Source of the DNA: Levilactobacillus brevis
GTDB taxonomy: Bacteria > Bacillota > Bacilli > Lactobacillales > Lactobacillaceae
NCBI GenBank assembly: GCA_021383565.1
Contig: CP079699.1
Location: 2,356,001 to 2,420,000, forward strand
Direction of reading: 5' to 3'
Length of the DNA stretch: 64,000 bases
Shown piece by piece: positions 1-64,000 of this stretch; within the stretch, counting starts at the first letter, position 1, and each line of letters begins with the position of its first letter. A program made the position numbers and the translations under genes. The notes beneath the pieces were generated by a model, which made no database searches, was not told the DNA's origin, and saw nothing but the letters and a program-made list of their open reading frames with translations.

Positions 1-45
1 GGCCGCCTCGCCATTCGCGCAATATCAACCTCTCCTGCAAGCCAG

Positions 46-230
46 TCGCCTGCGGCTGCCAGCAATTCCGCCTGCTGTGGGGACCGCCTGCAGCCAAAGA
101 ACTGGCTTCCGGCTCGCTTGGAAGCCTTGCACAAACCCGCAAGTCTCCCAAGTCGTCCCACGCTGTAACCTGGCTAAGAACGCCAGCTAACACCGTTGTC
201 ACGGCTGGCTCCATTACTGGCCTCCTCCGG
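46..230 (+). repeat. Structured intergenic repeat, copy 1 (domain A only)
   Basis: This non-coding stretch fills most of the first 364 bases. It matches the first half (domain A) of the repeats at 18682 and 23525: the head TCGCCTGCGGCTGCCAG, the block CCTGCTGTGGGGACCG, and the tail ACGGCTGGCTCCATTAC then CCTCCTCCGGC. The outer arms CCAGCAAT and ATTACTGG pair at 7 of 8 positions. An inner hairpin has arms CTGGC and GCCAG. No domain B follows before the transporter gene that ends at 365. I see no coding sequence here. Confidence 0.75.
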
Positions 231-364
231 CACAGTGGTTGCCATAAGTGATGGTGTTTGTCCGTGGCAGCAAGCATGACTAGTAGTCACCCACCGGCAA
301 TGCAAATCATCTTAATTGGCCGCTCATCCTACGCGACTGGCAGGGCGGCAGTAATGATCAAGCC

Positions 365-1693
365 TTAAGCGTCGCGATCGGCTGGAGTGATCTTGGCTTG
401 AAGCGTGCGTTCGTCGTAGAAGAGGAGAATCCCGAACATCACGACGTATAATAGTAAGGGCAACCACGCGTAATTCAGTGTAATCATGTGCTGGGTTGCC
501 ACGTTTTGACTGTGATTGGCCGCGTAACCCGACAGGTGGAAGAGCCCCGCCGTGATGAGGCCGCCGAGTCCTAATCCCACGTTGACCCCAAAGTCATCGG
601 TCGAGGCGAGAATCCCCTCGGCCTGAATCCCCAGCGCCATGCCATAACGAATGGTGTCGGCAATCATGATGGAGACTAGACCGATGATGAGGCCATTTCC
701 CACGGAGTTGAGCAGAATTCCGCCAAAGATGACGGGTAGGGCATCACTCACCACGCCAACACTCAGGATTAATTGCCCGAGCGCCGCTAAGGCAATGCCG
801 CTCAGCATGGTCCGCTTCTTTCCCCATTGGCTAGCGGAGTGGACAATCAGCAGCACCCCGATCAGCGCGGCAAACGTGAAGCCATTGGCGTAGGGAACCA
901 GTGCTTCGCTGTGTTGGATGTATTTAAAATAATAAATCGTCGTCTGGTTCTTAATCGCCGTAGTCAGCCAATACAAAAGAATGACGACGGAGATGATCAG
1001 CCACGGCTTGTTTTGCCGCAGCATGTGACCTACTGCCCGCCAAGATTGATGGGATTGTTCGGGATTGGTGAAGCGCTCGTGGACGTGGAAGAATGTGTTC
1101 CAGATCAGTGCCAACGAAATGGCCCCGAATAAAATAATTGTCAGTAGGAACCCCTGCTGCTGGTTGCCGTGGCCAAAGAGGGCGACCAGGGGCAGGGTGA
1201 CGACGGCCACGATGATTTGAACGGAACTGCCACAGAACTGGCGGATGACACCGAGGACGGTTTGTTCCCGGTCATTTTGCGTCAGCGTGGGCAGAATCGA
1301 CGTGATCGGCAGGTTGACCGCCGTGTAGAAGAAGCCCAGCCCCAGGTAGGTGACGTAGGCCCAGATTAACTTTCCGGTGCTGCCGAAGGGCGGTGTGACA
1401 AACGTCAAAATAGCGAAGATCACGTAAGGCAATGCGTACCACAGAAAGAACGGCCGACTCTTGCCCCATTTCGAATGGGTTCTGTCAATCATCAGGCCAA
1501 TCAGCAGACTTTCCACGACATCGGCGAGCCGGGCCACCACGAAGAGGATAGCGGCGGCACTGGCGGAGAGGCCGTAGACGTCGGTATAAAAGAACAATAG
1601 GTAGGTGGTCATCATTTGGAAGACCAGGTTATCGGCGGCATCGCTGAGCCCATAGCTCAAACGTTCCGGCCATCTCGTTTGCCAAGCATTCAT
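365..1693 (-). CDS. GPH-family sugar:cation symporter (MelB-like)
   Basis: This is a polytopic membrane protein of 442 residues with about 12 hydrophobic segments. The N-terminal region, with YGLSDAADN and the loop LIDRTHSKWGKSRPF after the second helix, is typical of the glycoside-pentoside-hexuronide:cation symporter family, which imports sugars or glycosides with Na+ or H+. Length fits the family (about 440-500). An in-frame TTG lies 18 bases further upstream, but GGAGATGG sits before the ATG at 1693, so I start there. It ends close to the window edge and has no visible sugar-metabolic partner on this side. The substrate cannot be read from sequence. The YagU-like gene follows upstream on the same strand after a 41-base gap, so they may be co-transcribed. 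Confidence 0.85.
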   Translation of the reverse strand: MNAWQTRWPERLSYGLSDAADNLVFQMMTTYLLFFYTDVYGLSASAAAILFVVARLADVVESLLIGLMIDRTHSKWGKSRPFFLWYALPYVIFAILTFVTPPFGSTGKLIWAYVTYLGLGFFYTAVNLPITSILPTLTQNDREQTVLGVIRQFCGSSVQIIVAVVTLPLVALFGHGNQQQGFLLTIILFGAISLALIWNTFFHVHERFTNPEQSHQSWRAVGHMLRQNKPWLIISVVILLYWLTTAIKNQTTIYYFKYIQHSEALVPYANGFTFAALIGVLLIVHSASQWGKKRTMLSGIALAALGQLILSVGVVSDALPVIFGGILLNSVGNGLIIGLVSIMIADTIRYGMALGIQAEGILASTDDFGVNVGLGLGGLITAGLFHLSGYAANHSQNVATQHMITLNYAWLPLLLYVVMFGILLFYDERTLQAKITPADRDA

Positions 1694-1734
1694 GCGAGAC
1701 ACCATCTCCAATCGGCATTTAGTGGCGAAATAAC

Positions 1735-2253
1735 CTACTTATTCTTCTCGGCGACCAGCCGACGGTAGACTTCCGCGCCGACGAGGTCGTTGGTAACCAT
1801 CCAGGCAATGTGACCTAGCGCCTCAGAGACGTGTTCTTCGGTCGGTTGGTCCTTAGCAGTGGGAACGGTCCCCATGGCTGGCATCAATCCGAGATGAAAG
1901 GCCATCCAGATGGCGAGGCCAAACCAAGTACCGGCATCCTTCTTGATGGCTGGAATCTTCTCACCGATAATCTGATAGAGGACGGCAAAGGTGGTCGAGA
2001 AGCCGAAGTGAATGACGTAGCTGACCCACGGCAGTTGGTGGCCGGAGTACGTGTAGGTAGCGTGGGTCACCTTAGCGGGAATCCCGAATTGTTCCAGCAG
2101 GGTTTGCGGTGGATTGGTGGCGTCACGTTCCTCGGTCCGCGGTGGCAGGACGTTCTCCCAGCCCAGCTTGACGAGACCAGAGACGATGCCCGCCGCGCCA
2201 CCGGCAAGCAGTGCAGCGGTTAAATTAATGGGACGTTTTTTAAATAAAGACAA
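1735..2253 (-). CDS. YagU-like DUF1440 membrane protein
   Basis: This 172-residue protein resembles the YagU/DUF1440 family of small membrane proteins. YagU in E. coli has been linked to acid resistance, but the biochemical role is unknown. It has a glycine-rich first helix (AALLAGGAAGIVSGLVKLGW), the conserved segment ENVLPPRTEERDATNPP, and two or three more hydrophobic segments. The start is set by a strong Shine-Dalgarno: AAGGAGG lies 9 bases before a TTG codon at 2253, whereas the upstream ATGs have none, so a TTG start is likely. It precedes the GPH symporter on the same strand. A divergent promoter region separates it from the uvrA-like gene. Confidence 0.75.
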   Translation of the reverse strand: MSLFKKRPINLTAALLAGGAAGIVSGLVKLGWENVLPPRTEERDATNPPQTLLEQFGIPAKVTHATYTYSGHQLPWVSYVIHFGFSTTFAVLYQIIGEKIPAIKKDAGTWFGLAIWMAFHLGLMPAMGTVPTAKDQPTEEHVSEALGHIAWMVTNDLVGAEVYRRLVAEKNK

Positions 2254-2478
2254 GATCAGATTCCTCCTTAAATGGTTCATTAACACAAGTTTGAGTATAG
2301 TCGTTTTAGCAGAAAGTTTGGGAAATTTTGCTTGTGAGTCCGCGAACTGGTGTTCAAATTTAGAGTATGTTAAGCTGTTTTGTAGTGTGCGTTGCGGGGA
2401 TAAACGGCTGCCAGAAATGGCGGTATTTCCCTGTTAACGTGCGGTGGACGGACGAGACGGTTATGAAAGGAGTTCGGG

Positions 2479-4746
2479 ATGCAATCAACTTTTGAACAGG
2501 GATATATTGATATTCAGGATGCCACGCAAAATAATCTGCGGCACGTTAACTTACGGGTGCCGAAGTACCGAACCACGGTTTTTGTCGGGTTATCGGGGTC
2601 CGGGAAGTCCTCATTGGTCTTCGATACGATTGCGGCGGCCTCGCGGCGAGAATTAAACGAAACGTTTCCTAGTTTTACGCAACAGTATTTGCCGAAATAC
2701 GGCCAGCCCCACGTCGGGCATATCGACCATTTGCCGGTAGCTATCGTGATTGCTCAGCAACGCTTGGGGAAAAATGCGCGGTCCACGCTAGCCACGTACA
2801 CCGGGATTTATTCGCTGCTACGCCTGTTATTCTCGCGAATTGGCAAGCCATTCATCGGGTATTCTGATACCTTTTCCTTCAACCTGCCGCAGGGGATGTG
2901 CCCGGCCTGCCAGGGCCTCGGCTACGTCGATGATATTGACGAGCAGCAGCTGATTGACCCGGAGAAGTCGTTGAATCAGGGCGCCATCACCTTCGTGAGC
3001 TTCGGGCCGGACACCTGGCGCTGGCGGCGGTATGCGACCAGTGGATTGTTTGACGACGACAAGCCAATCAAGGACTACACGCCTGAAGAATACGAATTAC
3101 TCATGCATGCGCCCCAGCAGAAGCTGAAGCATCCCGGCGAGGGTTTTCCGCGGACGGCGCTGTACGAGGGCGTGGTACCACGGATTCGCCGGTCGGTGAT
3201 TGGTAAGAAAGAAGCGGCTCACCACCGTGATGCCATCGCCAAGATTGTGACTCGTAAGCCGTGCCCAGTCTGCCACGGAACGCGGTTGAAGCCGGAAGTG
3301 TTGACCAACCACATCAACGGTCACAATATCGCGGAGGTCTCCGCCATGGACTTGCGGCACGTGCTGGCCTTTCTACAGGCGATTACGGCGCCACTGGCCA
3401 CCGATGTCGTCCGGGAGCTGACCACGAAGATTCAGTCGCTGGTTGATATTGGTCTGGGATACCTGACGCTTGACCGCGGGACCAGTACGTTGTCCGGCGG
3501 GGAGGCCCAACGCATTAAGATTGCCAAATACCTGACCAGTGCGTTGGTCGACATGGTCTACATCCTGGATGAACCCAGTGTGGGGCTGCATCCCCACGAC
3601 ATTCAGCTGATTAAACAGGCGTTGACCAAGCTAAAGGAAAAGGGCAACACGGTGTTGGTCGTCGAGCACAATCCGGCGATGATTTCGTTTGCCGACTACG
3701 TGGTCGAGATGGGGCCACTGGCCGGTCAAGGCGGTGGAACGGTTACGTTTACCGGGACCTATCCCGAGCTATTGGCCTCTGATACACTGACGGGTAAATG
3801 GCTTCGGCGGCCGCACACCTGGGGACTGGATCGCCGACCAACGGGGACTTTGGCGCTGCGCCACGTGACGGAGAATAACTTACAGGACGTGAGCGTAGAC
3901 GTGCCACTCGGTGTGATGACGGTGATTTCCGGGGTCGCGGGTTCCGGGAAGTCCTCACTGGTCACGGCGCTCAAACAGCAGTTGACCGAAGATTACATTG
4001 ATTTGGCGCAGACCCCCGTGGGTATTAACATTCGCTCGACGCCGGCGACTTACCTGGGCATTTTAGACGAGATTCGTAAGCTGTTCAGTCAGGCGAACGG
4101 TCGCGTGGGAACCAGCATGTTCAGCTATAACGGGAAGGGCGCTTGTCCCCGGTGTAAGGGAAAAGGCGTGACGATTACCAATATGGCCTTCATGGACCCG
4201 GTCGTTCAGACCTGTGAGCTTTGCCACGGCAAGCGGTATAGCGAAGAAGCTTTGCAGTATCGCTATCAGGACAAGACCATCGCTGAAGTGCTCCAGCTAT
4301 CCGTGAAGGCCGCGGCAGAATTCTTCAGAGATACCCCTAAGTTGGCCAGCCAATTGGGCAACTTGGATCGCGTGGGCTTGGGCTACTTAACGTTGGCGCA
4401 GCCGCTGACCACGCTGTCCGGTGGGGAGTTGCAACGCTTGAAGTTAGCGGTTGAATTGGGCAAGCAGGGAACCGTTTATCTGCTGGACGAACCCACGGCC
4501 GGTCTGCATTTGAAAGACACGGATCGCTTGATGAAGTTATTCAATGACCTGGTGACGGCCGGCAACTCGCTGATTATTATCGAACATAATCTGGCGGTGA
4601 TTAGTCAGGCCGATTGGCTGATCGACGTGGGCCCGGACGCCGGGCGCTATGGCGGACACATTCAGTTCAGCGGGACGCCCCGAGACGCCACCCGGCATGC
4701 CGAGTCGCGGACGGGTGTGGCGCTGAAGGCCTGGATGGCGGAGTGA
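2479..4746 (+). CDS. Short UvrA-family ABC ATPase (UvrA paralogue)
   Basis: This cytosolic tandem ATPase has two UvrA-type nucleotide-binding domains. Walker A motifs are GLSGSGKSSL near residue 37 and GVAGSGKSSL near residue 484. Signatures are LSGGEAQR near 337 and LSGGELQR near 645. UvrA-type zinc motifs are present as CPACQG, CPVCHG, CPRCKG and CELCHG. At 755 residues it is well short of canonical UvrA (about 940), and the spacing suggests the UvrB-binding and insertion regions are reduced. It is therefore probably a UvrA2-like paralogue rather than the housekeeping subunit; such proteins are linked to DNA lesion or DNA-ligand removal and drug tolerance. AAAGGAG precedes the ATG. It stands alone, followed by a likely terminator. 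Confidence 0.88.
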   Translation: MQSTFEQGYIDIQDATQNNLRHVNLRVPKYRTTVFVGLSGSGKSSLVFDTIAAASRRELNETFPSFTQQYLPKYGQPHVGHIDHLPVAIVIAQQRLGKNARSTLATYTGIYSLLRLLFSRIGKPFIGYSDTFSFNLPQGMCPACQGLGYVDDIDEQQLIDPEKSLNQGAITFVSFGPDTWRWRRYATSGLFDDDKPIKDYTPEEYELLMHAPQQKLKHPGEGFPRTALYEGVVPRIRRSVIGKKEAAHHRDAIAKIVTRKPCPVCHGTRLKPEVLTNHINGHNIAEVSAMDLRHVLAFLQAITAPLATDVVRELTTKIQSLVDIGLGYLTLDRGTSTLSGGEAQRIKIAKYLTSALVDMVYILDEPSVGLHPHDIQLIKQALTKLKEKGNTVLVVEHNPAMISFADYVVEMGPLAGQGGGTVTFTGTYPELLASDTLTGKWLRRPHTWGLDRRPTGTLALRHVTENNLQDVSVDVPLGVMTVISGVAGSGKSSLVTALKQQLTEDYIDLAQTPVGINIRSTPATYLGILDEIRKLFSQANGRVGTSMFSYNGKGACPRCKGKGVTITNMAFMDPVVQTCELCHGKRYSEEALQYRYQDKTIAEVLQLSVKAAAEFFRDTPKLASQLGNLDRVGLGYLTLAQPLTTLSGGELQRLKLAVELGKQGTVYLLDEPTAGLHLKDTDRLMKLFNDLVTAGNSLIIIEHNLAVISQADWLIDVGPDAGRYGGHIQFSGTPRDATRHAESRTGVALKAWMAE

Positions 4747-4788
4747 ACGGTTGTCCGTTGGCTAGCTAAACTTGTAGGCCAAGAGTCT

Positions 4789-4813
4789 GGGATAGATTAT
4801 CTCAAGCTTTTTT
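4789..4813 (+). terminator. Weak intrinsic terminator after the uvrA-like gene
   Basis: A short stem GGGATA/TATCTC with a 3-base loop is followed by AAGC and six T residues. The stem is weak, so the call is tentative. Confidence 0.4.
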
Positions 4814-5009
4814 GATGAAAACTCAAAAAGTTGATATTTATCAATTCTTCGTCCGGCGTTTGCGCGTAGACTAAGTCTTGTTGTTAGAGCGGGGCGAGTC
4901 GCCTGAAGACGGTGAATGGAAAACCTTTGTTATATTAAGGTTGTGCCAATGATCAATGACGTCGCGCGACTTTATCCGAGTAAGTACAAAATCAAAGGAG
5001 CTCAAAATC

Positions 5010-5399
5010 ATGCCATTAATGCGAATCGATATGTACAGAGGCCGGAGTAAGGCAGAAATCAAAAAGATTTTAGACATTTCATATCAGGTAGCCACGGAGG
5101 AGTTGCACCTGCTGCCCCGTGACCGTTACCAAATTGTCACGCAACATGACCCAGAAGAAATGATTGTCTGGGACGTGGGCTTGGGCTTCGAGCGAACCGA
5201 GAAGACGTTGATCTTTAGTCTGACCTCGAGCCCGCGCGAAGAGGCCGACAAGGAACGCTTCTACGCTCGTTTGGTAAAGGAATTAGCAGTTGGTGCGGGT
5301 GTTCCGCCAACCGACGTGCTGATTAACATTACCAGTAATACCAAGGCAGACTGGAGCTTCGGCAACGGCGAGGCACAGTTCATGAATGGTAAGTTGTAA
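5010..5399 (+). CDS. Tautomerase-family protein
   Basis: This 129-residue protein begins Met-Pro-Leu-Met-Arg. After Met removal the N-terminal proline would be the catalytic base of the tautomerase (4-oxalocrotonate tautomerase/MIF) superfamily. The longer size and the segments VATEELHLLPRDRYQIVTQHD and DVLINITSNTKADWSFG fit the Tautomerase_2-type group. The ATG at 5010 is chosen because AAAGGAG lies 10 bases upstream and because it exposes Pro1; an upstream ATG at 4956 would bury the proline. Physiological substrate is unknown. The gene is monocistronic with its own terminator. Confidence 0.85.
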   Translation: MPLMRIDMYRGRSKAEIKKILDISYQVATEELHLLPRDRYQIVTQHDPEEMIVWDVGLGFERTEKTLIFSLTSSPREEADKERFYARLVKELAVGAGVPPTDVLINITSNTKADWSFGNGEAQFMNGKL

Positions 5400-5413
5400 G
5401 TGAATATTCAAAG

Positions 5414-5455
5414 CGTGCTGGGTCATCACGAGGGTGGTGGTCGAGCACGTTTTTT
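5414..5455 (+). terminator. Intrinsic terminator after the tautomerase gene
   Basis: The arms CGTGCT and AGCACG are followed directly by a run of six T residues. Confidence 0.6.
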
Positions 5456-5516
5456 GGGTGGTCAAGGTCGGGACTATCCAAAACAAAAGAGGCGGTGAAA
5501 ACTGATCATTTCGTTA

Positions 5517-5532
5517 TTGACAGCGCTTTCAA
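5517..5532 (+). promoter_or_regulatory. cre site (CcpA) upstream of glcU
   Basis: TTGACAGCGCTTTCAA is a near-palindromic match to the catabolite-responsive element consensus. It lies about 50 bases before the GlcU-type sugar porter, so glucose-dependent control by CcpA-HPr is likely. The same core, TTGACAGCGCTTT, recurs upstream of pyruvate oxidase at 49077. Confidence 0.75.
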
Positions 5533-5580
5533 AAATGGCGTACGATTAATTTTAACGAAGCGAGAAACTAGGTGAGCGGC

Positions 5581-6426
5581 ATGAACATCGTCATTGGCCT
5601 GCTGCCAGCGTTGTTTTGGGGAATCCTGCCGATTTGGATGCAGGGACGCACGGGCGGTAATTGGACGGAACAACTGTTAGGAACCAGCGTGGGGGGCGTG
5701 CTCAGCGCGATTGTGCTGACGTTAATTTTTCACTACCAAGTCGGTCTCACGGACTTTATCCTCTATTTCTGTTCGGGTGTCTGTTGGAGCATCGGGCAGG
5801 GCGGACAGTACTGGGGGTACGTGCCTCTCGGCGTCAATAATGCGGTGCCCTTTTCCACAGCGCTCCAGATTATTGGGAACTCCCTGATTGGCGGCTGGGT
5901 CTTTGGCGAGTGGGTCGGCTGGCACGACAGCGTGCTGGGAATCATTGCACTGGTCATCATTCTGGCTGGCGTGATGATCAGTAACGGTGCGATTCACGTG
6001 TCGCGCCATGACCTTGGCGCCTATGTTCTGTTGACGGTGACCTGCGTGGGGTATTGGGGCTATTCCGGATTCCCCCATTATGCGGTGGCCAAGGGGCTCA
6101 ACGGCTTCTTGCCGCAGACGCTGGGGATGATGGCCGGGGCACTGACCATCTACCTCTTTGGCCGGAAGAAGATTCCGGGCCAGGACCCTTGGGGCTTGCG
6201 GAACATCACGTCCGGTTTCATCTTCGCCGTGGCGGCCGGGACTTATCTGATGTCGTTGAATCTAAACGGTCTGGTCAACGGCTTTGTCCTGACCCAACTC
6301 AACGTGGTCGTGGCCACGCTATTGGGTGTCGTTGTCTTGAAGGAAGCCAACCTCAAACAGCTGATTCCTAAGGCGATTGGTCTAGCCATCTTGATTGGTG
6401 GGGCTGTGATGATGGTTCATATTTGA
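5581..6426 (+). CDS. glcU: GlcU-type glucose/ribose uptake protein (GRP family)
   Basis: This 281-residue membrane protein has about ten hydrophobic helices and typical GRP-family segments: GLLPALFWGILPIWMQ at the N-terminus, GQYWGYVPLGVNNAVPFSTALQ in the middle and LKEANLKQL near the C-terminus. The family performs non-PTS, proton-coupled uptake of glucose or ribose. The ATG at 5581 is preceded by AGGTGAG; an in-frame GTG three codons earlier overlaps that site and is less likely. A cre site lies upstream. There is no adjacent glucose dehydrogenase or kinase, so the actual sugar is an inference from family. Confidence 0.85.
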   Translation: MNIVIGLLPALFWGILPIWMQGRTGGNWTEQLLGTSVGGVLSAIVLTLIFHYQVGLTDFILYFCSGVCWSIGQGGQYWGYVPLGVNNAVPFSTALQIIGNSLIGGWVFGEWVGWHDSVLGIIALVIILAGVMISNGAIHVSRHDLGAYVLLTVTCVGYWGYSGFPHYAVAKGLNGFLPQTLGMMAGALTIYLFGRKKIPGQDPWGLRNITSGFIFAVAAGTYLMSLNLNGLVNGFVLTQLNVVVATLLGVVVLKEANLKQLIPKAIGLAILIGGAVMMVHI

Positions 6427-6440
6427 TTGAAATGGAAAAG

Positions 6441-6462
6441 ACGCCAGGCTTGGCGTTTTTTA
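6441..6462 (+). terminator. Intrinsic terminator after glcU
   Basis: The stem ACGCCA/TGGCGT with loop GGCT is followed by a run of T residues. Confidence 0.75.
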
Positions 6463-6556
6463 TTTGCCCGGATTTTAAAAACGTACGTTCCCCAATTAAA
6501 ACCATTGTGGTATGCTTAGACAATGACTTTTAATGATGGAAAGGACGACTAATCTT

Positions 6557-8092
6557 ATGGCAACCACACTTCTCACGCCGGCGCAGAACCGGTTTCTCCA
6601 GCTCACGCAACCGGCCCTAGAACTCCCCGCACTGACGCGGGTACTACCGCTCTTACGCGACCATCCCACGGTTAAGGATACCAGTGACTTTCTGACGCGG
6701 TCGGCGCGTGAAACTATTCAAGAGCAGCGAGTCGACTGGTTGGTGACCGGGAGTCTGGCGTGGAAATTGTTGGCACGGCTACCCTATGCCATTAATGCTA
6801 GCGCTCGGCGGGCCGACTGGCATCACTGTGCGCTGTGCCACAAGCCGGTCCGCTACGAGTATCACGTGGTGTTGCGGGCGACCGGCCACGAGATTCTAGT
6901 GGGGTCCGAATGCGTGAAGAAGTTCATGAGCGATGAAATGCAGTATCTGATGGCCATCACGACCGAGGATAATTTCCATGCGGTGGCTCAGTACGATGCA
7001 CTGACCGACCAGTATCCGGTGGTGCCGGAAATCTTGTGGGCGAAAGGCGCCTTGCCACAGTTACCGCAGACCCACCGTCGGCGGCAACGTTGGGTCCATA
7101 ATGGGACGAAGGCCACGGTCACCGGGTATTTACGCCGACAAACTCAGAAACTGCCAGAGGTGCAATTATCACCGTATTTGACGGCGTACGATCGGCTTCA
7201 AGCGGTGGAACGGGGCGTCATTGCCAAACAACGTGAGCGAAAACAGGCTAATCAGCAACGTGCCCAGAATTTAGCCGCTCAGGAAGAGCAGGCGGCCTGG
7301 GAAGCGGCCAATGCGGCCCAGTCGACGGCAGAACAGCGGTTGCGTGACTCGGAAGCCTATCGAACGTATTTAGCGGCGGTGGCGGCGCTCATGACCCAAC
7401 ACCTCGAACTGACGGTATTCAAACAAGCGTTAGCGACGGTGACCATGCCCACCAGTCTCCGGCGGTTGGTCAACTCCTATCAACTAGGCGTAATGGCGAC
7501 GGAGTTTGCACGGACCGGACAGATTAAGGCCGCGCGTTTACAGATTGTGCCGCGGTACTTGGTGGCTGACCTTAACCGTGTGACCCGGCGGCTGGCCGCT
7601 CAGCGGCAACGGGATTGGGACGATGACATCTTCAATGCTGCCGTGGGGTTCGAGCTGACGGCTGCCCAGCGTCAGGCCGAGTTGACGCGGCTCAGCCAGT
7701 CATGGGAGGGCCGGCAGGTGCCGGCAACCGTGTACCCGACGCTGGCGACGTTAACGGACCGATTGGATCGAGGCCTAGCGTTGCCCGAATCGTGGCCGCC
7801 ACGGTTGACGCAGGCCATTGAGCGGCGCTTGGCTCATCAACCGGCAACGAGCTGGGTCCCAGCGCGGAAGAATCATGTCACGCCGGCTCAACTTCGCCAA
7901 CTCGTTCAGGGGCGAAACGACTTTTCGGCGGTCAAAGCGGCCTATCATCGATTGTACGCATTGCCCGCGCAAGCGGAGACTGTGACAGTGGCGGCGCTCC
8001 ACCGGTACTATCTGTTGATGCAGGAGCGTCGGGCCGGCCAGTCGGCGGCGACACAGCGCTTGGTTGACCAGTTACTACGGGATCAGGATTAA
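6557..8092 (+). CDS. Protein of unknown function with a treble-clef-like Cys motif
   Basis: I do not recognise this 511-residue soluble protein. Near residue 90 it has CALCHKPVRYEYHVV followed by GHEILVGSECVKKF, a CxxC...GSxC arrangement suggesting a small zinc-binding domain. Residues of about 215-280 are Gln/Ala/Glu/Arg-rich and probably form a coiled coil (KQRERKQANQQRAQN). The remainder is helical and rich in Arg, Gln and Leu. It has no signal peptide or membrane helix. The ATG at 6557 is chosen because GGAAAGGA lies upstream; the ATGs at 6533/6536 lack a site. It is flanked by terminators and so is monocistronic. The Arg-rich composition and zinc motif would fit nucleic-acid binding, but this is a guess. 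Confidence 0.6.
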   Translation: MATTLLTPAQNRFLQLTQPALELPALTRVLPLLRDHPTVKDTSDFLTRSARETIQEQRVDWLVTGSLAWKLLARLPYAINASARRADWHHCALCHKPVRYEYHVVLRATGHEILVGSECVKKFMSDEMQYLMAITTEDNFHAVAQYDALTDQYPVVPEILWAKGALPQLPQTHRRRQRWVHNGTKATVTGYLRRQTQKLPEVQLSPYLTAYDRLQAVERGVIAKQRERKQANQQRAQNLAAQEEQAAWEAANAAQSTAEQRLRDSEAYRTYLAAVAALMTQHLELTVFKQALATVTMPTSLRRLVNSYQLGVMATEFARTGQIKAARLQIVPRYLVADLNRVTRRLAAQRQRDWDDDIFNAAVGFELTAAQRQAELTRLSQSWEGRQVPATVYPTLATLTDRLDRGLALPESWPPRLTQAIERRLAHQPATSWVPARKNHVTPAQLRQLVQGRNDFSAVKAAYHRLYALPAQAETVTVAALHRYYLLMQERRAGQSAATQRLVDQLLRDQD

Positions 8093-8096
8093 ATGC

Positions 8097-8124
8097 AGGA
8101 CTTCTTTAGCGAGAAGTCCTTTTT
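8097..8124 (+). terminator. Intrinsic terminator
   Basis: The perfect stem AGGACTTCT/AGAAGTCCT is followed by TTTTT, ending the unknown-protein gene. Between here and the insertion sequence at 8470 I see no gene, only the promoter at 8341 and its leader. Confidence 0.85.
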
Positions 8125-8340
8125 GCTATCGTCGTCAATATTTAGCGACTGAGATGGAAAAGGGGCATGATTCATTATCACCTGACTAACTTTTAGCCAC
8201 ATTCACTTAAACGCTGACAGATTTCGCCGAAAATAAATTATGCTTACGAACTTGTAACCGATAACAAGGCCCAATATGACGGTATTTATCGTAAATTTCG
8301 AAATTTTTAAAAAAACTTTCATTTTTTAGCCGAAAAACTA

Positions 8341-8369
8341 TTTACAGGCAGACCTTCCCACGCTATAAT
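8341..8369 (+). promoter_or_regulatory. SigA-type promoter of the WxL surface operon
   Basis: TTTACA and TATAAT are separated by 17 bases, an almost ideal vegetative promoter. The next ORF downstream in the ancestral sequence is the WxL protein at 9401. Without the inserted element at 8470-9320, the leader would be about 175 bases. No other gene lies between, so this is probably the original promoter of the WxL cluster, now separated from it by the insertion sequence. Confidence 0.75.
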
Positions 8370-8469
8370 GAACTTGTTACATATTTAGTAAAGCGTAACG
8401 ACCGACTAGGGAGGAAGTTACGAAAGGATTCCCCATTAACTACGCGAAGGCAGTCTTTGCGGTGACTAG

Positions 8470-9320
8470 GGACTGTCTGAAAACTTAAAATTCAGGTACA
8501 ATCTGAGGAAAAACGAATCGAGGCATTCCGATGACAACACCTAAACGATACGAACTGGAAGATGCTCAGTGGGACCGAATCAAAGGATACTTCCCGCCAT
8601 ACCGGACTGGCCGTCCATCAAGCCTAGACAACCGTACCGCCCTCAACGCTATCCTCTGGCTCATGCGCAGCGGGGCTCCTTGGCGTGATCTACCTGAACG
8701 CTATGGCTCTTGGAAAACGGTGTATAGTCGCTTCCGAGCCTGGGTAAGTTCAGGCTTGTTCGAACAGGTTTTTCTCGAATTGATTGACGATCCCGACATG
8801 GAAAACTTGAGCTTAGATTCAACGATCGTTCGAGCGCATCAAAAGGCCACTGGGGCAAAAAAAACGCCGAATGTATGGTCGAAAATCAAGCTATTGGACT
8901 AAGTCGAGGTGGCCGAACGACCAAGATTCACGCACTCGTTGACGGATTAGGGAATCCCTTGGGTTTTCGCCTAACAGGTGGTCAAGTACATGATAGCCAA
9001 GTTGCCAGTGAGTTGCTGGAAGGCTTCGATATTTCTCAATCAAATATTATCGCGGACAAAGCCTATGGCACCGCGAAACTTCGCCAGTATATTGAAGATA
9101 AAGCAGGCGTCTATACCATTCCGCCAAAGGAAAATACCAAAGACAAGTGGACCTGTGATTACCACGTTTATTGTGAGCGCCATTTGATTGAGAACTTCTT
9201 TAATCAGTTGAAGAACTTTCGTAGGATTGCAACGCGTTATGATAAGCTCGCTCATGTTTATCTGGCTACGGTCTACATTGCCTCAATTTGCATCTTACTT
9301 AAGTAGTTTTCAGACGGACC
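8470..9320 (+). mobile_element. IS5-family insertion sequence (IS427-like), 851 bp
   Basis: The inverted repeats are GGACTGTCTGAAAAC on the left and GGTCCGTCTGAAAAC on the right (read inward). They are flanked by CTAG on both sides (8466-8469 and 9321-9324), consistent with the 4-bp YTAR-type duplication of IS5 elements. It carries one transposase in two overlapping frames. Length matches IS427-group elements. It sits in the leader between the 8341 promoter and the WxL gene. Confidence 0.9.
8531..9306 (+). CDS. IS5-family transposase, expressed by -1 frameshift
   Basis: The first frame (8531-8902) gives the N-terminal DUF4096-like part and the first catalytic Asp region (SLDSTIVRAHQ). The second frame (to 9306) gives GGRTTKIHALVDGLGNP, DKAYGT and the C-terminal ERHLIENFFNQLKNFR with the catalytic Glu. 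The frames overlap at a run of eight A residues (8856-8863). Slipping back one base there yields GAKKNAECMVENQAIG, the continuous family sequence, so a programmed -1 frameshift is likely rather than damage. Both halves look undamaged, so the element may be active. Confidence 0.88.
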
Positions 9321-9400
9321 CTAGTAGTTAAGGGCCAATCGAAATTATTAAATATCTGTTGAGATGTTTTGAGGACAAAAAATTGAGGGGTGCTTATATC

Positions 9401-10147
9401 ATGAAGAAGACTTTAAGCAGTATCGTTTTAGCAAGTGCATTATTATTTGGGGCTATGGCACCAGTTACGGCCAACGCGGCAGAAACTGATGTGACACCTT
9501 CAACCGGTTCGACGACTGGCTCAATTACGTTTACTAAGCCAGCAAGTACCACGGAGCCAGTTGATCCTTCCAATCCAGACAAACCAGGTGGTAACACTGA
9601 TGACAATGGTGGTGCTAAGCCAGGTAGTGATGCCGACTTGACCTTCCTGTACGTTTCACCAAGCATGGACTTCGGTTCAAATATTGTTAACCAAACGACC
9701 GCTTCTAAGACTCAGATGTACAATCCAAAGACCATTACGACCACTGCCTTCCCAACTGGGACCACGGATACGAACAAGTTGGTTACCGAAGTTTCTGATA
9801 CGCGTGGGACCAATGCCGGCTGGAATGTATCGGTTGGTAGTACTGAGTTAAAAGCGGGTGACGACGTGATTAGTGGTGCCCAACTCAATCTGGCTGGGGA
9901 TAACGCAACGATCAAGAACTCCGCTGACTCTGTCGCTACTGGGCAAGCCGCTAACTTAACTACCGGTGGTGATGTTGCCACGATCTACGATGCAAAGACT
10001 GGTATCGGTGCTGGTGCAACCGCAATGCAATTGAACCCAAGTGACATTGTCTTGACTAACATTCCTGCAAACGTTAAGGCTACTGAAGCAGGGACGACCT
10101 ACACGGCTACCTTAAACTGGACTTTGAACAACACTCCAGCTGAATAA
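9401..10147 (+). CDS. WxL-domain cell-surface protein
   Basis: This is a secreted protein of 248 residues with a typical signal peptide ending at ANA-AE near residue 24, followed by a Pro/Thr/Asp/Gly-rich linker. The C-terminal WxL domain has the two motifs AGWNVSV and LNWTLNN, which attach such proteins non-covalently to peptidoglycan. It is the first gene of a cell-surface complex (Csc-type) cluster with DUF916 and LPXTG partners. ATG at 9401 fits the signal peptide, with GAGGGG upstream. A strong terminator follows. Its probable promoter at 8341 is cut off by the insertion sequence, so expression may be altered. Confidence 0.88.
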   Translation: MKKTLSSIVLASALLFGAMAPVTANAAETDVTPSTGSTTGSITFTKPASTTEPVDPSNPDKPGGNTDDNGGAKPGSDADLTFLYVSPSMDFGSNIVNQTTASKTQMYNPKTITTTAFPTGTTDTNKLVTEVSDTRGTNAGWNVSVGSTELKAGDDVISGAQLNLAGDNATIKNSADSVATGQAANLTTGGDVATIYDAKTGIGAGATAMQLNPSDIVLTNIPANVKATEAGTTYTATLNWTLNNTPAE

Positions 10148-10164
10148 TTTTCAAAATGCGATTT

Positions 10165-10198
10165 AAGGTGTCCATTCGGTGCGAATGAACACCTTTTT
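10165..10198 (+). terminator. Intrinsic terminator after the WxL gene
   Basis: The arms AAGGTGT and ACACCTT are extended by CATTCG/CGAATG and followed by TTTTT. It separates the WxL gene from the DUF916 gene, so the second gene depends on read-through or its own promoter. Confidence 0.85.
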
Positions 10199-10266
10199 GC
10201 TTATGAATGTAGTATCATGAGGATATTATAGAGTTGCATTAACTAGGGTAAGGCAGAGGTGTAAGG

Positions 10267-11319
10267 ATGTTAGGATTAAAGCGGATTAGATTGGTCATGT
10301 TATTGGTGTTGGGTGTGGTTTTAGGTGGCTTTCTATCGTTAGCCCCGAAAGCGAGTGCGGCGACTAATAACGTTGGTTATAATGTGGCAGCCAAAATCCC
10401 AAGTAACCAGATCAATAAACAGAATTCGTTCTTTGACTTGAGGATGAATTCGCAGAAGTCCCAACGACTACAAGTCAGGATCTATAATGTAACCAATCAA
10501 GATATTACGGTTGAGACGGCGATTCATACGGCGTGGACGAACACGACTGGTGCGATCGATTACGTTAAGCCAGCAAAGTCTTATGATTCGACTTTACGTT
10601 ATAAAATGAGCGACTTAACGAAGATTCAGGGGAAAAAGACTTTAACCATTCCGGCGAATGGCTCCAAATTAGTGACCGCAAATGTTAAAATACCTAAGAC
10701 CACCTTTAATGGTGTCATTCTTGGGGGTTGGTATTTTAAGCGCGTAGATGACAAGGTCACTGGCAAAGTTAAGGGAGCCAATAACATTAAGAGTGAATAC
10801 TCATATGTTATCGGGATGAAGTACACTATGGGGAAGGTTCCCAATCCGACCATGGCACTTGGAAAAGTTAGCGCAGGTCAGAGTTACACGCGGCGTGGTA
10901 TTATTGCTAATTTGCGGAATACTTCGGCGGTGATTATCCCCAACTTGAAGTTGACCACCACGATTACCAACCGTAATGGTGCTAAACTGGTCAAGAAAGC
11001 CAAACAAGAGAATGTGCAAATGGCGCCGAACACAACGTTCCAATATCCATTGCTGTATGGTGATCAGAAGTTAGAAGCCGGACACTATCATTTGCATATG
11101 GTTGCTAAGAATACAGACCGCGAGTGGGTATTTGACCGCAACTTTACGATTACACAGGCACAAGCTAATAAGTACAATAAGGATGCCAATGCTGGGATCA
11201 GTATCTGGCTCTTAGTTGCCTTGGGTGCTCTGGGTATGCTGATTCTAGTTCTCTTGATTCTGTTGATTATTTACCTTATCCGGCGCAAACGGCGTCAAGA
11301 TGATGAAGAAGAACAGTAA
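10267..11319 (+). CDS. DUF916/DUF3324 (WxLIP-type) surface protein
   Basis: This 350-residue protein has a signal peptide (cleavage near SASAATNN), an N-terminal DUF916-like region (SFFDLRMNSQKSQRLQVRIY) and a DUF3324-like region from about residue 200 (LGKVSAGQSYTRRGIIANLR). It ends in a transmembrane helix followed by the basic tail RRKRRQDD. The family binds WxL proteins and peptidoglycan and anchors the surface complex. Length is usual. AGGTGTAAGG precedes the ATG. The LPXTG gene follows after 27 bases and is likely co-transcribed. Confidence 0.9.
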   Translation: MLGLKRIRLVMLLVLGVVLGGFLSLAPKASAATNNVGYNVAAKIPSNQINKQNSFFDLRMNSQKSQRLQVRIYNVTNQDITVETAIHTAWTNTTGAIDYVKPAKSYDSTLRYKMSDLTKIQGKKTLTIPANGSKLVTANVKIPKTTFNGVILGGWYFKRVDDKVTGKVKGANNIKSEYSYVIGMKYTMGKVPNPTMALGKVSAGQSYTRRGIIANLRNTSAVIIPNLKLTTTITNRNGAKLVKKAKQENVQMAPNTTFQYPLLYGDQKLEAGHYHLHMVAKNTDREWVFDRNFTITQAQANKYNKDANAGISIWLLVALGALGMLILVLLILLIIYLIRRKRRQDDEEEQ

Positions 11320-11504
11320 AGTCAGTCTCGAAAGGAGGCGGCGGTCATGAAAAAGCTCATTAAGCGACTGGTAATGGTAGTTGCGGTGGTTCTAGGTCTA
11401 GGTGTGGGTGTGACGGCGTTTGCTGATACGCCTAGCACAGAGACCAGTTCAGCTAACCAATCGACCAGTACCACTGTGGGAATTACTTTTACGGGAACTT
11501 ATAA

Positions 11505-12354
11505 GAACCTGTTTAAAATCTGGACAATTTGATATGATAGTTCAAAAAAGGATGATAACTTATGAACTACCCCAGCAATCCCTCACGGCACCAATTTGAA
11601 CTAATTCGGCCCGATTTAGAAGCAGCTCGGCAATCCACTAGGCCTCGCAAATATGACCTTTATGATTTATTTTGTGCTGTCGCGTATGTTTTAAAAACCG
11701 GTTGTCAATGGCGACAGTTACCGGCTGATTTTCCTAACTGGCAATCAGTCTATTACTACTATCGCGTATGGTCTGAGGAACAAATTATTGATGAACCTTC
11801 TATTTTGGATAAATGTTTAAAAAAATTATCTTTACCCTACGGGAAAAACAATCACGCTCGGCTAAAACATCTTTCATAATTATTGATGCCCAAAGCGTTA
11901 AAAATACCGATACGGCGGAGCATCACGGTTATGACGGTGGCAAACGTATATCTGGCATCAAACGGCACTTAGCTGTTGATATTAACGGCTTACCTCAAGC
12001 AATTCATATAACGACAGCTAATGTTTCGGATCGTGATGGGGCCAGTGCTATGTTAGCCCTCAACTATGATCATTTAAGACAAGTTAAGTCAGTTTTGGTA
12101 GATGGCGGCTACACAGGTTCCAATTTTGCAGCTGACGTTTACACTAATTTAAAAGCCACCGTGCAGGTGGCTAAACGCAATGAGCTTCATAAATTTGAAG
12201 TATTACCGCAACGCTGGATTATTGAACGATCTTTCAGTTGGTTAGATAAATGTCGCCGTCTCTGGAAAAATTGTGAACGTCAACTTAACACTAGTCGTCA
12301 AATGGTCATTTTAGCTTTTTTAGTATTGCTGCTCAAGAGATTTTAAACAGGTTC
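11505..12354 (+). mobile_element. IS5-family insertion sequence (ISL2/IS1031-like), 850 bp
   Basis: The perfect 16-bp inverted repeats GAACCTGTTTAAAATC lie at 11505-11520 and, inverted, at 12339-12354. The target duplication is TAA (11502-11504 and 12355-12357), a TNA-type target used by this IS5 subgroup. Excision in silico restores the host frame exactly. The repeats differ from those of the element at 8470, so these are two independent insertions. Confidence 0.95.
11562..12346 (+). CDS. IS5-family transposase in two frames
   Basis: The first frame (11562-11879) has the N-terminal region KYDLYDLFCAVAYVLKTGCQW. The second (11813-12346) has IIDAQSVKNTDTA with the first catalytic Asp, VDGGYTGSNF with the second, and WIIERSFSWLDKCRRLWKN with the catalytic Glu. 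The second frame is -1 relative to the first, and the overlap contains TTTAAAAAAATT near 11816, a plausible slippage site. A fused product by -1 frameshifting is therefore likely. RBS AAGGATGA precedes the ATG at 11562. Confidence 0.88.
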
Positions 12355-12752
12355 TAAGCCTGGAAGTAATCCTGGCGGCACACCGGCTACGGATGAATCG
12401 GGTGGCGACGGTGATGAAATCGCGCCATCCAATAACCATAGTGGTAGCACAGTGACTACTGGTGGTGACGGCGATACCATCGACGGGGACATCCCCAGTG
12501 GCCACAATCCCACGACCAGTGTGACCAGCGCGCACCATTCGGCTGCGAATAAGCCGGCCGGTGCGGTGGCCAGTGTCGTGCATTCCGGAACGGCCGATTT
12601 GGTCGCCGGTCGGTTACCACAAACGGGTGAATCACAGGTCTTCTTGGCCAGCGTCTTTGGCCTATTCCTGTTGATCGCAATCGTTCTGCTGGCCGTCGTT
12701 CGGTGGCAGGCTCGGTTGTTACGGGAGCACAGATAATTTAAGACGAGATTGA

Positions 12753-12784
12753 AGCGGTGTTGCCAGTGGGCACACTGCTTTTTT
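12753..12784 (+). terminator. Intrinsic terminator of the WxL cluster
   Basis: The arms AGCGGTGT and ACACTGCT (one G-U pair) are followed by TTTTTT, just after the LPXTG gene. Confidence 0.7.
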
Positions 12785-12788
12785 GGCG

Positions 12789-12816
12789 AAAAAAGGACCG
12801 CCCATTCGGGCAGTCC
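12789..12816 (-). terminator. Intrinsic terminator of the CHRD operon
   Basis: On the minus strand GGACTGCCC, loop GAAT and GGGCGGTCC are followed by TTTTTT. It ends the two-gene operon at 12843-13543. Confidence 0.8.
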
Positions 12817-12842
12817 CGTGATCGTCATTTAAATAATTCACC

Positions 12843-12989
12843 TTAGGCCTTGACCAGTGCCATGACGGCTTCTACTAGCATTCCCACGGCCATGCCATAC
12901 ATGGCTAGCATGTCTTGGTGGACAACAACTAAAAGTAGGACTGCAGCGTAGAAGACGACCATGACTAGCCGCCAGATCTTCCGGCGCAT
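12843..12989 (-). CDS. 48-residue membrane peptide
   Basis: A short open frame starts MRRKIWRLVMVVFYAAVLLL and contains one long or two short hydrophobic segments with a positively charged N-terminus, so it probably inserts in the membrane with its start inside. Its ATG overlaps the TAA of the CHRD gene in the string TAATG, which points to translational coupling. The terminator at 12789 follows immediately. I do not recognise the family. The coupling and the terminator position are the reasons to regard it as real. Confidence 0.65.
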   Translation of the reverse strand: MRRKIWRLVMVVFYAAVLLLVVVHQDMLAMYGMAVGMLVEAVMALVKA

Positions 12990-13543
12990 TACAGGGCGAC
13001 AATCTTACCCACAGCGATGGGCAGCGTCACGTGCGTGGAGTAATGGCCAACTGCGCCAGCAACCGTGTCTGGCAGGTCTACGTCATCGGTCACACCGTGG
13101 ATGTAGATGACCCGCTTGTCCAGCTCGAGTTCGCTGTCGTTGAAGGTCTCCTTGAACTTGGCATTGAGGGCCGCAAGCGGGACAACCTTCGTGTAGGCAA
13201 AGTAACCGTTGGCGTCGGCGACCGGGTAGTTGTCGTTAGGCACGTTCATCTCGTGTGGGGCGGCGTCGAAGGGCACCATGGTCGTACCGGAGACGGCACC
13301 GGTTTCGGGTAAGTCCACGAAGCCGTCGTGGTTGACGTCCTGGGCAGCAGTTGCGATTTCAGCCGGTTGGCCGTCCGGGAAACCGTGGAAGTGTTCCCAG
13401 TGTTGTAAGTTGGCTGGGGTGTCGAACATTTCGATATTGATGGTCAGCTGATCACCGTTGATGGTGAACAGAGCCGTGCCATGGGCGGCGGTTCCGATGG
13501 CGTCTGCGTTCAGGGGCACGATGTTTGCTTGATAGATTTTCAT
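12989..13543 (-). CDS. CHRD-domain-like protein with an EF-hand-like loop
   Basis: This 184-residue protein resembles CHRD-domain proteins: repeated AHGTALFTI and HWEHFHGFPDG segments and a C-terminal HYSTHVTLPIAVGKIV. The loop DVNHDGFVDLPE near residue 95 has an EF-hand-like or dockerin-like calcium-binding pattern. There is no obvious signal peptide, which is unusual for CHRD proteins, so it may be cytoplasmic. The ATG at 13543 has AAGGAGG 10 bases upstream. It is divergent from the FLP-type regulator and shares an 88-base control region containing a TTGA-N6-TCAA site. Function is unknown. Confidence 0.7.
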   Translation of the reverse strand: MKIYQANIVPLNADAIGTAAHGTALFTINGDQLTINIEMFDTPANLQHWEHFHGFPDGQPAEIATAAQDVNHDGFVDLPETGAVSGTTMVPFDAAPHEMNVPNDNYPVADANGYFAYTKVVPLAALNAKFKETFNDSELELDKRVIYIHGVTDDVDLPDTVAGAVGHYSTHVTLPIAVGKIVAL

Positions 13544-13602
13544 AGTCAAATGACCTCCTTGAATTGATACGCTTAGTGTATAATAAAAGACAAAATATAA
13601 AA

Positions 13603-13616
13603 TTGATAATTGTCAA
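13603..13616. promoter_or_regulatory. FNR/FLP-type operator TTGA-N6-TCAA
   Basis: TTGATAATTGTCAA is a perfect TTGA-N6-TCAA half-site pair of the kind bound by Crp/Fnr proteins. It lies between the divergent CHRD operon and the regulator, 16 bases before the regulator ATG and downstream of a TATAAT at 13579-13584. This fits autoregulation and control of the CHRD operon. Confidence 0.7.
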
Positions 13617-13631
13617 GAAAAGGAGAAAAAG

Positions 13632-14276
13632 ATGACGCACGATCCCTTTAAATGTGTTCAAAACGCGCCAATCTTCAAAGGATTGGCCGATGCCGATATT
13701 GCTGAACTGACAAAAATTTCCGTGCACCAACAAGAATTCAAACGGGGCAGTGTCCTCTACGATCCAACCCAACCGCTCGAACGCATGCTGATTATTGATG
13801 AGGGCCGCGTCAAGGTCTACCAACTCAACGAGAACGGCAAGGAAAAGGTGCTCTACATGCTACGCAGTGGCGCGATTGACAGCGAAGCCGCGCTCTTCAA
13901 CCAGCGGCCACATTTCAATTACGCCGAGGCGGTGGAAGATACCAAGATTTGTTCGATTGGCCGAGCAGACTTCCAGGCCCTGCTTCACCGGGTACCGACC
14001 GTGGCCTTTAATCTGCTGAATATTTTGGGAGACCGGCTGACGGCGTTGGAATCCGTGAGCGCGTTGACCGGTAATCTCAAGGCCAAGAACCGGGTGCTGG
14101 CTTACTTGCAGCAGGTTGGCCAGGAACAGCAGGCGACCCACTTCATGTTGCCGGAAAAGAAGAAGGAGCTGGCAAGCTACCTCGGCATCACGCCAGAAAC
14201 ATTGAGTCGCCAACTGAAACAATTGGTGGCCGATGGGCTGCTAGCGATTGACGGTCGGGAAATGACCTTACTATAA
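13632..14276 (+). CDS. flp: FLP-type Crp/Fnr family redox regulator
   Basis: This 214-residue protein has an N-terminal cyclic-nucleotide-binding-like beta barrel (about residues 15-125), a dimer helix and a C-terminal winged helix (ELASYLGITPETLSRQL). The recognition helix keeps the E-xx-SR pattern with which FNR reads TTGA. It lacks the FNR iron-sulfur cysteines but has Cys8 and Cys107, whose spacing is close to the two cysteines that form the redox disulfide in the Lactobacillus casei FLP protein. A disulfide-controlled oxygen or redox regulator is therefore the best guess. AAAAGGAG precedes the ATG, and a perfect FNR-type site overlaps the promoter region. Confidence 0.88.
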   Translation: MTHDPFKCVQNAPIFKGLADADIAELTKISVHQQEFKRGSVLYDPTQPLERMLIIDEGRVKVYQLNENGKEKVLYMLRSGAIDSEAALFNQRPHFNYAEAVEDTKICSIGRADFQALLHRVPTVAFNLLNILGDRLTALESVSALTGNLKAKNRVLAYLQQVGQEQQATHFMLPEKKKELASYLGITPETLSRQLKQLVADGLLAIDGREMTLL

Positions 14277-14280
14277 AGTT

Positions 14281-14320
14281 AAATCGCCGCTGAAATGAGT
14301 GCTAAGTTTCGGCGGTTTTT
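14281..14320 (+). terminator. Intrinsic terminator after flp
   Basis: The arms around CGCCG..GAAA and TTTCGGCG, with a small bulge, end in TTTTT. Confidence 0.65.
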
Positions 14321-14363
14321 GTAGTCATCAAGCGGCGTGTGACAAAAAACTTACCCACGCCGG

Positions 14364-14414
14364 TTGCCAAACCAGTCGATGAATGCTATAGTGTACTAGT
14401 AAAATATAACACTA
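14364..14414 (+). promoter_or_regulatory. Promoter and operator of the ytrA-like operon
   Basis: TTGCCA (14364-14369) and TATAGT (14387-14392) are 17 bases apart. The inverted repeat TAGTGT-N14-ACACTA (14389-14414) overlaps the -10 and start site. Its position fits repression by the GntR/YtrA-type regulator encoded just downstream, as is known for ytr operons. Confidence 0.75.
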
Positions 14415-14429
14415 GGGAGGCGGCCTAAC

Positions 14430-14804
14430 GTGAAATTTGATGATAAGGTCCCGATTTACTATCAGATCAAGAACTATCTCTATCACGAAATGATTACCGG
14501 CCAATTGGCGCCCGGCGCAAAGTTGCCGGCCGTTCGCCAATTAGCCGTGGACTTGACGGTCAACGTCAACACGGTTCAACGGGCACTTGGGGAAATGATC
14601 ACAGCAGGTATTATCACCTCCAAACGGGGCAAAGGCAACTTTGTCACCACGGAGACGGGGCGACTCACACAGCTAAAGGAGCAATTAATCATGGAGCAAT
14701 TGGAACGGGCCTACGAGCAGTTACACGCCTTGAATTTAACGGATGACGAAATTATCGCCGGTTTGAAACAATATATCGCGCAGAGGGGGCAACAAGATGA
14801 CTAA
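14430..14804 (+). CDS. GntR-family regulator, YtrA subfamily
   Basis: This 124-residue protein has an N-terminal GntR winged helix (KVPIYYQIKNYLYHEMITG through RQLAVDLTVNVNTVQRAL) and a very short C-terminal helix pair (LTDDEIIAGLKQYI), typical of the YtrA subfamily, which has no large effector domain. Translation starts at GTG with GGGAGG upstream. The stop overlaps the next gene by 8 bases. YtrA-type regulators repress their own ABC operon and respond to cell-wall-active antibiotics in Bacillus. The same role is inferred here. Confidence 0.9.
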   Translation: MKFDDKVPIYYQIKNYLYHEMITGQLAPGAKLPAVRQLAVDLTVNVNTVQRALGEMITAGIITSKRGKGNFVTTETGRLTQLKEQLIMEQLERAYEQLHALNLTDDEIIAGLKQYIAQRGQQDD

Positions 14805-15507
14805 CGTTTTAGCCATTCACGATGTGGGCTATAAGCATAATTTTAAAACGATTTTGCACGATGTCGATCTAACCCTCGAGACCGGTAAGATCGTCGGTCT
14901 GTTAGGCGAAAATGGTGCTGGAAAGACCACGCTGATGCGCCTGATTACCGGTAGTGCCAAGGGATCCGGGACGATTACTGTCTGCGGAGATACCCAACCG
15001 GCCCATCACCGTAGTCACGTCAGCTTTACCGAGCAGTTGCGTGGCTTCAGCGCCAACACGCGAGTTGAGCAGGTGGCGAGTTTCTACCGGACGGTGTATC
15101 CCGACTTTGACGGAGCGCGGTTCGAGGAACTGGTGACCTTCCTGCAGATCGATACCAGCTTGAAGCTGGCCGCCCTGTCCAAAGGGATGAAGGAGAAAGT
15201 TATCATCGCCTTAACGCTAGCCCGGCAGGTCAACTTGTATCTGCTGGATGAACCGTTCAGCGGTATCGACAGCATGAGTCGCAAGCGGATTATCAGTAGT
15301 ATTCTCAAATGGAAACCGGACGACGCGACGATGGTCATTAGCGATCACTACGTCTCCGAGATTGCGCCCATCCTCGATGAAATTGTGGAGGTCAAGGACC
15401 AGACGGTGGCCGTCCATCAGGATAGTGACGCCGTGCGCGAAGAGTTTGGGTTAAGTATCGAAGCCTACTACGAAAGTCTTTACGAAGGGAGTGATCACCG
15501 TGACTAG
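14797..15507 (+). CDS. ABC transporter ATP-binding protein (YtrB-like)
   Basis: This 236-residue ATPase has Walker A GENGAGKTTLMRL, a weak signature LSKGMKEKVIIALTLA and Walker B LYLLDEPFSGID. It resembles YtrB/EcsA-type single ATPases that partner a separate integral membrane subunit. It overlaps the regulator by 8 bases and the permease by 8 bases, so translation of the three is coupled. The substrate is unknown; export or membrane-stress response is the family expectation. Confidence 0.9.
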   Translation: MTNVLAIHDVGYKHNFKTILHDVDLTLETGKIVGLLGENGAGKTTLMRLITGSAKGSGTITVCGDTQPAHHRSHVSFTEQLRGFSANTRVEQVASFYRTVYPDFDGARFEELVTFLQIDTSLKLAALSKGMKEKVIIALTLARQVNLYLLDEPFSGIDSMSRKRIISSILKWKPDDATMVISDHYVSEIAPILDEIVEVKDQTVAVHQDSDAVREEFGLSIEAYYESLYEGSDHRD

Positions 15508-16258
15508 TTTTGGCGCATTATTTAAAGTGTTGGGGCGCAATCGTTTCCGCCTGATGAATTGGGCTATCTTAGGAGAACTAGCCGTAATTGTCGCGACGCT
15601 ACTGTGGCGCTTTGCCACCGCGGGGATTCAGGGAGGCGATACCTTCTGGGCCGTCATGGGTTGGTCGCTCTTGGCCTTCATCGTCGTGTTTGTTCTCTTG
15701 GCCGTCCAGACAGAGCGGGTCTACACCCGCGACACGTACCGGTTATTACCGCTGGGTGAAACGAAGCTGTACTTAACGGATTTACTCACCTCCCTTGTGA
15801 TGTTCGTGTACTTTGGTGTCATTCAGGCCGTCTTCTATCTGGTGGCTGAGATGATCGACAACCAATACCTAACGACGTGGCTCCTCAGTGGGCCGAGTGA
15901 TACGACCCAACAGATGGTTAAGGCGATGATCGGTCTAAGCGGTGTGCTACTCGCCCTGGCCATTATGGGCTGGACCACGATATCGTTCATTCACCTAGTG
16001 GTCAGCGTTACCAATAACTTTTTACCCACGGCAAGTCGACGGCTGATCAACATTGTTCTCTACATTGTGATGATCATCCTAGTCGTTTGGGTTGCCGGCT
16101 ATCTGGTCGATGGTGTCAACCACGTGGGGGAATTGTTCTCAGCGACTGGCAACGCCGGGTTCCTCGTGAATATCGTGGGCTTCCTGGTCGTGGCGGCGAT
16201 TGAGGCTGGGTTAAATATTGTCTTGCTTAAGAAATGGGTCGAAACGATCCCGAATTAA
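15500..16258 (+). CDS. ABC transporter membrane subunit
   Basis: This 252-residue polytopic protein has six hydrophobic segments and a periplasmic-side loop between helices 2 and 3 (AVQTERVYTRDTYRLLPLGETK), the layout of ABC-2-like permeases of YtrC/YtrD type. I choose the GTG at 15500, which has AAGGGAG 8 bases upstream; the GTG at 15491 would abut the site. It is the last gene of the ytrA-like operon, followed by a terminator. Confidence 0.82.
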   Translation: MTSFGALFKVLGRNRFRLMNWAILGELAVIVATLLWRFATAGIQGGDTFWAVMGWSLLAFIVVFVLLAVQTERVYTRDTYRLLPLGETKLYLTDLLTSLVMFVYFGVIQAVFYLVAEMIDNQYLTTWLLSGPSDTTQQMVKAMIGLSGVLLALAIMGWTTISFIHLVVSVTNNFLPTASRRLINIVLYIVMIILVVWVAGYLVDGVNHVGELFSATGNAGFLVNIVGFLVVAAIEAGLNIVLLKKWVETIPN

Positions 16259-16282
16259 ACGGTACGTTACAGCGAATAGAAG

Positions 16283-16540
16283 TTAGTGCCAGGTTTTCCA
16301 CCGTGATTGGGTGGGAAGCCTGGTTTTGTCTTGGGGCCGACTAGTTGCCTTGCGTAACGGCCGGGCGGGGAGGTTCAGCGCGCCGAGGAAGATGAGGATT
16401 CCCAAGAGAAATTGTCCCAAGAAGCTGAGTCCACCAAATCCGTCTAAATAAAGCATGGCTAACAGCCAGTCGGCTATTTTGAAACAGATAAATAGGCCCA
16501 ACCAACGGTAAATCACGGTGACGTTGCGGTTTGATTTCAT
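16283..16540 (-). CDS. Small hypothetical membrane protein
   Basis: An 85-residue frame has two hydrophobic segments (YRWLGLFICFKIADWLLAML and LSFLGQFLLGILIFLGAL) and a basic C-terminal tail. CGGAGG precedes the ATG at 16540. The last dozen residues are encoded by the terminator hairpin of the opposite operon, so the tail may not be conserved. I do not recognise the family. It is real on the strength of its ribosome site and clear helices, but the evidence is modest. Confidence 0.5.
   Translation of the reverse strand: MKSNRNVTVIYRWLGLFICFKIADWLLAMLYLDGFGGLSFLGQFLLGILIFLGALNLPARPLRKATSRPQDKTRLPTQSRWKTWH
16289..16327 (+). terminator. Intrinsic terminator of the ytrA-like operon
   Basis: The long arms CCAGGTTTTCCACC and GGTGGGAAGCCTGG are followed by TTTT. 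The stem overlaps the 3' end of the opposing small ORF. Confidence 0.8.
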
Positions 16541-16635
16541 GAGAAGTCCTCCGAATCTAGTCTGTTAGCCAACAATACCAGAGCGATGGGCTAAAGTAAA
16601 TTAGGACGCACTATAAATTAAATTATAAGTGAATT

Positions 16636-16667
16636 AAAACGCCAACCCCTTGTCAGGCTGGCGTTTT
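16636..16667 (-). terminator. Bidirectional intrinsic terminator
   Basis: AAAACGCCA and TGGCGTTTT form the stem. It overlaps the last codons of the MFS gene that ends at 16653. Confidence 0.7.
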
Positions 16668-17999
16668 TGCCGTTTTAATCGGTCGTGAGCGGATGTTGCC
16701 GATGGAGATGAGCAGAGAGACCAACACGAGCGGCCAGCTTAAGCCGTAGAAATACAGGCTAAAATCAGCTGTGTCACTGGGTTTAAAGAAATTGAGGATG
16801 CCGACCTTCGCTACCGCGCTAACGGCCACCAGCAGGCCGAACATGACCAATTGGCACAGCAAGCCACCGTACGTTGAGAAACGATATTTATGAATAATGG
16901 CACTGTCGCTGTCGATACCTTCGAGGGTGTAGAGCGTCTCGTTGAGCGTCGGGTTGTCGTAGCCCACGTAAAGCGTGATCAGCAGGAGTCCCACGAGGTA
17001 GCTCCCGACCCAAGGAATCAGCAGGAAAACTTGCCCGACCAGAAGGCTGATGAGGCTGTACTTGCGGGCCGCACGCGCTTGATGGTGGCCCAGCAAGTTG
17101 AAGACAGTGTAGCCGGTCTCAAAGCCCAGCAGGTACACGGCAAAGACGGCATACATCCCCGCCGTTCCCAAATAAAAGTAGGCAAAAAAGCTGTTAAAGA
17201 GTAGCACGAGGCTGACCAGAAAACCACGGTTCAGTAGGCGCATCTTGTAGTTGGGCAGAACGTGCCAGTCCGCAACCAATTCAATCAGCAGGATGACCAA
17301 GGCCACCGCAATGATGGCGAGCGTCAGCCAGCTGGGGATGGTGATTGTGGCCTTGCGTAGCGTGGTCAACACGGCGATGACGCCAAAGAAAATGAGCGAT
17401 AACACCCAGCGCCAAGTCTGTGAGAGGCCGTGGACGTGGCGGGGCGTCGCGCGATAGAAGTCACTGGTAAAGTTGTTGAGCAACAGGCCGCCGGGAAGTG
17501 CCACGAGGTAGAAGATCCCCAGTAGAATAAACGTCAACGTGTAGTTGAATTTAGCCAGCACGTCGGCACCAATGACCACCGCCAGACCGGCGAAGATGAG
17601 CCAATAGAGCCGCTTCATTTTAAAGTTCGCCGTATGGGTCAGGTGAAGCTTGACCGTTAAGAAATACGGCCAAATGGTGGCGGCACTGTAGCCCCACAGT
17701 AGGCTGCCCACGATGAGCCAGCCCAGTTGCGCGGTCGCCGCAAAGAGCAGGCTCCCGACCGCACCCAGCGTCAGACTGAGAATGAGGTAGGTGCTGGACC
17801 TGAGATTCAGGCGCTTGGTGTAGAAGATGCTGGCGGCTCGCGAGATGTAGAAGGCCACGAGGGCGATCAGATACGTTTCGCTCTGGGTCTGTTGCCACTT
17901 GGCCAGAATTAAGACGTAGGGCAGGATAATGCCAATATTTGCTAAGAAATTAAGCGTCCCGACAGAAAAGTCGGTGGCGCCTTGATGAAGTCGTTTCAC
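16653..17999 (-). CDS. MFS-like 12-helix membrane protein
   Basis: This 448-residue protein has about 12 hydrophobic helices and an overall MFS layout, with an N-terminal DFSVGTLNFLANIGIILPY and a central basic loop (FYRATPRHVHGLSQTWRW). I cannot match it to a particular transporter subfamily, and the usual MFS motif A between helices 2 and 3 is weak (YTKRLNLRSS). Translation starts at GTG with GGGAG upstream. It is the only gene of its transcription unit besides possibly the hypothetical gene at 18040 upstream, 40 bases away. Substrate unknown. Confidence 0.7.
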   Translation of the reverse strand: MKRLHQGATDFSVGTLNFLANIGIILPYVLILAKWQQTQSETYLIALVAFYISRAASIFYTKRLNLRSSTYLILSLTLGAVGSLLFAATAQLGWLIVGSLLWGYSAATIWPYFLTVKLHLTHTANFKMKRLYWLIFAGLAVVIGADVLAKFNYTLTFILLGIFYLVALPGGLLLNNFTSDFYRATPRHVHGLSQTWRWVLSLIFFGVIAVLTTLRKATITIPSWLTLAIIAVALVILLIELVADWHVLPNYKMRLLNRGFLVSLVLLFNSFFAYFYLGTAGMYAVFAVYLLGFETGYTVFNLLGHHQARAARKYSLISLLVGQVFLLIPWVGSYLVGLLLITLYVGYDNPTLNETLYTLEGIDSDSAIIHKYRFSTYGGLLCQLVMFGLLVAVSAVAKVGILNFFKPSDTADFSLYFYGLSWPLVLVSLLISIGNIRSRPIKTAKTPA

Positions 18000-18039
18000 G
18001 AAGAGAGCTCCCTTTTTCTATTAAAGTTGTTGGCGGGGA

Positions 18040-18534
18040 CTAGAAGTCTTTAAAGTCGTTGCCACACATGGCGCCCCACCACAGGCCGGTGGCCATGGCC
18101 GCGTAGTCGCTACCACCACCATCGCCGCCACCGGTGCCAAAGAAGCGATGCCGCGGCTTGCGCATGTGGCCGGGGGTGATAGTCGTTGGACTACAGGCAA
18201 CATTGATGATGGCATGAGTCCAGCGGATGTCGCCTGCGATGGTTTTACCGAATTTATCCCGCTCGCGGTACATCGCTTTTAGAATCTCGTCGTAGGTGTA
18301 CATGGGACTATCCCGAAAGTAAAAGGGCTTAAAATGATCCCGGTCGGCGGGTTTGAGTTGGCACGTCATGTCCCCTTCTCCAAGGATAAGTAGCCGGTCG
18401 TAATCAATCGTCAACTTATCGCGTGTATCCTGAGCGTAGTAAATGACCTCCAAGCCGCTGTAATCGACGGGATTAACGTAGGTTACACCGTATTGTTCGA
18501 TATATAGCGGGTTTAACAACGGTTCCTGTGCCAT
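18040..18534 (-). CDS. Hypothetical protein with Gly-rich C-terminus
   Basis: I do not recognise this 164-residue soluble protein. It is rich in Tyr and Asp in the first half (YYAQDTRDKLTIDYDRLLIL). The C-terminal part has GTGGGDGGGSDYAAMATGLW, similar in style to Gly-rich tails such as those of TPM-type proteins, though no TPM domain is present. GAAGGGA precedes the ATG. It lies directly upstream of the MFS-like gene on the same strand, so a joint transcript is plausible. Confidence 0.6.
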   Translation of the reverse strand: MAQEPLLNPLYIEQYGVTYVNPVDYSGLEVIYYAQDTRDKLTIDYDRLLILGEGDMTCQLKPADRDHFKPFYFRDSPMYTYDEILKAMYRERDKFGKTIAGDIRWTHAIINVACSPTTITPGHMRKPRHRFFGTGGGDGGGSDYAAMATGLWWGAMCGNDFKDF

Positions 18535-18681
18535 GACGGCATCCCTTCTTTCAGCTCAAGTATACCAAACTTCGGCGAAGAGGTCGGTTCCCAGACTTCC
18601 GCCGACTCAAAAAGGGCTGACAGCACGCTGCCAGCCCTTCGAAATCAAGTTTATTGAATACTTTAGCGATCACCTTACCAG

Positions 18682-19115
18682 TCGCCTACGGCTGCCAGGG
18701 ATTCCACCTGCTGTGGGGACCGGCAAGAGCCATGGGACGGTCTCTTGACTCGCCTTGAAGCCACGCCAGGACCGCGCGTCTCCAAGGTCGTCCAGTGCCA
18801 TAAGCTGGCTGAAGAACACCAGCTAACGCCACTTTCACGGCTGGCTCCATCCCTGGCCTCCTCCGGCTAAGGACAGATGGTACCAGCCAAAGACGTGTTG
18901 GACTAAACTTTTTGTTACTGTAACAGCTTAAAGCAGCCGTGAGTAAGCTAAATTTGGGCTCAGCCGGGGCATTCATAACTGGTGGTTTACCAGTTATGAA
19001 TGGGCGACTTGGAAATGCCGATCTGTGGCGGTTCCAAGCGAGTTTCGAGACCGTTCTTTGGCTCGAAACGTCCTTCCCCAGCGTTCCAGCCCAAATTTGG
19101 CGAACGGTAAGGCGG
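18682..19115 (+). repeat. Structured intergenic repeat, copy 2 (domains A and B)
   Basis: Domain A (18682-18872) has outer arms CCAGGGAT and ATCCCTGG and inner hairpins such as CAAGAG/CTCTTG and AGCTGG/CCAGCT. Domain B (18932-19115) has outer arms AAATTTGGGCT and AGCCCAAATTT, a perfect 13-bp hairpin CATTCATAACTGG/CCAGTTATGAATG, CTTGGAA/TTCCAAG and GTTTCGAG/CTCGAAAC. Both domains recur at 23525. It fills the gap between the hypothetical gene at 18040 and opuCD. No gene is seen within; short frames through it follow the hairpins and have no ribosome sites. Confidence 0.88.
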
Positions 19116-19144
19116 CTCTTAAGCAAGTGACGCGGGAAAGCCAG

Positions 19145-19807
19145 TTAGTTTTCCGAAGAAGTCTTGGGGGTCAAGCGCTTTTCGATAAAGGAAAGCACCA
19201 GATCAGTGATGATCGCCATCAGAGCCGTTGGTAACGCCCCGGCCAAGATGATGGCGCCTCCGTTCGTCGCGTTGGTCCCGCGGACGATGATATCGCCCAG
19301 ACCACCGGATCCGATGAAGGACCCAATCACGGTAATCCCAATGCCCAAGACTAGGGCGTTTCGAATTCCGGCGATAATCACGGATAGTGACAGCGGAATC
19401 CGAATGGTCTTCATGATTTGGAAACGGGTCATCCCCATCCCTTTACCGGCATCCAGCACGTCTTGGTCCACGCTCAACATCCCCGTGTAGGTGTTTTTCA
19501 CAATCGGGAGTAGTGAGTAGAGGAAGACGGTGGCGATAACGGTGTTTTGGCCGAGTCCCAGTCCCAGCATCAGGATGGACAGCATGGCCAGTGAGGGGAT
19601 GGTCTGGATAACGTTGGCAATCCCGATGATAATCGGCGAGAGCTTGCGGTTCTGCGAAATCCAAATTCCAATCGGAATCCCCACGATGGCGCCGAACAGC
19701 ACGCCATAGATTGAAACGAGGAACGTCTGGTTAAATTGACTGAGGACGTACATCCCGTTGTGTGAGAAGTAATACATCAGTTGCCCGAATAAGCCCATGT
19801 CTTTCAT
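19145..19807 (-). CDS. opuCD: Osmoprotectant ABC transporter permease OpuCD
   Basis: This 220-residue permease has about six helices and the BPD-type EAA loop (AGKGMGMTRFQIMKTIRIPLS) that contacts the ATPase. It is the last gene of opuCA-CB-CC-CD, which imports glycine betaine, carnitine or choline under osmotic stress. It begins 2 bases after the binding-protein gene. The structured repeat lies just downstream and may end the transcript. Confidence 0.92.
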   Translation of the reverse strand: MKDMGLFGQLMYYFSHNGMYVLSQFNQTFLVSIYGVLFGAIVGIPIGIWISQNRKLSPIIIGIANVIQTIPSLAMLSILMLGLGLGQNTVIATVFLYSLLPIVKNTYTGMLSVDQDVLDAGKGMGMTRFQIMKTIRIPLSLSVIIAGIRNALVLGIGITVIGSFIGSGGLGDIIVRGTNATNGGAIILAGALPTALMAIITDLVLSFIEKRLTPKTSSEN

Positions 19808-19809
19808 GC

Positions 19810-20739
19810 CTAGTTCCCCCCTTCAAAGTAGTGGTGTTGCTTCAAAAAGTCGTTGGCCACGGTTTGTGGTTCTTCCAGTTGGTCATCGACCTTATAGTTT
19901 AAGTTTTGCATAGTCTTCAATGAAATCTTGCCGGTCAACCGGTTCAAGACACCCTTCAATTCTGGGTGCTGTTTCAAGATGGCATCGGTGGCCACCGGAC
20001 TCCCATCGTATGGTGGGAAGAAGTTCCGGTCGTCCTTGAGGATCGTCAGATCATAGCTACCAACCCGGCCGTCGGTGGAATAGCCAAGGATGGCGTCCAT
20101 CTTACCGGCGGAGAGGGCATCGTAAAGTAAGCCGACCTGCATCGGGTAGACCGTACCAAAACTAAAGCCGTAATCCTTCTGGAAGGCGGGGTAACCGTCA
20201 CCCTGACGATTTTGCCAGATTTGGTCAATCCCAACGCGCATGTTCGGCGCTAATTTTTTCAGATCGCTGACCGTCTTCAGGTGGTGCTTCTTCGCGTAGC
20301 TCTTCTTGACCATCCAAGCGTAGGTATCGGCGAACCCGTAAGACTTGAAGTAAGTCATGTGGTAGCGATCCTTAAATTCATTGACGACGGTCTTATTAAC
20401 CTTGGCCGGATCCCGTTCGAACTTTTCGTTCAGGATGGTGGTCAAGTCGGTCCCGTTGAATCGAATGGAAGAAATGTCGGCGTTATCGTTCTTTAAGGCG
20501 TTAAAACTAACATTTCCGGAACCGAGGTTATTGACAATAGTTGAATCGAGGTTGGTGTAGTGGCTGATCATGCCTTGAATCATGTAGGCCATGATCTGCT
20601 GCTCGGTGGTGTTCTGCGAGGCAATCCGGACGGTATTGTTGCCGGAGCCACTCAGACCAGGTAAGCTACAGCCCCCGAGGGGTAAGAGTACGATGACTAA
20701 CAGAAGTCCGGCTAGCCATTGACGTAAATGTTTTCGCAT
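19810..20739 (-). CDS. opuCC: Osmoprotectant-binding lipoprotein OpuCC
   Basis: This 309-residue protein has a lipoprotein signal peptide with lipobox LGGC (Cys near residue 24), so it is anchored on the outer face of the membrane. The mature part is an OpuAC/ProX-type binding protein (IASQNTTEQQIMAYMIQGMI, YGFADTYAWMVK, LGYSTDGRVGSYDLTILKDD). It captures quaternary amines for the OpuCB/OpuCD channel. AGGAGG precedes the ATG. The gene is 10 bases after opuCB. Confidence 0.93.
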   Translation of the reverse strand: MRKHLRQWLAGLLLVIVLLPLGGCSLPGLSGSGNNTVRIASQNTTEQQIMAYMIQGMISHYTNLDSTIVNNLGSGNVSFNALKNDNADISSIRFNGTDLTTILNEKFERDPAKVNKTVVNEFKDRYHMTYFKSYGFADTYAWMVKKSYAKKHHLKTVSDLKKLAPNMRVGIDQIWQNRQGDGYPAFQKDYGFSFGTVYPMQVGLLYDALSAGKMDAILGYSTDGRVGSYDLTILKDDRNFFPPYDGSPVATDAILKQHPELKGVLNRLTGKISLKTMQNLNYKVDDQLEEPQTVANDFLKQHHYFEGGN

Positions 20740-20749
20740 GACGGACCTC

Positions 20750-21376
20750 CTATCGTAATTGCCGTGGTGTCACGGTGTTTTCCAATTTACCTAACAAATA
20801 GTCGACGAGTAGGGCCAACAAAATAACGGGAATCGACCCGCCCAGAATCAAGTCGGAGCGGTAGAGGTTCAAGCCGTTAAAGATAAAGTCACCCAAGCCA
20901 CCGGCCCCAATGTAGGAAGCCAGTGTGGCCCACGCGATGACGTAGGTCGCCGACAGCCGAATTCCAGACATGATAACCGGAGCGGCTAGGGGAATCTCGG
21001 CGCGCATCATGGATTGCCACCAGGTCATTCCCATCCCCTTAGCAGCGTCACGCACTGTGGGGGAGACCCCCTCCATCCCCAGGTAGGTGTTACGCAGGAT
21101 GGGGAGTAAGGAGTAGATGAACAAAGCGACAATGGCGGGTGTCGAGCCAATCCCAAAGATGGGAATCATCATGGCTAAAAGCGCCATGGCAGGGATAGTC
21201 TGTAGGACACCGGCCAGTGTGATAATGGCGTTGGCGCCACGTTTCATCCGCGTCAGGAGAATGCCTAAGGGCACGGCGACAATGATTCCTAAAGCCAAAG
21301 CGGCCGCAGAAATATAGAGATGTTGGCCGGTCTTATCGATCAGCTGCATCCCGTAGACTTGTAAGAAGTGAATCAT
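20750..21376 (-). CDS. opuCB: Osmoprotectant ABC transporter permease OpuCB
   Basis: This 208-residue permease is paralogous to OpuCD. Its EAA loop is [21 protein letters not shown] and it has five to six hydrophobic helices. Its start overlaps the end of opuCA by 4 bases, indicating translational coupling. It forms the membrane channel with OpuCD. Confidence 0.92.
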
Positions 21377-22578
21377 TGTGATGATTCGCCCCCTTCATGA
21401 GTTGCGGCAGCGTGAATATCTGCGTTGATTGGGGAAGCCGGCTCTTCATCGTTGGCTGGTGCGCCACGTAAGGCATCGTAAACAATATCAACCAATGCGG
21501 TTCTCGTGACGATCCCGACCAAGTGTTTCTTGGCGTCGACAACCGGAACGTTTTTAACCCCCTGTTTTAGAATCCGGTCAACGGTGTCCCCAATGAGGGC
21601 GTTGGCCTGAACGTAGAAGACTTCGTGGTTGGTGAACCGGCTGACCGGCGTCGTGGCGTCGGTGATTCGGTTAATATCATCCAAATCAACGTAGCCTTGG
21701 AGCACACCAGATTCGTCCGTAACCAGTAGCGTATCAACTCGCCGGTCATGCATCAGGTCGATGGCGTCGTCCAACGTCTTGTCTGGCGTGATAGCGGCTG
21801 GGTTCTTCAGCATAATCTGGCTGACGGAGAGAATGTTTGGTTGGGCTCTGATCAGCCGTTCCTCACCGATTAAGTTGGTGACGAATTCGTTGGCTGGATG
21901 CCGCAAGATATTTTCCGGCGTATCGACCTGCACCTGCTTGCCGTGGCTCATGATGACCACGCGCATCGAGAGGTGAAGGGCTTCGTCCATATCATGGGTT
22001 ACGAAGATAAAGGTCTTGCCCAAGTCTTCCTGTAAATGCTTGACCAAGTCCTGTAGCGATTCCCGCGTGATGGGGTCCAACGCCCCAAAGGGTTCATCCA
22101 TCAGAATGATTTCTTGGTCGGCGGCCAGGGCCCGAACGACCCCGATCCGTTGCTGTTGCCCACCGGAAAGTTCGCCGGGGTAACGCTTCAGCATTTCTTC
22201 TGGCAGTTGGGCCAGGTTGATCATCTTTTTAGCCTGCTCAGCCCGTTTTTCTTTAGACCAGCCGAGCAGTTTCGGTACGATTTCAATATTCTCTTGGATC
22301 GTCATATGCGGCATTAGCCCGATGTTTTGAATTACGTAGCCAATGGAGCGCCGGAGCTTGACGGGATCCATCTTGGAAATATCCTTGCCATCAATCTTGA
22401 TGGTTCCCGAGGTCTGGTGCAGCATGCGATTGATCATCCGCATGGTCGTGGTCTTCCCCGATCCAGACGTCCCGATAAAGGAGATAAATTCCCCGCGGTC
22501 GACTTGCAAGTTAAAGTCGTCAACGGCAACTTTACCATTGGGATATTCCTTACGTAGATGTTCCATTGAAAGTAGCAT
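21373..22578 (-). CDS. opuCA: Osmoprotectant ABC transporter ATPase OpuCA with CBS domains
   Basis: This 401-residue ATPase has Walker [11 protein letters not shown] near residue 36, signature LSGGQQQR, Walker [14 protein letters not shown], and two C-terminal CBS domains (about residues 250-370; [20 protein letters not shown] and [19 protein letters not shown]). In OpuA-type systems the CBS module senses ionic strength and gates transport. It is the first gene of the operon, with AGGAGG before the ATG and a clear promoter at 22726-22754. Confidence 0.95.
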
Positions 22579-22725
22579 AGATTAACCTCCTGTGTAGTGA
22601 TGTCACACTTCTGGAAAAACGCCAGAAATATAAAAGAACGATCGGCATGCCAAAGTGGCACACGCGAGGTGAAGCAACTTGGAATCCGGTCGTATTTGGT
22701 TAGGTGGGCACTTATGAATATAGCT

Positions 22726-22754
22726 ATTGTACACGAGTCTGACGCGTTTTCCAA
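22726..22754 (-). promoter_or_regulatory. SigA-type promoter of opuCABCD
   Basis: On the minus strand TTGGAA and TACAAT are 17 bases apart. The leader is about 140 bases and includes small hairpins such as TGCCA/TGGCA and CTGG/CCAG, of unknown role. Confidence 0.65.
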
Positions 22755-23024
22755 AAGATAACTATTGCGAGTGTTGATAATGGCCGGGTATGAAACAGCT
22801 TCCTTGCCTGTTAGAACACCGGAATAGCGCCGTTGGCCTTTTTTTCGGCCTTCCACCAATTAAAGCATAACATACCTAAAGTAGTTTTTAATAAGAAACG
22901 CCTTATTGAAAGCGAAAAAGTGATGATAATTATGGCCATTTTTTTGGCAAAAAAGGCTTGCCTTCGACCTACTCTAACCCCGTATAATCTTGATTATCAG
23001 TTAAAGTGAAAGGGAGTTACGAAC

Positions 23025-23498
23025 TTGAAAAGAATCTTAATTGCCGGCCCGTTAGACCCAACCAGTCAGGCGTTTGTCCGCCAACTCAGTGAGAATATGA
23101 CGCTTGATTTAACGGTTTATACCCCTAGCCAAGTAGTGCTGCCTGCCGATGTGACAGGCTTTACAGGTGAAACGATGGACGAGGGGGGTCTGAGCGCCGC
23201 CATGTTGGACCAAGACCTGGTCGTAGCCCTAGCGCCGACAATTCATTTGGTGGAGATAGTCAAGGCGGTAGTGACGGCGGCCCAAGCCGTGGCCGTGCCA
23301 CAGGTCATGGTGAGTCGTACCGACGATATTGACGACCTACCCCGTGAGGTGCGGACGGCCCAACAGCTCTTATTGCGGGCGGGGATGCCGACGGATTTGG
23401 TCGAGGGCTTCGGTAGCCTCAGTGCGCTCTTGGGCCTCGACGTGTTGCCAGCCCCGACAGCCGTCGATCCCCTATTCGACGCCCGCTTCGCTGGGTAA
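23025..23498 (+). CDS. Hypothetical protein with Rossmann-like start
   Basis: This 157-residue protein begins KRILIAGPLDPTSQAFVRQL, a beta-alpha start that resembles NAD(P)-binding NmrA-like proteins, but the glycine pattern is incomplete and the chain is short. The rest (MVSRTDDIDDLPREVRTAQQ, GFGSLSALLGLDVLP) gives no family I recognise. It starts at TTG with GGGAG 9 bases upstream. A TATAAT at 22983 suggests its own promoter, although the -35 (TTGCCT) is 19 bases away. The structured repeat follows the stop. Confidence 0.55.
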   Translation: MKRILIAGPLDPTSQAFVRQLSENMTLDLTVYTPSQVVLPADVTGFTGETMDEGGLSAAMLDQDLVVALAPTIHLVEIVKAVVTAAQAVAVPQVMVSRTDDIDDLPREVRTAQQLLLRAGMPTDLVEGFGSLSALLGLDVLPAPTAVDPLFDARFAG

Positions 23499-23524
23499 CA
23501 CTATTTCAGTTGAGCAGCAATGAT

Positions 23525-23981
23525 CGCCTACGGCTACCAGAAATTCCGCCTGCTGTGAGGACCGGTGAAAGCCACAGGGCGGTCTTTCACCTCGGTTTGG
23601 AGCCGAGGACCGCGTCTCCAAACACGTCCAGCGACGTAACCAGGCAATAGGATGCCTGGTTACGTCGCACTCACGGCTGGCTCCATTCCTGACCGACGGC
23701 TAAGGTTGTGGCGAATTTAAATCGTGTTGATCGCAGTGGGTTTGCCACTTAGTTTCGAATTGTTGTGGGAGCGGATTTAACTGGTGGTTGAACGAGACAC
23801 TAGCGTAGCCGCGAGTGAGCCAAATCTGGGCTCAGCCGGGGCAATGATGGCTGGGCTTGCCGTCATTGGGTACCTTGAAAACGCTGAACTGTGGCGGTTC
23901 CAAGTGAGTTTCGAGACCGTTTTTTGGCTCGAAACGTCCTTCCCCAGCGTTCCAGCCCAGATTTGGCGAACGGTAAGGCGA
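23525..23981 (+). repeat. Structured intergenic repeat, copy 3 (domains A and B)
   Basis: Domain A (23525-23705) has hairpins GGTGAAAG/CTTTCACC, GTTTGGAG/CTCCAAAC and a perfect 15-bp GCGACGTAACCAGGC/GCCTGGTTACGTCGC. Domain B (23804-23981) has outer arms CCAAATCTGGGCT and AGCCCAGATTTGG, which differ from copy 2 on both sides and keep pairing, then CAATGA/TCATTG and GTTTCGAG/CTCGAAAC. The ends TCGCCTACGG and CGGTAAGGCGA form imperfect inverted repeats. It lies between a plus-strand and a minus-strand gene. Confidence 0.88.
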
Positions 23982-24008
23982 CCAGTTCCCACAGTTGGTG
24001 ATAGCATA

Positions 24009-24039
24009 AACCGCCATCTACCGAGAGTAAATGGCGGTT
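24009..24039 (-). terminator. Terminator-like hairpin after the MFS gene
   Basis: On the minus strand AACCGCCAT and ATGGCGGTT form a 9-bp stem followed by TTTATG. The T-tract is short. Confidence 0.5.
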
Positions 24040-24071
24040 GTGATAGTCTATTTGGCAGCCGGAGGCGACGG

Positions 24072-25298
24072 TTAATGACTGGCTTGTCGTTGGCGAATTT
24101 CCGGGGCGAACCACCAGAGTAAAGCGAGGTTGATGAGCATGAGGATTGCCGTTGAGAAGAAGACGGCGTTGTAGTTGAAGATCCCCGCCAACCAGCCTCC
24201 AAGTAAGGCGCCCAGCATGTTGCCAATCGATTGAAACGATTGGTTCCAGCTGAAGACGGTTGAGGTCAGCGTGACCGGTGTGTTTTTGGTCAGGAGCGTC
24301 TGAATCTCGGGGAATAGAGCCCCGTCGGGAATCCCGATCATGAAGCGTAGAATCCCCAGCATCCAGACACTGGTGACGAAGCCTTGCGGAAAGTACATGA
24401 CAGTGGCAAAGATATAGCCGAAGAGCAGAACCCGTCCCGAGCCGTGATGGTCGCCGTAACGGCCCAGTCGTGGTGCAGCGATGATATTAGAGATGCCCGG
24501 TAGCGCGGCCAGAATCCCAGCGACCACGGTAATTGGCCCAACGTTGTGCATGAGTTCCTTGACATACAGACTGATGATGGGCGAGATGGACGTGTTGCCA
24601 AATTGAACGAACATGGTCGAGCACAGCAAGATGATAATCAATTTTAAATTGGGAACAGCCGCCAGACGATTCGGACGTTTGGCGGTTTTTGATTGGCGTG
24701 GCACCGGTTTGAAGTTCTCCTTGACCAGCACCCAGCTGAGTACGAAGGTAATCAGGAGTAGGCTGGCGGTCACGAAGAAGGTCATGCGAATCGAAAAGAT
24801 CTGGGCCAACACCCCACCGATGATGGGGCCGAGCAGATTGCCACTGGTCCCACCGGTCGTCAGGGTTCCCAACGCCGCTCCCGAGTATTTTCGCGGCGTC
24901 TGGGCGGCAATCAAGGCCTGTGCGTTGGGAATGTAGCCGGCAAAGACGCCTTGTAGGGAGCGCAGGGCGACCAATTGCCAAACGTTGGTGGCGAGGCCCA
25001 TGAGGCCCATTGCCACGGCAATTCCGAGCGAGGTTCGAAGGAGCATGAGCTTGCGGCCCTTGCGATCGGCGACCATGCCCCATAGTGGCGCGGCGATGGC
25101 CCCCACGAAGAAGTCGGCGGCGTACACCAAGCCACTGTACATGGTCACCTGTGCCTTGGTGTACGTCCCCAGGCTACTGACATATAACGACAGAAAGGGC
25201 ATGATCTCACTGAACGCCATGCCTACAATAAACGAACAGAACCACAGAATGTGGAGGTTCCGCCGCCAGAGATCATTATTCTCCTCGGCTTCATCCAC
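24072..25298 (-). CDS. MFS multidrug efflux protein (first of a tandem pair)
   Basis: This 408-residue, 12-helix MFS protein has motif A GMVADRKGRKLMLLRT after helix 2 and the motif C-like segment TGGTSGNLLGPIIGG in helix 5, as in proton-driven drug/H+ antiporters (MdtG/PmrA-like). It starts at GTG with AAGGAG upstream. It is highly similar along its whole length to the neighbour at 25467; even the start region MDEAE..R..WRRNL is shared, so the pair arose by tandem duplication. It has its own promoter, which lies inside an inverted repeat. Substrate unknown. Confidence 0.88.
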   Translation of the reverse strand: MDEAEENNDLWRRNLHILWFCSFIVGMAFSEIMPFLSLYVSSLGTYTKAQVTMYSGLVYAADFFVGAIAAPLWGMVADRKGRKLMLLRTSLGIAVAMGLMGLATNVWQLVALRSLQGVFAGYIPNAQALIAAQTPRKYSGAALGTLTTGGTSGNLLGPIIGGVLAQIFSIRMTFFVTASLLLITFVLSWVLVKENFKPVPRQSKTAKRPNRLAAVPNLKLIIILLCSTMFVQFGNTSISPIISLYVKELMHNVGPITVVAGILAALPGISNIIAAPRLGRYGDHHGSGRVLLFGYIFATVMYFPQGFVTSVWMLGILRFMIGIPDGALFPEIQTLLTKNTPVTLTSTVFSWNQSFQSIGNMLGALLGGWLAGIFNYNAVFFSTAILMLINLALLWWFAPEIRQRQASH

Positions 25299-25322
25299 GA
25301 TGGGTCAACTCCTTAACGACAA

Positions 25323-25392
25323 AAAAATTGCTGATATTGTCATAAACATACCGCGCAAACCGCGAAACGTCAATGATAATCAGCAATTTTTT
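25323..25392 (-). repeat. Inverted repeat enclosing the MFS promoter
   Basis: AAATTGCTGAT and ATCAGCAATTT flank about 45 bases that contain the promoter. Each arm ends outward in a run of A or T. In RNA the downstream arm and its seven T residues lie just before the ribosome site, so the element could act as an operator or as an attenuator. Confidence 0.65.
25345..25373 (-). promoter_or_regulatory. Promoter of the first tandem MFS gene
   Basis: On the minus strand TTGACG and TATGTT are 17 bases apart, with the spacer beginning TTTCGC. The promoter of the neighbouring paralogue at 26796 has the same layout and similar bases. Confidence 0.7.
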
Positions 25393-25466
25393 TGCGCTCG
25401 CACGAGTTAACCGAAAGCCTCAGTTAGGCTGCAAGCAATTGTGCAATTTAATCAGTATAACGGCAA

Positions 25467-26702
25467 TTAGTCGTTGGCCACTTGAATCTGGGGCTTCCGG
25501 ATTTCCGGAATCAGCCACCAGACCAGCGCCAGGTTGATGAGCATCAACAGCGCGGTGGAAATGAAGACGGCGTTGTAGTTGAAGACGCCGGCGATCCAAC
25601 CACCTAGCAGTGAGCCTAACATGTTGCCGATTGACTGGAAGGATTGGTTCCAGCTGAAGACGGTCGAGGTGAGCTCAACCGGTGAGTTCTTGGTCAGAAG
25701 CGTCTGAATTTCGGGGAAAAGGGCCCCATCGGAAATTCCGATCATGAACCGTAAAATCCCGAGCATCCACACGCTGGTGACAAAGCCTTGCGGTAGATAC
25801 ATGACGGTGGCAAAGATGTAGCCAAAGAGCAGAACCTTTCCCGAGCCGTGGTGGTCACCGTAACGCCCTAACCGCGGGGCAGCAATGATGTTGGACACTC
25901 CGGGTAGCGCGGCGATGATTCCGGCGACCACGGTAATCGGCCCGACGTTGTGCATGAGTTCCTTGACGTACAGACTGATGATGGGTGAGATGGAGATGTT
26001 CCCAAATTGGACAATCAACGTGGAGCATAGGAGAACCAGAATCAATTTAGGATTAGGAAAGGCAGCCAATGGGTTGTGACTGCGCTTGGCATTGGGTTGG
26101 TGCACCACCGGCTTGAACTGTTCTTCGACAAAGATCCAACTGAGGAAGAATGTCAGCAGTAGGAGCCCCGCCGTGATGAAGAAGGTAAAACGAATCGTGA
26201 AGAGCTGCGCCAGCACCCCACCGATAACCGGCCCTAGCAACATGCCGCTGGTCACACCGGTCATCAGGGTACTGAGCGACGCGCCGGAATGTTTCCGTGG
26301 CGTTTGCGAGGCGACCAGGGCCTGGGCGTTAGAGATGAAGCCCGCGAAGACCCCTTGCAGGGCCCGCAACGCAACTAACTGCCAGACGCTGGTGGCAAAG
26401 CCCATGAGGCCCATTGCCACGGCCATTCCGAGCGAAGACCGTAGCAACATGAGCTTACGGCCCTTACGATCGGCCACCATGCCCCAGAGAGGCGAGGCGA
26501 TGGCACTGACGAAGAAATCCGCTGCGTAGACGAGCCCACTATACATGGTGACCTGTGATTTGGTGTAGTCACCTAAACTACTAATATATAACGATAAAAA
26601 CGGCATGATTTCACTAAAGGCCATGCCGGCAACGAACGTACAGAACCAGAGAACACGGAGATTACGACGCCACGGTCCCCGTTCTCTTTCGGCTTCGTCC
26701 AA
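25467..26702 (-). CDS. MFS multidrug efflux protein (second of a tandem pair)
   Basis: This 411-residue MFS transporter has motif A GMVADRKGRKLMLLRS and motif C-like TGVTSGMLLGPVIGG, with 12 predicted helices. It is a close paralogue of the 24072 gene; blocks such as YVKELMHNVGPITVVAGI and RLGRYGDHHGSG are nearly identical. It starts at TTG with AAGGAG upstream. The two copies have diverged mainly in the loop after helix 6 and at the C-terminus (PEIRKPQIQVAND). They may differ in substrate range; no regulator is adjacent. Confidence 0.88.
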   Translation of the reverse strand: MDEAERERGPWRRNLRVLWFCTFVAGMAFSEIMPFLSLYISSLGDYTKSQVTMYSGLVYAADFFVSAIASPLWGMVADRKGRKLMLLRSSLGMAVAMGLMGFATSVWQLVALRALQGVFAGFISNAQALVASQTPRKHSGASLSTLMTGVTSGMLLGPVIGGVLAQLFTIRFTFFITAGLLLLTFFLSWIFVEEQFKPVVHQPNAKRSHNPLAAFPNPKLILVLLCSTLIVQFGNISISPIISLYVKELMHNVGPITVVAGIIAALPGVSNIIAAPRLGRYGDHHGSGKVLLFGYIFATVMYLPQGFVTSVWMLGILRFMIGISDGALFPEIQTLLTKNSPVELTSTVFSWNQSFQSIGNMLGSLLGGWIAGVFNYNAVFISTALLMLINLALVWWLIPEIRKPQIQVAND

Positions 26703-26795
26703 AACGAGTCAACTCCTTAGGGTCTAGATTGATTGGTGAGATTACCCCGGGTAACGCAAACCAATCGACATTAAATTCTTGACAACAACCCCACT

Positions 26796-26824
26796 AAGAT
26801 ACCCTCATAACGGCGAAAGGTCAA
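26796..26824 (-). promoter_or_regulatory. Promoter of the second tandem MFS gene
   Basis: On the minus strand TTGACC and TATCTT are 17 bases apart, with a TTTCGCCG spacer start. The roughly 90-base leader can fold with arms GATTGGT and ACCAATC around a TTACCC/GGGTAA core. Confidence 0.7.
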
Positions 26825-26936
26825 CATAGACGACTTATTTGTATGCGCTCGCAATGGTTTAACGCCGTCTTTTACCGCGCGTCAAAAATATTTCTCGTGG
26901 ATCGTCAAGCCTCGGCGGGGGGAACCGGGGGGCGTT

Positions 26937-26991
26937 GTATCACCGGAAAAAGTCCGGAGATACGAAAGGCTCGAGCGCTGGTCTCGAGCCT
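26937..26991 (-). terminator. Two consecutive hairpins after the DyP gene
   Basis: AGGCTCGAG and CTCGAGCCT (26967-26991) form a perfect 9-bp stem followed on the minus strand by TTTCG. Next to it GTATC-A-CCGGA and TCCGG-A-GATAC (26937-26963) form another hairpin. Together they probably terminate the DyP transcript. The rest of the gap to 26824 shows no gene. Confidence 0.6.
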
Positions 26992-26998
26992 CAGTCTT

Positions 26999-27955
26999 CT
27001 ATTCTACAGGGAAAAGTTCGCCTTCCGCGATGCGTTCTAGCATCAAGCGAGAGGGGATGAAAAAGACGTTACCGGTGATTGGCGTGCTGAAGTCGAGAAG
27101 ACGATCACTCTTCGTGAACATATTCTCCAGCATTCGCTGGGTTACGGTGAAGTGGCGGGCATAGCCAATGAAGTAGGTGCCTGCGATGCCTTCGCCCGGA
27201 TTGCCGTAGGGTACGTTCATGCGCACAATCTTATGTTCGATGCCATTGTCGTTGTCCTGGGAGGCTAGGTTGTGGGCGTTGGGAAGTTTCTCCTCATCGT
27301 CGAGCTCGCGGTCGGTGAATTTATGCCGGCCAATCGCTTGTTCCTGACCCTCGGTCTTCAGCGCGTTCCAAGCGTCCATGTTGTGTGTGTATTTCTGCGC
27401 AAAGGCGTACGAGCCATTCACGAACTCGGGGTCTTCGTCGCCAATCAAGGCGTATTGCGTGGCATCGTGGCCGTCGGGATTCTCGGTGCCGTCGACAAAG
27501 CCGATGATGGCACGGCCTTCGAAGTAGCGGAAGCCCTGCGTTTCATCGACCACCGTGGTCCAGTCACGGAGAAATTCGCGTGCCTGGTCCATGACCTCGT
27601 AGACCACGGCCCGCTCCTTGGCGCGCACGTGCATGAACAGGTCGCCGGGCGTGGCCGGTGCGGTATAGCGCGGTCCCTTGATGGGCGTGAAGTCCACGAG
27701 TTCCTTGGGTTGACTGGCGGTCGGAAATAGTAAGCGCCAGGCCGTGGCCCCAAAGCCAAAGGCCACCTTGAGATTAGCGTCGGGGTAGCGAATGACCATG
27801 CTTCGTTCGATGGCGGCCAAGCGGTCTGCGAATTCAGCTAAGGCGCGGCGGTCTTTGGCGATGTCGGTACGATCAATCAGGTAAGTTGTGAATTGAATAT
27901 TATCACCGGCATCGCGGTAAACATCTTGAGCAGCATCAGGATTCATCATCGTCAT
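26999..27955 (-). CDS. Dyp-type heme peroxidase
   Basis: This 318-residue enzyme has the DyP signature GFVDGTENP with the distal catalytic Asp, and the proximal-His region KYTHNMDAWNAL followed by EQAIGRHKFTD. The C-terminal YFIGYARHFTVTQRML is also typical. It oxidises substrates with H2O2 using heme. Length fits class B-like enzymes. No Tat or Sec signal is present and no encapsulin gene is adjacent, so it is probably cytoplasmic. The ATG at 27955 is chosen for GAGGAGG 8 bases upstream. In a lactobacillus that makes H2O2 through pyruvate oxidase, a peroxide-consuming role is reasonable if heme is acquired. Confidence 0.92.
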   Translation of the reverse strand: MTMMNPDAAQDVYRDAGDNIQFTTYLIDRTDIAKDRRALAEFADRLAAIERSMVIRYPDANLKVAFGFGATAWRLLFPTASQPKELVDFTPIKGPRYTAPATPGDLFMHVRAKERAVVYEVMDQAREFLRDWTTVVDETQGFRYFEGRAIIGFVDGTENPDGHDATQYALIGDEDPEFVNGSYAFAQKYTHNMDAWNALKTEGQEQAIGRHKFTDRELDDEEKLPNAHNLASQDNDNGIEHKIVRMNVPYGNPGEGIAGTYFIGYARHFTVTQRMLENMFTKSDRLLDFSTPITGNVFFIPSRLMLERIAEGELFPVE

Positions 27956-28103
27956 GGTAGGTTCCTCCTCATGAATTAGTGGGGACATCATTAAATCTAG
28001 TATAGCAAGCGGATCGCAAAATTTTAGCGGTGGTGCTTGTGAATGCTAAAAAAGTTATTTGGCTTACAAAACAAGACGGGAAGGGGGTGTGTTCTAGGGA
28101 TGA

Positions 28104-28137
28104 GACAAGCGCTTGGACAGGGGTCCAAGCGCTTGTC
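28104..28137. repeat. Perfect 15-bp inverted repeat
   Basis: The arms GACAAGCGCTTGGAC and GTCCAAGCGCTTGTC enclose AGGG. Each arm also contains the palindrome CAAGCGCTTG. It lies between the patB-like gene end and the DyP gene start with no T-run on either side, so it is either a terminator lacking a U-tract or a protein-binding site. Confidence 0.7.
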
Positions 28138-28181
28138 GATTCAAATGCTAGTTCGTGGAATCATCGTTCCGCGCTTAGCAA

Positions 28182-29348
28182 TTAAGCTTTTTGAAAATCC
28201 TTCACGCCGGTAACCAGACGCTCCAAGCCGTCTTGAAGGCGTTCGGCGGGGCAGGCCACGTTGATTCGAACGAAGTCGTGACCATCGCCGCCGTAAACGG
28301 AACCGGCCGTGATGAAGAGTCCAGTCATTTGCCGGATAAAATCGCACAGTGCCGTCGTATCGGTGGTTACGGCCGTGCAGTCAATCCACACGAGGTAGGT
28401 GGCGTGACCAGTAATGACGTGGAGTTGCGGGAGCTTCTTCTCAATTAACGTCGTCAGTGCCTGCTTGTTCGCGGTAATCTGGGCGTTTAACTCGTGAACC
28501 CACTCTGCGCCGGTCGTATAGGCGGCGATACTGCCGTCGATGGCGAAGGCGTTGGGTTCAGCTAACTCATCGGTGTTGATACCGCGGTCGACGATATTAC
28601 GGAGATTCTCGTTTGGCACGATCAGTGTGGCCGCGTGGAGAGCCGCCACGTTAAAGGTCTTGCTGGGGGACACCGCCGTAATACTATTGTTAGCGCAAAT
28701 ATCGCCCGCCGAAGCGAATGGCGTGTAGCCGTAGCCCGTTTCGGTGATGTCGCCGTGAATCTCATCAGCAAAGACGACCACGTGATTATCGGCCGCCAGC
28801 TCGCCGATGTGGCGCAATTCTTCAGCCGTCCAGATCTTGCCGACGGGGTTGTGAGGGTTACAGAGAATCATCATGGTCGTCAGCGGGTCCGCCATCTTGG
28901 CGCTCAGATCGTCCCAATCAATGGTGTATTGACCATCGTGGTACTGCAGATCGCTAGAGAGGACGTGCCGCCCGTTGTTAACGATCGAGTTGTAGAAGAT
29001 GTTGTAGACCGGGGCCTGAACCAAGACGTTATCGCCGATATGACTAACCCGGCGAACGGCCGAGGAAATGGCGGGAACCACGCCGGTCACGAAGCGCATC
29101 CAATCGGTGTTGGGCGCCCAGTCGTGTTCCGTGGCATACCAGTGTTGGACGGCCTCAAAGTAGGTCTGCGGCACTTCTTCATAACCGAAGATCCCCGTGT
29201 CGGCCTTGCGTTTGATCGCGTCGACAATCCCTGGTGCGGTGCGGAAGTCCATGTCCGCCACCCACATTGGCAATTCGTTGGCCGCGACGTCCCATTTTAC
29301 GGAATTAGTATGCCGCCGATTAATCATTTCTGAAAAGTTATAACCCAT
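28182..29348 (-). CDS. patB: PatB/MalY-type PLP-dependent C-S lyase
   Basis: This 388-residue fold-type I PLP enzyme has the Schiff-base lysine in SPSKTFNVAALHAA near residue 230, the MalY/PatB N-terminal block LPMWVADMDF, and CNPHNPVGKIW. The family acts as cystathionine beta-lyase or aminotransferase, making homocysteine, pyruvate and ammonia from cystathionine. Its ATG overlaps the TAA of the DUF3737 gene in the string TAATG, so it is translationally coupled to it. Its role in methionine metabolism or sulfur flavour formation is inferred from family. Confidence 0.9.
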   Translation of the reverse strand: MGYNFSEMINRRHTNSVKWDVAANELPMWVADMDFRTAPGIVDAIKRKADTGIFGYEEVPQTYFEAVQHWYATEHDWAPNTDWMRFVTGVVPAISSAVRRVSHIGDNVLVQAPVYNIFYNSIVNNGRHVLSSDLQYHDGQYTIDWDDLSAKMADPLTTMMILCNPHNPVGKIWTAEELRHIGELAADNHVVVFADEIHGDITETGYGYTPFASAGDICANNSITAVSPSKTFNVAALHAATLIVPNENLRNIVDRGINTDELAEPNAFAIDGSIAAYTTGAEWVHELNAQITANKQALTTLIEKKLPQLHVITGHATYLVWIDCTAVTTDTTALCDFIRQMTGLFITAGSVYGGDGHDFVRINVACPAERLQDGLERLVTGVKDFQKA

Positions 29349-30202
29349 TATGCGGAAGCCTCCTGAGTAGTCGTGATGATCGTCTGGTGTGCATCAATAG
29401 CGGGATCGTCAAAGATAACCTTGCCGATCGCCGGTGCTGTAATTCTACCATTAATTGGGTTCTTCACGCTATCAATGGCCGTGTTGATGGTGGCGTCGAT
29501 ATCGGAACAATACTCGAAAGACAGGTCGGTATTGATTAGAGAACAGTTCTTCATGGTCAAGTGGTCGACGTAACAGAGTCCCTGATCGCTTTCCAACCAA
29601 CAGTTGACGAAGGTGATGTTCTTGGTGTTCCAAGACAGGTATTCGCCGATGATGGTGGAGTCGTAGATCGTTACGTTGTCGCAATTCCAAAAGGCATCGT
29701 GGGTGATAAACGTGGAATTGTGGACTTCCACGTTTTTACTGCCATCGAAGGCGTAGTTGCCGTTGACCTTCAGGTTGTTGGCGACCACGTTTTCACTGTT
29801 CATCCCGAAGTAATCGCCGGTGGCCGTCACGTTGTCTAGCGTGATATCTTTGCACCACCACAGCGTTTCCCCCGCGTTAGCGAAGGTGACATCGTCCAAG
29901 TGAATATCTTGGGCGTGACGGAACGTCTTGGTGGCTCGGACCATGCTGTGGGTCATGGTCAGGTCGCGGGTGTACCAGATGCCGGCATGGGCGTCGGGTT
30001 GCCAGGTAGTGTGATCGACCGTGGCGTGGTTGGTGTACCACAGTGGGTATTTCCACTTGAAGATGGTGTGATCGATGGCGACGTTGCGACTGTGTTTTAA
30101 CGGAGATTCTCCGTCGACGAACGTACTATTTGTAATGTGGAGGTCGTGGCCTTGAAACAGGGCCCGTTCTCCGGTTAAGGTTTGTTGGTTAATTTCTTTC
30201 AA
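29348..30202 (-). CDS. DUF3737 right-handed beta-helix protein
   Basis: This 284-residue protein belongs to DUF3737. It is built of many roughly 20-residue rungs (for example DITLDNVTATGDYFGMNSEN, NVEVHNSTFITHDAFWNCDN), which would form a right-handed beta-helix resembling pectate-lyase folds, but with no known catalytic residues. It has no signal peptide. It starts at TTG with AAAGGAG 8 bases upstream. It precedes and overlaps the PatB-like gene by one base in TAATG. Function is unknown; coupling to a C-S lyase is the only clue. Confidence 0.85.
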   Translation of the reverse strand: MKEINQQTLTGERALFQGHDLHITNSTFVDGESPLKHSRNVAIDHTIFKWKYPLWYTNHATVDHTTWQPDAHAGIWYTRDLTMTHSMVRATKTFRHAQDIHLDDVTFANAGETLWWCKDITLDNVTATGDYFGMNSENVVANNLKVNGNYAFDGSKNVEVHNSTFITHDAFWNCDNVTIYDSTIIGEYLSWNTKNITFVNCWLESDQGLCYVDHLTMKNCSLINTDLSFEYCSDIDATINTAIDSVKNPINGRITAPAIGKVIFDDPAIDAHQTIITTTQEASA

Positions 30203-30312
30203 GTTTTCGACTCCTTTGTTGCGCTTAGGTCAATGAAATAGGGCTAAATTTGCCTATGTTTCCATTCTAGTACCTTAGAGCTACTCGAAGGCAAGTCATT
30301 TGGTGGAAAATC

Positions 30313-32382
30313 TCAAATTCGCCGGCGATACCAGTAGAAACGGTCAATCAAGACGAGCCCCCCCAGCCAGATAGCACCGATGAGCAACCAGAACTTGTTG
30401 GGTGTTAGCGTCGGCCCGTAGCTGTGTTGGTCGACGAAGAACCGCAGATACTGGTGGGGATGCGTGGTCAGAGACTGTGGGAGTAAGGCATAATTGGCCG
30501 GTGCAGTCACCAATTTCTGTGGCTGTTGACTGGTAGCGGTGATGGTTAGGCGATAGTGGCCTGCCGGGAATAGGGGCAGTTGCTGATCCAAGGGAAGCCA
30601 CTCACCGCGTGCTTGCCAGACACGCTTTCCCTGGTTATCCGTCAGAGTGAGTTGGCCCGTGAAGGCCTCACCGTTGTTAATCAACAGGTGGTCGAACGGT
30701 AACTTGGCGGTAAATGGTTGGGTGAGTGACTGGCGATTGGTTAACTTGAGTCGGTGATTTTGGTAGTAACGGCCTTCGTTTTGACTGATCACGCTGATCG
30801 GATGGTTCCGCGGCTGAGTCATTAACCCGTAGTTTTGCCAGGCGCCAAGGCTGAGCGCCAAGGTGAAGGCGACCGCAAGTCCAAGCGGCAACCAACGCGT
30901 GCGTTGCGACCACTGTAACAGGTTGAGTGGTTGGCGATAACCCGCGGCGGTGCCGGCAATCAGCAGAGGTAGCAGTGGTAAGGCGTAGCGCTCTTCTGTT
31001 TCCCAGAAGATGACGTGAAAACAGATCAAGCCAATGATAAAGACGCCCCCGAGGAGGTAGCCGGTGCTAAGCTTGCGCCGACGAATCTGTTGTAGCCCCC
31101 AACCGCAATTCACGACTAATAAGGCAAGGTAGCTGATCTGACACCAGTTGGCCAACAGCCAATCGGTGGTGTTACGGTGCTGCCGATACCAGGTTGGCGC
31201 GCGGTCAAAGGCTGGCGAAATCTGAAAGCTGTCAAAGGTTCCCGTAGCGAGAAAGAGGCGAGCCTTGCGATAGAGGTGGTGAATAACCCCCACGGGTCCC
31301 ATTTGCTGTAGGTAGCGCTGGAAATTAGCCTTAGCTCGGCGTTCCTTGGCCGCGGCCGTGGGTTGCTTGATAATCTGCGTGGCGTCGGTGCGATTGTACT
31401 CGCCATAGTTCTCCGGATTCCAACTCATGGCAATCCAACTGATGGCAGGTAATGACCGATCGGATTGTGCTTGGTAACCGGCTACCCGTTCGCCGGCCCG
31501 AGTGGCCAGGACACCTCCTAGTAGGAGCGCGAGGATGGCCAACGTCACGCCACTACGCGTGATGAACGGATGCGTGGCGGCGTTGGGTAATAGCCATAAG
31601 ATGAGGAGCACGGCGATAATTAGGACAATAAAGTTGGCCTTTAATAGGTAAGCGAAGGTTAAGACGAGACCGAGGCCTATAGCGCGGGGCACACGTCGCT
31701 GCCAACTGGTTGCGCGAAGCAGGCTACCGAGAAAGACCACCGCGAGTAGGCAGGCCGGGAGCACGTAGATGTCGGTGTAGGTGTTGAGCGCATAGGCGTA
31801 TAGTGGGACCGTCCCGATAATCAGGGTCAAGAAGAGATGACCGCGGGCGGGGTTGCGTCGGCGAATGGTCCACCAAGCCGCCACTAAACCGACATCTAGC
31901 CAGACAAATTGAACGAGATTTAGCCAGACTCCCGTATGCGGCCCCATGAGTTGTTGGCCGATCTTCAGTAAGCCACTCAACAGCAGGGTGAAGCTGACGT
32001 TGTTAGGGTAGGTGTAGAAGTAGGCGGCCCAGTGGTGGCTACCACGAAGCAGATTAAGGGCCTGTTGGTGAACAAAGTACAGGTCGGCTCGCGGTGCGGC
32101 CACCCAGTGCAGGGCCACGTAGAGTTGGATGAGGAGTAGAAGTCCCCATAGGCCGCCGGTTAAAAGGCGGTGTTGCATGGTCGATAACCGGTGGAACCAG
32201 CGAAAGGCAAGGCCAATGCCGCCTAGATACACGCCAGCCCCTAAAATAATGACCAGTGGCGATAGCCAATCATGGTCGACACGAAAGGTAATCGGCGCCA
32301 GGCCGGCCAGCAGACCAGCTACAAGAAACGTTAAGCTAATAAGGCCACAGAGACCAATGGCCAACCGCTTTCGAATCGACAT
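30313..32382 (-). CDS. GT-C-type membrane glycosyltransferase
   Basis: This 689-residue protein has about 12 membrane helices. An early outside loop (VAAPRADLYFVHQQALNLLRG) has an acidic residue in the usual GT-C position, and there is a large extracytoplasmic C-terminal domain (about residues 530-660) before a final helix. The layout resembles GT-C enzymes that use polyprenyl-phosphate sugars, such as YfhO or ArnT-like proteins. It lies 11 bases after a GT2 polyprenyl-phosphate glycosyltransferase, and the two probably work in sequence to glycosylate an envelope polymer such as teichoic acid. No GtrA-like flippase is adjacent. Confidence 0.78.
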   Translation of the reverse strand: MSIRKRLAIGLCGLISLTFLVAGLLAGLAPITFRVDHDWLSPLVIILGAGVYLGGIGLAFRWFHRLSTMQHRLLTGGLWGLLLLIQLYVALHWVAAPRADLYFVHQQALNLLRGSHHWAAYFYTYPNNVSFTLLLSGLLKIGQQLMGPHTGVWLNLVQFVWLDVGLVAAWWTIRRRNPARGHLFLTLIIGTVPLYAYALNTYTDIYVLPACLLAVVFLGSLLRATSWQRRVPRAIGLGLVLTFAYLLKANFIVLIIAVLLILWLLPNAATHPFITRSGVTLAILALLLGGVLATRAGERVAGYQAQSDRSLPAISWIAMSWNPENYGEYNRTDATQIIKQPTAAAKERRAKANFQRYLQQMGPVGVIHHLYRKARLFLATGTFDSFQISPAFDRAPTWYRQHRNTTDWLLANWCQISYLALLVVNCGWGLQQIRRRKLSTGYLLGGVFIIGLICFHVIFWETEERYALPLLPLLIAGTAAGYRQPLNLLQWSQRTRWLPLGLAVAFTLALSLGAWQNYGLMTQPRNHPISVISQNEGRYYQNHRLKLTNRQSLTQPFTAKLPFDHLLINNGEAFTGQLTLTDNQGKRVWQARGEWLPLDQQLPLFPAGHYRLTITATSQQPQKLVTAPANYALLPQSLTTHPHQYLRFFVDQHSYGPTLTPNKFWLLIGAIWLGGLVLIDRFYWYRRRI

Positions 32383-32393
32383 GAGTTGCCTCC

Positions 32394-33419
32394 TTACTTA
32401 ATAGAGTGATGATCGAGATGAAATTCAGTGACCGGCGACTTCGTATCCGTAAAGGCTGGCGTGAAGGTATCGGTCTGAATGATGAAGCGTGGGCGATGCT
32501 TGGCCTCCGTGAAGGCGCGGCCCACATATTCGCCAATGGTGCTGATGGCCACAAGTTGAAAGCCCCCCAAAAACCAGAGTGACAGCATGATGGAACTCCA
32601 TCCGGTGACGACCACGCCGCGGAAGTGCTGAATTAGAATCCAGAGTAACATGGCTAGCGCCCCGCCACAGATGACGATACCGGCGTAGAGTACGGCACGG
32701 ATCGGTGCGATTGAAAAGGAAAACAGGCCATCAAGAGCGAAGCGAATCATTTTACGCAGAGGATATTTCGACGTGCCAGCCTTACGCGGCGCACGCTTAT
32801 AGTACAGGCGCGTGCTGGGAAACCCCAATTGCGGGATGATCCCACGAATGAAAGGCCGGGACTCCCGGAATTGCATGAGCGCAGCGACTGCCCGGCGGCT
32901 CATCAGGCGAAAGTCAGAGTGGTTCGGGACGAGGTCGACGCCCATCTTCTTCATAAACCAGTAAAAACCTTCGGCGGTCGACCGCTTGAACCATGTATCG
33001 GTGGAGCGATCATTGCGGACGCCATAGACGATGTCGAATCCGGCCTGAGCCTGGTCGACCATCTTAAAGATTAACTGCGGATCGTCCTGAAGGTCGGCGT
33101 CAATGGTAATAATCAGATCGGCGTAGCGATGGGCGACCTGCATGCCAGCCATTAAAGCGGCTTCCTGACCGTAGTTTCGGCTGAATTTTAAGCCGGTGAA
33201 AAGTGAATCCTCGTGACGGAGCTGGGTGATCAGCCCCCAAGTCCGATCTTGGCTACCGTCATCGACGAATAGAATCTTACTATCTGCGGTAATCTGATGT
33301 TGCGTCATCAGGCGCGCCATAATCTTATGCAGGACGCGGGCGCTGGTTGGCAACATCGGTTCTTCGTTGTAACACGGCACCACCAGCGTCAGGCGTGGCG
33401 TGGATACTTTCTTCATCAT
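32394..33419 (-). CDS. GT2 polyprenyl-phosphate glycosyltransferase (GtrB/CsbB-like)
   Basis: This 341-residue enzyme has a GT-A catalytic domain (LVVPCYNEE, LFVDDGSQDRTW, IITIDADLQDDP with the DxD-type metal site) and two C-terminal membrane helices (AVLYAGIVICGGALAMLLWI; SIMLSLWFLGGFQLVAIST), typical of GtrB, CsbB and DPM1-type proteins. It is expected to charge undecaprenyl phosphate with a sugar on the inner face. I start at the ATG at 33419 with GGGG upstream. The GT-C partner follows after 11 bases. Confidence 0.9.
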   Translation of the reverse strand: MMKKVSTPRLTLVVPCYNEEPMLPTSARVLHKIMARLMTQHQITADSKILFVDDGSQDRTWGLITQLRHEDSLFTGLKFSRNYGQEAALMAGMQVAHRYADLIITIDADLQDDPQLIFKMVDQAQAGFDIVYGVRNDRSTDTWFKRSTAEGFYWFMKKMGVDLVPNHSDFRLMSRRAVAALMQFRESRPFIRGIIPQLGFPSTRLYYKRAPRKAGTSKYPLRKMIRFALDGLFSFSIAPIRAVLYAGIVICGGALAMLLWILIQHFRGVVVTGWSSIMLSLWFLGGFQLVAISTIGEYVGRAFTEAKHRPRFIIQTDTFTPAFTDTKSPVTEFHLDHHSIK

Positions 33420-33568
33420 TATCAATTCCCCCCAAAGAATGCTCAATGCTTCGTCTTAGATTATAAACCGTGAGTGGGGGAAGCAAGAAATTTGGCCCTC
33501 AACTTAAGCCACTTTTAAGTAACTTATCGCAGAGCTTAAGCAATTGACCAATTTAACTTAAAGTGGTC

Positions 33569-33608
33569 AAAAAAATTGGCTTAGGCCATGTTCTAAAACC
33601 TAAACCAA
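33569..33608 (-). terminator. Intrinsic terminator of purH
   Basis: On the minus strand TTGGTTTAGG and CCTAAGCCAA (one U-G pair) are followed by TTTTTTT. Confidence 0.85.
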
Positions 33609-33618
33609 TTACTGCTTA

Positions 33619-35148
33619 TCAGTGACGGAAGTGCCGGTTACCCGTGAAAATCAACGCGACGCCGAGCTTATCGGCCATAGCGATTGAGTCCTTGTCACGA
33701 ATGCTTCCACCGGGTTCCGCGATGACCTTAATGCCATGTTCAGCGGCATATGCGACGCAGTCATCCATGGGGAAGAATGCGTCGGACACCAGCACGGCTT
33801 GGCCAAAATTCGGCTTGTCGCTGGCCTTGGTGACCGCAATCTTCACGGCGTCGATCCGGTTCATTTGCCCGGGGCCAATTCCAAGCGTTTGATCCGGCGT
33901 GTTGACCACGATTGCATTGCTCTTGACGAACTTGATGGCTTTTAAGCCAAAGGTAATCGCGGCCAGTTGTTCAGTGGTTGGCTGTGCGGTGCTGACGGTA
34001 TGAAAGTTTGCCGGATCATCACGGACGTTGTCGCGTTCCTGCCGGAGTAGCCCGCCACGAACGGAAATCAGTTCGTCGGCTTCGGGCGCCTGGGCGGTCG
34101 CAAAATCGACGGTCATCAGTCGGAGGTTCTTCTTCTTGGCGAGCACGTCGTAGGCGTCGTCGGCAAAAGCTGGTGCGATGATGATTTCTAAGAAGAGTTG
34201 GTGCATCTTGGTCGCAGTGGCCAGATCCACCGGTCGGTTCAAGACGATGATCCCCCCGAAGATCGACATGGAATCGGCGGCGTAGCATTTGTCCCAAGCG
34301 GCTTCCAGTGTCGCGGCCGACCCGATGCCACAGGGGTTCATGTGCTTGAGGGCGACAACAGTGGGATTGGAAAACTCACGAATCAGTCCCAGTGCGGCGT
34401 CGGCGTCTTTGATGTTATTGAAAGACAACGGCTTACCGTGGAGTTGCTTGGCCGCGGCGATAGAGAAAGTCACGGGCTGACAATCGGCATAGAAAGTGGC
34501 CGTTTGTTGCGGATTTTCACCGTAGCGCAGAGCCTGCTGCCGTTGATAGGTCAGGGTGAGCGTCTCGGGCTTGGCCTCGTCCGTCAAGTAGTTAGCAATC
34601 ACAGCATCGTAATGGGCCGTGTGGTGGAAGACCTTGGCGGCTAAATGCTTGCGAAAACGTTGGTCATCGCTGCGATTCTCCAGAGCGAGGCTAACCTGAT
34701 CGTAATCGGCGACATCGCACACGACCAGTACGTCGCGATAGTTCTTAGCGGCGGCGCGAATGAGTGAGGGACCACCGATATCGATCTGTTCCACGGCCTC
34801 GGCGAGCGTGACTTCCGGATCGCTGATGGTTTGGGCAAAGGGGTACAGATTCACACAAACCAAGTCGATCGGTGTAATCGCGTGTTCGGCTAGCGTTTTG
34901 ACGTGTTGGGGATCTTCTCGGCGAGCCAGAATGCCACCAAAGACGCGGGGGTTGAGCGTCTTAACCCGGCCGTCGAGCATTTCGGGAAAGTGTGTGACGT
35001 CCTCGATGGGGGTCACAGCAATCCCGGCGGCGTTCAGGGCGGCTTGTGTGCCGCCGGTCGAGACGATTTCAAACTGATGGGCAATCAAGGTACGAGCGAA
35101 TTCAACGATGCCGGTTTTATCGGAAACACTAAGCAATGCACGGCGCAT
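33619..35148 (-). CDS. purH: Bifunctional AICAR transformylase/IMP cyclohydrolase
   Basis: This 509-residue protein is full-length PurH. The N-terminal IMP cyclohydrolase ([33 protein letters not shown]) is followed by the AICAR formyltransferase ([49 protein letters not shown]). It performs the last two steps of IMP synthesis using 10-formyl-THF. AGGAGG precedes the ATG. The gene stands alone with its own terminator and is not next to other pur genes, so it may serve AICAR recycling or be separately controlled. Confidence 0.96.
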
Positions 35149-35218
35149 GGGCGGAGACCTCCTAGGATTAAATAAAGTAGCTCTATCATACGTGATTTTA
35201 TCTGAATATTCAACGGGA

Positions 35219-35246
35219 ACAAAATATAATTATTCGTATATTTTGT
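35219..35246. promoter_or_regulatory. Inverted repeat between purH and the lysozyme gene
   Basis: ACAAAATATA and TATATTTTGT form a perfect 10-bp repeat around ATTATTCG, 71 bases upstream of purH. It lies in an AT-rich 555-base gap (35149-35703) and could be an operator for purH. It does not match the paired PurR box consensus. Further on I see only the lysozyme promoter and leader. Confidence 0.55.
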
Positions 35247-35511
35247 CAGGCCAGTGTGAATCTTTATCAGGCTAAATAACTTATTTCTTAACGTGATGGG
35301 TCATGAAATGAATGGTGTGGTAAATTGGACATTGAGCTAAGGAAAAATGGATAAAATCCGAACAATTCTCAGATTTTTAGTATTTGTAAGCGACCGCATA
35401 CTATCCGCCAACTTGTGAAACTCGCTACCCCTAAATTCGGTTGAGACTACCAATTTTTCGACTGAAAACAAGTGCTGACTATCGTTGATTTAGCAACGTT
35501 TCTGTAATAAA

Positions 35512-35556
35512 TATAATTGTAAAACGGGGTAACGGAACTGCAATCCTTCTGTTACC
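35512..35556 (+). promoter_or_regulatory. Putative promoter and leader hairpin of the lysozyme gene
   Basis: TATAAT lies at 35512-35517 with only a weak -35 (TTTAGC, 17 bases away). The transcript would begin with a hairpin of arms GGTAACGGAA and TTCTGTTACC (35528-35556). The leader of about 180 bases is long; its role is unknown. Confidence 0.45.
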
Positions 35557-35703
35557 GAATGCACATTTAACTCGGGTACTGTTAAAGAGGATTTGAAAAC
35601 GAGGTGGTGAGTGACACAGAGTTAAGGGGAAGCGTTCGGGGATGCAAGACGCTTTTGTTAGGAGTAGGGCACACCAATTTTTAAGTAGGGAAGTGCCAAA
35701 GTT

Positions 35704-37053
35704 ATGTCGAATACACATCGTTGGGTTAAACGGTTAACGCAGACCATCGCGGCCGCTAGTGCTTTGATTGGGCTGGCGTGGGGTGGTCAGACCGTGGCTC
35801 ACGCTAGTACATTAGCCATTCCGGATATTTCCGAGTGGCAGGGTAAACTGACTGCTAGTCAGGTTTCAAACTTAAAGAGTCAGGTCTCGTTTGTGATTAA
35901 TCGGCGGCAGTACGGGTCGTCGTATCAGGATTTATACGCGACCAATAACACCGCGCTGTACGTGAAGTATGGGATTCCGTTTGGTGAATACGATTACGCC
36001 CGCTTCACGAGTGTGGCGAGTGCCAAGCAGGAAGCCAAGGATTTCTATAATCGGTCCAATAAGAACGCGTCCTTCTACGCACTGGATTTTGAAGAAAACG
36101 ACGTGACGTCTGGGACCACGAACGCCGCAGTCAAGGCCTGGTATGATGAAATGCGGTCGTTGACGGGGAAGAATCTCGTCTTCTACTCCTACCAATCCTT
36201 CGCCACGACCTATGCTAATACGGCGAGAACCAATTTTGATGCGCAGTGGATCGCCAACTATTCGTACACACCAACCATTTCGTACGCGTTGTGGCAGTAC
36301 ACCGACCATAATTACCTATCCGCACTGGATGAATATACGGATAATAGTAAAGCCGTGACTTCGGTTCACCCGATTAGCTGGTGGACGGACAGCGTATCGA
36401 CGGCACTGGCAAGCGTCAACTACGCTTACAGTAGCTACAAGGTAGGACAGCATATTTACCTACATAATAATGCCTCCAAGTATGCCGATGGAACCAAGAT
36501 TGCCACGTCCGATCGCCAGAAGTTCTATAAGATTTCCAAGGTGAAGAGCCTGACGCAGTCGCGGTCTAAGCAGGCCCTATACATCAGTGATCTGGGTAAG
36601 TGGGTGCTGTCGCAGGACGGTACGGGCTACTATGTTGGTCAGCACGGGTCCTACACGTTGAAGCACAAATTGAATTTATATTCAGATTCTGGTTTGACCA
36701 AGAAGACGGGGAGCTACTACGTTTCTGGTGATACGGTCGCCGGTAAACTAGTCAAGGCACCGAGTGGAAAATCCTATCGCGTGAAGACTAAGCTAGGTTA
36801 CATGTCTGCCAACACGCAGTTTGTGATGCCAGCGTACTACGAATCCCTGAATTCGGCGAAGACCATTACCACCAAGAAAAAGATTTACCAGTACAAGAAG
36901 TCTTCATTCGTTAAGTCCAATCGATCAACTGCCGTCAAGAAGGGCACCAAGCTGAAGGTTACGGCCGTCAAGAAGCGTTCGACGGGGTCGCGGTACTTCG
37001 TCTTGAGTAACGGCAAGTACGTCACAGCCTTGAAGAGCTACGTCACGCGTTAA
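35704..37053 (+). CDS. Secreted GH25 lysozyme with C-terminal wall-binding repeats
   Basis: This 449-residue protein has a signal peptide (cleavage near VAHAS, about residue 35), then a GH25 muramidase domain (about 38-235) with the catalytic DISEWQG Asp41 and the ALDFEEND pair Asp128/Glu130. Three SH3b-like basic repeats follow (KVGQHIYLHNNASKYADG, SYTLKHKLNLYSDSG, TITTKKKIYQYKKSS), which probably bind the cell wall. It cleaves MurNAc-GlcNAc bonds and may act in wall turnover. A second secreted protein follows after 18 bases. The ribosome site (AGGGAAG) is distant and weak. Confidence 0.92.
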   Translation: MSNTHRWVKRLTQTIAAASALIGLAWGGQTVAHASTLAIPDISEWQGKLTASQVSNLKSQVSFVINRRQYGSSYQDLYATNNTALYVKYGIPFGEYDYARFTSVASAKQEAKDFYNRSNKNASFYALDFEENDVTSGTTNAAVKAWYDEMRSLTGKNLVFYSYQSFATTYANTARTNFDAQWIANYSYTPTISYALWQYTDHNYLSALDEYTDNSKAVTSVHPISWWTDSVSTALASVNYAYSSYKVGQHIYLHNNASKYADGTKIATSDRQKFYKISKVKSLTQSRSKQALYISDLGKWVLSQDGTGYYVGQHGSYTLKHKLNLYSDSGLTKKTGSYYVSGDTVAGKLVKAPSGKSYRVKTKLGYMSANTQFVMPAYYESLNSAKTITTKKKIYQYKKSSFVKSNRSTAVKKGTKLKVTAVKKRSTGSRYFVLSNGKYVTALKSYVTR

Positions 37054-37071
37054 AAAAGGAGCTGAATAAAC

Positions 37072-37716
37072 ATGCAACGAAAAACAAAGATTATTACGGC
37101 GGTCACGGCGACGTTGGCGGTCCTAACGTTGGGATCCGGTACGGTACTGCAAATGCACGCTGCCAATAACGTCAGCGCGGTCAGTCAGACGGTCGCGCCG
37201 AGTTCGGTTAAATCAGATAGCGCCAAGCTGACGGCCGATAGCACCAGCGGCACCAAGCAGAACTATACGGTCAAGTACGCCGATAAACAGACGGCCGATC
37301 AGTCGGCCACGCTGCAGAAAAAAACGTACGGGTCTAGCACCAGTGCCGAGAAGCAGGTGGACTACGTTGGGCCTAATACGCGTGGGACGACGGTCAAATT
37401 GAATAAGTCAACGACGGCCGTTGTTCAGGGCGTCATGGGTCACACCTACGTTCACTGGAATCAAGGCGACTGGTCGGTGACGGCCGTTACCAGCAATGCC
37501 GACGAAGCAGGAACTCCGACCCAATTTGCCAAGCAAGTTAACCAGCAAGTGAAGTCGTCCAGCCTGCCGAAGAGCTCGACTGGGGCCATCACGGTTTACA
37601 GCGGCACGCAGAACGAGGAAGCCAATGAGGTCACGTGGCAACAGGGCAGGCAGCTCTACACCGTCAACGGCAAGACCGCTGACAGCACGGTCAAGCTGGC
37701 CCAGGACGCAGATTGA
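37072..37716 (+). CDS. Secreted protein of unknown function
   Basis: This 214-residue protein has a signal peptide (AVLTLGSGTVLQMHAANN), a Ser/Thr/Lys-rich linker and a C-terminal globular part (TTAVVQGVMGHTYVHWNQGDWSV, ANEVTWQQGRQLYTVNG) that resembles the small DUF4367-like folds of secreted sensor domains. I am not sure of the family. It follows the lysozyme gene by 18 bases with its own AAAAGGAG and is probably co-transcribed, so a role at the wall is likely. Confidence 0.75.
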   Translation: MQRKTKIITAVTATLAVLTLGSGTVLQMHAANNVSAVSQTVAPSSVKSDSAKLTADSTSGTKQNYTVKYADKQTADQSATLQKKTYGSSTSAEKQVDYVGPNTRGTTVKLNKSTTAVVQGVMGHTYVHWNQGDWSVTAVTSNADEAGTPTQFAKQVNQQVKSSSLPKSSTGAITVYSGTQNEEANEVTWQQGRQLYTVNGKTADSTVKLAQDAD

Positions 37717-37746
37717 CGCCTAGGGCAGGCAAGAAAATGTAGCTGT

Positions 37747-37881
37747 CCGCCTTGCCGCTCACCAAATTTGGGCTGGAATGCTGGGAAGCCATGTTTTCGG
37801 TTTCCCAGCGAGAGAAAAGACCGCTTCTTCAGGCTTTTCTCGTCTCCCACGGCAGGTGGAATCCCTGGCAACCGCAAGCGA
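37747..37881 (-). repeat. Structured intergenic repeat, copy 4 (compact A/B fusion)
   Basis: Read on the minus strand it has the domain A head (TCGCTTGCGGTTGCCAG, GATTCCACCTGC), the first hairpin with new arms GAGAAAAG/CTTTTCTC, a second hairpin CTGGGAA/TTCCCAG, and the domain B tail (TTCCAGCCCAAATTTGG, GGCAAGGCGG). The middle of the full unit is absent. The ends are imperfect inverted repeats. It lies just after the secreted-protein gene. Confidence 0.8.
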
Positions 37882-37938
37882 ATGACCAGGCGATCAGCCG
37901 ATACCAAACTGCAAACTACCAATTTTGATGGCATCACC

Positions 37939-37980
37939 AAAAGGATGTTCTGTCCGGTCACGACCGGGGAACATCCTTTT
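37939..37980 (+). terminator. Intrinsic terminator after the lysozyme operon
   Basis: AAAAGGATGTTC and GAACATCCTTTT form a 12-bp stem with a T-rich end; a smaller CCGGTC/GACCGG hairpin fills the loop. The symmetric ends allow use in both directions. Confidence 0.85.
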
Positions 37981-38076
37981 TCGTAGAACTTTAGCCAGAA
38001 CTTCGAGCTTCCAGACTAGTCAACGGCGCCTTTCCGCCGTACACTAGGAGAGAAGCCAAATCAGGGAGGGGTCGGA

Positions 38077-39252
38077 TTGAAAAATTTGCGTCAGCCGGAG
38101 TCAGGTTTTTCCTGGTTCTATCAGCGATTTTTGAATAATCATATTACGATTCTGCTATTAAATATCTTTCTGTTACTGTTAGTGATTAACGAAATTGTCC
38201 AGAATGCGGGGTTACTCGATCCGATCTGGAAATTCGCCAGCATTACCATGCCAGCCATTGTGGTAGCGGGGATTCTGTTTTACGTGCTTGATCCTTTCGT
38301 TCATTTGATGGAGCGGCGGTTACATATGCGTCAGGGGCTGGCGATTTCAGTGGCCATGTTGATTGCGGTTGGGGTGATTGTGCTGATCTTCTTGAACTTG
38401 ATTCCCTTCCTCACCAAGCAGGCCACGGGGGCAATCAGTACGCTGCCACAATTTGCCAACGACATGCTGGCGAAGCTGAATCATTTGAATCAGGAACACC
38501 ACTGGATTTCGAACAAAAATCTTGCTGACGTGAACCAGCGCGTTAGCACGTACTTCTCCAAGCGTGGCCTGAACTTGTTGACGGGAACGTTGACGTCGCT
38601 GGGAAACGTGGTTACGACGGTCAGTGACTGGGTAATCACCATCATTACCGCGCCGCTGGTGTTGTTCTTCATGCTCAAGGACGGTACGCGTTTTCCCCAC
38701 TACGTCAGCCAAGTCGTGCCCACGGCTTATCGGGAACGGTTCATTGTGATGCTGGATCAGATGAACGTAAAGGTTAGTTCCTACGTGCGGGGGCAACTGA
38801 CGGTGGCGTTGTGCGTGTTGATTATCTTTACCACCGGTTACTCGATTATTGGCCTCCGCTATGCCCTGTTGATTGGACTGTTGGCGGGGCCGTTGAACCT
38901 GATTCCGTACTTCGGGTCGGCGATTGCGTTGATTCCAGCCTTGATTATCGGGGCCATTACGAGCCCGTCGATGTTGTTGGGGGTCGTGATCGTTTACCTG
39001 ATTGAATGGGTCTTGGAGACGCAGGTGTTGTCGCCACTCATCATGGGCAACAGCCTAGCCATGCATCCGATTACCATCGTCTTTGTCCTGCTGGCGGCGG
39101 GCAAGATGTTTGGCCTGGTGGGCGTGATCTTCGGGGTCCCCGGCTTTGCGGTGCTCAAGGTCCTGGTCACCACGGCGTTTGAGTGGTACCAAGAGTATTC
39201 GGCACTCTATCCCGATGTTTTTCCGCCCGAGGATAAATTGGGAGAGTCTTAA
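38077..39252 (+). CDS. AI-2E-family (YtvI/PerM-like) membrane transporter
   Basis: This 391-residue protein has about eight helices and the family's segments ILFYVLDPFVHLMERRLHMR, APLVLFFMLKDG and GPLNLIPYFGSAIALIPA. The AI-2E family includes TqsA and several Na+/H+ or metabolite exporters; the substrate here is unknown. Translation starts at TTG with GGGAGGGG upstream. It is monocistronic with a strong terminator. Confidence 0.88.
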   Translation: MKNLRQPESGFSWFYQRFLNNHITILLLNIFLLLLVINEIVQNAGLLDPIWKFASITMPAIVVAGILFYVLDPFVHLMERRLHMRQGLAISVAMLIAVGVIVLIFLNLIPFLTKQATGAISTLPQFANDMLAKLNHLNQEHHWISNKNLADVNQRVSTYFSKRGLNLLTGTLTSLGNVVTTVSDWVITIITAPLVLFFMLKDGTRFPHYVSQVVPTAYRERFIVMLDQMNVKVSSYVRGQLTVALCVLIIFTTGYSIIGLRYALLIGLLAGPLNLIPYFGSAIALIPALIIGAITSPSMLLGVVIVYLIEWVLETQVLSPLIMGNSLAMHPITIVFVLLAAGKMFGLVGVIFGVPGFAVLKVLVTTAFEWYQEYSALYPDVFPPEDKLGES

Positions 39253-39290
39253 CGGTTTATTAACGGCGTAACGAACAACTAAATAGCTTG

Positions 39291-39326
39291 AAAACGGTGT
39301 TGTCCTGCGGGATAACGCCGTTTTTT
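39291..39326 (+). terminator. Intrinsic terminator
   Basis: AAAACGGTGTT and AACGCCGTTTT (one G-U pair) are followed by additional T residues. Confidence 0.85.
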
Positions 39327-39421
39327 GTCGGGTACAGTGTGGCCGGTTAGCCGGCACTTTAGGTTTTCGATAAGTCCGATTTGGCATAATCGAGAGCATG
39401 TTAGAAATGGAGGCGACTCGA

Positions 39422-40876
39422 ATGAATTTTTTCAAACGGGCCTGGTTAAACGTGTGGGCGAAGAAGGGCCGGTCAGTCTTACTGATCCTGGTCTCGTCCG
39501 CCATTCTTATGTTTGTTTTAGCCGGTCTACTGATTAGGAGTGCGGCAGTCAAGGCAACGGAGACGGCCAAACAGGAAGCAGGAGCTACGATGACGCTGTC
39601 GGCGAACCGGCAGTCCGCATTTAAGAAGATGCAGAGCAAGCGTTCTAGTAGTACCTCGAAGTCTAGCCGACCCAAGTTGACGTTGACACCGGTCAAGCTG
39701 AGCGATGCGCAAAAGATTGCCAAACTCAGTAACATTAAGAGTTACAACGTGACCAGCAGCACCACGGCCAATGCCAAGTCCTACGATACGGTCTCGACCA
39801 GTACGGGGATGGGCGGCAACGGTGGTGGCCCAGGTGGCATGAAGGCGGGAAGTAGTTCGTCGGGTGATACCCAGATCAATGGGGTCACGGCGACGTCACT
39901 GACTACGGCCTTCGCCAATAACCAGAGTAAGATTACCAAGGGTCGTGGCATTAAGGCGTTCGATAAAGGGACCAACAATGTGGTGATCGAAAAGGAATTG
40001 GCCAGCCAAAATGACTTGACGGTCGGCGATACCATGACGGTCAAGGAGACGACCGGCTCCAAGAGTACCCTCAAGGTTAAGATTGTGGGGATTTACAAGG
40101 CCAGCTCCACCAGTTCGGCGAGTGCCGGGCCAATGAGTACGGACCCGTCCAACACGATTTATGCCTCGTACACGCTGGCCAACACGATTAAGGGTAGCAA
40201 GTATGCCGGTACCGCGGATTCAGTGACGTTTAACGTCAACAATCCCGCCAAGGTCAGTGCAACGAAAAAGGCCGGTAACCAGCTGATTAGCAGTAAGTAT
40301 TCACTGAGCACGGACGATTCGACTTACCAATCCGTGAAGTCTTCGATGGATAACGTGGCCAGTTTTGCCAATAAGATCGTTTGGTTGGTGGCGATTGCCG
40401 GTACGATAATTCTGGCGTTAATCGTTATCCTGATGATTCGGGAGCGCCGCTTTGAGATTGGCATCTTGCTATCCTTAGGCGAGGCTCGCTGGAAGATTGT
40501 CGCCCAGTTCTTTACGGAAATGCTGATGGTGATCGTGATTGCCCTAGCCATTGCGGGCGTTGGCGGAAAATTTGTTGGCAATCAGCTGGGGTCCCAGTTG
40601 GTCGCGCAAAGTACAACGACCACGCAAACGACCAGTAGTACCTCGGGCCAGCCCGGTGGCGGCCAACCCGGCGGTGGCATGCGCGGTGGTGCTGGTGGTC
40701 CGGGTAACGCGACGACGCAGACAACCGCAACCAAGCAGGCCGAGCTGGACGTTAATGTGAGTGCCGTTGATTTGGCGGAACTCGGCGGCTTCGGCTTAGC
40801 TATTACGTTCCTGTCGATCATGATTGCTTCCGGTGGAATCCTGCGACTGGAGCCGAAGAAAGTGCTGATATCATAA
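39422..40876 (+). CDS. MacB/FtsX-type ABC transporter permease
   Basis: This 484-residue protein has an N-terminal membrane helix (SVLLILVSSAILMFVLAGLL), a large extracytoplasmic domain (about 40-320) with a Gly/Pro-rich insert GGNGGGPGGMKAG, and three C-terminal helices. The last two are separated by another low-complexity Gly/Gln-rich stretch (GQPGGGQPGGGMRGG). This is the MacB/FtsX fold with Lactobacillales-type inserts. GGAGG precedes the ATG at 39422; the ATG at 39398 has none. Its ATPase follows after 12 bases. Likely roles are peptide efflux or bacitracin-type stress response. Confidence 0.88.
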   Translation: MNFFKRAWLNVWAKKGRSVLLILVSSAILMFVLAGLLIRSAAVKATETAKQEAGATMTLSANRQSAFKKMQSKRSSSTSKSSRPKLTLTPVKLSDAQKIAKLSNIKSYNVTSSTTANAKSYDTVSTSTGMGGNGGGPGGMKAGSSSSGDTQINGVTATSLTTAFANNQSKITKGRGIKAFDKGTNNVVIEKELASQNDLTVGDTMTVKETTGSKSTLKVKIVGIYKASSTSSASAGPMSTDPSNTIYASYTLANTIKGSKYAGTADSVTFNVNNPAKVSATKKAGNQLISSKYSLSTDDSTYQSVKSSMDNVASFANKIVWLVAIAGTIILALIVILMIRERRFEIGILLSLGEARWKIVAQFFTEMLMVIVIALAIAGVGGKFVGNQLGSQLVAQSTTTTQTTSSTSGQPGGGQPGGGMRGGAGGPGNATTQTTATKQAELDVNVSAVDLAELGGFGLAITFLSIMIASGGILRLEPKKVLIS

Positions 40877-40888
40877 GGAGGAACGCGT

Positions 40889-41548
40889 ATGTTACGAACC
40901 GAAGATCTGGGGTATTGGTATCAAGATAAAGCCCAACCCCTCTTTCAAAAAGTGAATCTCGAATTCGAGGAAGGCCAGTCCTACGCCATTCTCGGCCATA
41001 GTGGAACCGGGAAGACGACCTTTCTGTCCCTGATTGCCGGGCTAGATAAGCCGCGGGAAGGGGAAATCTTACTGAATGACCGGGCCCTCAGCAAAATTGG
41101 TCTCACCAACTTTCGCCGACATGACGTGGCGATTGTCTTTCAGGCCTACAATCTCTTCACCTACATGTCACCGCTGGATAACTTGTTGACGGCGATGGCC
41201 ATCACGGGCGCGCGGCATGCCGGCGATAAAGGCTATGCTCAGCGGATATTAAACGACCTGGGAATTGGCGATGATCTCATCACGCGAAACGTCCAGCACC
41301 TCTCCGGGGGCCAGCAACAACGGGTCGCGATTGCCCGAACCATGTGTTGCGATGCCCAGCTGGTTGTGGCCGATGAGCCCACGGGGAACCTGGATGAGGA
41401 CAACACGCGTGCCGTCATCGAACAATTCCAGCGGATTGCTCATGAGCAGAAGAAGTGCGTGATTATCGTGACACACGAACCAGACGTGGCGGCGAAGTGT
41501 GATCATCAGTATCGCTTGGAGAATAAGCAGTTTGTGCAGTTGGTGTAG
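40889..41548 (+). CDS. ABC transporter ATPase (LolD/MacB-type)
   Basis: This 219-residue ATPase has Walker A GHSGTGKTTF near residue 34, Q-loop FQAYNLF, signature [13 protein letters not shown] and Walker B LVVADEPTGNLDEDNT. It matches the MacB/LolD/FtsE-like family and pairs with the permease before it. AAGGAGG precedes the ATG. No regulator or two-component system is adjacent. Confidence 0.93.
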   Translation: MLRTEDLGYWYQDKAQPLFQKVNLEFEEGQSYAILGHSGTGKTTFLSLIAGLDKPREGEILLNDRALSKIGLTNFRRHDVAIVFQAYNLFTYMSPLDNLLTAMAITGARHAGDKGYAQRILNDLGIGDDLITRNVQHLSGGQQQRVAIARTMCCDAQLVVADEPTGNLDEDNTRAVIEQFQRIAHEQKKCVIIVTHEPDVAAKCDHQYRLENKQFVQLV

Positions 41549-41560
41549 CCTTGTGTACGA

Positions 41561-41597
41561 AAAAGTGGTGGCCGTTGGTGGTCACCACTTTTGGTTT
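41561..41597 (+). terminator. Intrinsic terminator after the ABC pair
   Basis: AAAAGTGGTG and CACCACTTTT form a 10-bp stem followed by GGTTTTT. It may also serve the opposing GNAT gene. Confidence 0.8.
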
Positions 41598-41624
41598 TTG
41601 CCAAGCTCTTTTCGTGTTGAAAAG

Positions 41625-42116
41625 TTAAAGTTCTTTCGCTAAGAGAAAATCCGTCTGGTGGTCTGCGCCTAAATCAAAGGTATGTTCACCATAGCGGTGG
41701 TAGCCCATGAAACGGTAAAAGGCACGGGCATTGTCGTTATGTTCCCAGACACCAAGGATGATCTGAGGCAGCTGGTGATTGTGCGCTTCTTGTTCGGCAA
41801 ATTCCAGGAATTTTCGACCGAGTCCTTGATGTTGGAACGCTTGTCGCACGTAGACACGCTGAATTTCTAAGTCGGCGTCATGGTAGAGTAGCTTTCCGTA
41901 ACCGGCGAGTTGGCCATCCTGTTCAATGAAGAAGAACCGGGCAGTTGAATCGGCGAGTTCGCGGCGAAGCTGTTCGGCACTCAGGTCGTGTTCCAGATAA
42001 GCGGCCAATTTTTCCGGCGTATTGTCGGCACCGAACGTGGCGGTAAAGGTTTCCACACTGATATCGTGAAGCGTGGAGAGATCGGTCAGTGTGACCGGGG
42101 TAATGGTAGTTGTCAT
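41625..42116 (-). CDS. GNAT-family N-acetyltransferase
   Basis: This 163-residue protein has the GNAT acetyl-CoA motif QRVYVRQAFQHQGLGRKF and the C-terminal DNARAFYRFMGYHRYGEHTF, as in RimI- or PaiA-like enzymes. The substrate is unknown; polyamine or protein N-acetylation are possibilities. The ATG at 42116 with AAAGGA upstream is preferred over the in-frame start at 42152. It lies 13 bases downstream of a MarR gene and is probably in the same operon. Confidence 0.88.
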   Translation of the reverse strand: MTTTITPVTLTDLSTLHDISVETFTATFGADNTPEKLAAYLEHDLSAEQLRRELADSTARFFFIEQDGQLAGYGKLLYHDADLEIQRVYVRQAFQHQGLGRKFLEFAEQEAHNHQLPQIILGVWEHNDNARAFYRFMGYHRYGEHTFDLGADHQTDFLLAKEL

Positions 42117-42129
42117 AGATGAAGTCCTT

Positions 42130-42582
42130 TCAGTAGTCGCGGTGATGGCCACATTTAACGTTGATCCAGTCGGTGTTGATGTTGCCTTCGACGCGTTTTA
42201 AGTAGCTGGCAAGCTGATCGCGCTCTTCGGGTGTAAATCCCTGTAGGGCGACCTCGTTGGAGTAGGCGTTCTCCCGCTTAATGGTCGGGTAGAGCGCCTC
42301 ACCCTTGGCCGTGAGAAAAATTTGTTTTTGTTTCTTGTCGGTGGGACTGGGGCGGCGTTCCAAGATCCCGTTTTTTTCCAGTTTTTGGATGGCGCGAGCC
42401 GCCGTGGTTTTGTCGACCTTTACGATAGCCGCCAACCGTTCTAGGATAATGCCGGGGGTTTCGGCCACCCGGACCAAATAAAGGTACTGGCCGCGGTTGA
42501 GCTCGAGCGCCTTGAATTCGATGTTACTAATGCCGTCGAGCGCCCGAGCCACCGCGCCGATGGATCGGAGAATTTCTGCCAA
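42130..42582 (-). CDS. MarR-family regulator
   Basis: This 150-residue winged-helix protein has the recognition region VDKTTAARAIQKLEKNGIL followed by the wing RRPSPTDKKQKQIFLTAKG. It starts at TTG with GAGG 7 bases upstream. A perfect 24-bp palindrome sits in its promoter and between it and the divergent FAD dehydrogenase, so autoregulation and perhaps control of both directions are likely. The GNAT gene follows in the same operon. Confidence 0.9.
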   Translation of the reverse strand: MAEILRSIGAVARALDGISNIEFKALELNRGQYLYLVRVAETPGIILERLAAIVKVDKTTAARAIQKLEKNGILERRPSPTDKKQKQIFLTAKGEALYPTIKRENAYSNEVALQGFTPEERDQLASYLKRVEGNINTDWINVKCGHHRDY

Positions 42583-42610
42583 ATGATCGCCTCATTTCTT
42601 AATACTCGGT

Positions 42611-42645
42611 AGTATAAAACTTTTTAGTTGCAATTGCAACTAAAA
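42611..42645 (-). promoter_or_regulatory. MarR promoter with a 24-bp palindromic operator
   Basis: TTTTAGTTGCAA and its exact complement TTGCAACTAAAA make a perfect palindrome at 42622-42645. On the minus strand TTGCAA (42634-42639) and TATACT (42611-42616) are 17 bases apart, so a bound dimer would cover the -35 and spacer. Confidence 0.85.
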
Positions 42646-42726
42646 TAAGTCGCTGTTCCAGTCGCTGGAGAAATTTCCTGTTACACTTAATGATGAATGA
42701 ATTCAAAAATAAAAGAGGTCTTTGTG

Positions 42727-44121
42727 ATGACAGTGTTCAGTGCTTATTCTGACAGTGATATCTTGACTTATCTGAAAGCCCAAGTCGCGGATGGAACGGT
42801 GGCGACGGACGAGGCGACGCTCCGGAAGCAGTCGTTCAACCCCAACGCCACGGGTGGTGAAACCGGATTGGCCCGGGCGTTTGTTTCGGTGGCTAGTGTG
42901 GCCGATATCCAAGGCGTGTTGCGGACGGCACGGAAATTCCATATTGCGGTGATTCCGCAGACGACCTTCAGTAGTACGGTGATTGGGTCCGATGGGATTA
43001 CCGGCGCCATCATCTTGTCTACGCGTAAGATGAACCAGATTCTGGAAATCAGCAAGGAAGATTCCGTCGCGGTGGTTCAACCGGGCGTGGTGAACGGTGA
43101 TTTGGACAAGGAAGCGCGGAAACAAGGCTTGTTCTACGCGCCAGATCCTGGGTCCAAGCCGTTTTCGTCCATCGGGGGCAACGTCTCAACCAATGCCGGG
43201 GGGATGAGCACCGTACGCTACGGGGCCACGAAGGATAACGTGCTGGGTCTCAAGGCCGTCTTGGCGGACGGCCGCACGGTCAAGCTCGGTGGACGCACGT
43301 TGAAACAGGCCTTTGGCTACGACCTGACCCAATTGTTCGTCGGTTCTGAAGGCACTTTGGGCATCATCTATGAAGTGACGGTCAAATTAATGCCGATTCC
43401 GTTGGGTCAGTCTGTCATGGGCGTGGCGTTCTTCGAGAACATGACGGCCTTGGCCCAAGGGGTTACGGCGATCCGGATGTCCGGCGTCTACCCGACGATG
43501 TTGGAGGCTCTGGACGGCAACACCGTGATTGCACTGGATAAGTACGAGAAGACCCACTACGCCGAGAACAGCGGTGCCATGCTGATCTTTCGGCTCGAAG
43601 GCGGCAGTCCGGAGAACGTTCAGGTCGTGCGCGACCTTTTGGCCAAGTATCACGGGCAGAACGTTACGGTCACCACGGATGAAACGGAACAGGCCAACTT
43701 GGAACAGCTTCGCCGCGACATGTTGCCAGCGGTCTTTGCCGGGCGCAATCACCTGATGGAAGACATGGCGATGCCGCTGTCCAAGTTAGCACCGATGATG
43801 GACTATCTCCAAGACTTGGGGCATAAGCTGGGAATCACTATCTATACGGCGGGACATGCCGGCGATGGCAACGTTCACCCGACCTTCGTGTGGGATAAGG
43901 ACGTCGACGAGGTGCCCGAGGTCATCATCGAAGCGCTCCGACAGACCTTCTGGAAGACATTGGAACTCGGGGGCACAATCTCCGGGGAACACGCCGTGGG
44001 GATGCTGAAAAATCAGTGGAACAATCCCGAATTGGGTGAAACGGTTGATCAACTTCAGCATCAGATTAAGACGCTGTTTGATCCCATGAATCTCTTGAAT
44101 CCTAAGCGAAAGATTGACTAA
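42727..44121 (+). CDS. GlcD/D-lactate dehydrogenase-type FAD-binding oxidoreductase
   Basis: This 464-residue enzyme has an FAD-binding PCMH domain (TTFSSTVIGSDG, PDPGSKPFSSIGGNVSTNAGG, YGYDL-like FGYDLTQLFVGSEGTLGI) and a C-terminal FAD-oxidase C domain (TAGHAGDGNVHPTF, SGEHAVGMLK). It oxidises a 2-hydroxy acid such as D-lactate or glycolate. The ATG at 42727 with AGAGG upstream is chosen. There are no GlcE/GlcF partners, so it is a single-subunit type. It is divergent from the MarR/GNAT operon. Confidence 0.9.
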   Translation: MTVFSAYSDSDILTYLKAQVADGTVATDEATLRKQSFNPNATGGETGLARAFVSVASVADIQGVLRTARKFHIAVIPQTTFSSTVIGSDGITGAIILSTRKMNQILEISKEDSVAVVQPGVVNGDLDKEARKQGLFYAPDPGSKPFSSIGGNVSTNAGGMSTVRYGATKDNVLGLKAVLADGRTVKLGGRTLKQAFGYDLTQLFVGSEGTLGIIYEVTVKLMPIPLGQSVMGVAFFENMTALAQGVTAIRMSGVYPTMLEALDGNTVIALDKYEKTHYAENSGAMLIFRLEGGSPENVQVVRDLLAKYHGQNVTVTTDETEQANLEQLRRDMLPAVFAGRNHLMEDMAMPLSKLAPMMDYLQDLGHKLGITIYTAGHAGDGNVHPTFVWDKDVDEVPEVIIEALRQTFWKTLELGGTISGEHAVGMLKNQWNNPELGETVDQLQHQIKTLFDPMNLLNPKRKID

Positions 44122-44140
44122 ATAAATGATGATGTGTGGT

Positions 44141-44180
44141 CCCTTAACCGGGTGAGACAGCCGGTTAAGGGGCTTTTGTT
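44141..44180 (+). terminator. Intrinsic terminator after the FAD dehydrogenase
   Basis: CCCTTAACCGG and CCGGTTAAGGG form an 11-bp stem followed by GCTTTTGTT. Confidence 0.8.
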
Positions 44181-44196
44181 AAAATAGGCATAAAAC

Positions 44197-44250
44197 TTGC
44201 AAAAGCGCCCGACAAACCGGATAATAATTGTTACAATGAAAGCGAATGCA
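44197..44250 (+). promoter_or_regulatory. Promoter and cre site of the GH13 glucosidase
   Basis: TTGCAA (44197-44202) and GATAAT (44220-44225) are 17 bases apart. ATGAAAGCGAATGCA (44236-44250) matches the cre consensus at all 15 positions and covers the predicted start site, the classical place for CcpA repression. Confidence 0.82.
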
Positions 44251-44310
44251 AGGCTGGGATATACTAATCGCAATCGGTTGCACGAGTTTGATTATGGAAG
44301 GAAGAAAGTC

Positions 44311-45948
44311 ATGGGCGGCGCACAGTGGTGGCAACACGCAGTCGGATATCAGATTTATCCGCAAAGTTTTTTAGATACGAATCACGATGGGATGGGAGAT
44401 TTAGCTGGTATCCAGCGGAAAATCGACTATCTTAAGACCTTGCGGGTCGACTTTGTCTGGATCTCTTCGTTTTATCCCTCAGGTGGGGTGGACAACGGCT
44501 ACGATGTCACGCAATATGAGGGCGTTGACCCGCAGTTTGGAACCTTGGCGGAGTTCGACCAGTTGGTGATGGCGCTTCATACGGCTAATCTCAAAGTGGT
44601 GATCGACTTGGCGCTGAATCACACGTCGAGTGACCATCCCTGGTTCCGTCAAGCCTTGGCCGATCCGACCAGTGCTTACCATGATTATTATATTTGGCAA
44701 CCGACCACGCCGGACGTGGCCCCCAACAACTGGGAGTCGGTCTTCGGCGGTTCGGCTTGGACCTACCATCCGGCGAGTCAGGCGGCCTATCTGCACACTT
44801 TCGCACGTAAACAGCCGGATCTAAATTGGGAGAATCCGGCGGTGCGTCAGGAAATGGCCGCGATTATTCAGTGGTGGGCCGACCGCGGTGTCGACGGTTT
44901 TCGCTTAGATGGTGTCACGCATCTGAAGAAAAAGGCGGATTTTGCCGACGTCACGGCGCCACGAACGGGGTATTACCAAGACTTTGCGGAAGTCACGCCC
45001 TATTTGGCGGCCCTTAAACCAGTCTTGCAACGCAATCATTTGTTAGCCATTGGCGAAGCGGGTGGAATTGACATGGCAACGGCGCAACGGTGGCTGGATC
45101 CCGAGACGGGGTATTTTGACCTCTTATTGGAATTCGACCACGTGCACTACTGGGAGGATGCCGAACCCAAGCTACCAGTGGCCGCTTTACGCGAGAACTT
45201 AACCAAATGGCAACTGGCCATGGCTGAAAAAGGTTGGAACGCCTTGTTCATTGAAAATCATGATTTGCCACGTGCTGTTTCATACTACGGCAATCCCGTT
45301 GATTATCGGCGGCGTTCCGCGAAGGCGCTGGGGTTGTGGTACCTGTTGATGAAGGGAACACCCTTTATTTATCAGGGCCAGGAACTAGGCTTGCCGAATG
45401 CCCACTTCGATCGGATTACCGACTACCGTGACTTGGATAGTCGCCTGTATTACCGGCAACAGCGGGCGAAGGGTGTTAGCGAACGGGACATTTTGGCCCG
45501 GTTGGCTGCAAAGAGTCGGGACAACGCGCGCACGCCGTTCCCTTGGAACGACGAGGCTTACGGTGGATTTTCGGATCACGAACCGTGGATTCGACCGGCG
45601 CAGTTGACGGAACGCGTGAACGTAGAACGGGAGAGTCACGACCCGTACTCCGTCTTTACGTTCTACCGGCAGCTGATCCAACTAAAGAAGACGATTCCCA
45701 CGTTACAAAAGGGTCGTTACGAATTGATTGACACGAAGGACGACCAGCTGTATGTTTATCGGCGGACCTATAACGGCGACAACTGGCTGATTGTTGTGAA
45801 CATGAGTAATGAAACCGCGACAACACAGGAGTTTGATCTGAATCCCAGCGAAATGATTGTCACGAACATGCGGGTGGATTCGGCGTCGGACGATACGCAA
45901 CTTCAACCTTGGGAAGCGCGGTTGTACCATTTGCGGAAATTGGAATAA
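44311..45948 (+). CDS. GH13 alpha-glucosidase (oligo-1,6-glucosidase-like)
   Basis: This 545-residue enzyme has GH13 landmarks: the start QHAVGYQIYPQSFLDTNHDG, VVIDLALNHTSSDHPWF, the nucleophile region GVDGFRLDGV, the acid/base in LAIGEAGG and the stabilising FIENHDLPR. This fits the GH13_31-type oligo-1,6-glucosidase or trehalose-6-phosphate hydrolase group; the exact alpha-linkage cannot be read. It is cytoplasmic (no signal). GGAAGGAAG precedes the ATG at 44311; the open frame extends upstream to 44197 but covers the promoter. A cre site indicates glucose repression. Confidence 0.92.
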   Translation: MGGAQWWQHAVGYQIYPQSFLDTNHDGMGDLAGIQRKIDYLKTLRVDFVWISSFYPSGGVDNGYDVTQYEGVDPQFGTLAEFDQLVMALHTANLKVVIDLALNHTSSDHPWFRQALADPTSAYHDYYIWQPTTPDVAPNNWESVFGGSAWTYHPASQAAYLHTFARKQPDLNWENPAVRQEMAAIIQWWADRGVDGFRLDGVTHLKKKADFADVTAPRTGYYQDFAEVTPYLAALKPVLQRNHLLAIGEAGGIDMATAQRWLDPETGYFDLLLEFDHVHYWEDAEPKLPVAALRENLTKWQLAMAEKGWNALFIENHDLPRAVSYYGNPVDYRRRSAKALGLWYLLMKGTPFIYQGQELGLPNAHFDRITDYRDLDSRLYYRQQRAKGVSERDILARLAAKSRDNARTPFPWNDEAYGGFSDHEPWIRPAQLTERVNVERESHDPYSVFTFYRQLIQLKKTIPTLQKGRYELIDTKDDQLYVYRRTYNGDNWLIVVNMSNETATTQEFDLNPSEMIVTNMRVDSASDDTQLQPWEARLYHLRKLE

Positions 45949-45960
45949 ATTTGAAAGCGG

Positions 45961-45995
45961 GGCGGATCCGGGTGAAAACGCGACCCGCCTTTTTT
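45961..45995 (+). terminator. Intrinsic terminator after the glucosidase
   Basis: GGCGG and CCGCC arms with inner pairing are followed by TTTTTT. Confidence 0.7.
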
Positions 45996-46160
45996 ATACA
46001 CTAAGTTGTATACTGGTTTGGAATGTGACTTTCCGAACAGAAATAGGTGTCGGAGTAGTTTAAACCATAAACTTTTTGACAAATTAGCGAAATCCTATTG
46101 CATTTCACAAGATTGTTCTTTATTATTAAATGTATAGATATTTCTATGGGGTCAACCATT

Positions 46161-46202
46161 TTGCATATTGCTAATCATGTTAATTATATTAGTGGTTAGC
46201 AA
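46161..46202 (+). promoter_or_regulatory. Promoter and imperfect palindrome upstream of a MarR gene
   Basis: TTGCTAA (46168-46174) and TTAGCAA (46196-46202) form widely spaced inverted arms around an AT-rich centre. A possible promoter, TTGCAT (46161) and TATATT (46185) with an 18-base spacer, lies across them. This fits autoregulation by the downstream MarR protein. Confidence 0.5.
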
Positions 46203-46216
46203 GTAAAGATAAGGAT

Positions 46217-46699
46217 ATGATGAATACTATGGCAAAGAGTAAGGTCGTACATGCGGAAAGTTTTTTCGAATCTTACATGGAATTAAAGCGAGAATTAGAG
46301 AAATCAGCAACGCGGTTCCAGCGAGCCATGGGGATTTCGGTGGATCAATATGCAATTCTGCACCATATTTTAGAAAATCCTGGTAAGCTGACGTCAGCCA
46401 CTGTTGCCGATAGTCGGGGAATTTCACGAGCAGCCGTTTCGCGGGGGATCTCACAGTTGATCCGCCGGGGTTACGTCCTCCAGAGTTACCAGACATCCGA
46501 TCGGCGCGTCCGGCCGCTATCGTTAACGACTAGCGGTGAGGACTTAGAACGGGCTTGCCATGACCTGCTGATTAAGTCGGCTAAGATCATGAGTGAGACG
46601 CCTCTCAAAGATGAAGGCAGTCAGGTGACCGTGGGGGAATTGACCCAGATGTTGGCAGCCGCAACGGCGCAATTGACGCCCGAATCCTCAGAATCGTAA
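46217..46699 (+). CDS. MarR-family regulator (orphan)
   Basis: This protein of about 156-160 residues has a MarR winged helix (ATVADSRGISRAAVSRGISQLIRRGYV, then the wing QTSDRRVRPLSLTTSGEDL). The start is uncertain: ATGs at 46217, 46220 and 46229 are in frame, and AAGGAT lies just before the first. It has no co-transcribed partner; a terminator follows. Its targets are unknown. Confidence 0.85.
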   Translation: MMNTMAKSKVVHAESFFESYMELKRELEKSATRFQRAMGISVDQYAILHHILENPGKLTSATVADSRGISRAAVSRGISQLIRRGYVLQSYQTSDRRVRPLSLTTSGEDLERACHDLLIKSAKIMSETPLKDEGSQVTVGELTQMLAAATAQLTPESSES

Positions 46700-46723
46700 A
46701 CCGCTTTAAATTTTAGTTAATCG

Positions 46724-46752
46724 GATCAGTCGTTCACGACTGGTCTTTTTTT
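46724..46752 (+). terminator. Intrinsic terminator after the MarR gene
   Basis: GATCAGTCG and CGACTGGTC with loop TTCA are followed by seven T residues. Confidence 0.85.
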
Positions 46753-46907
46753 TATGACCGATTCCCCTCAAACCTAAAAAAGTGTGCAATCTAGATACCT
46801 GTCGAATTTTTGTTTCACGAGAGACGTGTCGGGGATGTAATCGTTTTCTATTCGCTGAGATTCCATGAAACAAATCTGAAAAAATTGCGTTCACCACGAA
46901 ATTGGCG

Positions 46908-47025
46908 TGCTATAATCAAATCTGTTGTTCAAAACGAGCACCACAATATATTGTGCTAAGTAGCCACCTCGCCGGCGATAAAGATACTATATGTGGTTAA
47001 CAAAACATGAGGGAGCGCAATTAGC
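46908..47025 (+). promoter_or_regulatory. Promoter and structured leader of pnuC (possible NAD-type riboswitch)
   Basis: An extended -10 element TGCTATAAT lies at 46908-46916. The leader contains mutually exclusive pairings: the hairpin CACAATA/TATTGTG (46942-46955) competes with a long-range stem between ACCACAATATA (46940-46950) and TATATGTGGT (46988-46997). A CCTC at 46967 could pair with the GAGG of the ribosome site near 47009. Some lactobacillus and streptococcus pnuC genes are known to carry NAD+-II (pnuC motif) riboswitches; I cannot confirm the match from memory. Confidence 0.45.
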
Positions 47026-47782
47026 ATGAAACATTACATTCAATTTCTATCTCACCAACTCAAGGGCTGGCCGCAGCAGAACTATTACCTATTCTTTTTC
47101 AGTTTAGGCTGCCAAGTCATGACCTTGGTTGGTCAGAAAATAACGTTGCTGGCCGTGTTAACGTTCATCGGAACGACGCTGGGCGGTTCTATGTGTACTG
47201 GCCATCAACGCCGCCAAATCAGTCAACGGCTGGCTGGGTGTGCTTTCCGCTATTTGTTTTATCGTTACGGGATTCGCGGCCAAGAATTACTTGAGTATCT
47301 TTGAGCAGGTTGCCTACGTGGCCACACTGGATATTCCCGTTCTCCTGAGTGCAAGCTGGAACGTCAATATGGCGTCTAAGATTCGGCAATTCACTGGGAA
47401 GAGTTGGGCCGTCGCGTTGGGGGCCACCCTCGTGATTTACCTGATTTCTGGCTGGGGGATTGGCGCGTTCACGGATGACCCCCGCCCCTGGGTCGATGCC
47501 ATCAGTTTTGCCATCAGTCTGACGGCCGGCGTCATTTGTTTCTTGCGTTTCAACAACCAATACGTTTGGTGGATCGCTTCCGGTCTGGCACAGATGGTGC
47601 TGTGGTTCATTTCGTTTCGGCAGGGTTCCGCGACGTTGGCCATGTTCATTAACAGTTCAGTTTACCTGATCAACGACGTGTTGGCCTTTACGATTTCACC
47701 GTGGTACAACCAGAAGGAACGTGCGCGGTTGGTCAAGCAGGAAACGGCCTATGCGGCGAGTCTCAACGAAAGTACCAACTAA
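47026..47782 (+). pseudogene. pnuC: PnuC-type nicotinamide riboside transporter, frameshifted
   Basis: The first part (47026 to about 47184) encodes a PnuC-like N-terminus (KITLLAVLTFIGTTLG). The frame then shifts and the rest continues from about 47186 (VLCVLAINAAKSVNGWLG, GFAAKNYLSIFEQVAYVATL) to the stop at 47782. Deleting one base within the GGGCGG at 47181-47186 joins the two parts into a 251-residue protein, the usual PnuC length. The total of 757 bases is one more than a multiple of three. It is either a recent inactivation or a sequencing error. GAGGGAG precedes the ATG. Confidence 0.85.
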
Positions 47783-47910
47783 ATGTTGAAAGTTTGTGAA
47801 CATGCTCCGGTCCTCAGCTGACGAGGCTCATCGTCATTAAACGAGTTATGAACACCACTTGCGGGTTCTAGCTGTTTTGTAGCTGTCGACTTTTAGGTAC
47901 CCATTAATTG

Positions 47911-47933
47911 AGACCACTAGTGATTAGTGGTCT
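47911..47933. repeat. Perfect 9-bp inverted repeat upstream of corA
   Basis: AGACCACTA and TAGTGGTCT enclose GTGAT. There is no T-run, so a terminator is doubtful. It lies 116 bases before the corA start in a region that otherwise shows nothing recognisable. Confidence 0.5.
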
Positions 47934-48048
47934 GGAACAAAACTCTCCAAATTTAACCGAAAAAAACGATGTTTCGTGATTTCTTCAGCGTAGCGCTAAG
48001 GGACGTGGTAAACTAAAGGCATTGTTTTTTAGCGAGGGAGTCGAGACC

Positions 48049-48969
48049 ATGATAGTTGAAAGAAAAATTGGGGCGAAAGATCAGGATTTAAAGTGGATCA
48101 TGACCATGGTTGAGAGCGACGCTGACCGCAATGACTTGCAGGTCAAGTACGGTCTCACCGATGAAATCCTCACGTACATTACCGATGAGAATGAACGTTC
48201 CCACTATGATCGCGATGAATTCTTGAATTCCCAACTGTTCGTCTTGCACGTGCCAGTTGTGGTGGATCAGGTGTCTCAACGGTACATTACCCGGCCAGTA
48301 ACCTTTCTGCTGAAGGGAAACGCCGTGTTCTCCATCACGACGAAGACCACGCATTGGGTCAACACGTTACTGAGCGAACGATTGAAGTTAAATCAGATCT
48401 ACGATACCAACGAGCTACTGCTGGTCGGCATGTTTATTCTCTTTGACCAGTTCATTGGGCCGATTCGAAAAATCAATGCGGAACAGAATCGCTTGGATCA
48501 ACAGCTCAACAAGTCACCGGACAACAAGGATTTAATTGCCCTGTCCAACCTGCAACAGAGTCTGGCCTACTTCGTCAGTGCCACGCGGAACAACGCCATG
48601 ATGGCGGTCAACCTGAGCAACACGCCGTTTGGTCGGCAGTTGTCGGACACCAATCAGGAGCGACTGGATGATGCGGTCATTGAAGCCCGGCAAACCTCTG
48701 AAATGACGGCGATTGAGGCGGATGTTGTCGATCGTATTTCACGGACGTTTAACAACGTGCTGAACAATAACCTGAACGATACGATGAAGTTCTTGACGAT
48801 CTGGTCGTTGGTCCTGACGATTCCGACCATTGTGACGGGGTTCTACGGCATGAACGTAAAACTTCCGTTGACCAATTACGGGGGCATTTCGTGGCTGATT
48901 ACGGTGGCGATTACCCTAGGCGTGATGGTCTGGGTCGCCTTGATGCTGAAGCACCGGCATTTCTGGTAA
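48049..48969 (+). CDS. corA: CorA-family divalent cation transporter
   Basis: This 306-residue protein has the CorA layout: a long cytoplasmic N-terminal domain, a long helix (about 140-240), two C-terminal helices and the YGMNVKLP motif (GMN) at the end of the first helix. CorA channels import Mg2+ (or Co2+/Ni2+). The ATG at 48049 is chosen for GGGAG upstream; the in-frame ATG-like start at 48022 lacks one. It is monocistronic. Confidence 0.92.
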   Translation: MIVERKIGAKDQDLKWIMTMVESDADRNDLQVKYGLTDEILTYITDENERSHYDRDEFLNSQLFVLHVPVVVDQVSQRYITRPVTFLLKGNAVFSITTKTTHWVNTLLSERLKLNQIYDTNELLLVGMFILFDQFIGPIRKINAEQNRLDQQLNKSPDNKDLIALSNLQQSLAYFVSATRNNAMMAVNLSNTPFGRQLSDTNQERLDDAVIEARQTSEMTAIEADVVDRISRTFNNVLNNNLNDTMKFLTIWSLVLTIPTIVTGFYGMNVKLPLTNYGGISWLITVAITLGVMVWVALMLKHRHFW

Positions 48970-49003
48970 AATTGTGATAACGTATAAATTTATGGGTATA
49001 ACG

Positions 49004-49033
49004 GAGATTCTCTTTTGCGAGAATCTCTTTTTT
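49004..49033 (+). terminator. Intrinsic terminator after corA
   Basis: GAGATTCTC and GAGAATCTC form a 9-bp stem followed by TTTTTT. Confidence 0.85.
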
Positions 49034-49076
49034 ATTGGGCATCGTTTTCTTGGCAACCCACGGCATATCTAATTAG

Positions 49077-49092
49077 TTGACAGCGCTTTAAG
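49077..49092 (+). promoter_or_regulatory. cre site upstream of pox (distal)
   Basis: TTGACAGCGCTTTAAG matches the cre core and is the same TTGACAGCGCTTT found before glcU. It lies about 195 bases before the pyruvate oxidase start. Confidence 0.65.
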
Positions 49093-49177
49093 TATTGTTA
49101 TTCCGCATGATAGAGCCGTTTGTTCGCCAGATTTACCAAGTGCAATATTTCACTAACAAAAAGTAAGTTAAATTACT

Positions 49178-49205
49178 GGTATTCGCTTTCAAAACGGACT
49201 ATGAT
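49178..49205 (+). promoter_or_regulatory. cre site and -10 element of pox (proximal)
   Basis: GGTATTCGCTTTCAA, read on the minus strand, matches 14 of 15 cre positions. A TATGAT at 49200-49205 could be the -10 element, with only a weak -35. The cre site would then overlap the promoter spacer. Catabolite control of pox genes is known in Lactiplantibacillus plantarum. Confidence 0.65.
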
Positions 49206-49271
49206 GTTACCAATCAATGATTTTGAGGTGTCATTATTGGACGACACCGACAACTAAGGAGCGCGATTTAA

Positions 49272-51032
49272 ATGACAAAAATGATTGCGGGTCAAGCATT
49301 AGTTAAGGTTTTAGAAGCCTGGGGGGTCGACCACCTTTATGGCATTCCCGGCGGTTCCATCAACCACACCGTGGAGGGGCTCTACCTGGAGAAGGATAAA
49401 ATCCAATATATTCAAGTTCGTCATGAAGAGGTCGGCGCCTTAGCTGCGGCTGCCGATGCGAAATACACCGGTAAGGTCGGGGTTGCCTTTGGTTCCGCGG
49501 GTCCCGGGGCCACACATCTGTTCAACGGTCTCTACGACGCCAAGATGGACCACGTGCCGATGCTGGCGTTAGTGGGACAGGTGCCGACCGCCACGATGAA
49601 CACCAACTACTTCCAAGAAATGGATGAAACGCCAATGTTTGGTGACGTTGCCGTCTACAATCGGACCGCTACGACCGCGGAACAACTCCCTTACGTGGTT
49701 AACCAAGCCATTCGGGAAGCTTACCGGCAAAAGGGCCCGGCCGTAGTCATTATTCCGGAAGACCTGTCCGCAACTGAAATCGACTATGAACCGGTTAAGA
49801 CGCCGAATACGGTTTCTGATACGTTTACCCAGCAGATTGATCCTAAGGCCGTGACGGCCACACTGGAACTACTGAAGGCCGCTAAGCATCCGTTGATCTA
49901 CGCGGGCCGTGGCCTGCTGGGTGCCCGGGATGAATTGGTCAAGTTCAGCGAACAATTCAATATCCCCGTCCTCAACACCGTTCCAGCAACCGGTGTCATC
50001 CCAACCGACCATCCGAACGCCATTGGTACGTTTGGTCGTTTGGGGTCCAAGTCCGGCTTTGAAGCTCTCCAACACACCGATTTGATTCTGTTCTTGGGTT
50101 CCGAATTTCCATTTGCACAGTTCTGGCCGAAGAACATCAAGATTATTCAAGTCAACAACAATGCCTTTGATATTGGTAAGATGGTTCCGATTGACTATGC
50201 GGTGATCAGCGATGCCAAGAGTTACCTGCAAGCTATGATTGAGACGGGTGAAACGTTGCCTGAAACAGACTGGCTGAAGGCCAACCGCCTGAACAAGCAA
50301 AACTGGAACAAGTGGTTGGATCAATTGGCCGCTGACGATAGTCAAGGCTTAGCACCGGAAGCCGTGACCAAGAAGGTCGCATCGATGGTCGGCCCCAAGG
50401 ATACCTACGGCGTGGACACCGGGAACGTCTCCGAATGGTCGGTTCGGGGCCTACCGATGGACAAGCAGCAACGCTTTGTCTTATCCGGCCTGTTTGCCAC
50501 AATGGGCTACGGCTTACCTGCCGGCATGGCTGGCGCCTTGAGTGTACCGGACGGTCAAGCTTGGTCGTTCTCCGGTGATGGGGGCTTCGCCATGGTGGCG
50601 CCTGACATCATTACGGAAGCGCGCTATGAGTTGCCAGTCATCAACGTGGTCTTTAGTAACCGGCGTTTCGGGTTCATTTACCGCGAACAGGTTGATACGA
50701 AACAACACCTGTACGGGGTTGACCTGACCGACGCCGACTGGGCTAAGGTCGCCGAAGGACTCGGTGGTATCGGTTTTACCGTCACCAACAATGCCGAGGT
50801 GGAACAGGTCTTTGATCAGATCAAGGATCTGCAGGCCAAGGGCAATAAGAAGCCAATCGTCGTTAACGCTGTGATTAAGAACGACGACCCAATTGGCACG
50901 GCCTTCATGCCACTAGACGCCAAACTTTATGGTCAAGAAACCGTGGATGCTTATGCCAAGGAAAACCACATTGACCTTAAACAACAACCCGCATTAGGGG
51001 AATTGCTACGGGCCAAGGGTGACAATCTTTAA
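49272..51032 (+). CDS. pox: Pyruvate oxidase
   Basis: This 586-residue TPP- and FAD-dependent enzyme has the N-terminal TPP domain (YGIPGGSINHTVEGL, catalytic Glu in VRHEEVGALAAAADAKYTG), a middle FAD domain (about 190-340) and the TPP-binding SFSGDGGFAMVAPD to NVVFSNRRFGFI region. It is much closer to lactobacillus and streptococcus pyruvate oxidase (SpxB/Pox) than to acetolactate synthase. It converts pyruvate, phosphate and O2 to acetyl phosphate, CO2 and H2O2. AAGGAGCG precedes the ATG. Two cre sites lie upstream. It is monocistronic with a strong terminator. Confidence 0.93.
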   Translation: MTKMIAGQALVKVLEAWGVDHLYGIPGGSINHTVEGLYLEKDKIQYIQVRHEEVGALAAAADAKYTGKVGVAFGSAGPGATHLFNGLYDAKMDHVPMLALVGQVPTATMNTNYFQEMDETPMFGDVAVYNRTATTAEQLPYVVNQAIREAYRQKGPAVVIIPEDLSATEIDYEPVKTPNTVSDTFTQQIDPKAVTATLELLKAAKHPLIYAGRGLLGARDELVKFSEQFNIPVLNTVPATGVIPTDHPNAIGTFGRLGSKSGFEALQHTDLILFLGSEFPFAQFWPKNIKIIQVNNNAFDIGKMVPIDYAVISDAKSYLQAMIETGETLPETDWLKANRLNKQNWNKWLDQLAADDSQGLAPEAVTKKVASMVGPKDTYGVDTGNVSEWSVRGLPMDKQQRFVLSGLFATMGYGLPAGMAGALSVPDGQAWSFSGDGGFAMVAPDIITEARYELPVINVVFSNRRFGFIYREQVDTKQHLYGVDLTDADWAKVAEGLGGIGFTVTNNAEVEQVFDQIKDLQAKGNKKPIVVNAVIKNDDPIGTAFMPLDAKLYGQETVDAYAKENHIDLKQQPALGELLRAKGDNL

Positions 51033-51050
51033 TTGAAAATCAACTGAAAT

Positions 51051-51089
51051 CCGTTCCACGGCCGTTGTGCAGGTGGAACGGTTTTTTTT
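51051..51089 (+). terminator. Intrinsic terminator after pox
   Basis: CCGTTCCAC and GTGGAACGG form a 9-bp stem followed by eight T residues. Confidence 0.9.
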
Positions 51090-51111
51090 GCGTGAAACGC
51101 CAAATTTACGC

Positions 51112-51157
51112 TTGAAGTTTCGATAGGATCAGCTTAAAATTGTTAGCTGACTAACAA
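51112..51157 (+). promoter_or_regulatory. Promoter and MarR operator of the efflux operon
   Basis: TTGAAG (51112-51117) and TAAAAT (51135-51140) are 17 bases apart. The perfect inverted repeat TTGTTAG-CTGA-CTAACAA (51140-51157) covers the start site, a typical place for a MarR repressor to block its own operon. Confidence 0.85.
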
Positions 51158-51172
51158 AAGGAGTTGACGCAG

Positions 51173-51613
51173 TTGTTAGAACGACGATTAGGCGCTTGGC
51201 TACGCGATGCCGAGCACCAGATGAACTTTGAAATGAACGAGTTTGCCCGGCCGTACGGCTTGACCGGCATGCAGATGTCCGTGATTGATTTCCTCAGTCG
51301 ACGTGGAACGGCCGAGAGCTTTCAAGTGGACGTGGAACGGGAATTTCACGTCCAGCGTTCCACGGCATCCATCTTGATTAAACGCATGGTGGAACACGAC
51401 CTCGTGACGCGAGTTGTGGCGGCCAATGACAGCCGCAAACGACAATTGCGACTGACGCCCCGGGGGCAAGCGCTAGTGCCCATGATTACGCGGCATTTGG
51501 AACAACAGGATGCCAAGATGGTTGCTGGTTTGACGACAACCGAGGCTCAAGCCTTTCGCCGCGCCTTACGCAACGTGACCCGGTGGGGAAAGACACCTAA
51601 GGAGGATGACTAA
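51173..51613 (+). CDS. MarR-family regulator of an efflux operon
   Basis: This 146-residue protein has a MarR winged helix (FQVDVEREFHVQRSTASILIKRMVEHDLV, wing VVAANDSRKRQLRLTPRG). AAAGGAG lies 9 bases before the TTG at 51173, so I use that start; a TTG at 51164 abuts the site. The stop TAA is followed immediately by the ATG of the efflux gene. A drug- or phenolic-responsive repressor of the pump is likely. Confidence 0.9.
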   Translation: MLERRLGAWLRDAEHQMNFEMNEFARPYGLTGMQMSVIDFLSRRGTAESFQVDVEREFHVQRSTASILIKRMVEHDLVTRVVAANDSRKRQLRLTPRGQALVPMITRHLEQQDAKMVAGLTTTEAQAFRRALRNVTRWGKTPKEDD

Positions 51614-53014
51614 ATGGCAACGGAAAAAATTGAACCGCGCGTGGTGGGGGCCGTTCTGGCCACAGGATTGATGTCGCTGAGCGGTGTCATCATTGAAACA
51701 GCGATGAACATTACATTTCCAACCTTGATGAAACAATTTGGCGTGACGACCGGCACGGTCCAGTGGATGACGACCTTGTATCTGCTGATTGTGGCCTGTA
51801 TCGTTCCGATCTCGTCTTACTTGAAACGTCGCTTTAAAATGAAGCAGCTCTTCGTGACGGCCAACCTGCTCTTTATCGCAGGTCTACTGATCGATGCTTT
51901 GGCACCAGCGTTCGCTTGGCTGCTGATTGGTCGGGCCGTCCAAGCTGTGGGGACGGGGATTGCCTTACCCCTGATGTTCAACATTATTTTGGAACAGGTA
52001 CCGCTGAGCCGCATTGGAATGATGACCGGTGTCGGCACCCTGATTACCGCCGTGGGGCCGGCGATTGGACCGACTTACGGTGGAATTCTGGTCACCAGCT
52101 TGAACTGGCGCTATATCTTTTGGCTGTTGCTGCCATTTCTGATTGTGTCGTTCTTTGTCGGCCTCAAGACGATTCGGCAGGTTTCACCCGTTGTCCACGA
52201 ACGTTTTGATTTATTGAGCGTACTGACGGTTGTGGCGACCTTTGCTGGCCTCATCTACGGATTTAGCGCCATGGGCAGTCAGCCTGTGCTGAGTTGGTCG
52301 GTGCTAGGGGCCTGGGTGGTTGGCCTCATCGGTTTGGGCGCGTTTGTCTTCCGTTCCAACCGCGTGGAACAGCCGCTGATTAAGTTGGCAACGGTGAAAA
52401 ACGGCGCGTTTGCCTGGCATTTAGCCGCGTTCTTTCTCTTACAGACCACCGCGCTGGGCCTGTCGTTTATTCTTCCCAATTACCTCCAATTAGTTGATCA
52501 GAAAACCGCTTTCATTGCCGGCTTAGTTGTTCTGCCGGGGGCCGTGATTGGTGCGGCCTTTTCTCCGATTGGGGGGCAGATTCTGGATCGATTTGGCGCC
52601 AAGAAACCCATCTTGTTGGGATTGAGCATTGTCGTGGTGAGCCTACTGGCCATGACGGCTTTTGCCCGCCACCTGCCCGTTGTGGCCGTGCTCGGACTCT
52701 ACGTGACGTACATGATCGGGATTGGCATGGCTTTTGGGAACATCATGACGGCGGGACTGAAGCAACTGTCGTCCGAGCTCAAGGCCGATGGCAACGCGCT
52801 GATGAACGCGTTACAGCAGTTCGCCGGAGCCATGGGAACGGCCGTGGTTTCGATGATTATTTCAAGTAGTCAGGCGACTGGCACGGGCAGTACTGTCGTG
52901 AAGACGGCCGTTGGTTCTCAGTGGGCCTTGTTGATCCTGGTTATCACGGGTGCCTTGGCACTGTTGAGTATGTTGATGGCTTTTCGGCTGTCGCGTCCAA
53001 CGCCTTCGCGTTAG
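51614..53014 (+). CDS. DHA2-type MFS multidrug efflux protein
   Basis: This 466-residue protein has about 14 helices and the DHA2 (EmrB/QacA) features: MNITFPTLMKQFGVTTGTVQWMTTLYLL at the start, the motif LIGRAVQAVGTGIALPLMFN and motif C-like GTLITAVGPAIGPTYGG. It is predicted to export lipophilic drugs with protons. It is directly adjacent to the MarR gene with its ribosome site AAGGAGG inside the end of that gene. Confidence 0.92.
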   Translation: MATEKIEPRVVGAVLATGLMSLSGVIIETAMNITFPTLMKQFGVTTGTVQWMTTLYLLIVACIVPISSYLKRRFKMKQLFVTANLLFIAGLLIDALAPAFAWLLIGRAVQAVGTGIALPLMFNIILEQVPLSRIGMMTGVGTLITAVGPAIGPTYGGILVTSLNWRYIFWLLLPFLIVSFFVGLKTIRQVSPVVHERFDLLSVLTVVATFAGLIYGFSAMGSQPVLSWSVLGAWVVGLIGLGAFVFRSNRVEQPLIKLATVKNGAFAWHLAAFFLLQTTALGLSFILPNYLQLVDQKTAFIAGLVVLPGAVIGAAFSPIGGQILDRFGAKKPILLGLSIVVVSLLAMTAFARHLPVVAVLGLYVTYMIGIGMAFGNIMTAGLKQLSSELKADGNALMNALQQFAGAMGTAVVSMIISSSQATGTGSTVVKTAVGSQWALLILVITGALALLSMLMAFRLSRPTPSR

Positions 53015-53125
53015 TATTGCTATTGGCTTTACCATAGCGACCGCCGGTTAACCTATTTTTATTAACCCCATGCTACACTTCAGTCAATGAAGGTGTATTT
53101 GTTGATTGAAAGAGAGGCGACCGGA

Positions 53126-53545
53126 ATGCGGTATGACTGGCGATATGGTTTTCATTCATTTTGGTTCTTGATGACATTGATGCTGTTGATGAGTCCCGTG
53201 ATCTTTATCGACCGACTGTCTGTAAAACACGTGGCATTGGGCACGATGGTAGCGATTCTAATTGTCGATTACCTATTTACTCGGCAATATCCATATTTTA
53301 ATCGGTTTGGTCGACAGGGATTTAGCGGGTTACTCAGCATTGGGTTCTTTGTGGTGATGGTGGCGGTGGCGCCTTACTTTGGGTACTGGTCACCGACGGC
53401 CTGGGGGTTCGTCAGCTTCTGTGTGGCTAGCTTCGGTGGTTCCCTAGACGGACGCATCGTTCATCCTACCGATATCTTAGTCAGCCAGACGCGCGCCCAG
53501 CTTCGAAAAAAAGCCGAGATTCTACGCAAACCGATGCCGCGGTGA
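53126..53545 (+). CDS. Hypothetical membrane protein
   Basis: This 139-residue protein has four hydrophobic segments (SFWFLMTLMLLMSPVIFI, VALGTMVAILIVDYLF, LLSIGFFVVMVAVAPYFGYW, AWGFVSFCVASFGGSL) and a basic tail. GAGAGG precedes the ATG at 53126; the upstream start at 53087 has none. I do not recognise the family. It stands between the efflux operon and a non-coding stretch. Confidence 0.6.
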   Translation: MRYDWRYGFHSFWFLMTLMLLMSPVIFIDRLSVKHVALGTMVAILIVDYLFTRQYPYFNRFGRQGFSGLLSIGFFVVMVAVAPYFGYWSPTAWGFVSFCVASFGGSLDGRIVHPTDILVSQTRAQLRKKAEILRKPMPR

Positions 53546-53663
53546 TGGATTACCGGCAGAGAGATTATTAAACCTTACACTAAAGGCTGAAGGTACGAAA
53601 ATGGGCCTCAGCCCTTGGGAGACTTGGACTGAAGCTAATAAATATAGTCATTTGGCATCATTG

Positions 53664-53708
53664 AGCCTTGCCTAATGGTCTGACCAGATTATTAGGCAAG
53701 GCTTTTAT
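53664..53708 (+). terminator. Intrinsic terminator
   Basis: AGCCTTGCCTAAT and ATTAGGCAAGGCT (with an extra ATT in the loop) form a 13-bp stem followed by TTTTAT. It lies in the 315-base gap 53546-53860; apart from this and the hairpin at 53787 I see nothing there. Confidence 0.8.
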
Positions 53709-53786
53709 AAATTCATCGAAAACAGCTTGTATATTGGTTTTAGACGACTCAATTATACTCGTGGAGCAAGCCATGTCTATTTTTGT

Positions 53787-53816
53787 ACAGTAAAAGCCCG
53801 GCGTACCGGGCTTTTA
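53787..53816 (-). terminator. Bidirectional terminator after the M23 gene
   Basis: GTAAAAGCCCGG and CCGGGCTTTTAC form a near-perfect palindrome with T-runs in both directions. Confidence 0.8.
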
Positions 53817-53860
53817 CTGTGCTTTTAACTTTCAACTTTTAGAAATTCATGTAGCGTGCA

Positions 53861-54607
53861 TTACGCCGCTGTCTGCAGCAACTTTAACGGGTTCTGCCAC
53901 GAATGGGCTGCCGGATTTTGCCAGTCATTTTGGGCGGTCACCCAACTTTTATGGTTGGTGATACCCAAATGCAGATGGCCGCTAGCTTGGGTCGCAATGA
54001 CCTGGCCAGTCTTGACGGTGTCACCGACGTGAACGGTGTGGGTCTGCTTGCTCATCGCAAATTCCTGATAGACAATCTGGTCGCCCGCGTTAGTTTCCGT
54101 GACGACAACGTCCTTGCCTAGTCCCAGAGGATAGGCGTCGGTCACGCCACGTTTCATGGGGTTACCCACGAAGATGACCTTGCCGGCGTGGATGGCGTGG
54201 ATCTTACTGCCAACGCCTGCATTGAAATCGACGCCGTCGTGCAAGGGAGAGTCCGCTAGGTCCCGTTTACCAAAGGTTGACGTCACGTAGCGGCCACCGG
54301 TGTAGGGCCAGCCCCACTCTGGCGTTGACTTTTCAGTCTTAGCTGGCGTCGTTGCCAGACGCGTCAGTTTGGGCTTGGTTGGCGTCGCCTTTTCCACGTG
54401 GAAGTATTGGTAGACGCGTTTGGGCTGATCAGTGGCCAGTTCGGTGGGCGTGTTGGCGATGGTCAGCGTTTCCGCCTTGGCCATGGTCTTGGTGGTCCAA
54501 GAAGAGAGAAACAATAAAGTGCTGAGGGCGACCACAGTGGCCATCCCCAGGAGCAAGTAGCGGTTAAGCCGATAATTGAAATGAATGAGTTGATGCAGAG
54601 TCGACAT
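53861..54607 (-). CDS. M23-family peptidase (LytM domain)
   Basis: This 248-residue protein has an N-terminal membrane anchor or signal (LLLGMATVVALSTLLFLSSW), a linker rich in Thr and Pro, and an M23 domain from about residue 105 with zinc ligands in LHDGVDFN and GHLHLGI. It is predicted to act outside the cell on peptidoglycan cross-bridges or to be a degenerate LytM activator. The upstream region holds a TTCACA-N5-TTAACA direct repeat of the PhoP/WalR kind. It is monocistronic. Confidence 0.88.
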   Translation of the reverse strand: MSTLHQLIHFNYRLNRYLLLGMATVVALSTLLFLSSWTTKTMAKAETLTIANTPTELATDQPKRVYQYFHVEKATPTKPKLTRLATTPAKTEKSTPEWGWPYTGGRYVTSTFGKRDLADSPLHDGVDFNAGVGSKIHAIHAGKVIFVGNPMKRGVTDAYPLGLGKDVVVTETNAGDQIVYQEFAMSKQTHTVHVGDTVKTGQVIATQASGHLHLGITNHKSWVTAQNDWQNPAAHSWQNPLKLLQTAA

Positions 54608-54669
54608 TGCTTTGGAACCTACCTTTTAACAGTGATAAGAAAGATTGTACCAGTGATTAGCCGGCTAAG

Positions 54670-54686
54670 TGTTAAGAAATTGTGAA
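54670..54686. promoter_or_regulatory. PhoP/WalR-like direct repeat before the M23 gene
   Basis: TGTTAAGAAATTGTGAA reads on the other strand as TTCACA-N5-TTAACA. Both half-sites fit the Pho-box pattern TT(A/C/T)ACA, and the plus-strand reading fits the WalR pattern TGTWAH-N5-TGTWAH with one mismatch. Wall hydrolases are classic WalR targets. Confidence 0.35.
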
Positions 54687-54798
54687 TTTTCCGAGTCACG
54701 GGGGTAATCAATCCCCCAAATTAGCCGTCGATTCGCTGATTTGACGGCGCTAGTGACCATTTTGACTGGCAACTAAAATAATTTGCGCCGTGACAAAA

Positions 54799-54832
54799 AA
54801 ATTCCGCCCCCAGAGAAATGAGAGCGGAATTT
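54799..54832 (-). terminator. Intrinsic terminator of the YhgE/Pip gene
   Basis: On the minus strand AAATTCCGC and GCGGAATTT are followed by more T residues. Confidence 0.8.
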
Positions 54833-54839
54833 GGTGATA

Positions 54840-57593
54840 CTAAGGTGCTTGGACGTCCATTTCCGTTAGCCGACCGTGTCGCCGCGCGTAGAAGAGCATG
54901 CTCAGCAGGGAGAAGGCCGCGGCAATGCCGCAGAGCACGCCGATTTCTGGTAAGGCGGAATTGCCGATCATTAGGGTTTCTCGCAGAGCAGTGACCGAAT
55001 AACTCATTGGCAACCAAGGATGCAGGGCCTGGAAGAAGCCGTTGGTCATTTGTAAGGGGTAGGTTCCGGCCGAGCCGCCCAGTTGCAGGACTAGCAGCAC
55101 CATGCTGAAGAAAGCCCCCGGGCGACCGAGGCATAGATTTAGCCAGTAGACAATGCTCATAAATGCCGCGCCAGTGACCAGTAGTGTCAGGAAGGTGGCT
55201 CCTGGATGAATGGGTGCCAGGCCATCAATCAAGGCTAAGAGGCCAGTCATAAATAACGCTTCGCCCAAAACGAAGGCGCCCATGATGGAAGCTTTACCTA
55301 ACCACCAATGCCAACCACTACGCGGATATTTGCGCGGTGTGTACATGTCAAACATCAGGTTGAACGCCAGCGCCCCCACAAAGAGCGACACCGACATCAT
55401 GTACGGGGCCATCCCCGTCCCGTTGTCCGGGGCATCATCATGATCGGTGTGGGTGGTCGTTGTTGGCTTGGCAAATTGCCGGTAAGTCAGCTGAGAAGGG
55501 TGAACGGTCGCGCGTTGTCCCGCTTGAGTTAAAGTGTGAGCCAGCCGGGTGGTCCCCGACTGCACGGTGTTGGCGCCAGTCCCCGCTTTCTGTGCGCCGG
55601 CAGCCAGTTGTTCGGCGCCAGTAGTCAGTTGCTGAGCACCGTTCGCCGCGCTATCAGTGGCCGTGGTGAGTTGTGGGCCAGCCGTTGCCAAGGTCGTCAG
55701 CCCCGCGTTGAGCGTGTGAGCGCCATGCGCTAACTTGCCGACCCCTTGCGTGAGGGCTGGCGTTGATTGGGTTAAGGTTGTCAAACCCGTGGCCAGAGTC
55801 TGGGCCCCGCTGGTCAGCGACGCATTCTTACCCGTCAATTGCTGGGCCCCGGTTTGGAGTTGTCCCGCGCCAGTAGCCAGTTGTCCGGTTCCCGTTGTTA
55901 GTTGTTGACCCGTGGTTGTTAAACGTTGCGTGCCACTAGTCAATGTCTGGGCGCCGTAGGTTAATTGGGTAACGCCAGTAGTGAGCGTGGGCGTCTGTGC
56001 TTGTAAGGTTTGGAGACCGGAATTGAGGGTGGTCAGGGCTTGATTGGCCCGTTGCAGCCCCGTGGTGAGACTCTGGGAATTCGTCTGAAGGGTCGTGATG
56101 CCGTTAGCCAATTGTGCTTGGGCCGCCGCTGCTTGGGTCAGGCTGGTTTGCAGGTCATTGACGGCCGCGGCGTTAGTCTGTAAGCCACTCAGGTCGCTGG
56201 TCAAGCGTTTTGCTGCGGTCTGAACTGCCGTGGTCGTGCTAGTATCACGAGGCGTAACGGCTTTTAGCATGGCAGCCTTTTGACTAGCGGTTAATCCCTG
56301 AGCGTCAGCCGCGGCGCTGACTCGTTTTTGTAAGGTCGCTGCGTTGGTCGTGCTAGCCTTTAGCGCCGTTTGTAGGGTAGTAGCGTCTTGCTTGAGGGTC
56401 GCGGTGCTGGTGGCACTGGCAGCTAGCTGACTAACGGCCTTTTTTAAGGTGGCTTGTTGGCTTTGCGAGGTTTGGAGGCCAGTCTGGAGTTTTTGGAGAC
56501 CAGCAGTGAGGGCGGTACTGCCAGTTGTCAGCCGGGAGAAATTTTGACTGAGCGTGTGACTGCCGGTGGCCAGCTGGGACACGCTAGTGCTAAGCCGTTG
56601 CGTGCCTGCGTCTAAGTTAGTCAATTGGCGCGCCAGCTGTTGGACCCCTTGATGACTCTTAGCCACGCCCTGAACGTAGTGTTGAGTACTCGTATTCACG
56701 CGTTGACTGCCCTGGGTGAGTTGCCCGGCAGCGGTCGTGAGCTTGCCCGTTCCCGTCGTATAGGCGGTGACCCCGGTGGCCAATTGCTTACTCCCCGTGG
56801 CTAAACGCTGAACCCCGCCGTTGAGCTGTTGCGAGCGACTGAGTAGCTGATCGAGACCGGTCGTTAATTGGCGGCTACCGGCCTGGGCCTGCTGGACCCC
56901 GCTGACGTATTGGTCGAGCTTGTTGGTCAGCGTGTGTTCGCCATTGGTCAGCTTCACGGAGCTCGTAGCTAGGGTGGTCAGACCGTGGGCGATCTTGTGG
57001 TCGGCAATCGTCAGTTGCTGACTACCAGTGGCGAGGGCTTGACTACCGTGACCTGCGGCGGTGAAGCCATTGCCTAGTTGCTTGACCGTCGTGAAAAGGG
57101 TCCGGGCATACGTCTGGGTCACTTGGTCGCCCACGGCTTGGGCCGCATTTTGGGCCGCCGTAGCCGTCATCTTCGCCGCTGTGAAATTATGGCCGGCGCT
57201 GGTCTGGTAATGGAGGACCATTTGTTGCGGCGTTTTGGCCATGAGGGTCGTGGCGTTATGGGAGAAGTTGTGTGGAATCGTGACGACCATGTAGTATTTA
57301 CCGGTAGTCAGGCCGTGGTGAGCGGCCGCCGAGTTGGTCGTTGTGAAATGCATCGCGTGGGACTGGGTCAGGTTGTGGGTGAGGTCGCGCCCGGCGGCCA
57401 GGCGGTGGCCCTGGTAGGTCACGGGCTGGTCTTGATTAACGACCGCCACGGGTAGGTCTGCCAGCTTGCCGTACGGGTCCCACATTGATTTCAAAAAGGT
57501 CACGGCGTAAATTGAGGGGATCAACATAATGACCACCAATACGACCAATAGTAACTTGTGCTTAAATAAATATCGCCATTCCGCTTGAATCAT
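54840..57593 (-). CDS. YhgE/Pip-family membrane protein
   Basis: This 917-residue protein has an N-terminal helix (KLLLVVLVVIMLIPSIYAVTF), an extracytoplasmic Pip-like domain, then several hundred residues of repeats of the type QLTTGxxQLxxGxxxL (about 200-690), and five or six C-terminal helices resembling ABC-2 permeases. The family includes the lactococcal phage infection protein Pip, a phage DNA-entry receptor, and Bacillus YhgE/YueB (SPP1 receptor). The repeats would form a long helical stalk across the wall. GGGGG precedes the ATG. A TetR gene is divergent and probably controls it. Confidence 0.92.
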   Translation of the reverse strand: MIQAEWRYLFKHKLLLVVLVVIMLIPSIYAVTFLKSMWDPYGKLADLPVAVVNQDQPVTYQGHRLAAGRDLTHNLTQSHAMHFTTTNSAAAHHGLTTGKYYMVVTIPHNFSHNATTLMAKTPQQMVLHYQTSAGHNFTAAKMTATAAQNAAQAVGDQVTQTYARTLFTTVKQLGNGFTAAGHGSQALATGSQQLTIADHKIAHGLTTLATSSVKLTNGEHTLTNKLDQYVSGVQQAQAGSRQLTTGLDQLLSRSQQLNGGVQRLATGSKQLATGVTAYTTGTGKLTTAAGQLTQGSQRVNTSTQHYVQGVAKSHQGVQQLARQLTNLDAGTQRLSTSVSQLATGSHTLSQNFSRLTTGSTALTAGLQKLQTGLQTSQSQQATLKKAVSQLAASATSTATLKQDATTLQTALKASTTNAATLQKRVSAAADAQGLTASQKAAMLKAVTPRDTSTTTAVQTAAKRLTSDLSGLQTNAAAVNDLQTSLTQAAAAQAQLANGITTLQTNSQSLTTGLQRANQALTTLNSGLQTLQAQTPTLTTGVTQLTYGAQTLTSGTQRLTTTGQQLTTGTGQLATGAGQLQTGAQQLTGKNASLTSGAQTLATGLTTLTQSTPALTQGVGKLAHGAHTLNAGLTTLATAGPQLTTATDSAANGAQQLTTGAEQLAAGAQKAGTGANTVQSGTTRLAHTLTQAGQRATVHPSQLTYRQFAKPTTTTHTDHDDAPDNGTGMAPYMMSVSLFVGALAFNLMFDMYTPRKYPRSGWHWWLGKASIMGAFVLGEALFMTGLLALIDGLAPIHPGATFLTLLVTGAAFMSIVYWLNLCLGRPGAFFSMVLLVLQLGGSAGTYPLQMTNGFFQALHPWLPMSYSVTALRETLMIGNSALPEIGVLCGIAAAFSLLSMLFYARRHGRLTEMDVQAP

Positions 57594-57751
57594 CGGCGAC
57601 GCCCCCTATCTGTGGTATCCTGTGAGTGAATAGTGACCTCATATGTGGCTACAGCATACGCAAGGACAAGGGTACCGTCTACAACAGATGCCGCGACTTT
57701 GGGGAGTAAGCCTCACTTTTGCCACATCTGGGGTCTAACGGGAGGGATTGG

Positions 57752-58333
57752 ATGACAGATAGACGAGTTGTACGAACTAAGCAGGCGCTACGAGCAGCCT
57801 TTAGAAAGTTGGCCCAGCAGTATCGGTATCATGAAATCACGGTCCAACAGCTGACCGATGAGGCCAATATCAATCGCAAGACATTTTACTTACATTTCGA
57901 CTCGATCGATGACCTGGCAGAAAGTTTTACCACGGAAATTGCGGACCAAATTTTGGCGTTGTTGCTAAAGGCGCCGGCTGACCGTGAGCCGATCGAACAC
58001 CCCGGTATCTGGGCGCAACGGTTAGGCGAGTTCTTTGAAGAGGCGCCGGCCTTCTACACGTTCATCCTGACGTCAGACGACTATAGCTTCCTATCGCGAC
58101 GGGTCAAAAATATAGTGGCTGCAGGGATGGCCGCAGACTTCCAGCGAGATTATCATCTCAGTGCGACCGACGCTAAAATTGGTGTGAACTTTCTGATCGA
58201 CAGCACACTGACGCTGTTTCGCCTGTACGTGACGAAACAGATCGACCTGACAAAGCCAGCTCTTCGCCAACGCTTGGTGGCGTTGAATTTGTCGGGGATG
58301 CAGGGATTCTTGGCGTTGACAAAGCAAAAGTAA
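57752..58333 (+). CDS. TetR-family regulator
   Basis: This 193-residue protein has a TetR N-terminal DNA-binding domain (VVRTKQALRAAFRKLAQQYRYHEITVQQLTDEANINRKTFYLHF) and a C-terminal ligand domain of the DhaS/TetR_C type. The ATG at 57752 with GGGAGGGA upstream is used. It is divergent from the YhgE/Pip gene, a common pairing; repression of that gene is the likely role. Confidence 0.9.
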   Translation: MTDRRVVRTKQALRAAFRKLAQQYRYHEITVQQLTDEANINRKTFYLHFDSIDDLAESFTTEIADQILALLLKAPADREPIEHPGIWAQRLGEFFEEAPAFYTFILTSDDYSFLSRRVKNIVAAGMAADFQRDYHLSATDAKIGVNFLIDSTLTLFRLYVTKQIDLTKPALRQRLVALNLSGMQGFLALTKQK

Positions 58334-58389
58334 AACTCACTAGCGACTCTCAATGGAGGGGGCTAATGAGTTTTGCCAGGCTTCAAACA

Positions 58390-58458
58390 GAGCCGGAGGA
58401 CAGCTTCACAGGCCGCAGGCGGTTCCCACAGCGCCGGAATCTCTGGCAGCCGCAGGTG
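58390..58458 (-). repeat. Structured intergenic repeat, copy 5 (short domain A remnant)
   Basis: Read on the minus strand it begins CCACCTGCGGCTGCCAG and continues GATTCCGGCGCTGTGGGAACC and GCCTGCGGCC, matching the domain A head, especially copy 1, and ends in TCCTCCGGCTC like the domain A tail. The interior is deleted. It lies between the TetR gene and a terminator. Confidence 0.7.
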
Positions 58459-58538
58459 GATTGATGACTAGTTTAATGGCGATAAACCCTGTCAGTTGGG
58501 GGCTGGCATGTGTTCGCAAACTCTCAGCCTTACACGAT

Positions 58539-58583
58539 AAAAGCCCTGTGTCTCAGCATTAGCTTGAGACACAGGGCTTTTTT
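58539..58583 (+). terminator. Strong intrinsic terminator
   Basis: AAAAGCCCTGTGTCTCA and TGAGACACAGGGCTTTT form a perfect stem followed by T residues; it can work in both directions. The remainder of 58334-58673 holds only the repeat remnant. Confidence 0.92.
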
Positions 58584-58673
58584 GCGACCAATTTAGGAAG
58601 TCGTTAGCGTTACCCGCTCGCGGGAGGGTTTAAACACCGGGCTAGTGGCCAGAATTTTAAATTTAAAGGGTGC

Positions 58674-58925
58674 TTAGTAGGCTGCCGAATACGTCCAGTC
58701 GTAGGCCAACAGTTGGTGGAATTTTTCACCGATTGGGACCCAGAGCTTGGCTTTGGCGATGTTGGCAATGGACTCCCAGAACAGGGGATCGTGGCGTTCT
58801 TGGTCACTTAAGTTAATGTTGACGTAACGCCCAGCTTCCGTTTTCGCAATCACGTAGGGGTAGAACACCTTCGTAATCTGGGCGGGGGTCACCGTTTTAA
58901 TCTTGGGATTGTCATCAATCAGCAT
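58674..58925 (-). CDS. Small hypothetical protein
   Basis: This 83-residue soluble protein (VTPAQITKVFYPYVIAKTEA; DQERHDPLFWESIANIAKAK) has no membrane helix and no motif I recognise. It looks like one of the short uncharacterised lactobacillus proteins. AAAGGAAG precedes the ATG. It is monocistronic, downstream of the terminator at 58539 on the other side. Confidence 0.6.
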   Translation of the reverse strand: MLIDDNPKIKTVTPAQITKVFYPYVIAKTEAGRYVNINLSDQERHDPLFWESIANIAKAKLWVPIGEKFHQLLAYDWTYSAAY

Positions 58926-59060
58926 AATCGTCCGCTTCCTTTCATTTGATGAACCCAGTATAACTGGAAAAGGTTGCGTTCGTCCTTGATTTTAGTTAAG
59001 GATTACTTGAGAATTTCTTAGTTTTCCGAGGATGCAGGACATGCATAGCTGAAACCTTGG

Positions 59061-60422
59061 TTATTTTTGGGGAGCAGCCTGCAGTGTCACGGTAAACTTA
59101 GCACCGTGGGGGTCGTTATCGGTAATGGCGATGTGGCCCTGATTCAGTTGAACCAACTGGGCAACGATCGCGAGCCCCAGGCCACTACCCTCAATCTTAT
59201 TAGAGCGGGAGGTATCCACGCGGTAGAATCGCTCGAAGATGTGCTCGCGGTCGGCTACTGGAATCCCGTCTCCGTGGTCGGCCACGGTGAGGGTCACGGT
59301 ATCGACGGTCGTGGCGACGTGCACGGCAATCGGCTGATCGGCTGGCGAATATTTGTGGGCATTATCCAACAGGGCCGTCATAATCTGATGAAGCATGTCC
59401 GTATCGCCCAGGGCCATGGCTGGTTCGTTAGGCCCGGTGAAGGACAACTTCTGCGGGATTAAAGGCTGGTAGTGAGCCACGACGCCCTGCGTGAGGGTCG
59501 CAACGTCTAGGGGTTCTAGGGCTACTTCGGCGCGGTCTGCCCGGGATAAGTGTAGGAGATTCTCGATTAAATGCTGCATGCGCAGGGACTCCTGGTCGAT
59601 GAAGCCCAACGATTCGGGGATGACCTCGGGGTGTTGATCCCCGCGACGTTCAATCAATTTTAGATTACCGCGAATCGTGGCGATGGGGGTTCGTAGCTCG
59701 TGGGAAGCATCGGAAATAAATTGCCGCTCACGCTGGAGCCGACCATTTTGGGCTGCCAGTAATTGATTGAAATCCTTGGCTAGTTGCGCGACCTCGACGG
59801 GTTCTGTCGGTTGGGGTAACGCTGTTTGCGTCATTTCCGAGTTAGCCGCGGCTTGCTGGGCAGCGGTCGCCAATTGAATGGTGGGGTCACTAATCCGCTG
59901 AGCCAGCCGGCGAACGAACCAGAGGCCAATCAGCAGGCTAATCCCGATCGCGATGATCATGACGGCAATCAGGACGTGGAGATTGCCGATCAACACGTGC
60001 ATGCCGATGTAGAGGTGATACGTCCGACCGCCCGTCTTCAGCGTTTCGGCGAAGTACAGGCCCCAGCCCTTAAAGTAGGTCAGATGGGTGAAGGGCACCG
60101 ACCACGTGTTGGCGTTCGCTAGTGAGGCGCCGTGCGGGAGTAACGAGGTGGTCGAACCATCGGCATTACGGATGAAGACGAATGTGTTGTGGGAATTTAG
60201 GCCGCTGGACCGATTAATGGCCAACCAGTCTTGAAAATTCGTGACCTGTGAGGTTTGCAGGCTGGCACTGAGTTGTTCAGCCTGGTTTTGTGCCCGAATG
60301 AGTTGGTCCACCGCTAGGGTAACGCTGACGGTGAGGACAATCACCACCCCGACCGTTAGCAGGAGACTCGTGAAGGAGTGGCGGATAATGTCCGCGTAAG
60401 TGCGGGGAGCTTTAGTGGTCAT
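59061..60422 (-). CDS. Two-component sensor histidine kinase
   Basis: This 453-residue kinase has two membrane helices (about 17-40 and 155-177) around an extracellular sensor of about 110 residues, a HAMP domain, HisKA with SDASHELRTPIATIRG, and a HATPase with ALLDNAHKYSP, VADHGDGIP and GSGLGLAIV. It resembles the ArlS/CsrS-like class. The ATG at 60422 lies within the end of the response regulator gene, 11 bases before its stop ends, with AAAGAGG upstream; the open frame extends further but has no site there. Signal unknown. Confidence 0.92.
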   Translation of the reverse strand: MTTKAPRTYADIIRHSFTSLLLTVGVVIVLTVSVTLAVDQLIRAQNQAEQLSASLQTSQVTNFQDWLAINRSSGLNSHNTFVFIRNADGSTTSLLPHGASLANANTWSVPFTHLTYFKGWGLYFAETLKTGGRTYHLYIGMHVLIGNLHVLIAVMIIAIGISLLIGLWFVRRLAQRISDPTIQLATAAQQAAANSEMTQTALPQPTEPVEVAQLAKDFNQLLAAQNGRLQRERQFISDASHELRTPIATIRGNLKLIERRGDQHPEVIPESLGFIDQESLRMQHLIENLLHLSRADRAEVALEPLDVATLTQGVVAHYQPLIPQKLSFTGPNEPAMALGDTDMLHQIMTALLDNAHKYSPADQPIAVHVATTVDTVTLTVADHGDGIPVADREHIFERFYRVDTSRSNKIEGSGLGLAIVAQLVQLNQGHIAITDNDPHGAKFTVTLQAAPQK

Positions 60423-61113
60423 CGTGATCATCCTCTTTGAGACTGTAGCCGACGCCCCGAATGGTATGGAAAAGGCGGGGAGCATCATCTACGTCAATTT
60501 TATTACGGAGATACCCGATATAAACGTCGACCACGTTCTGTTGGCCGAGAAAGTCGACGCCCCAGACGTTGTCGAGCAGTTCATCACGGGTAAAGACTTG
60601 GCCGGGATGCTGCATGAGAAATAATAACAGGTCGTATTCACGCTGTGTCAATTGAATTGTTTGGCCGCCACGGTCGACTTGCCGGGTCTTGGTCACCAGC
60701 GTGAGGTCTTGTAAGTGGTAGGTCTGATCGAGGCCGCTCTGGTGGGCGGTACGTCGTTGGATGACGCGGATTCTAGCGAGTAATTCCTCAATCTCAAAGG
60801 GTTTGGTGATGTAGTCGTCGGCGCCGGTATCCAGGCCAGTCACCTTGTCGCCCAGGTAATCGCGGGCGGTCATCATAATGACGGGTAAGTCGTCGTGCTT
60901 ACGAATCCGCCGGAGAACCTGCATGCCATCCATCTTAGGTAACATCCAGTCCAATAAGATTAGGAGAAGATCGTCTTTTCTTTCTTGATAGGTCTCCCAA
61001 GCGGCTTCACCATCGGCGGCCGTTAAAACGTCAAAATCTTCAAAAGTGAGTTCTTTAGCGACGTAGCTGGCGAGGCCCTCTTCGTCTTCGACTAGTAGAA
61101 TTGTATTTTTCAT
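60412..61113 (-). CDS. OmpR-family response regulator
   Basis: This 233-residue regulator has a receiver domain (ILLVEDEEGLASYVAKEL, phospho-Asp in LLLILLDWMLPKMDG) and a winged-helix OmpR DNA-binding domain (TRQVDRGGQTIQLTQREYDLL, YIGYLRNKID). It resembles ArlR/CsrR. The ATG at 61113 with AAGGAG upstream is used. The kinase gene overlaps its end. Upstream, TTAA-containing repeats may be its own binding site. Confidence 0.94.
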   Translation of the reverse strand: MKNTILLVEDEEGLASYVAKELTFEDFDVLTAADGEAAWETYQERKDDLLLILLDWMLPKMDGMQVLRRIRKHDDLPVIMMTARDYLGDKVTGLDTGADDYITKPFEIEELLARIRVIQRRTAHQSGLDQTYHLQDLTLVTKTRQVDRGGQTIQLTQREYDLLLFLMQHPGQVFTRDELLDNVWGVDFLGQQNVVDVYIGYLRNKIDVDDAPRLFHTIRGVGYSLKEDDHDDH

Positions 61114-61192
61114 ATATGGGGATACTCCTTGATGTGACGTGGTTATAGGCATAATATCACATGAATCCGATGCTAAAATAAGAAATTCATAT

Positions 61193-61221
61193 TTTAACCT
61201 TAACCAAGCTTAAAGATTAAG
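61193..61221. promoter_or_regulatory. TTAA repeat cluster between the two-component system and a secreted protein gene
   Basis: Four TTAA units occur within about 27 bases (61194, 61200, 61210 and 61217). CTTAAC and CTTAAA are 10 bases apart, which would place them on the same helical face as expected for OmpR-type regulators. The cluster sits between the divergent genes. Confidence 0.45.
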
Positions 61222-61291
61222 CCCCCGATCGGATGGTATAACTAATACATCGAAAGCGAACAGCCAAACAACTAACTGAGGAGTGGTTAAA

Positions 61292-61585
61292 ATGACTAAA
61301 ATGAAAACGATGATGACTAAGGTAATGCTCGGCGCCATGACAGTAACGACACTATTGGCAACTTCCGCGGGGGCTTCGGCGGCAACCACCACCACGACCA
61401 CGGCGCCGGCGCCAGTCGTGCGAACGACGGTACAACTGAAGTCCCGGCCAGCTGCTGAAATTCAGGTGACGAAGATTCATCTGAAGCCGGTCACGACCAA
61501 GAAAATTTCCAGTCAGGTTCAGACGGCGGTGGATGCTAGCGCCCTTAACCTAGACCAGAAGCACAGCGATAGCCAATTGAAGTAA
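61292..61585 (+). CDS. Small secreted protein
   Basis: This 97-residue protein has a signal peptide (VMLGAMTVTTLLATSAGASA), a Thr-rich stretch and a short basic mature part (KIHLKPVTTKKISSQVQTAV). I do not recognise it. GAGGAG precedes the ATG at 61292. It is divergent from the two-component system across a TTAA-rich control region, so it is a candidate target. Confidence 0.7.
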   Translation: MTKMKTMMTKVMLGAMTVTTLLATSAGASAATTTTTTAPAPVVRTTVQLKSRPAAEIQVTKIHLKPVTTKKISSQVQTAVDASALNLDQKHSDSQLK

Positions 61586-61665
61586 AAATAACCGCGTGAT
61601 GGCTTAAATCCTCCAAACACATTTATAGTCATCCATGACCAACTACAAGAGCAGATATAGAAGTT

Positions 61666-61699
61666 AAAAAACAGTAGCGCGCAGGCGTTACTGTTTTTT
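61666..61699 (+). terminator. Intrinsic terminator
   Basis: AAAAAACAGTA and TACTGTTTTTT form an 11-bp stem; it can serve both strands. Confidence 0.85.
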
Positions 61700-61730
61700 A
61701 GTGGCGGCTGTAGTTTTAACACTGGCAGAC

Positions 61731-61762
61731 GAAAAGAGACCGTGGCGCTGACCACGGTCTCT
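61731..61762 (-). terminator. Intrinsic terminator of the NmrA-like gene
   Basis: AGAGACCGTGG and CCACGGTCTCT form a perfect 11-bp stem followed on the minus strand by TTTT. Confidence 0.85.
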
Positions 61763-61776
61763 CACAAATTCTACTT

Positions 61777-62418
61777 TTACTTGAGTGCGTCGGCGATAGG
61801 TGTATCGCCCGTGACCAATTCAAAGATTCGGTGTGGCAGGGGATGCTTGACCACGGCGACAACTGCGGCCGCAACATCTTCGCGGCTGATCGACTTCGTA
61901 TCGCTGTTGGCTGTATCCAGCGTAATCTTGCCGGTGGGGGCGTCGTTGGTCAGCGCACCCGGCCGAACGATGGTGTAGTCCAAGTTAGTCCGGTGTTGGA
62001 GCCACTGATCGGCGTAATATTTAGCGACGTAGTAGGGGCGAATGCCGGATTTGCTCCAGAAGGACCGGTCGTCGGTTCCCATGGCGCTGACGATGATAAA
62101 ACGCTTGATACCGGCCTTTTCGGTGGCAATCATGGACTTGATCGCGCCATCCAGATCAATGTTTAGGGTCATATCATCGCCGGTACTGCCGCCAGAACCT
62201 GCGGAGAAGATGACGGTGTCCACCCCAGCCATGGCCGGAACCATGGCGTCGGCCGACCCCATGAGATCAACGATCCGAGGTTGGCCGCCGAGGGCCGTGA
62301 TGGTGTCAGACTGGGTTGCCGAGCGAATGCCTGCGTAGACTTTTTCACCCGTTGCGGCGAGTTGCTGGACGATATGTTGGCCAACGTGGCCGTGCGCACC
62401 AATAATTAATGTTGTCAT
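61777..62418 (-). CDS. NAD(P)-binding oxidoreductase (NmrA/SDR-like)
   Basis: This 213-residue protein has a Rossmann start TTLIIGAHGHVGQHIVQQLA (GxxGxxG), VIFSAGSGG, and the extended-SDR-like IRPYYVAKYYADQWLQ with YxxxK. It resembles the atypical SDR group of flavin-reductase-like or NmrA-like proteins common in lactobacilli. Substrate unknown. AGGAGG precedes the ATG. It is divergent from ndh. Confidence 0.88.
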   Translation of the reverse strand: MTTLIIGAHGHVGQHIVQQLAATGEKVYAGIRSATQSDTITALGGQPRIVDLMGSADAMVPAMAGVDTVIFSAGSGGSTGDDMTLNIDLDGAIKSMIATEKAGIKRFIIVSAMGTDDRSFWSKSGIRPYYVAKYYADQWLQHRTNLDYTIVRPGALTNDAPTGKITLDTANSDTKSISREDVAAAVVAVVKHPLPHRIFELVTGDTPIADALK

Positions 62419-62602
62419 GTAAAAAACCTCCTAAATCTCGTTCACTTAACTAACTTCCACCTTAAAGGTTTTGCCCCGAAATTTCAGCTCAGGCGACTCG
62501 CTAATCGCGGGTGATCGTCGCAAAATGGCGAATTGATAGGGGTTAGCGGCCGCGAATTGTCGCCGTTTCGGGCCGCACTAATTATGAAAAAATTTGTAAA
62601 CC

Positions 62603-62638
62603 GTTATCAATGGCTTTTCGCTTGATAACTCGTATAAT
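62603..62638 (+). promoter_or_regulatory. ndh promoter region with inverted repeat
   Basis: TATAAT lies at 62633-62638. GTTATCAA (62603-62610) and TTGATAAC (62622-62629) form an 8-bp inverted repeat across the -35/spacer region, a likely operator. The -35 itself is weak. Confidence 0.55.
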
Positions 62639-62651
62639 AGAAGTAAATCAT

Positions 62652-62760
62652 CCCTAACGATTAGCAGGTCCACCGGTCCCTTCGGGGGGAGTGAATGTTT
62701 GGTTAAAAATGTAACTGTTTTAACTAACTGAAGTGTTAACGAGCTAATCGGGCATTAGGG
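62652..62760 (+). ncRNA. Structured 5' leader of ndh (candidate cis-regulatory RNA)
   Basis: CCCTAA-CGATTAGC (62652-62665) pairs completely with GCTAATCG (62743-62750) and TTAGGG (62755-62760), leaving a 4-base GGCA bulge. Inside are GTTAAAA/TTTTAAC (62702-62724) and a TCCC-TTCG-GGGG hairpin (62687-62698). The closing stem begins a few bases after the predicted start site and ends about 28 bases before the ndh ATG. I do not recognise a known riboswitch class. Confidence 0.5.
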
Positions 62761-62788
62761 AACTATAGCAGAAAAGGGGTCGTTTACA

Positions 62789-63991
62789 ATGGCAACGATT
62801 TTAGTTCTTGGCGGTGGCTATGCCGGCATGCGGGCAATTAAGTTTTTACAGCGGGAAGTTCCCAGTGAAGACGAGATTATTTTGGTAGATAAAACGGGGA
62901 CGCACGCAGAGAAGACTAACCTGCATGAAGTGGCAGCGGGAACCATTGCGCCCGATCGGATCACCTACGAAATCAATGATGTGATTGGCAGTCGGGTCGA
63001 CTTTATTCAAGATGCCGTCACCAATGTGGATGTTGACCAAAAGAAAGTGACACTGAAAAACCATGAGCCGATTACCTACGACTATTTGGTATTAGCGCTG
63101 GGCTTCCAGTCCGAAACGTTTGGTCTGAAGGGCGCCGAAGAAAATGCGCTCCCGATGGATGATCTCGAGACGTCCGAAGCCGTTTACCAGCATATTGAAG
63201 AACGGGTCAAGAGTTACGCGCAGACGCAGGACCCGAATGACTTGGTGGTTGCGGTGTGTGGGGCCGGCTTCACGGGGATTGAACTCTTGGGTGAATTAAC
63301 CCAATCCCTACCGAAATTACAGACGCGCTACAACACGCCAGCGATCAAGCTGGTCTGCTTGGAACGGTCACCAGCCATCCTGCCGATGTTTGACAAGTCG
63401 CTGGCGGAATATGCCATGCGGTTCATGGCGAAGCATGATGTCGAGATGAAGTTAGGCGCCAACATCGAAGAAATTAAGCCGGGCGCCGTGGTCTACACGG
63501 ATAGCGAGGGTGGACAGCACGAACAAGCGGCCAACACCATTGTGTGGACCGTGGGGGTCAGTGGCTCGCACGTGATTGCCGATTCCGGCTTCGAACAGCG
63601 GCGTAATCGGATTGTGGTTAAGGACGACCTGTCACTCGATGGCCATCCAGAAGTTTACGTTGTTGGAGACGTTGCGGCCGTCATGGATCCTGACAGCGAT
63701 CGGCCATACCCAACGACGGCCCAGATCGCATTGGCCGCGGGTGCACAAGCGGCCAAGAACATTGGCCTGCAGCTACGTGGTCATGAGACCCGGCCATTCG
63801 TTTACAAGTCCGTTGGGACGGTGGCTTCGCTGAGTGATCGGGATGGTATCGGTGAAATCTTCAGCAACAATCGTAAGGTGAAGGGCTATCCAGCCTCGGC
63901 CTTGAAGAAAGTCATTACCGACCGATCCATTCTGGAAAGTGCCCACCTGAGCACCGTCTTTAGCAAGGGACGCTTCGACCTCTATCATTAA
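62789..63991 (+). CDS. ndh: Type II NADH dehydrogenase
   Basis: This 400-residue FAD enzyme has two Rossmann motifs: ILVLGGGYAGMRA at the start (FAD) and VAVCGAGFTGIELLGE near residue 155 (NADH). It also has the NDH-2 blocks VYVVGDVAAVMD and YPTTAQIALAAGAQAAKNI. It transfers electrons from NADH to quinone at the inner membrane face without pumping protons. AAAAGGGG precedes the ATG. The protein ends 9 bases before the window end and is complete. A long structured leader and an inverted repeat upstream suggest regulation. Confidence 0.95.
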   Translation: MATILVLGGGYAGMRAIKFLQREVPSEDEIILVDKTGTHAEKTNLHEVAAGTIAPDRITYEINDVIGSRVDFIQDAVTNVDVDQKKVTLKNHEPITYDYLVLALGFQSETFGLKGAEENALPMDDLETSEAVYQHIEERVKSYAQTQDPNDLVVAVCGAGFTGIELLGELTQSLPKLQTRYNTPAIKLVCLERSPAILPMFDKSLAEYAMRFMAKHDVEMKLGANIEEIKPGAVVYTDSEGGQHEQAANTIVWTVGVSGSHVIADSGFEQRRNRIVVKDDLSLDGHPEVYVVGDVAAVMDPDSDRPYPTTAQIALAAGAQAAKNIGLQLRGHETRPFVYKSVGTVASLSDRDGIGEIFSNNRKVKGYPASALKKVITDRSILESAHLSTVFSKGRFDLYH

Positions 63992-64000
63992 AATTCGGAC

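Follow-up and report, generated by a model that had tools for sequence, protein, structure and literature searches.

Between positions 18,682 and 19,115 of a 64,000-bp stretch of Levilactobacillus brevis DNA (contig CP079699.1, positions 2,356,001 to 2,420,000; hereafter the window) lies a two-part intergenic repeat in which both arms of the same hairpins differ from copy to copy while remaining complementary, and the question raised by this locus is what such a repeat is and whether its fold is put to use. A first-pass annotation, made from the sequence alone, had placed the repeat at five places in the window, assigned it two domains (A and B), inferred selection on structure and left three options: an RNA, a protein-bound DNA fold or a mobile element acting as a folded single strand. 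All five places could be confirmed with a covariance-model scan and with profiles, and the helix arms quoted in that annotation match the sequence as printed.

The covariance model (R1) gave seven matches in the window, with E-values from 5.9e-47 to 5.4e-08, and none outside these five places. The noted pair consists of an A unit at 18684-18868, with its outward (sense) strand on the minus strand (185.5 bits, E 2.8e-44), and a B unit at 18935-19112, outward (sense) on the plus strand (69 bits, E 1.2e-15), and by the R1 coordinates the two 5' ends are separated by a spacer at 18869-18934. The second full pair is built from an A unit at 23526-23701 (minus strand; 152.6 bits, E 3.4e-36) and a B unit at 23807-23979 (plus strand; 52.6 bits, E 1.2e-11), with its spacer, from the same source, at 23702-23806, while a single A unit is found at 48-232 (minus strand; 196.4 bits, E 5.9e-47). 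A compact fusion at 37747-37880 (plus strand; 39.3 bits) matches B profile positions 2-42 and A profile positions 1-88 in inverted order, and represents a pair that has lost its middle, so that the outer portion of a B unit abuts that of an A unit. Finally, a remnant of the outer 3' part of an A unit is present at 58363-58456 (plus strand; A profile positions 3-96; 37.7 bits). The R1 calls for the fusion (37717-37879, plus strand) and the remnant (58278-58457, plus strand) differ from these limits, to which the genuine similarity is confined. Two minus-strand open frames of 146 aa (18686-19126) and 149 aa (23777-24226) cross or overlap the full pairs, and no Pfam family was matched by either. 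Transposase domains (PF01609) at 8914-9279 and 11864-12331 of the window probably belong to insertion sequences of other kinds.

R1 was built from Levilactobacillus A units alone, yet it detects both full B units of the window. A aligns with the reverse complement of B, and profiles of either detect the other. The element thus consists of a single unit type present twice in inverted orientation, not of two unrelated domains, and the first-pass distinction between A and B must be amended accordingly. Two inverted units of ~180 nt flank a spacer of about 80 bp, towards which their 5' (sense) ends point. The 2.68 Mb genome from which the window derives (the source genome) contains at least 50 BLAST matches (40 of 148 candidates scored) and at least 130 covariance-model matches at E<=1e-5 (150 of 769 candidates scored), the latter obtained in the genome-wide collection which had been proposed as a check of the repeat; the density is about 50 copies per Mb. 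Outward orientation was observed in 42 of the 43 neighbouring unit pairs less than 400 bp apart in this genome, and the spacer measures 62-105 bp in 38 of the 42 outward pairs. At loci fetched from many species, 114/119 pairs within 600 bp face outward (90 A/B, 23 A/A and one B/B), as do 12/13 close pairs in other genera, as read from the unit table. Some A/A pairs with wider spacers contain a terminator-like spacer hairpin, with strong mid-spacer examples in L120 (277-552), L189 (3026-3380) and L039 (1176-1503).

The family extends well beyond the source genome. A BLAST comparison with the window pair recovered it from 14 of 18 genomes of the genus (source included) and from none of 12 genomes of other families. 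Using R1, matches were found in 31 of 151 family genomes and nine of 40 genera, with 25 of these genomes falling in eight other genera; the matches listed outside the genus are full-length, with E-values down to 2e-31. The window pair itself had no BLAST match among plasmid or phage records. Among the queries made with other-genus pairs, two had no match among plasmids and a fourth had none among phages, while the third gave partial matches of 73 % on five plasmids of Pediococcus damnosus and Loigolactobacillus backii, which carry a relative of the other-genus unit without an annotated feature at that place. No constant gene companion of the units was seen, the 476 neighbouring proteins falling into 336 clusters, the largest of ten.

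The units share one conserved, multi-branched secondary structure, in which an 11-pair closing stem is followed by an 8-pair inner stem containing single mismatches, a 12-pair tall hairpin, and a second junction, where a 4-pair stem encloses two further hairpins. The 50-pair model was evaluated on an alignment of 85 A units, the four lowest-scoring of the 89 near-full ones available at that stage having been excluded; the last hairpin aligns poorly and contributes one pair only. Standard pairs fill 96.4 % of cells, against 84.8 % in shuffled alignments and 34-40 % when one side of the helices is slid. Cells changed on both sides number 475 versus 116 in the shuffles, none of the 500 shuffles reaches the observed value on this or any other of five measures, and 35 of the 50 pairs covary, with changes on both sides. 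At one junction A-U pair, both bases are absent together in 29 sequences, while one alone is absent in a single sequence for each side. Across 41 distinct units from other genera, in an alignment fitted to the model, 46/50 pairs show changes on both sides, including all 11 pairs of the closing stem. Covariation beyond shuffled and slid controls, one criterion for a functional RNA, is therefore met. The paired changes reported at first pass are not due to chance, and the selection on structure inferred from them is supported by strong covariation both within the genus and across genera. A pseudoknot (GACCG/CGGTC) considered for the second hairpin was dropped, many copies being without the motif. 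Rfam gave no match in the window at the gathering score, and at E<=5 only four chance-level matches within 18600-24050. The statement that no named family has this sequence holds for the libraries searched, and the Rfam match that would have refuted it was not found.

Copies with intact ends are miniature inverted-repeat transposable elements (MITEs), mostly of 490-650 bp (complete ones about 590-650 bp), with the terminal repeats ACTAAAGGTTGAAAG. Five pairs in the source genome stay alike well beyond the units and share end points resembling this repeat, and direct repeats flank three of the five (L024, L030 and L065); elements in other species are bounded by ends of the same type. At no more than one mismatch, the terminal repeat has 44 matches in the source genome versus one for the reversed control, and 92 versus four in genome G030. 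Target duplication was evaluated in two genomes, in which the elements were selected by their terminal repeats. In genome G035, where 20 regions were fetched and 12 had two ends, exact direct repeats of 5-7 bp flank all ten elements with a perfect repeat at both ends, while the two elements with imperfect ends lack an exact 5-bp direct repeat. In G030, direct repeats were identified by eye at 11 of 16 short elements with at most one mismatch per end, a tally which excludes three further short end-pairs within long regions. A fusion of the kind present in the window recurs in two G030 elements, of which L333 has a clear direct repeat and L334 does not.

These signatures are largely confined to the copies with intact ends. 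Most older pairs are without the terminal repeats, direct repeats at 90 such pairs are not in excess over shuffled flanks, and no clean empty site was found among 35 candidates, of which seven could be aligned. Across 35 genomes of the genus, the terminal repeat has at least nine matches in 16, one to three (about the control level) in 12 and none at one mismatch in seven (G004, G006, G013, G015, G034, G042 and G044). One of the latter, G015, has six weak structure matches. In five genomes (G001, G007, G008, G009 and G012) there are 25-29 BLAST matches to the pair but only 0-3 to the terminal repeat, and another or an extinct route must therefore be allowed for copy-rich species without these ends. 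In other genera the ends were recognised in one of 12 pairs tested, and that pair (L443) also has a direct repeat.

A candidate for the source of the transposase is encoded in G035. There, L407 is an intact 1561-bp element with the same terminal repeats, a 450-aa transposase and the direct repeat TGATTA. The transposase matches the NCBIfam model NF049925 'IS4 family transposase' with 470 bits (cut-off 250). L407 contains no A/B unit, and the A/B core has no counterpart there, so that the intact-end A/B element can be described as a MITE of an IS4-family transposon with which it shares only its ends. The frames of the complete A/B elements L367 and L368 do not exceed 131 aa (the families of these frames were unsearched). 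The criteria for a MITE, comprising terminal inverted repeats, target duplication, absence of a transposase gene and a same-ended autonomous partner in the same genome (G035), are all met. Insertion sequences (ISs) can mobilise related MITEs (PMC10969869), and it is likely that an L407-type element provides the transposase of the A/B MITE; mobilisation in trans is inferred, without experimental support. A different MITE, without any A/B match, lies at 53579-53843 of the window and has both ends of L407 joined (75.9 % identity over 145 bp and 87.5 % over 120 bp), with terminal repeats recognised by pattern. It is an internal-deletion MITE of the L407 IS from which the middle is gone. A terminator-like hairpin lies near its right end. 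In the source genome, none of the transposase loci fetched has both ends within three mismatches of the terminal repeat. An autonomous element was also sought in long A-A gaps, between far-apart ends in G030 and at 30 terminal-repeat loci, where only ordinary genes were found. PF13612 was searched because the ends seemed to resemble those of IS982, but the partner proved to be of the IS4 family. At L291 (1-101), at a contig edge, an IS end, which looks to be of ISL3 type, lies 24 bp inside the terminal repeat of an A/B-type element.

The fold might on this evidence serve only the spreading of the element, for example by binding a transposase or host factor, with resident copies being no more than decaying relics. 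Intact-end copies are clear transposons, and internal-deletion forms and remnants are common, both of which favour this explanation. Against it, the G030 elements L336 and L337, which have only a B unit, and the strongly truncated L333 are still flanked by direct repeats, and the IS itself has no unit; the pair is thus not needed for movement. Resident copies provide the second objection. Gene queries for the flanks of the two full pairs each matched 33 of 35 genomes, and units are present at 19 of 30 orthologous loci for the flank beside 19145 and at 17 of 30 for that beside 23498 (source included in both). The unit types, their orientation and the remnants differ between species at these orthologous sites. 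In G017, for instance, an A unit (L231, 1299-1483) is 88 % identical to window 18684-18868, and sits across the site in opposite orientation, next to what remains of an old pair.

Where A copies occupy the same site in different genomes, changes could be compared in place. Units at least 80 % identical gave 22 comparisons, two of which overlapped and were excluded, leaving 20 (some sharing a sequence), and the neutral expectation assumes 60 % transitions. Double changes which keep a pair number 29 versus 2.9 expected, and single changes which break one number 16 versus 74.3; double changes which break pairs are also above expectation (9 versus 3.1). A looser count of 26 comparisons (80 versus 11 and 26 versus 140, respectively) included the source copy of one site up to three times as well as low-identity sites, and the 20-comparison count is preferred. 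The excess of pair-keeping and deficit of pair-breaking changes indicates that the structure is kept where it sits. Unless conversion is responsible, this counts against a fold that serves spreading alone, and that explanation is considered unlikely.

The condition attached to this conclusion is itself a rival explanation, namely that ectopic gene conversion and template-switch correction within hairpins keep the arms complementary by mutation mechanisms rather than selection. Hairpin-templated repair is a generally known mechanism. In its favour, five double changes between L236 and L237 fall in one hairpin block, the G017 unit described above resembles the source A unit at the same locus in opposite orientation, and the copy number is large. 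Five of the 29 pair-keeping double changes lie in long-range stems, with the remainder in local hairpins, and it is possible that those in local hairpins stem from conversion tracts or hairpin-templated repair. However, pairs ~160 nt apart covary in place among those five, all 11 closing-stem pairs covary across genera, and the strand bias in wobble pairs set out below would not be expected from such mechanisms. They are thus unlikely to account for the pattern as a whole. Selection on a resident RNA is the simplest reading of the in-place changes, to which conversion or hairpin repair may contribute.

Wobble pairs offer a means of distinguishing RNA from DNA, as a G·U pair aids an RNA on one strand only and the opposite strand reads A·C at that position. 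Counted first on 89 A and 68 B units, the wobble pairs pointed to the sense strand for A but left B undecided: the B units had 103 G·U versus 27 A·C among sense-predicted pairs and 74 versus 142 among antisense-predicted pairs. To limit bias, a second count was made on enlarged sets cleared of near-duplicates, and was restricted to pairs that were predicted from the antisense strand and were Watson-Crick in at least 60 % of cases. Sense-strand G·U outnumbers A·C by 321 to 138 in A (n=180; 36 pairs richer in G·U versus 14 richer in A·C) and by 99 to 31 in B (n=75; 18 pairs versus 11). In other genera, the outward strand has 97 G·U versus 28 A·C in a model-fitted alignment. Strand-specific wobble, a further criterion for a functional RNA, is met despite the undecided result for the earlier, smaller B set. 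A strand-biased mutation process could possibly add to the bias. As the sense strand is the outward one in both units, either DNA strand holds one sense and one antisense unit, which fits an RNA better than a single folded DNA strand.

This arrangement bears on the third rival, in which the pair is a protein-bound DNA structure (cruciform or folded single strand) comparable to REP/REPIN sequences with RAYT. REPINs are generally known as inverted pairs of REPs, and are associated with the RAYT transposase. The head-to-head pairs and single units of the A/B family resemble REPINs, as do the many copies and intergenic location, and both strands fold well. In contrast, REPs are 20-40 bp long (PMC3733652), while A/B units are several times longer and no Y1 transposase shows a matching pattern. 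The distribution of the Y1 transposase domain (PF01797) does not follow that of the repeats: 23 of the 35 genus genomes have it, and the 12 without it include the copy-rich G002, G012 and G016. A REPIN/RAYT identity was rejected. The wobble bias, which changes strand between the two halves of the element, likewise speaks against this rival, which is regarded as very unlikely. Because Y1 does not track the repeats and terminal inverted and direct repeats are present, the mobility is unlike that of an element moving as a folded single strand. The three options of the first-pass annotation can therefore be narrowed: RNA is favoured on the basis of the wobble strand bias in both units, and the mobility is MITE-like instead. 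That the structure works as an RNA is likely; it is an inference made without transcript data.

The genomic setting was surveyed using gene calls from a simple longest-frame caller. The 238 elements with both neighbours near occupy 76 convergent, 137 co-directional and 25 divergent gaps, versus 59, 166 and 113, respectively, for element-free intergenic gaps of at least 50 bp. The elements avoid divergent, promoter-bearing gaps. No convincing promoter was found in the spacers, although the consensus alignment used there was patchy. For 163 genes facing an element, a terminator-like site lies beyond the element in 28 cases, between gene and element in 50 and inside the pair in 47, so that many units may be outside stable mRNA and only part of them can be expected in stable transcripts. 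A position always between stop codon and terminator, true by eye at three places in the window, fails in this general survey. Single units are not biased towards the sense orientation where the neighbouring genes are co-directional (27 sense, 35 antisense), and between convergent genes they are mostly antisense to the nearer gene (25 versus 7).

The main reading, held with a probability of about 0.6, is of a structured RNA located in transcript ends and spread by a MITE; its function is unproven and transcript data are lacking. The IS4 transposase would, by inference, move the non-autonomous A/B MITE in trans. Since the two units are inverted, any transcript crossing the element, from either side, would carry one sense unit. 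Once folded in the untranslated end of a transcript, this unit may act on the RNA of which it forms part, candidate acts being the blocking of nucleases, the guiding of processing and the binding of a host protein. The host would tolerate or use the folded unit, which under this proposal is why resident copies keep their base pairs. The components of the reading differ in their support: the structure is well supported, as is mobility for the intact-end copies, an RNA nature is probable, and the job performed is unknown.

Known systems share parts of this design, and the comparisons with BOX and bcr repeats concern layout only, with no sequence relation implied. BOX elements of Streptococcus pneumoniae and S. 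suis are also modular intergenic repeats with predicted stem-loop RNA and composite forms (PMC3049150). Most of their modules are short (about 50 nt for boxA and boxC; 115 and 133 nt for the boxE and boxF modules of S. suis), and the order is fixed (PMC3049150), whereas the A/B element has two homologous, multibranched, outward units of ~180 nt. The bcr repeats of the Bacillus cereus group are similarly interspersed, MITE-like, structured and often located in UTRs, and bcr10 and bcr18 are predicted functional RNAs (PMC3446304, PMC2267715). However, bcr1 is a single module of 147-167 bp (PMC3446304, PMC2267715), in contrast to an inverted pair in ~620 bp with IS4-type ends. IS4-family ISs (NF049925) and their internal-deletion MITEs share with the A/B element both the terminal repeat and the direct repeat, but L407 has no counterpart of its core. 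The A/B family is undescribed in the open-access literature searched (bearing sections of PMC10969869, PMC3446304, PMC3049150 and PMC2267715).

The repeat can be described as a new MITE family that carries two large, structured, RNA-like units facing outward as a pair. A bolder reading is that it constitutes a new class of functional RNA in at least nine Lactobacillaceae genera, spread by a MITE to the transcript ends of the host and domesticated there, giving dozens of host genes a direction-independent RNA control module; the balance of the evidence at present falls short of favouring this. Bacterial MITEs often fold, and it is difficult to establish whether the fold is still relevant once the element has inserted. 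For this family, copies at one and the same site in several species lend themselves to comparison, and the pairs kept there argue either that the RNA acts in place or that conversion keeps the fold. The family would widen the known range of MITEs by a design that is composite and direction-independent, and a multibranched structure of 180 nt without an Rfam match, found in several genera of lactic acid bacteria, represents a clear target for RNA study.
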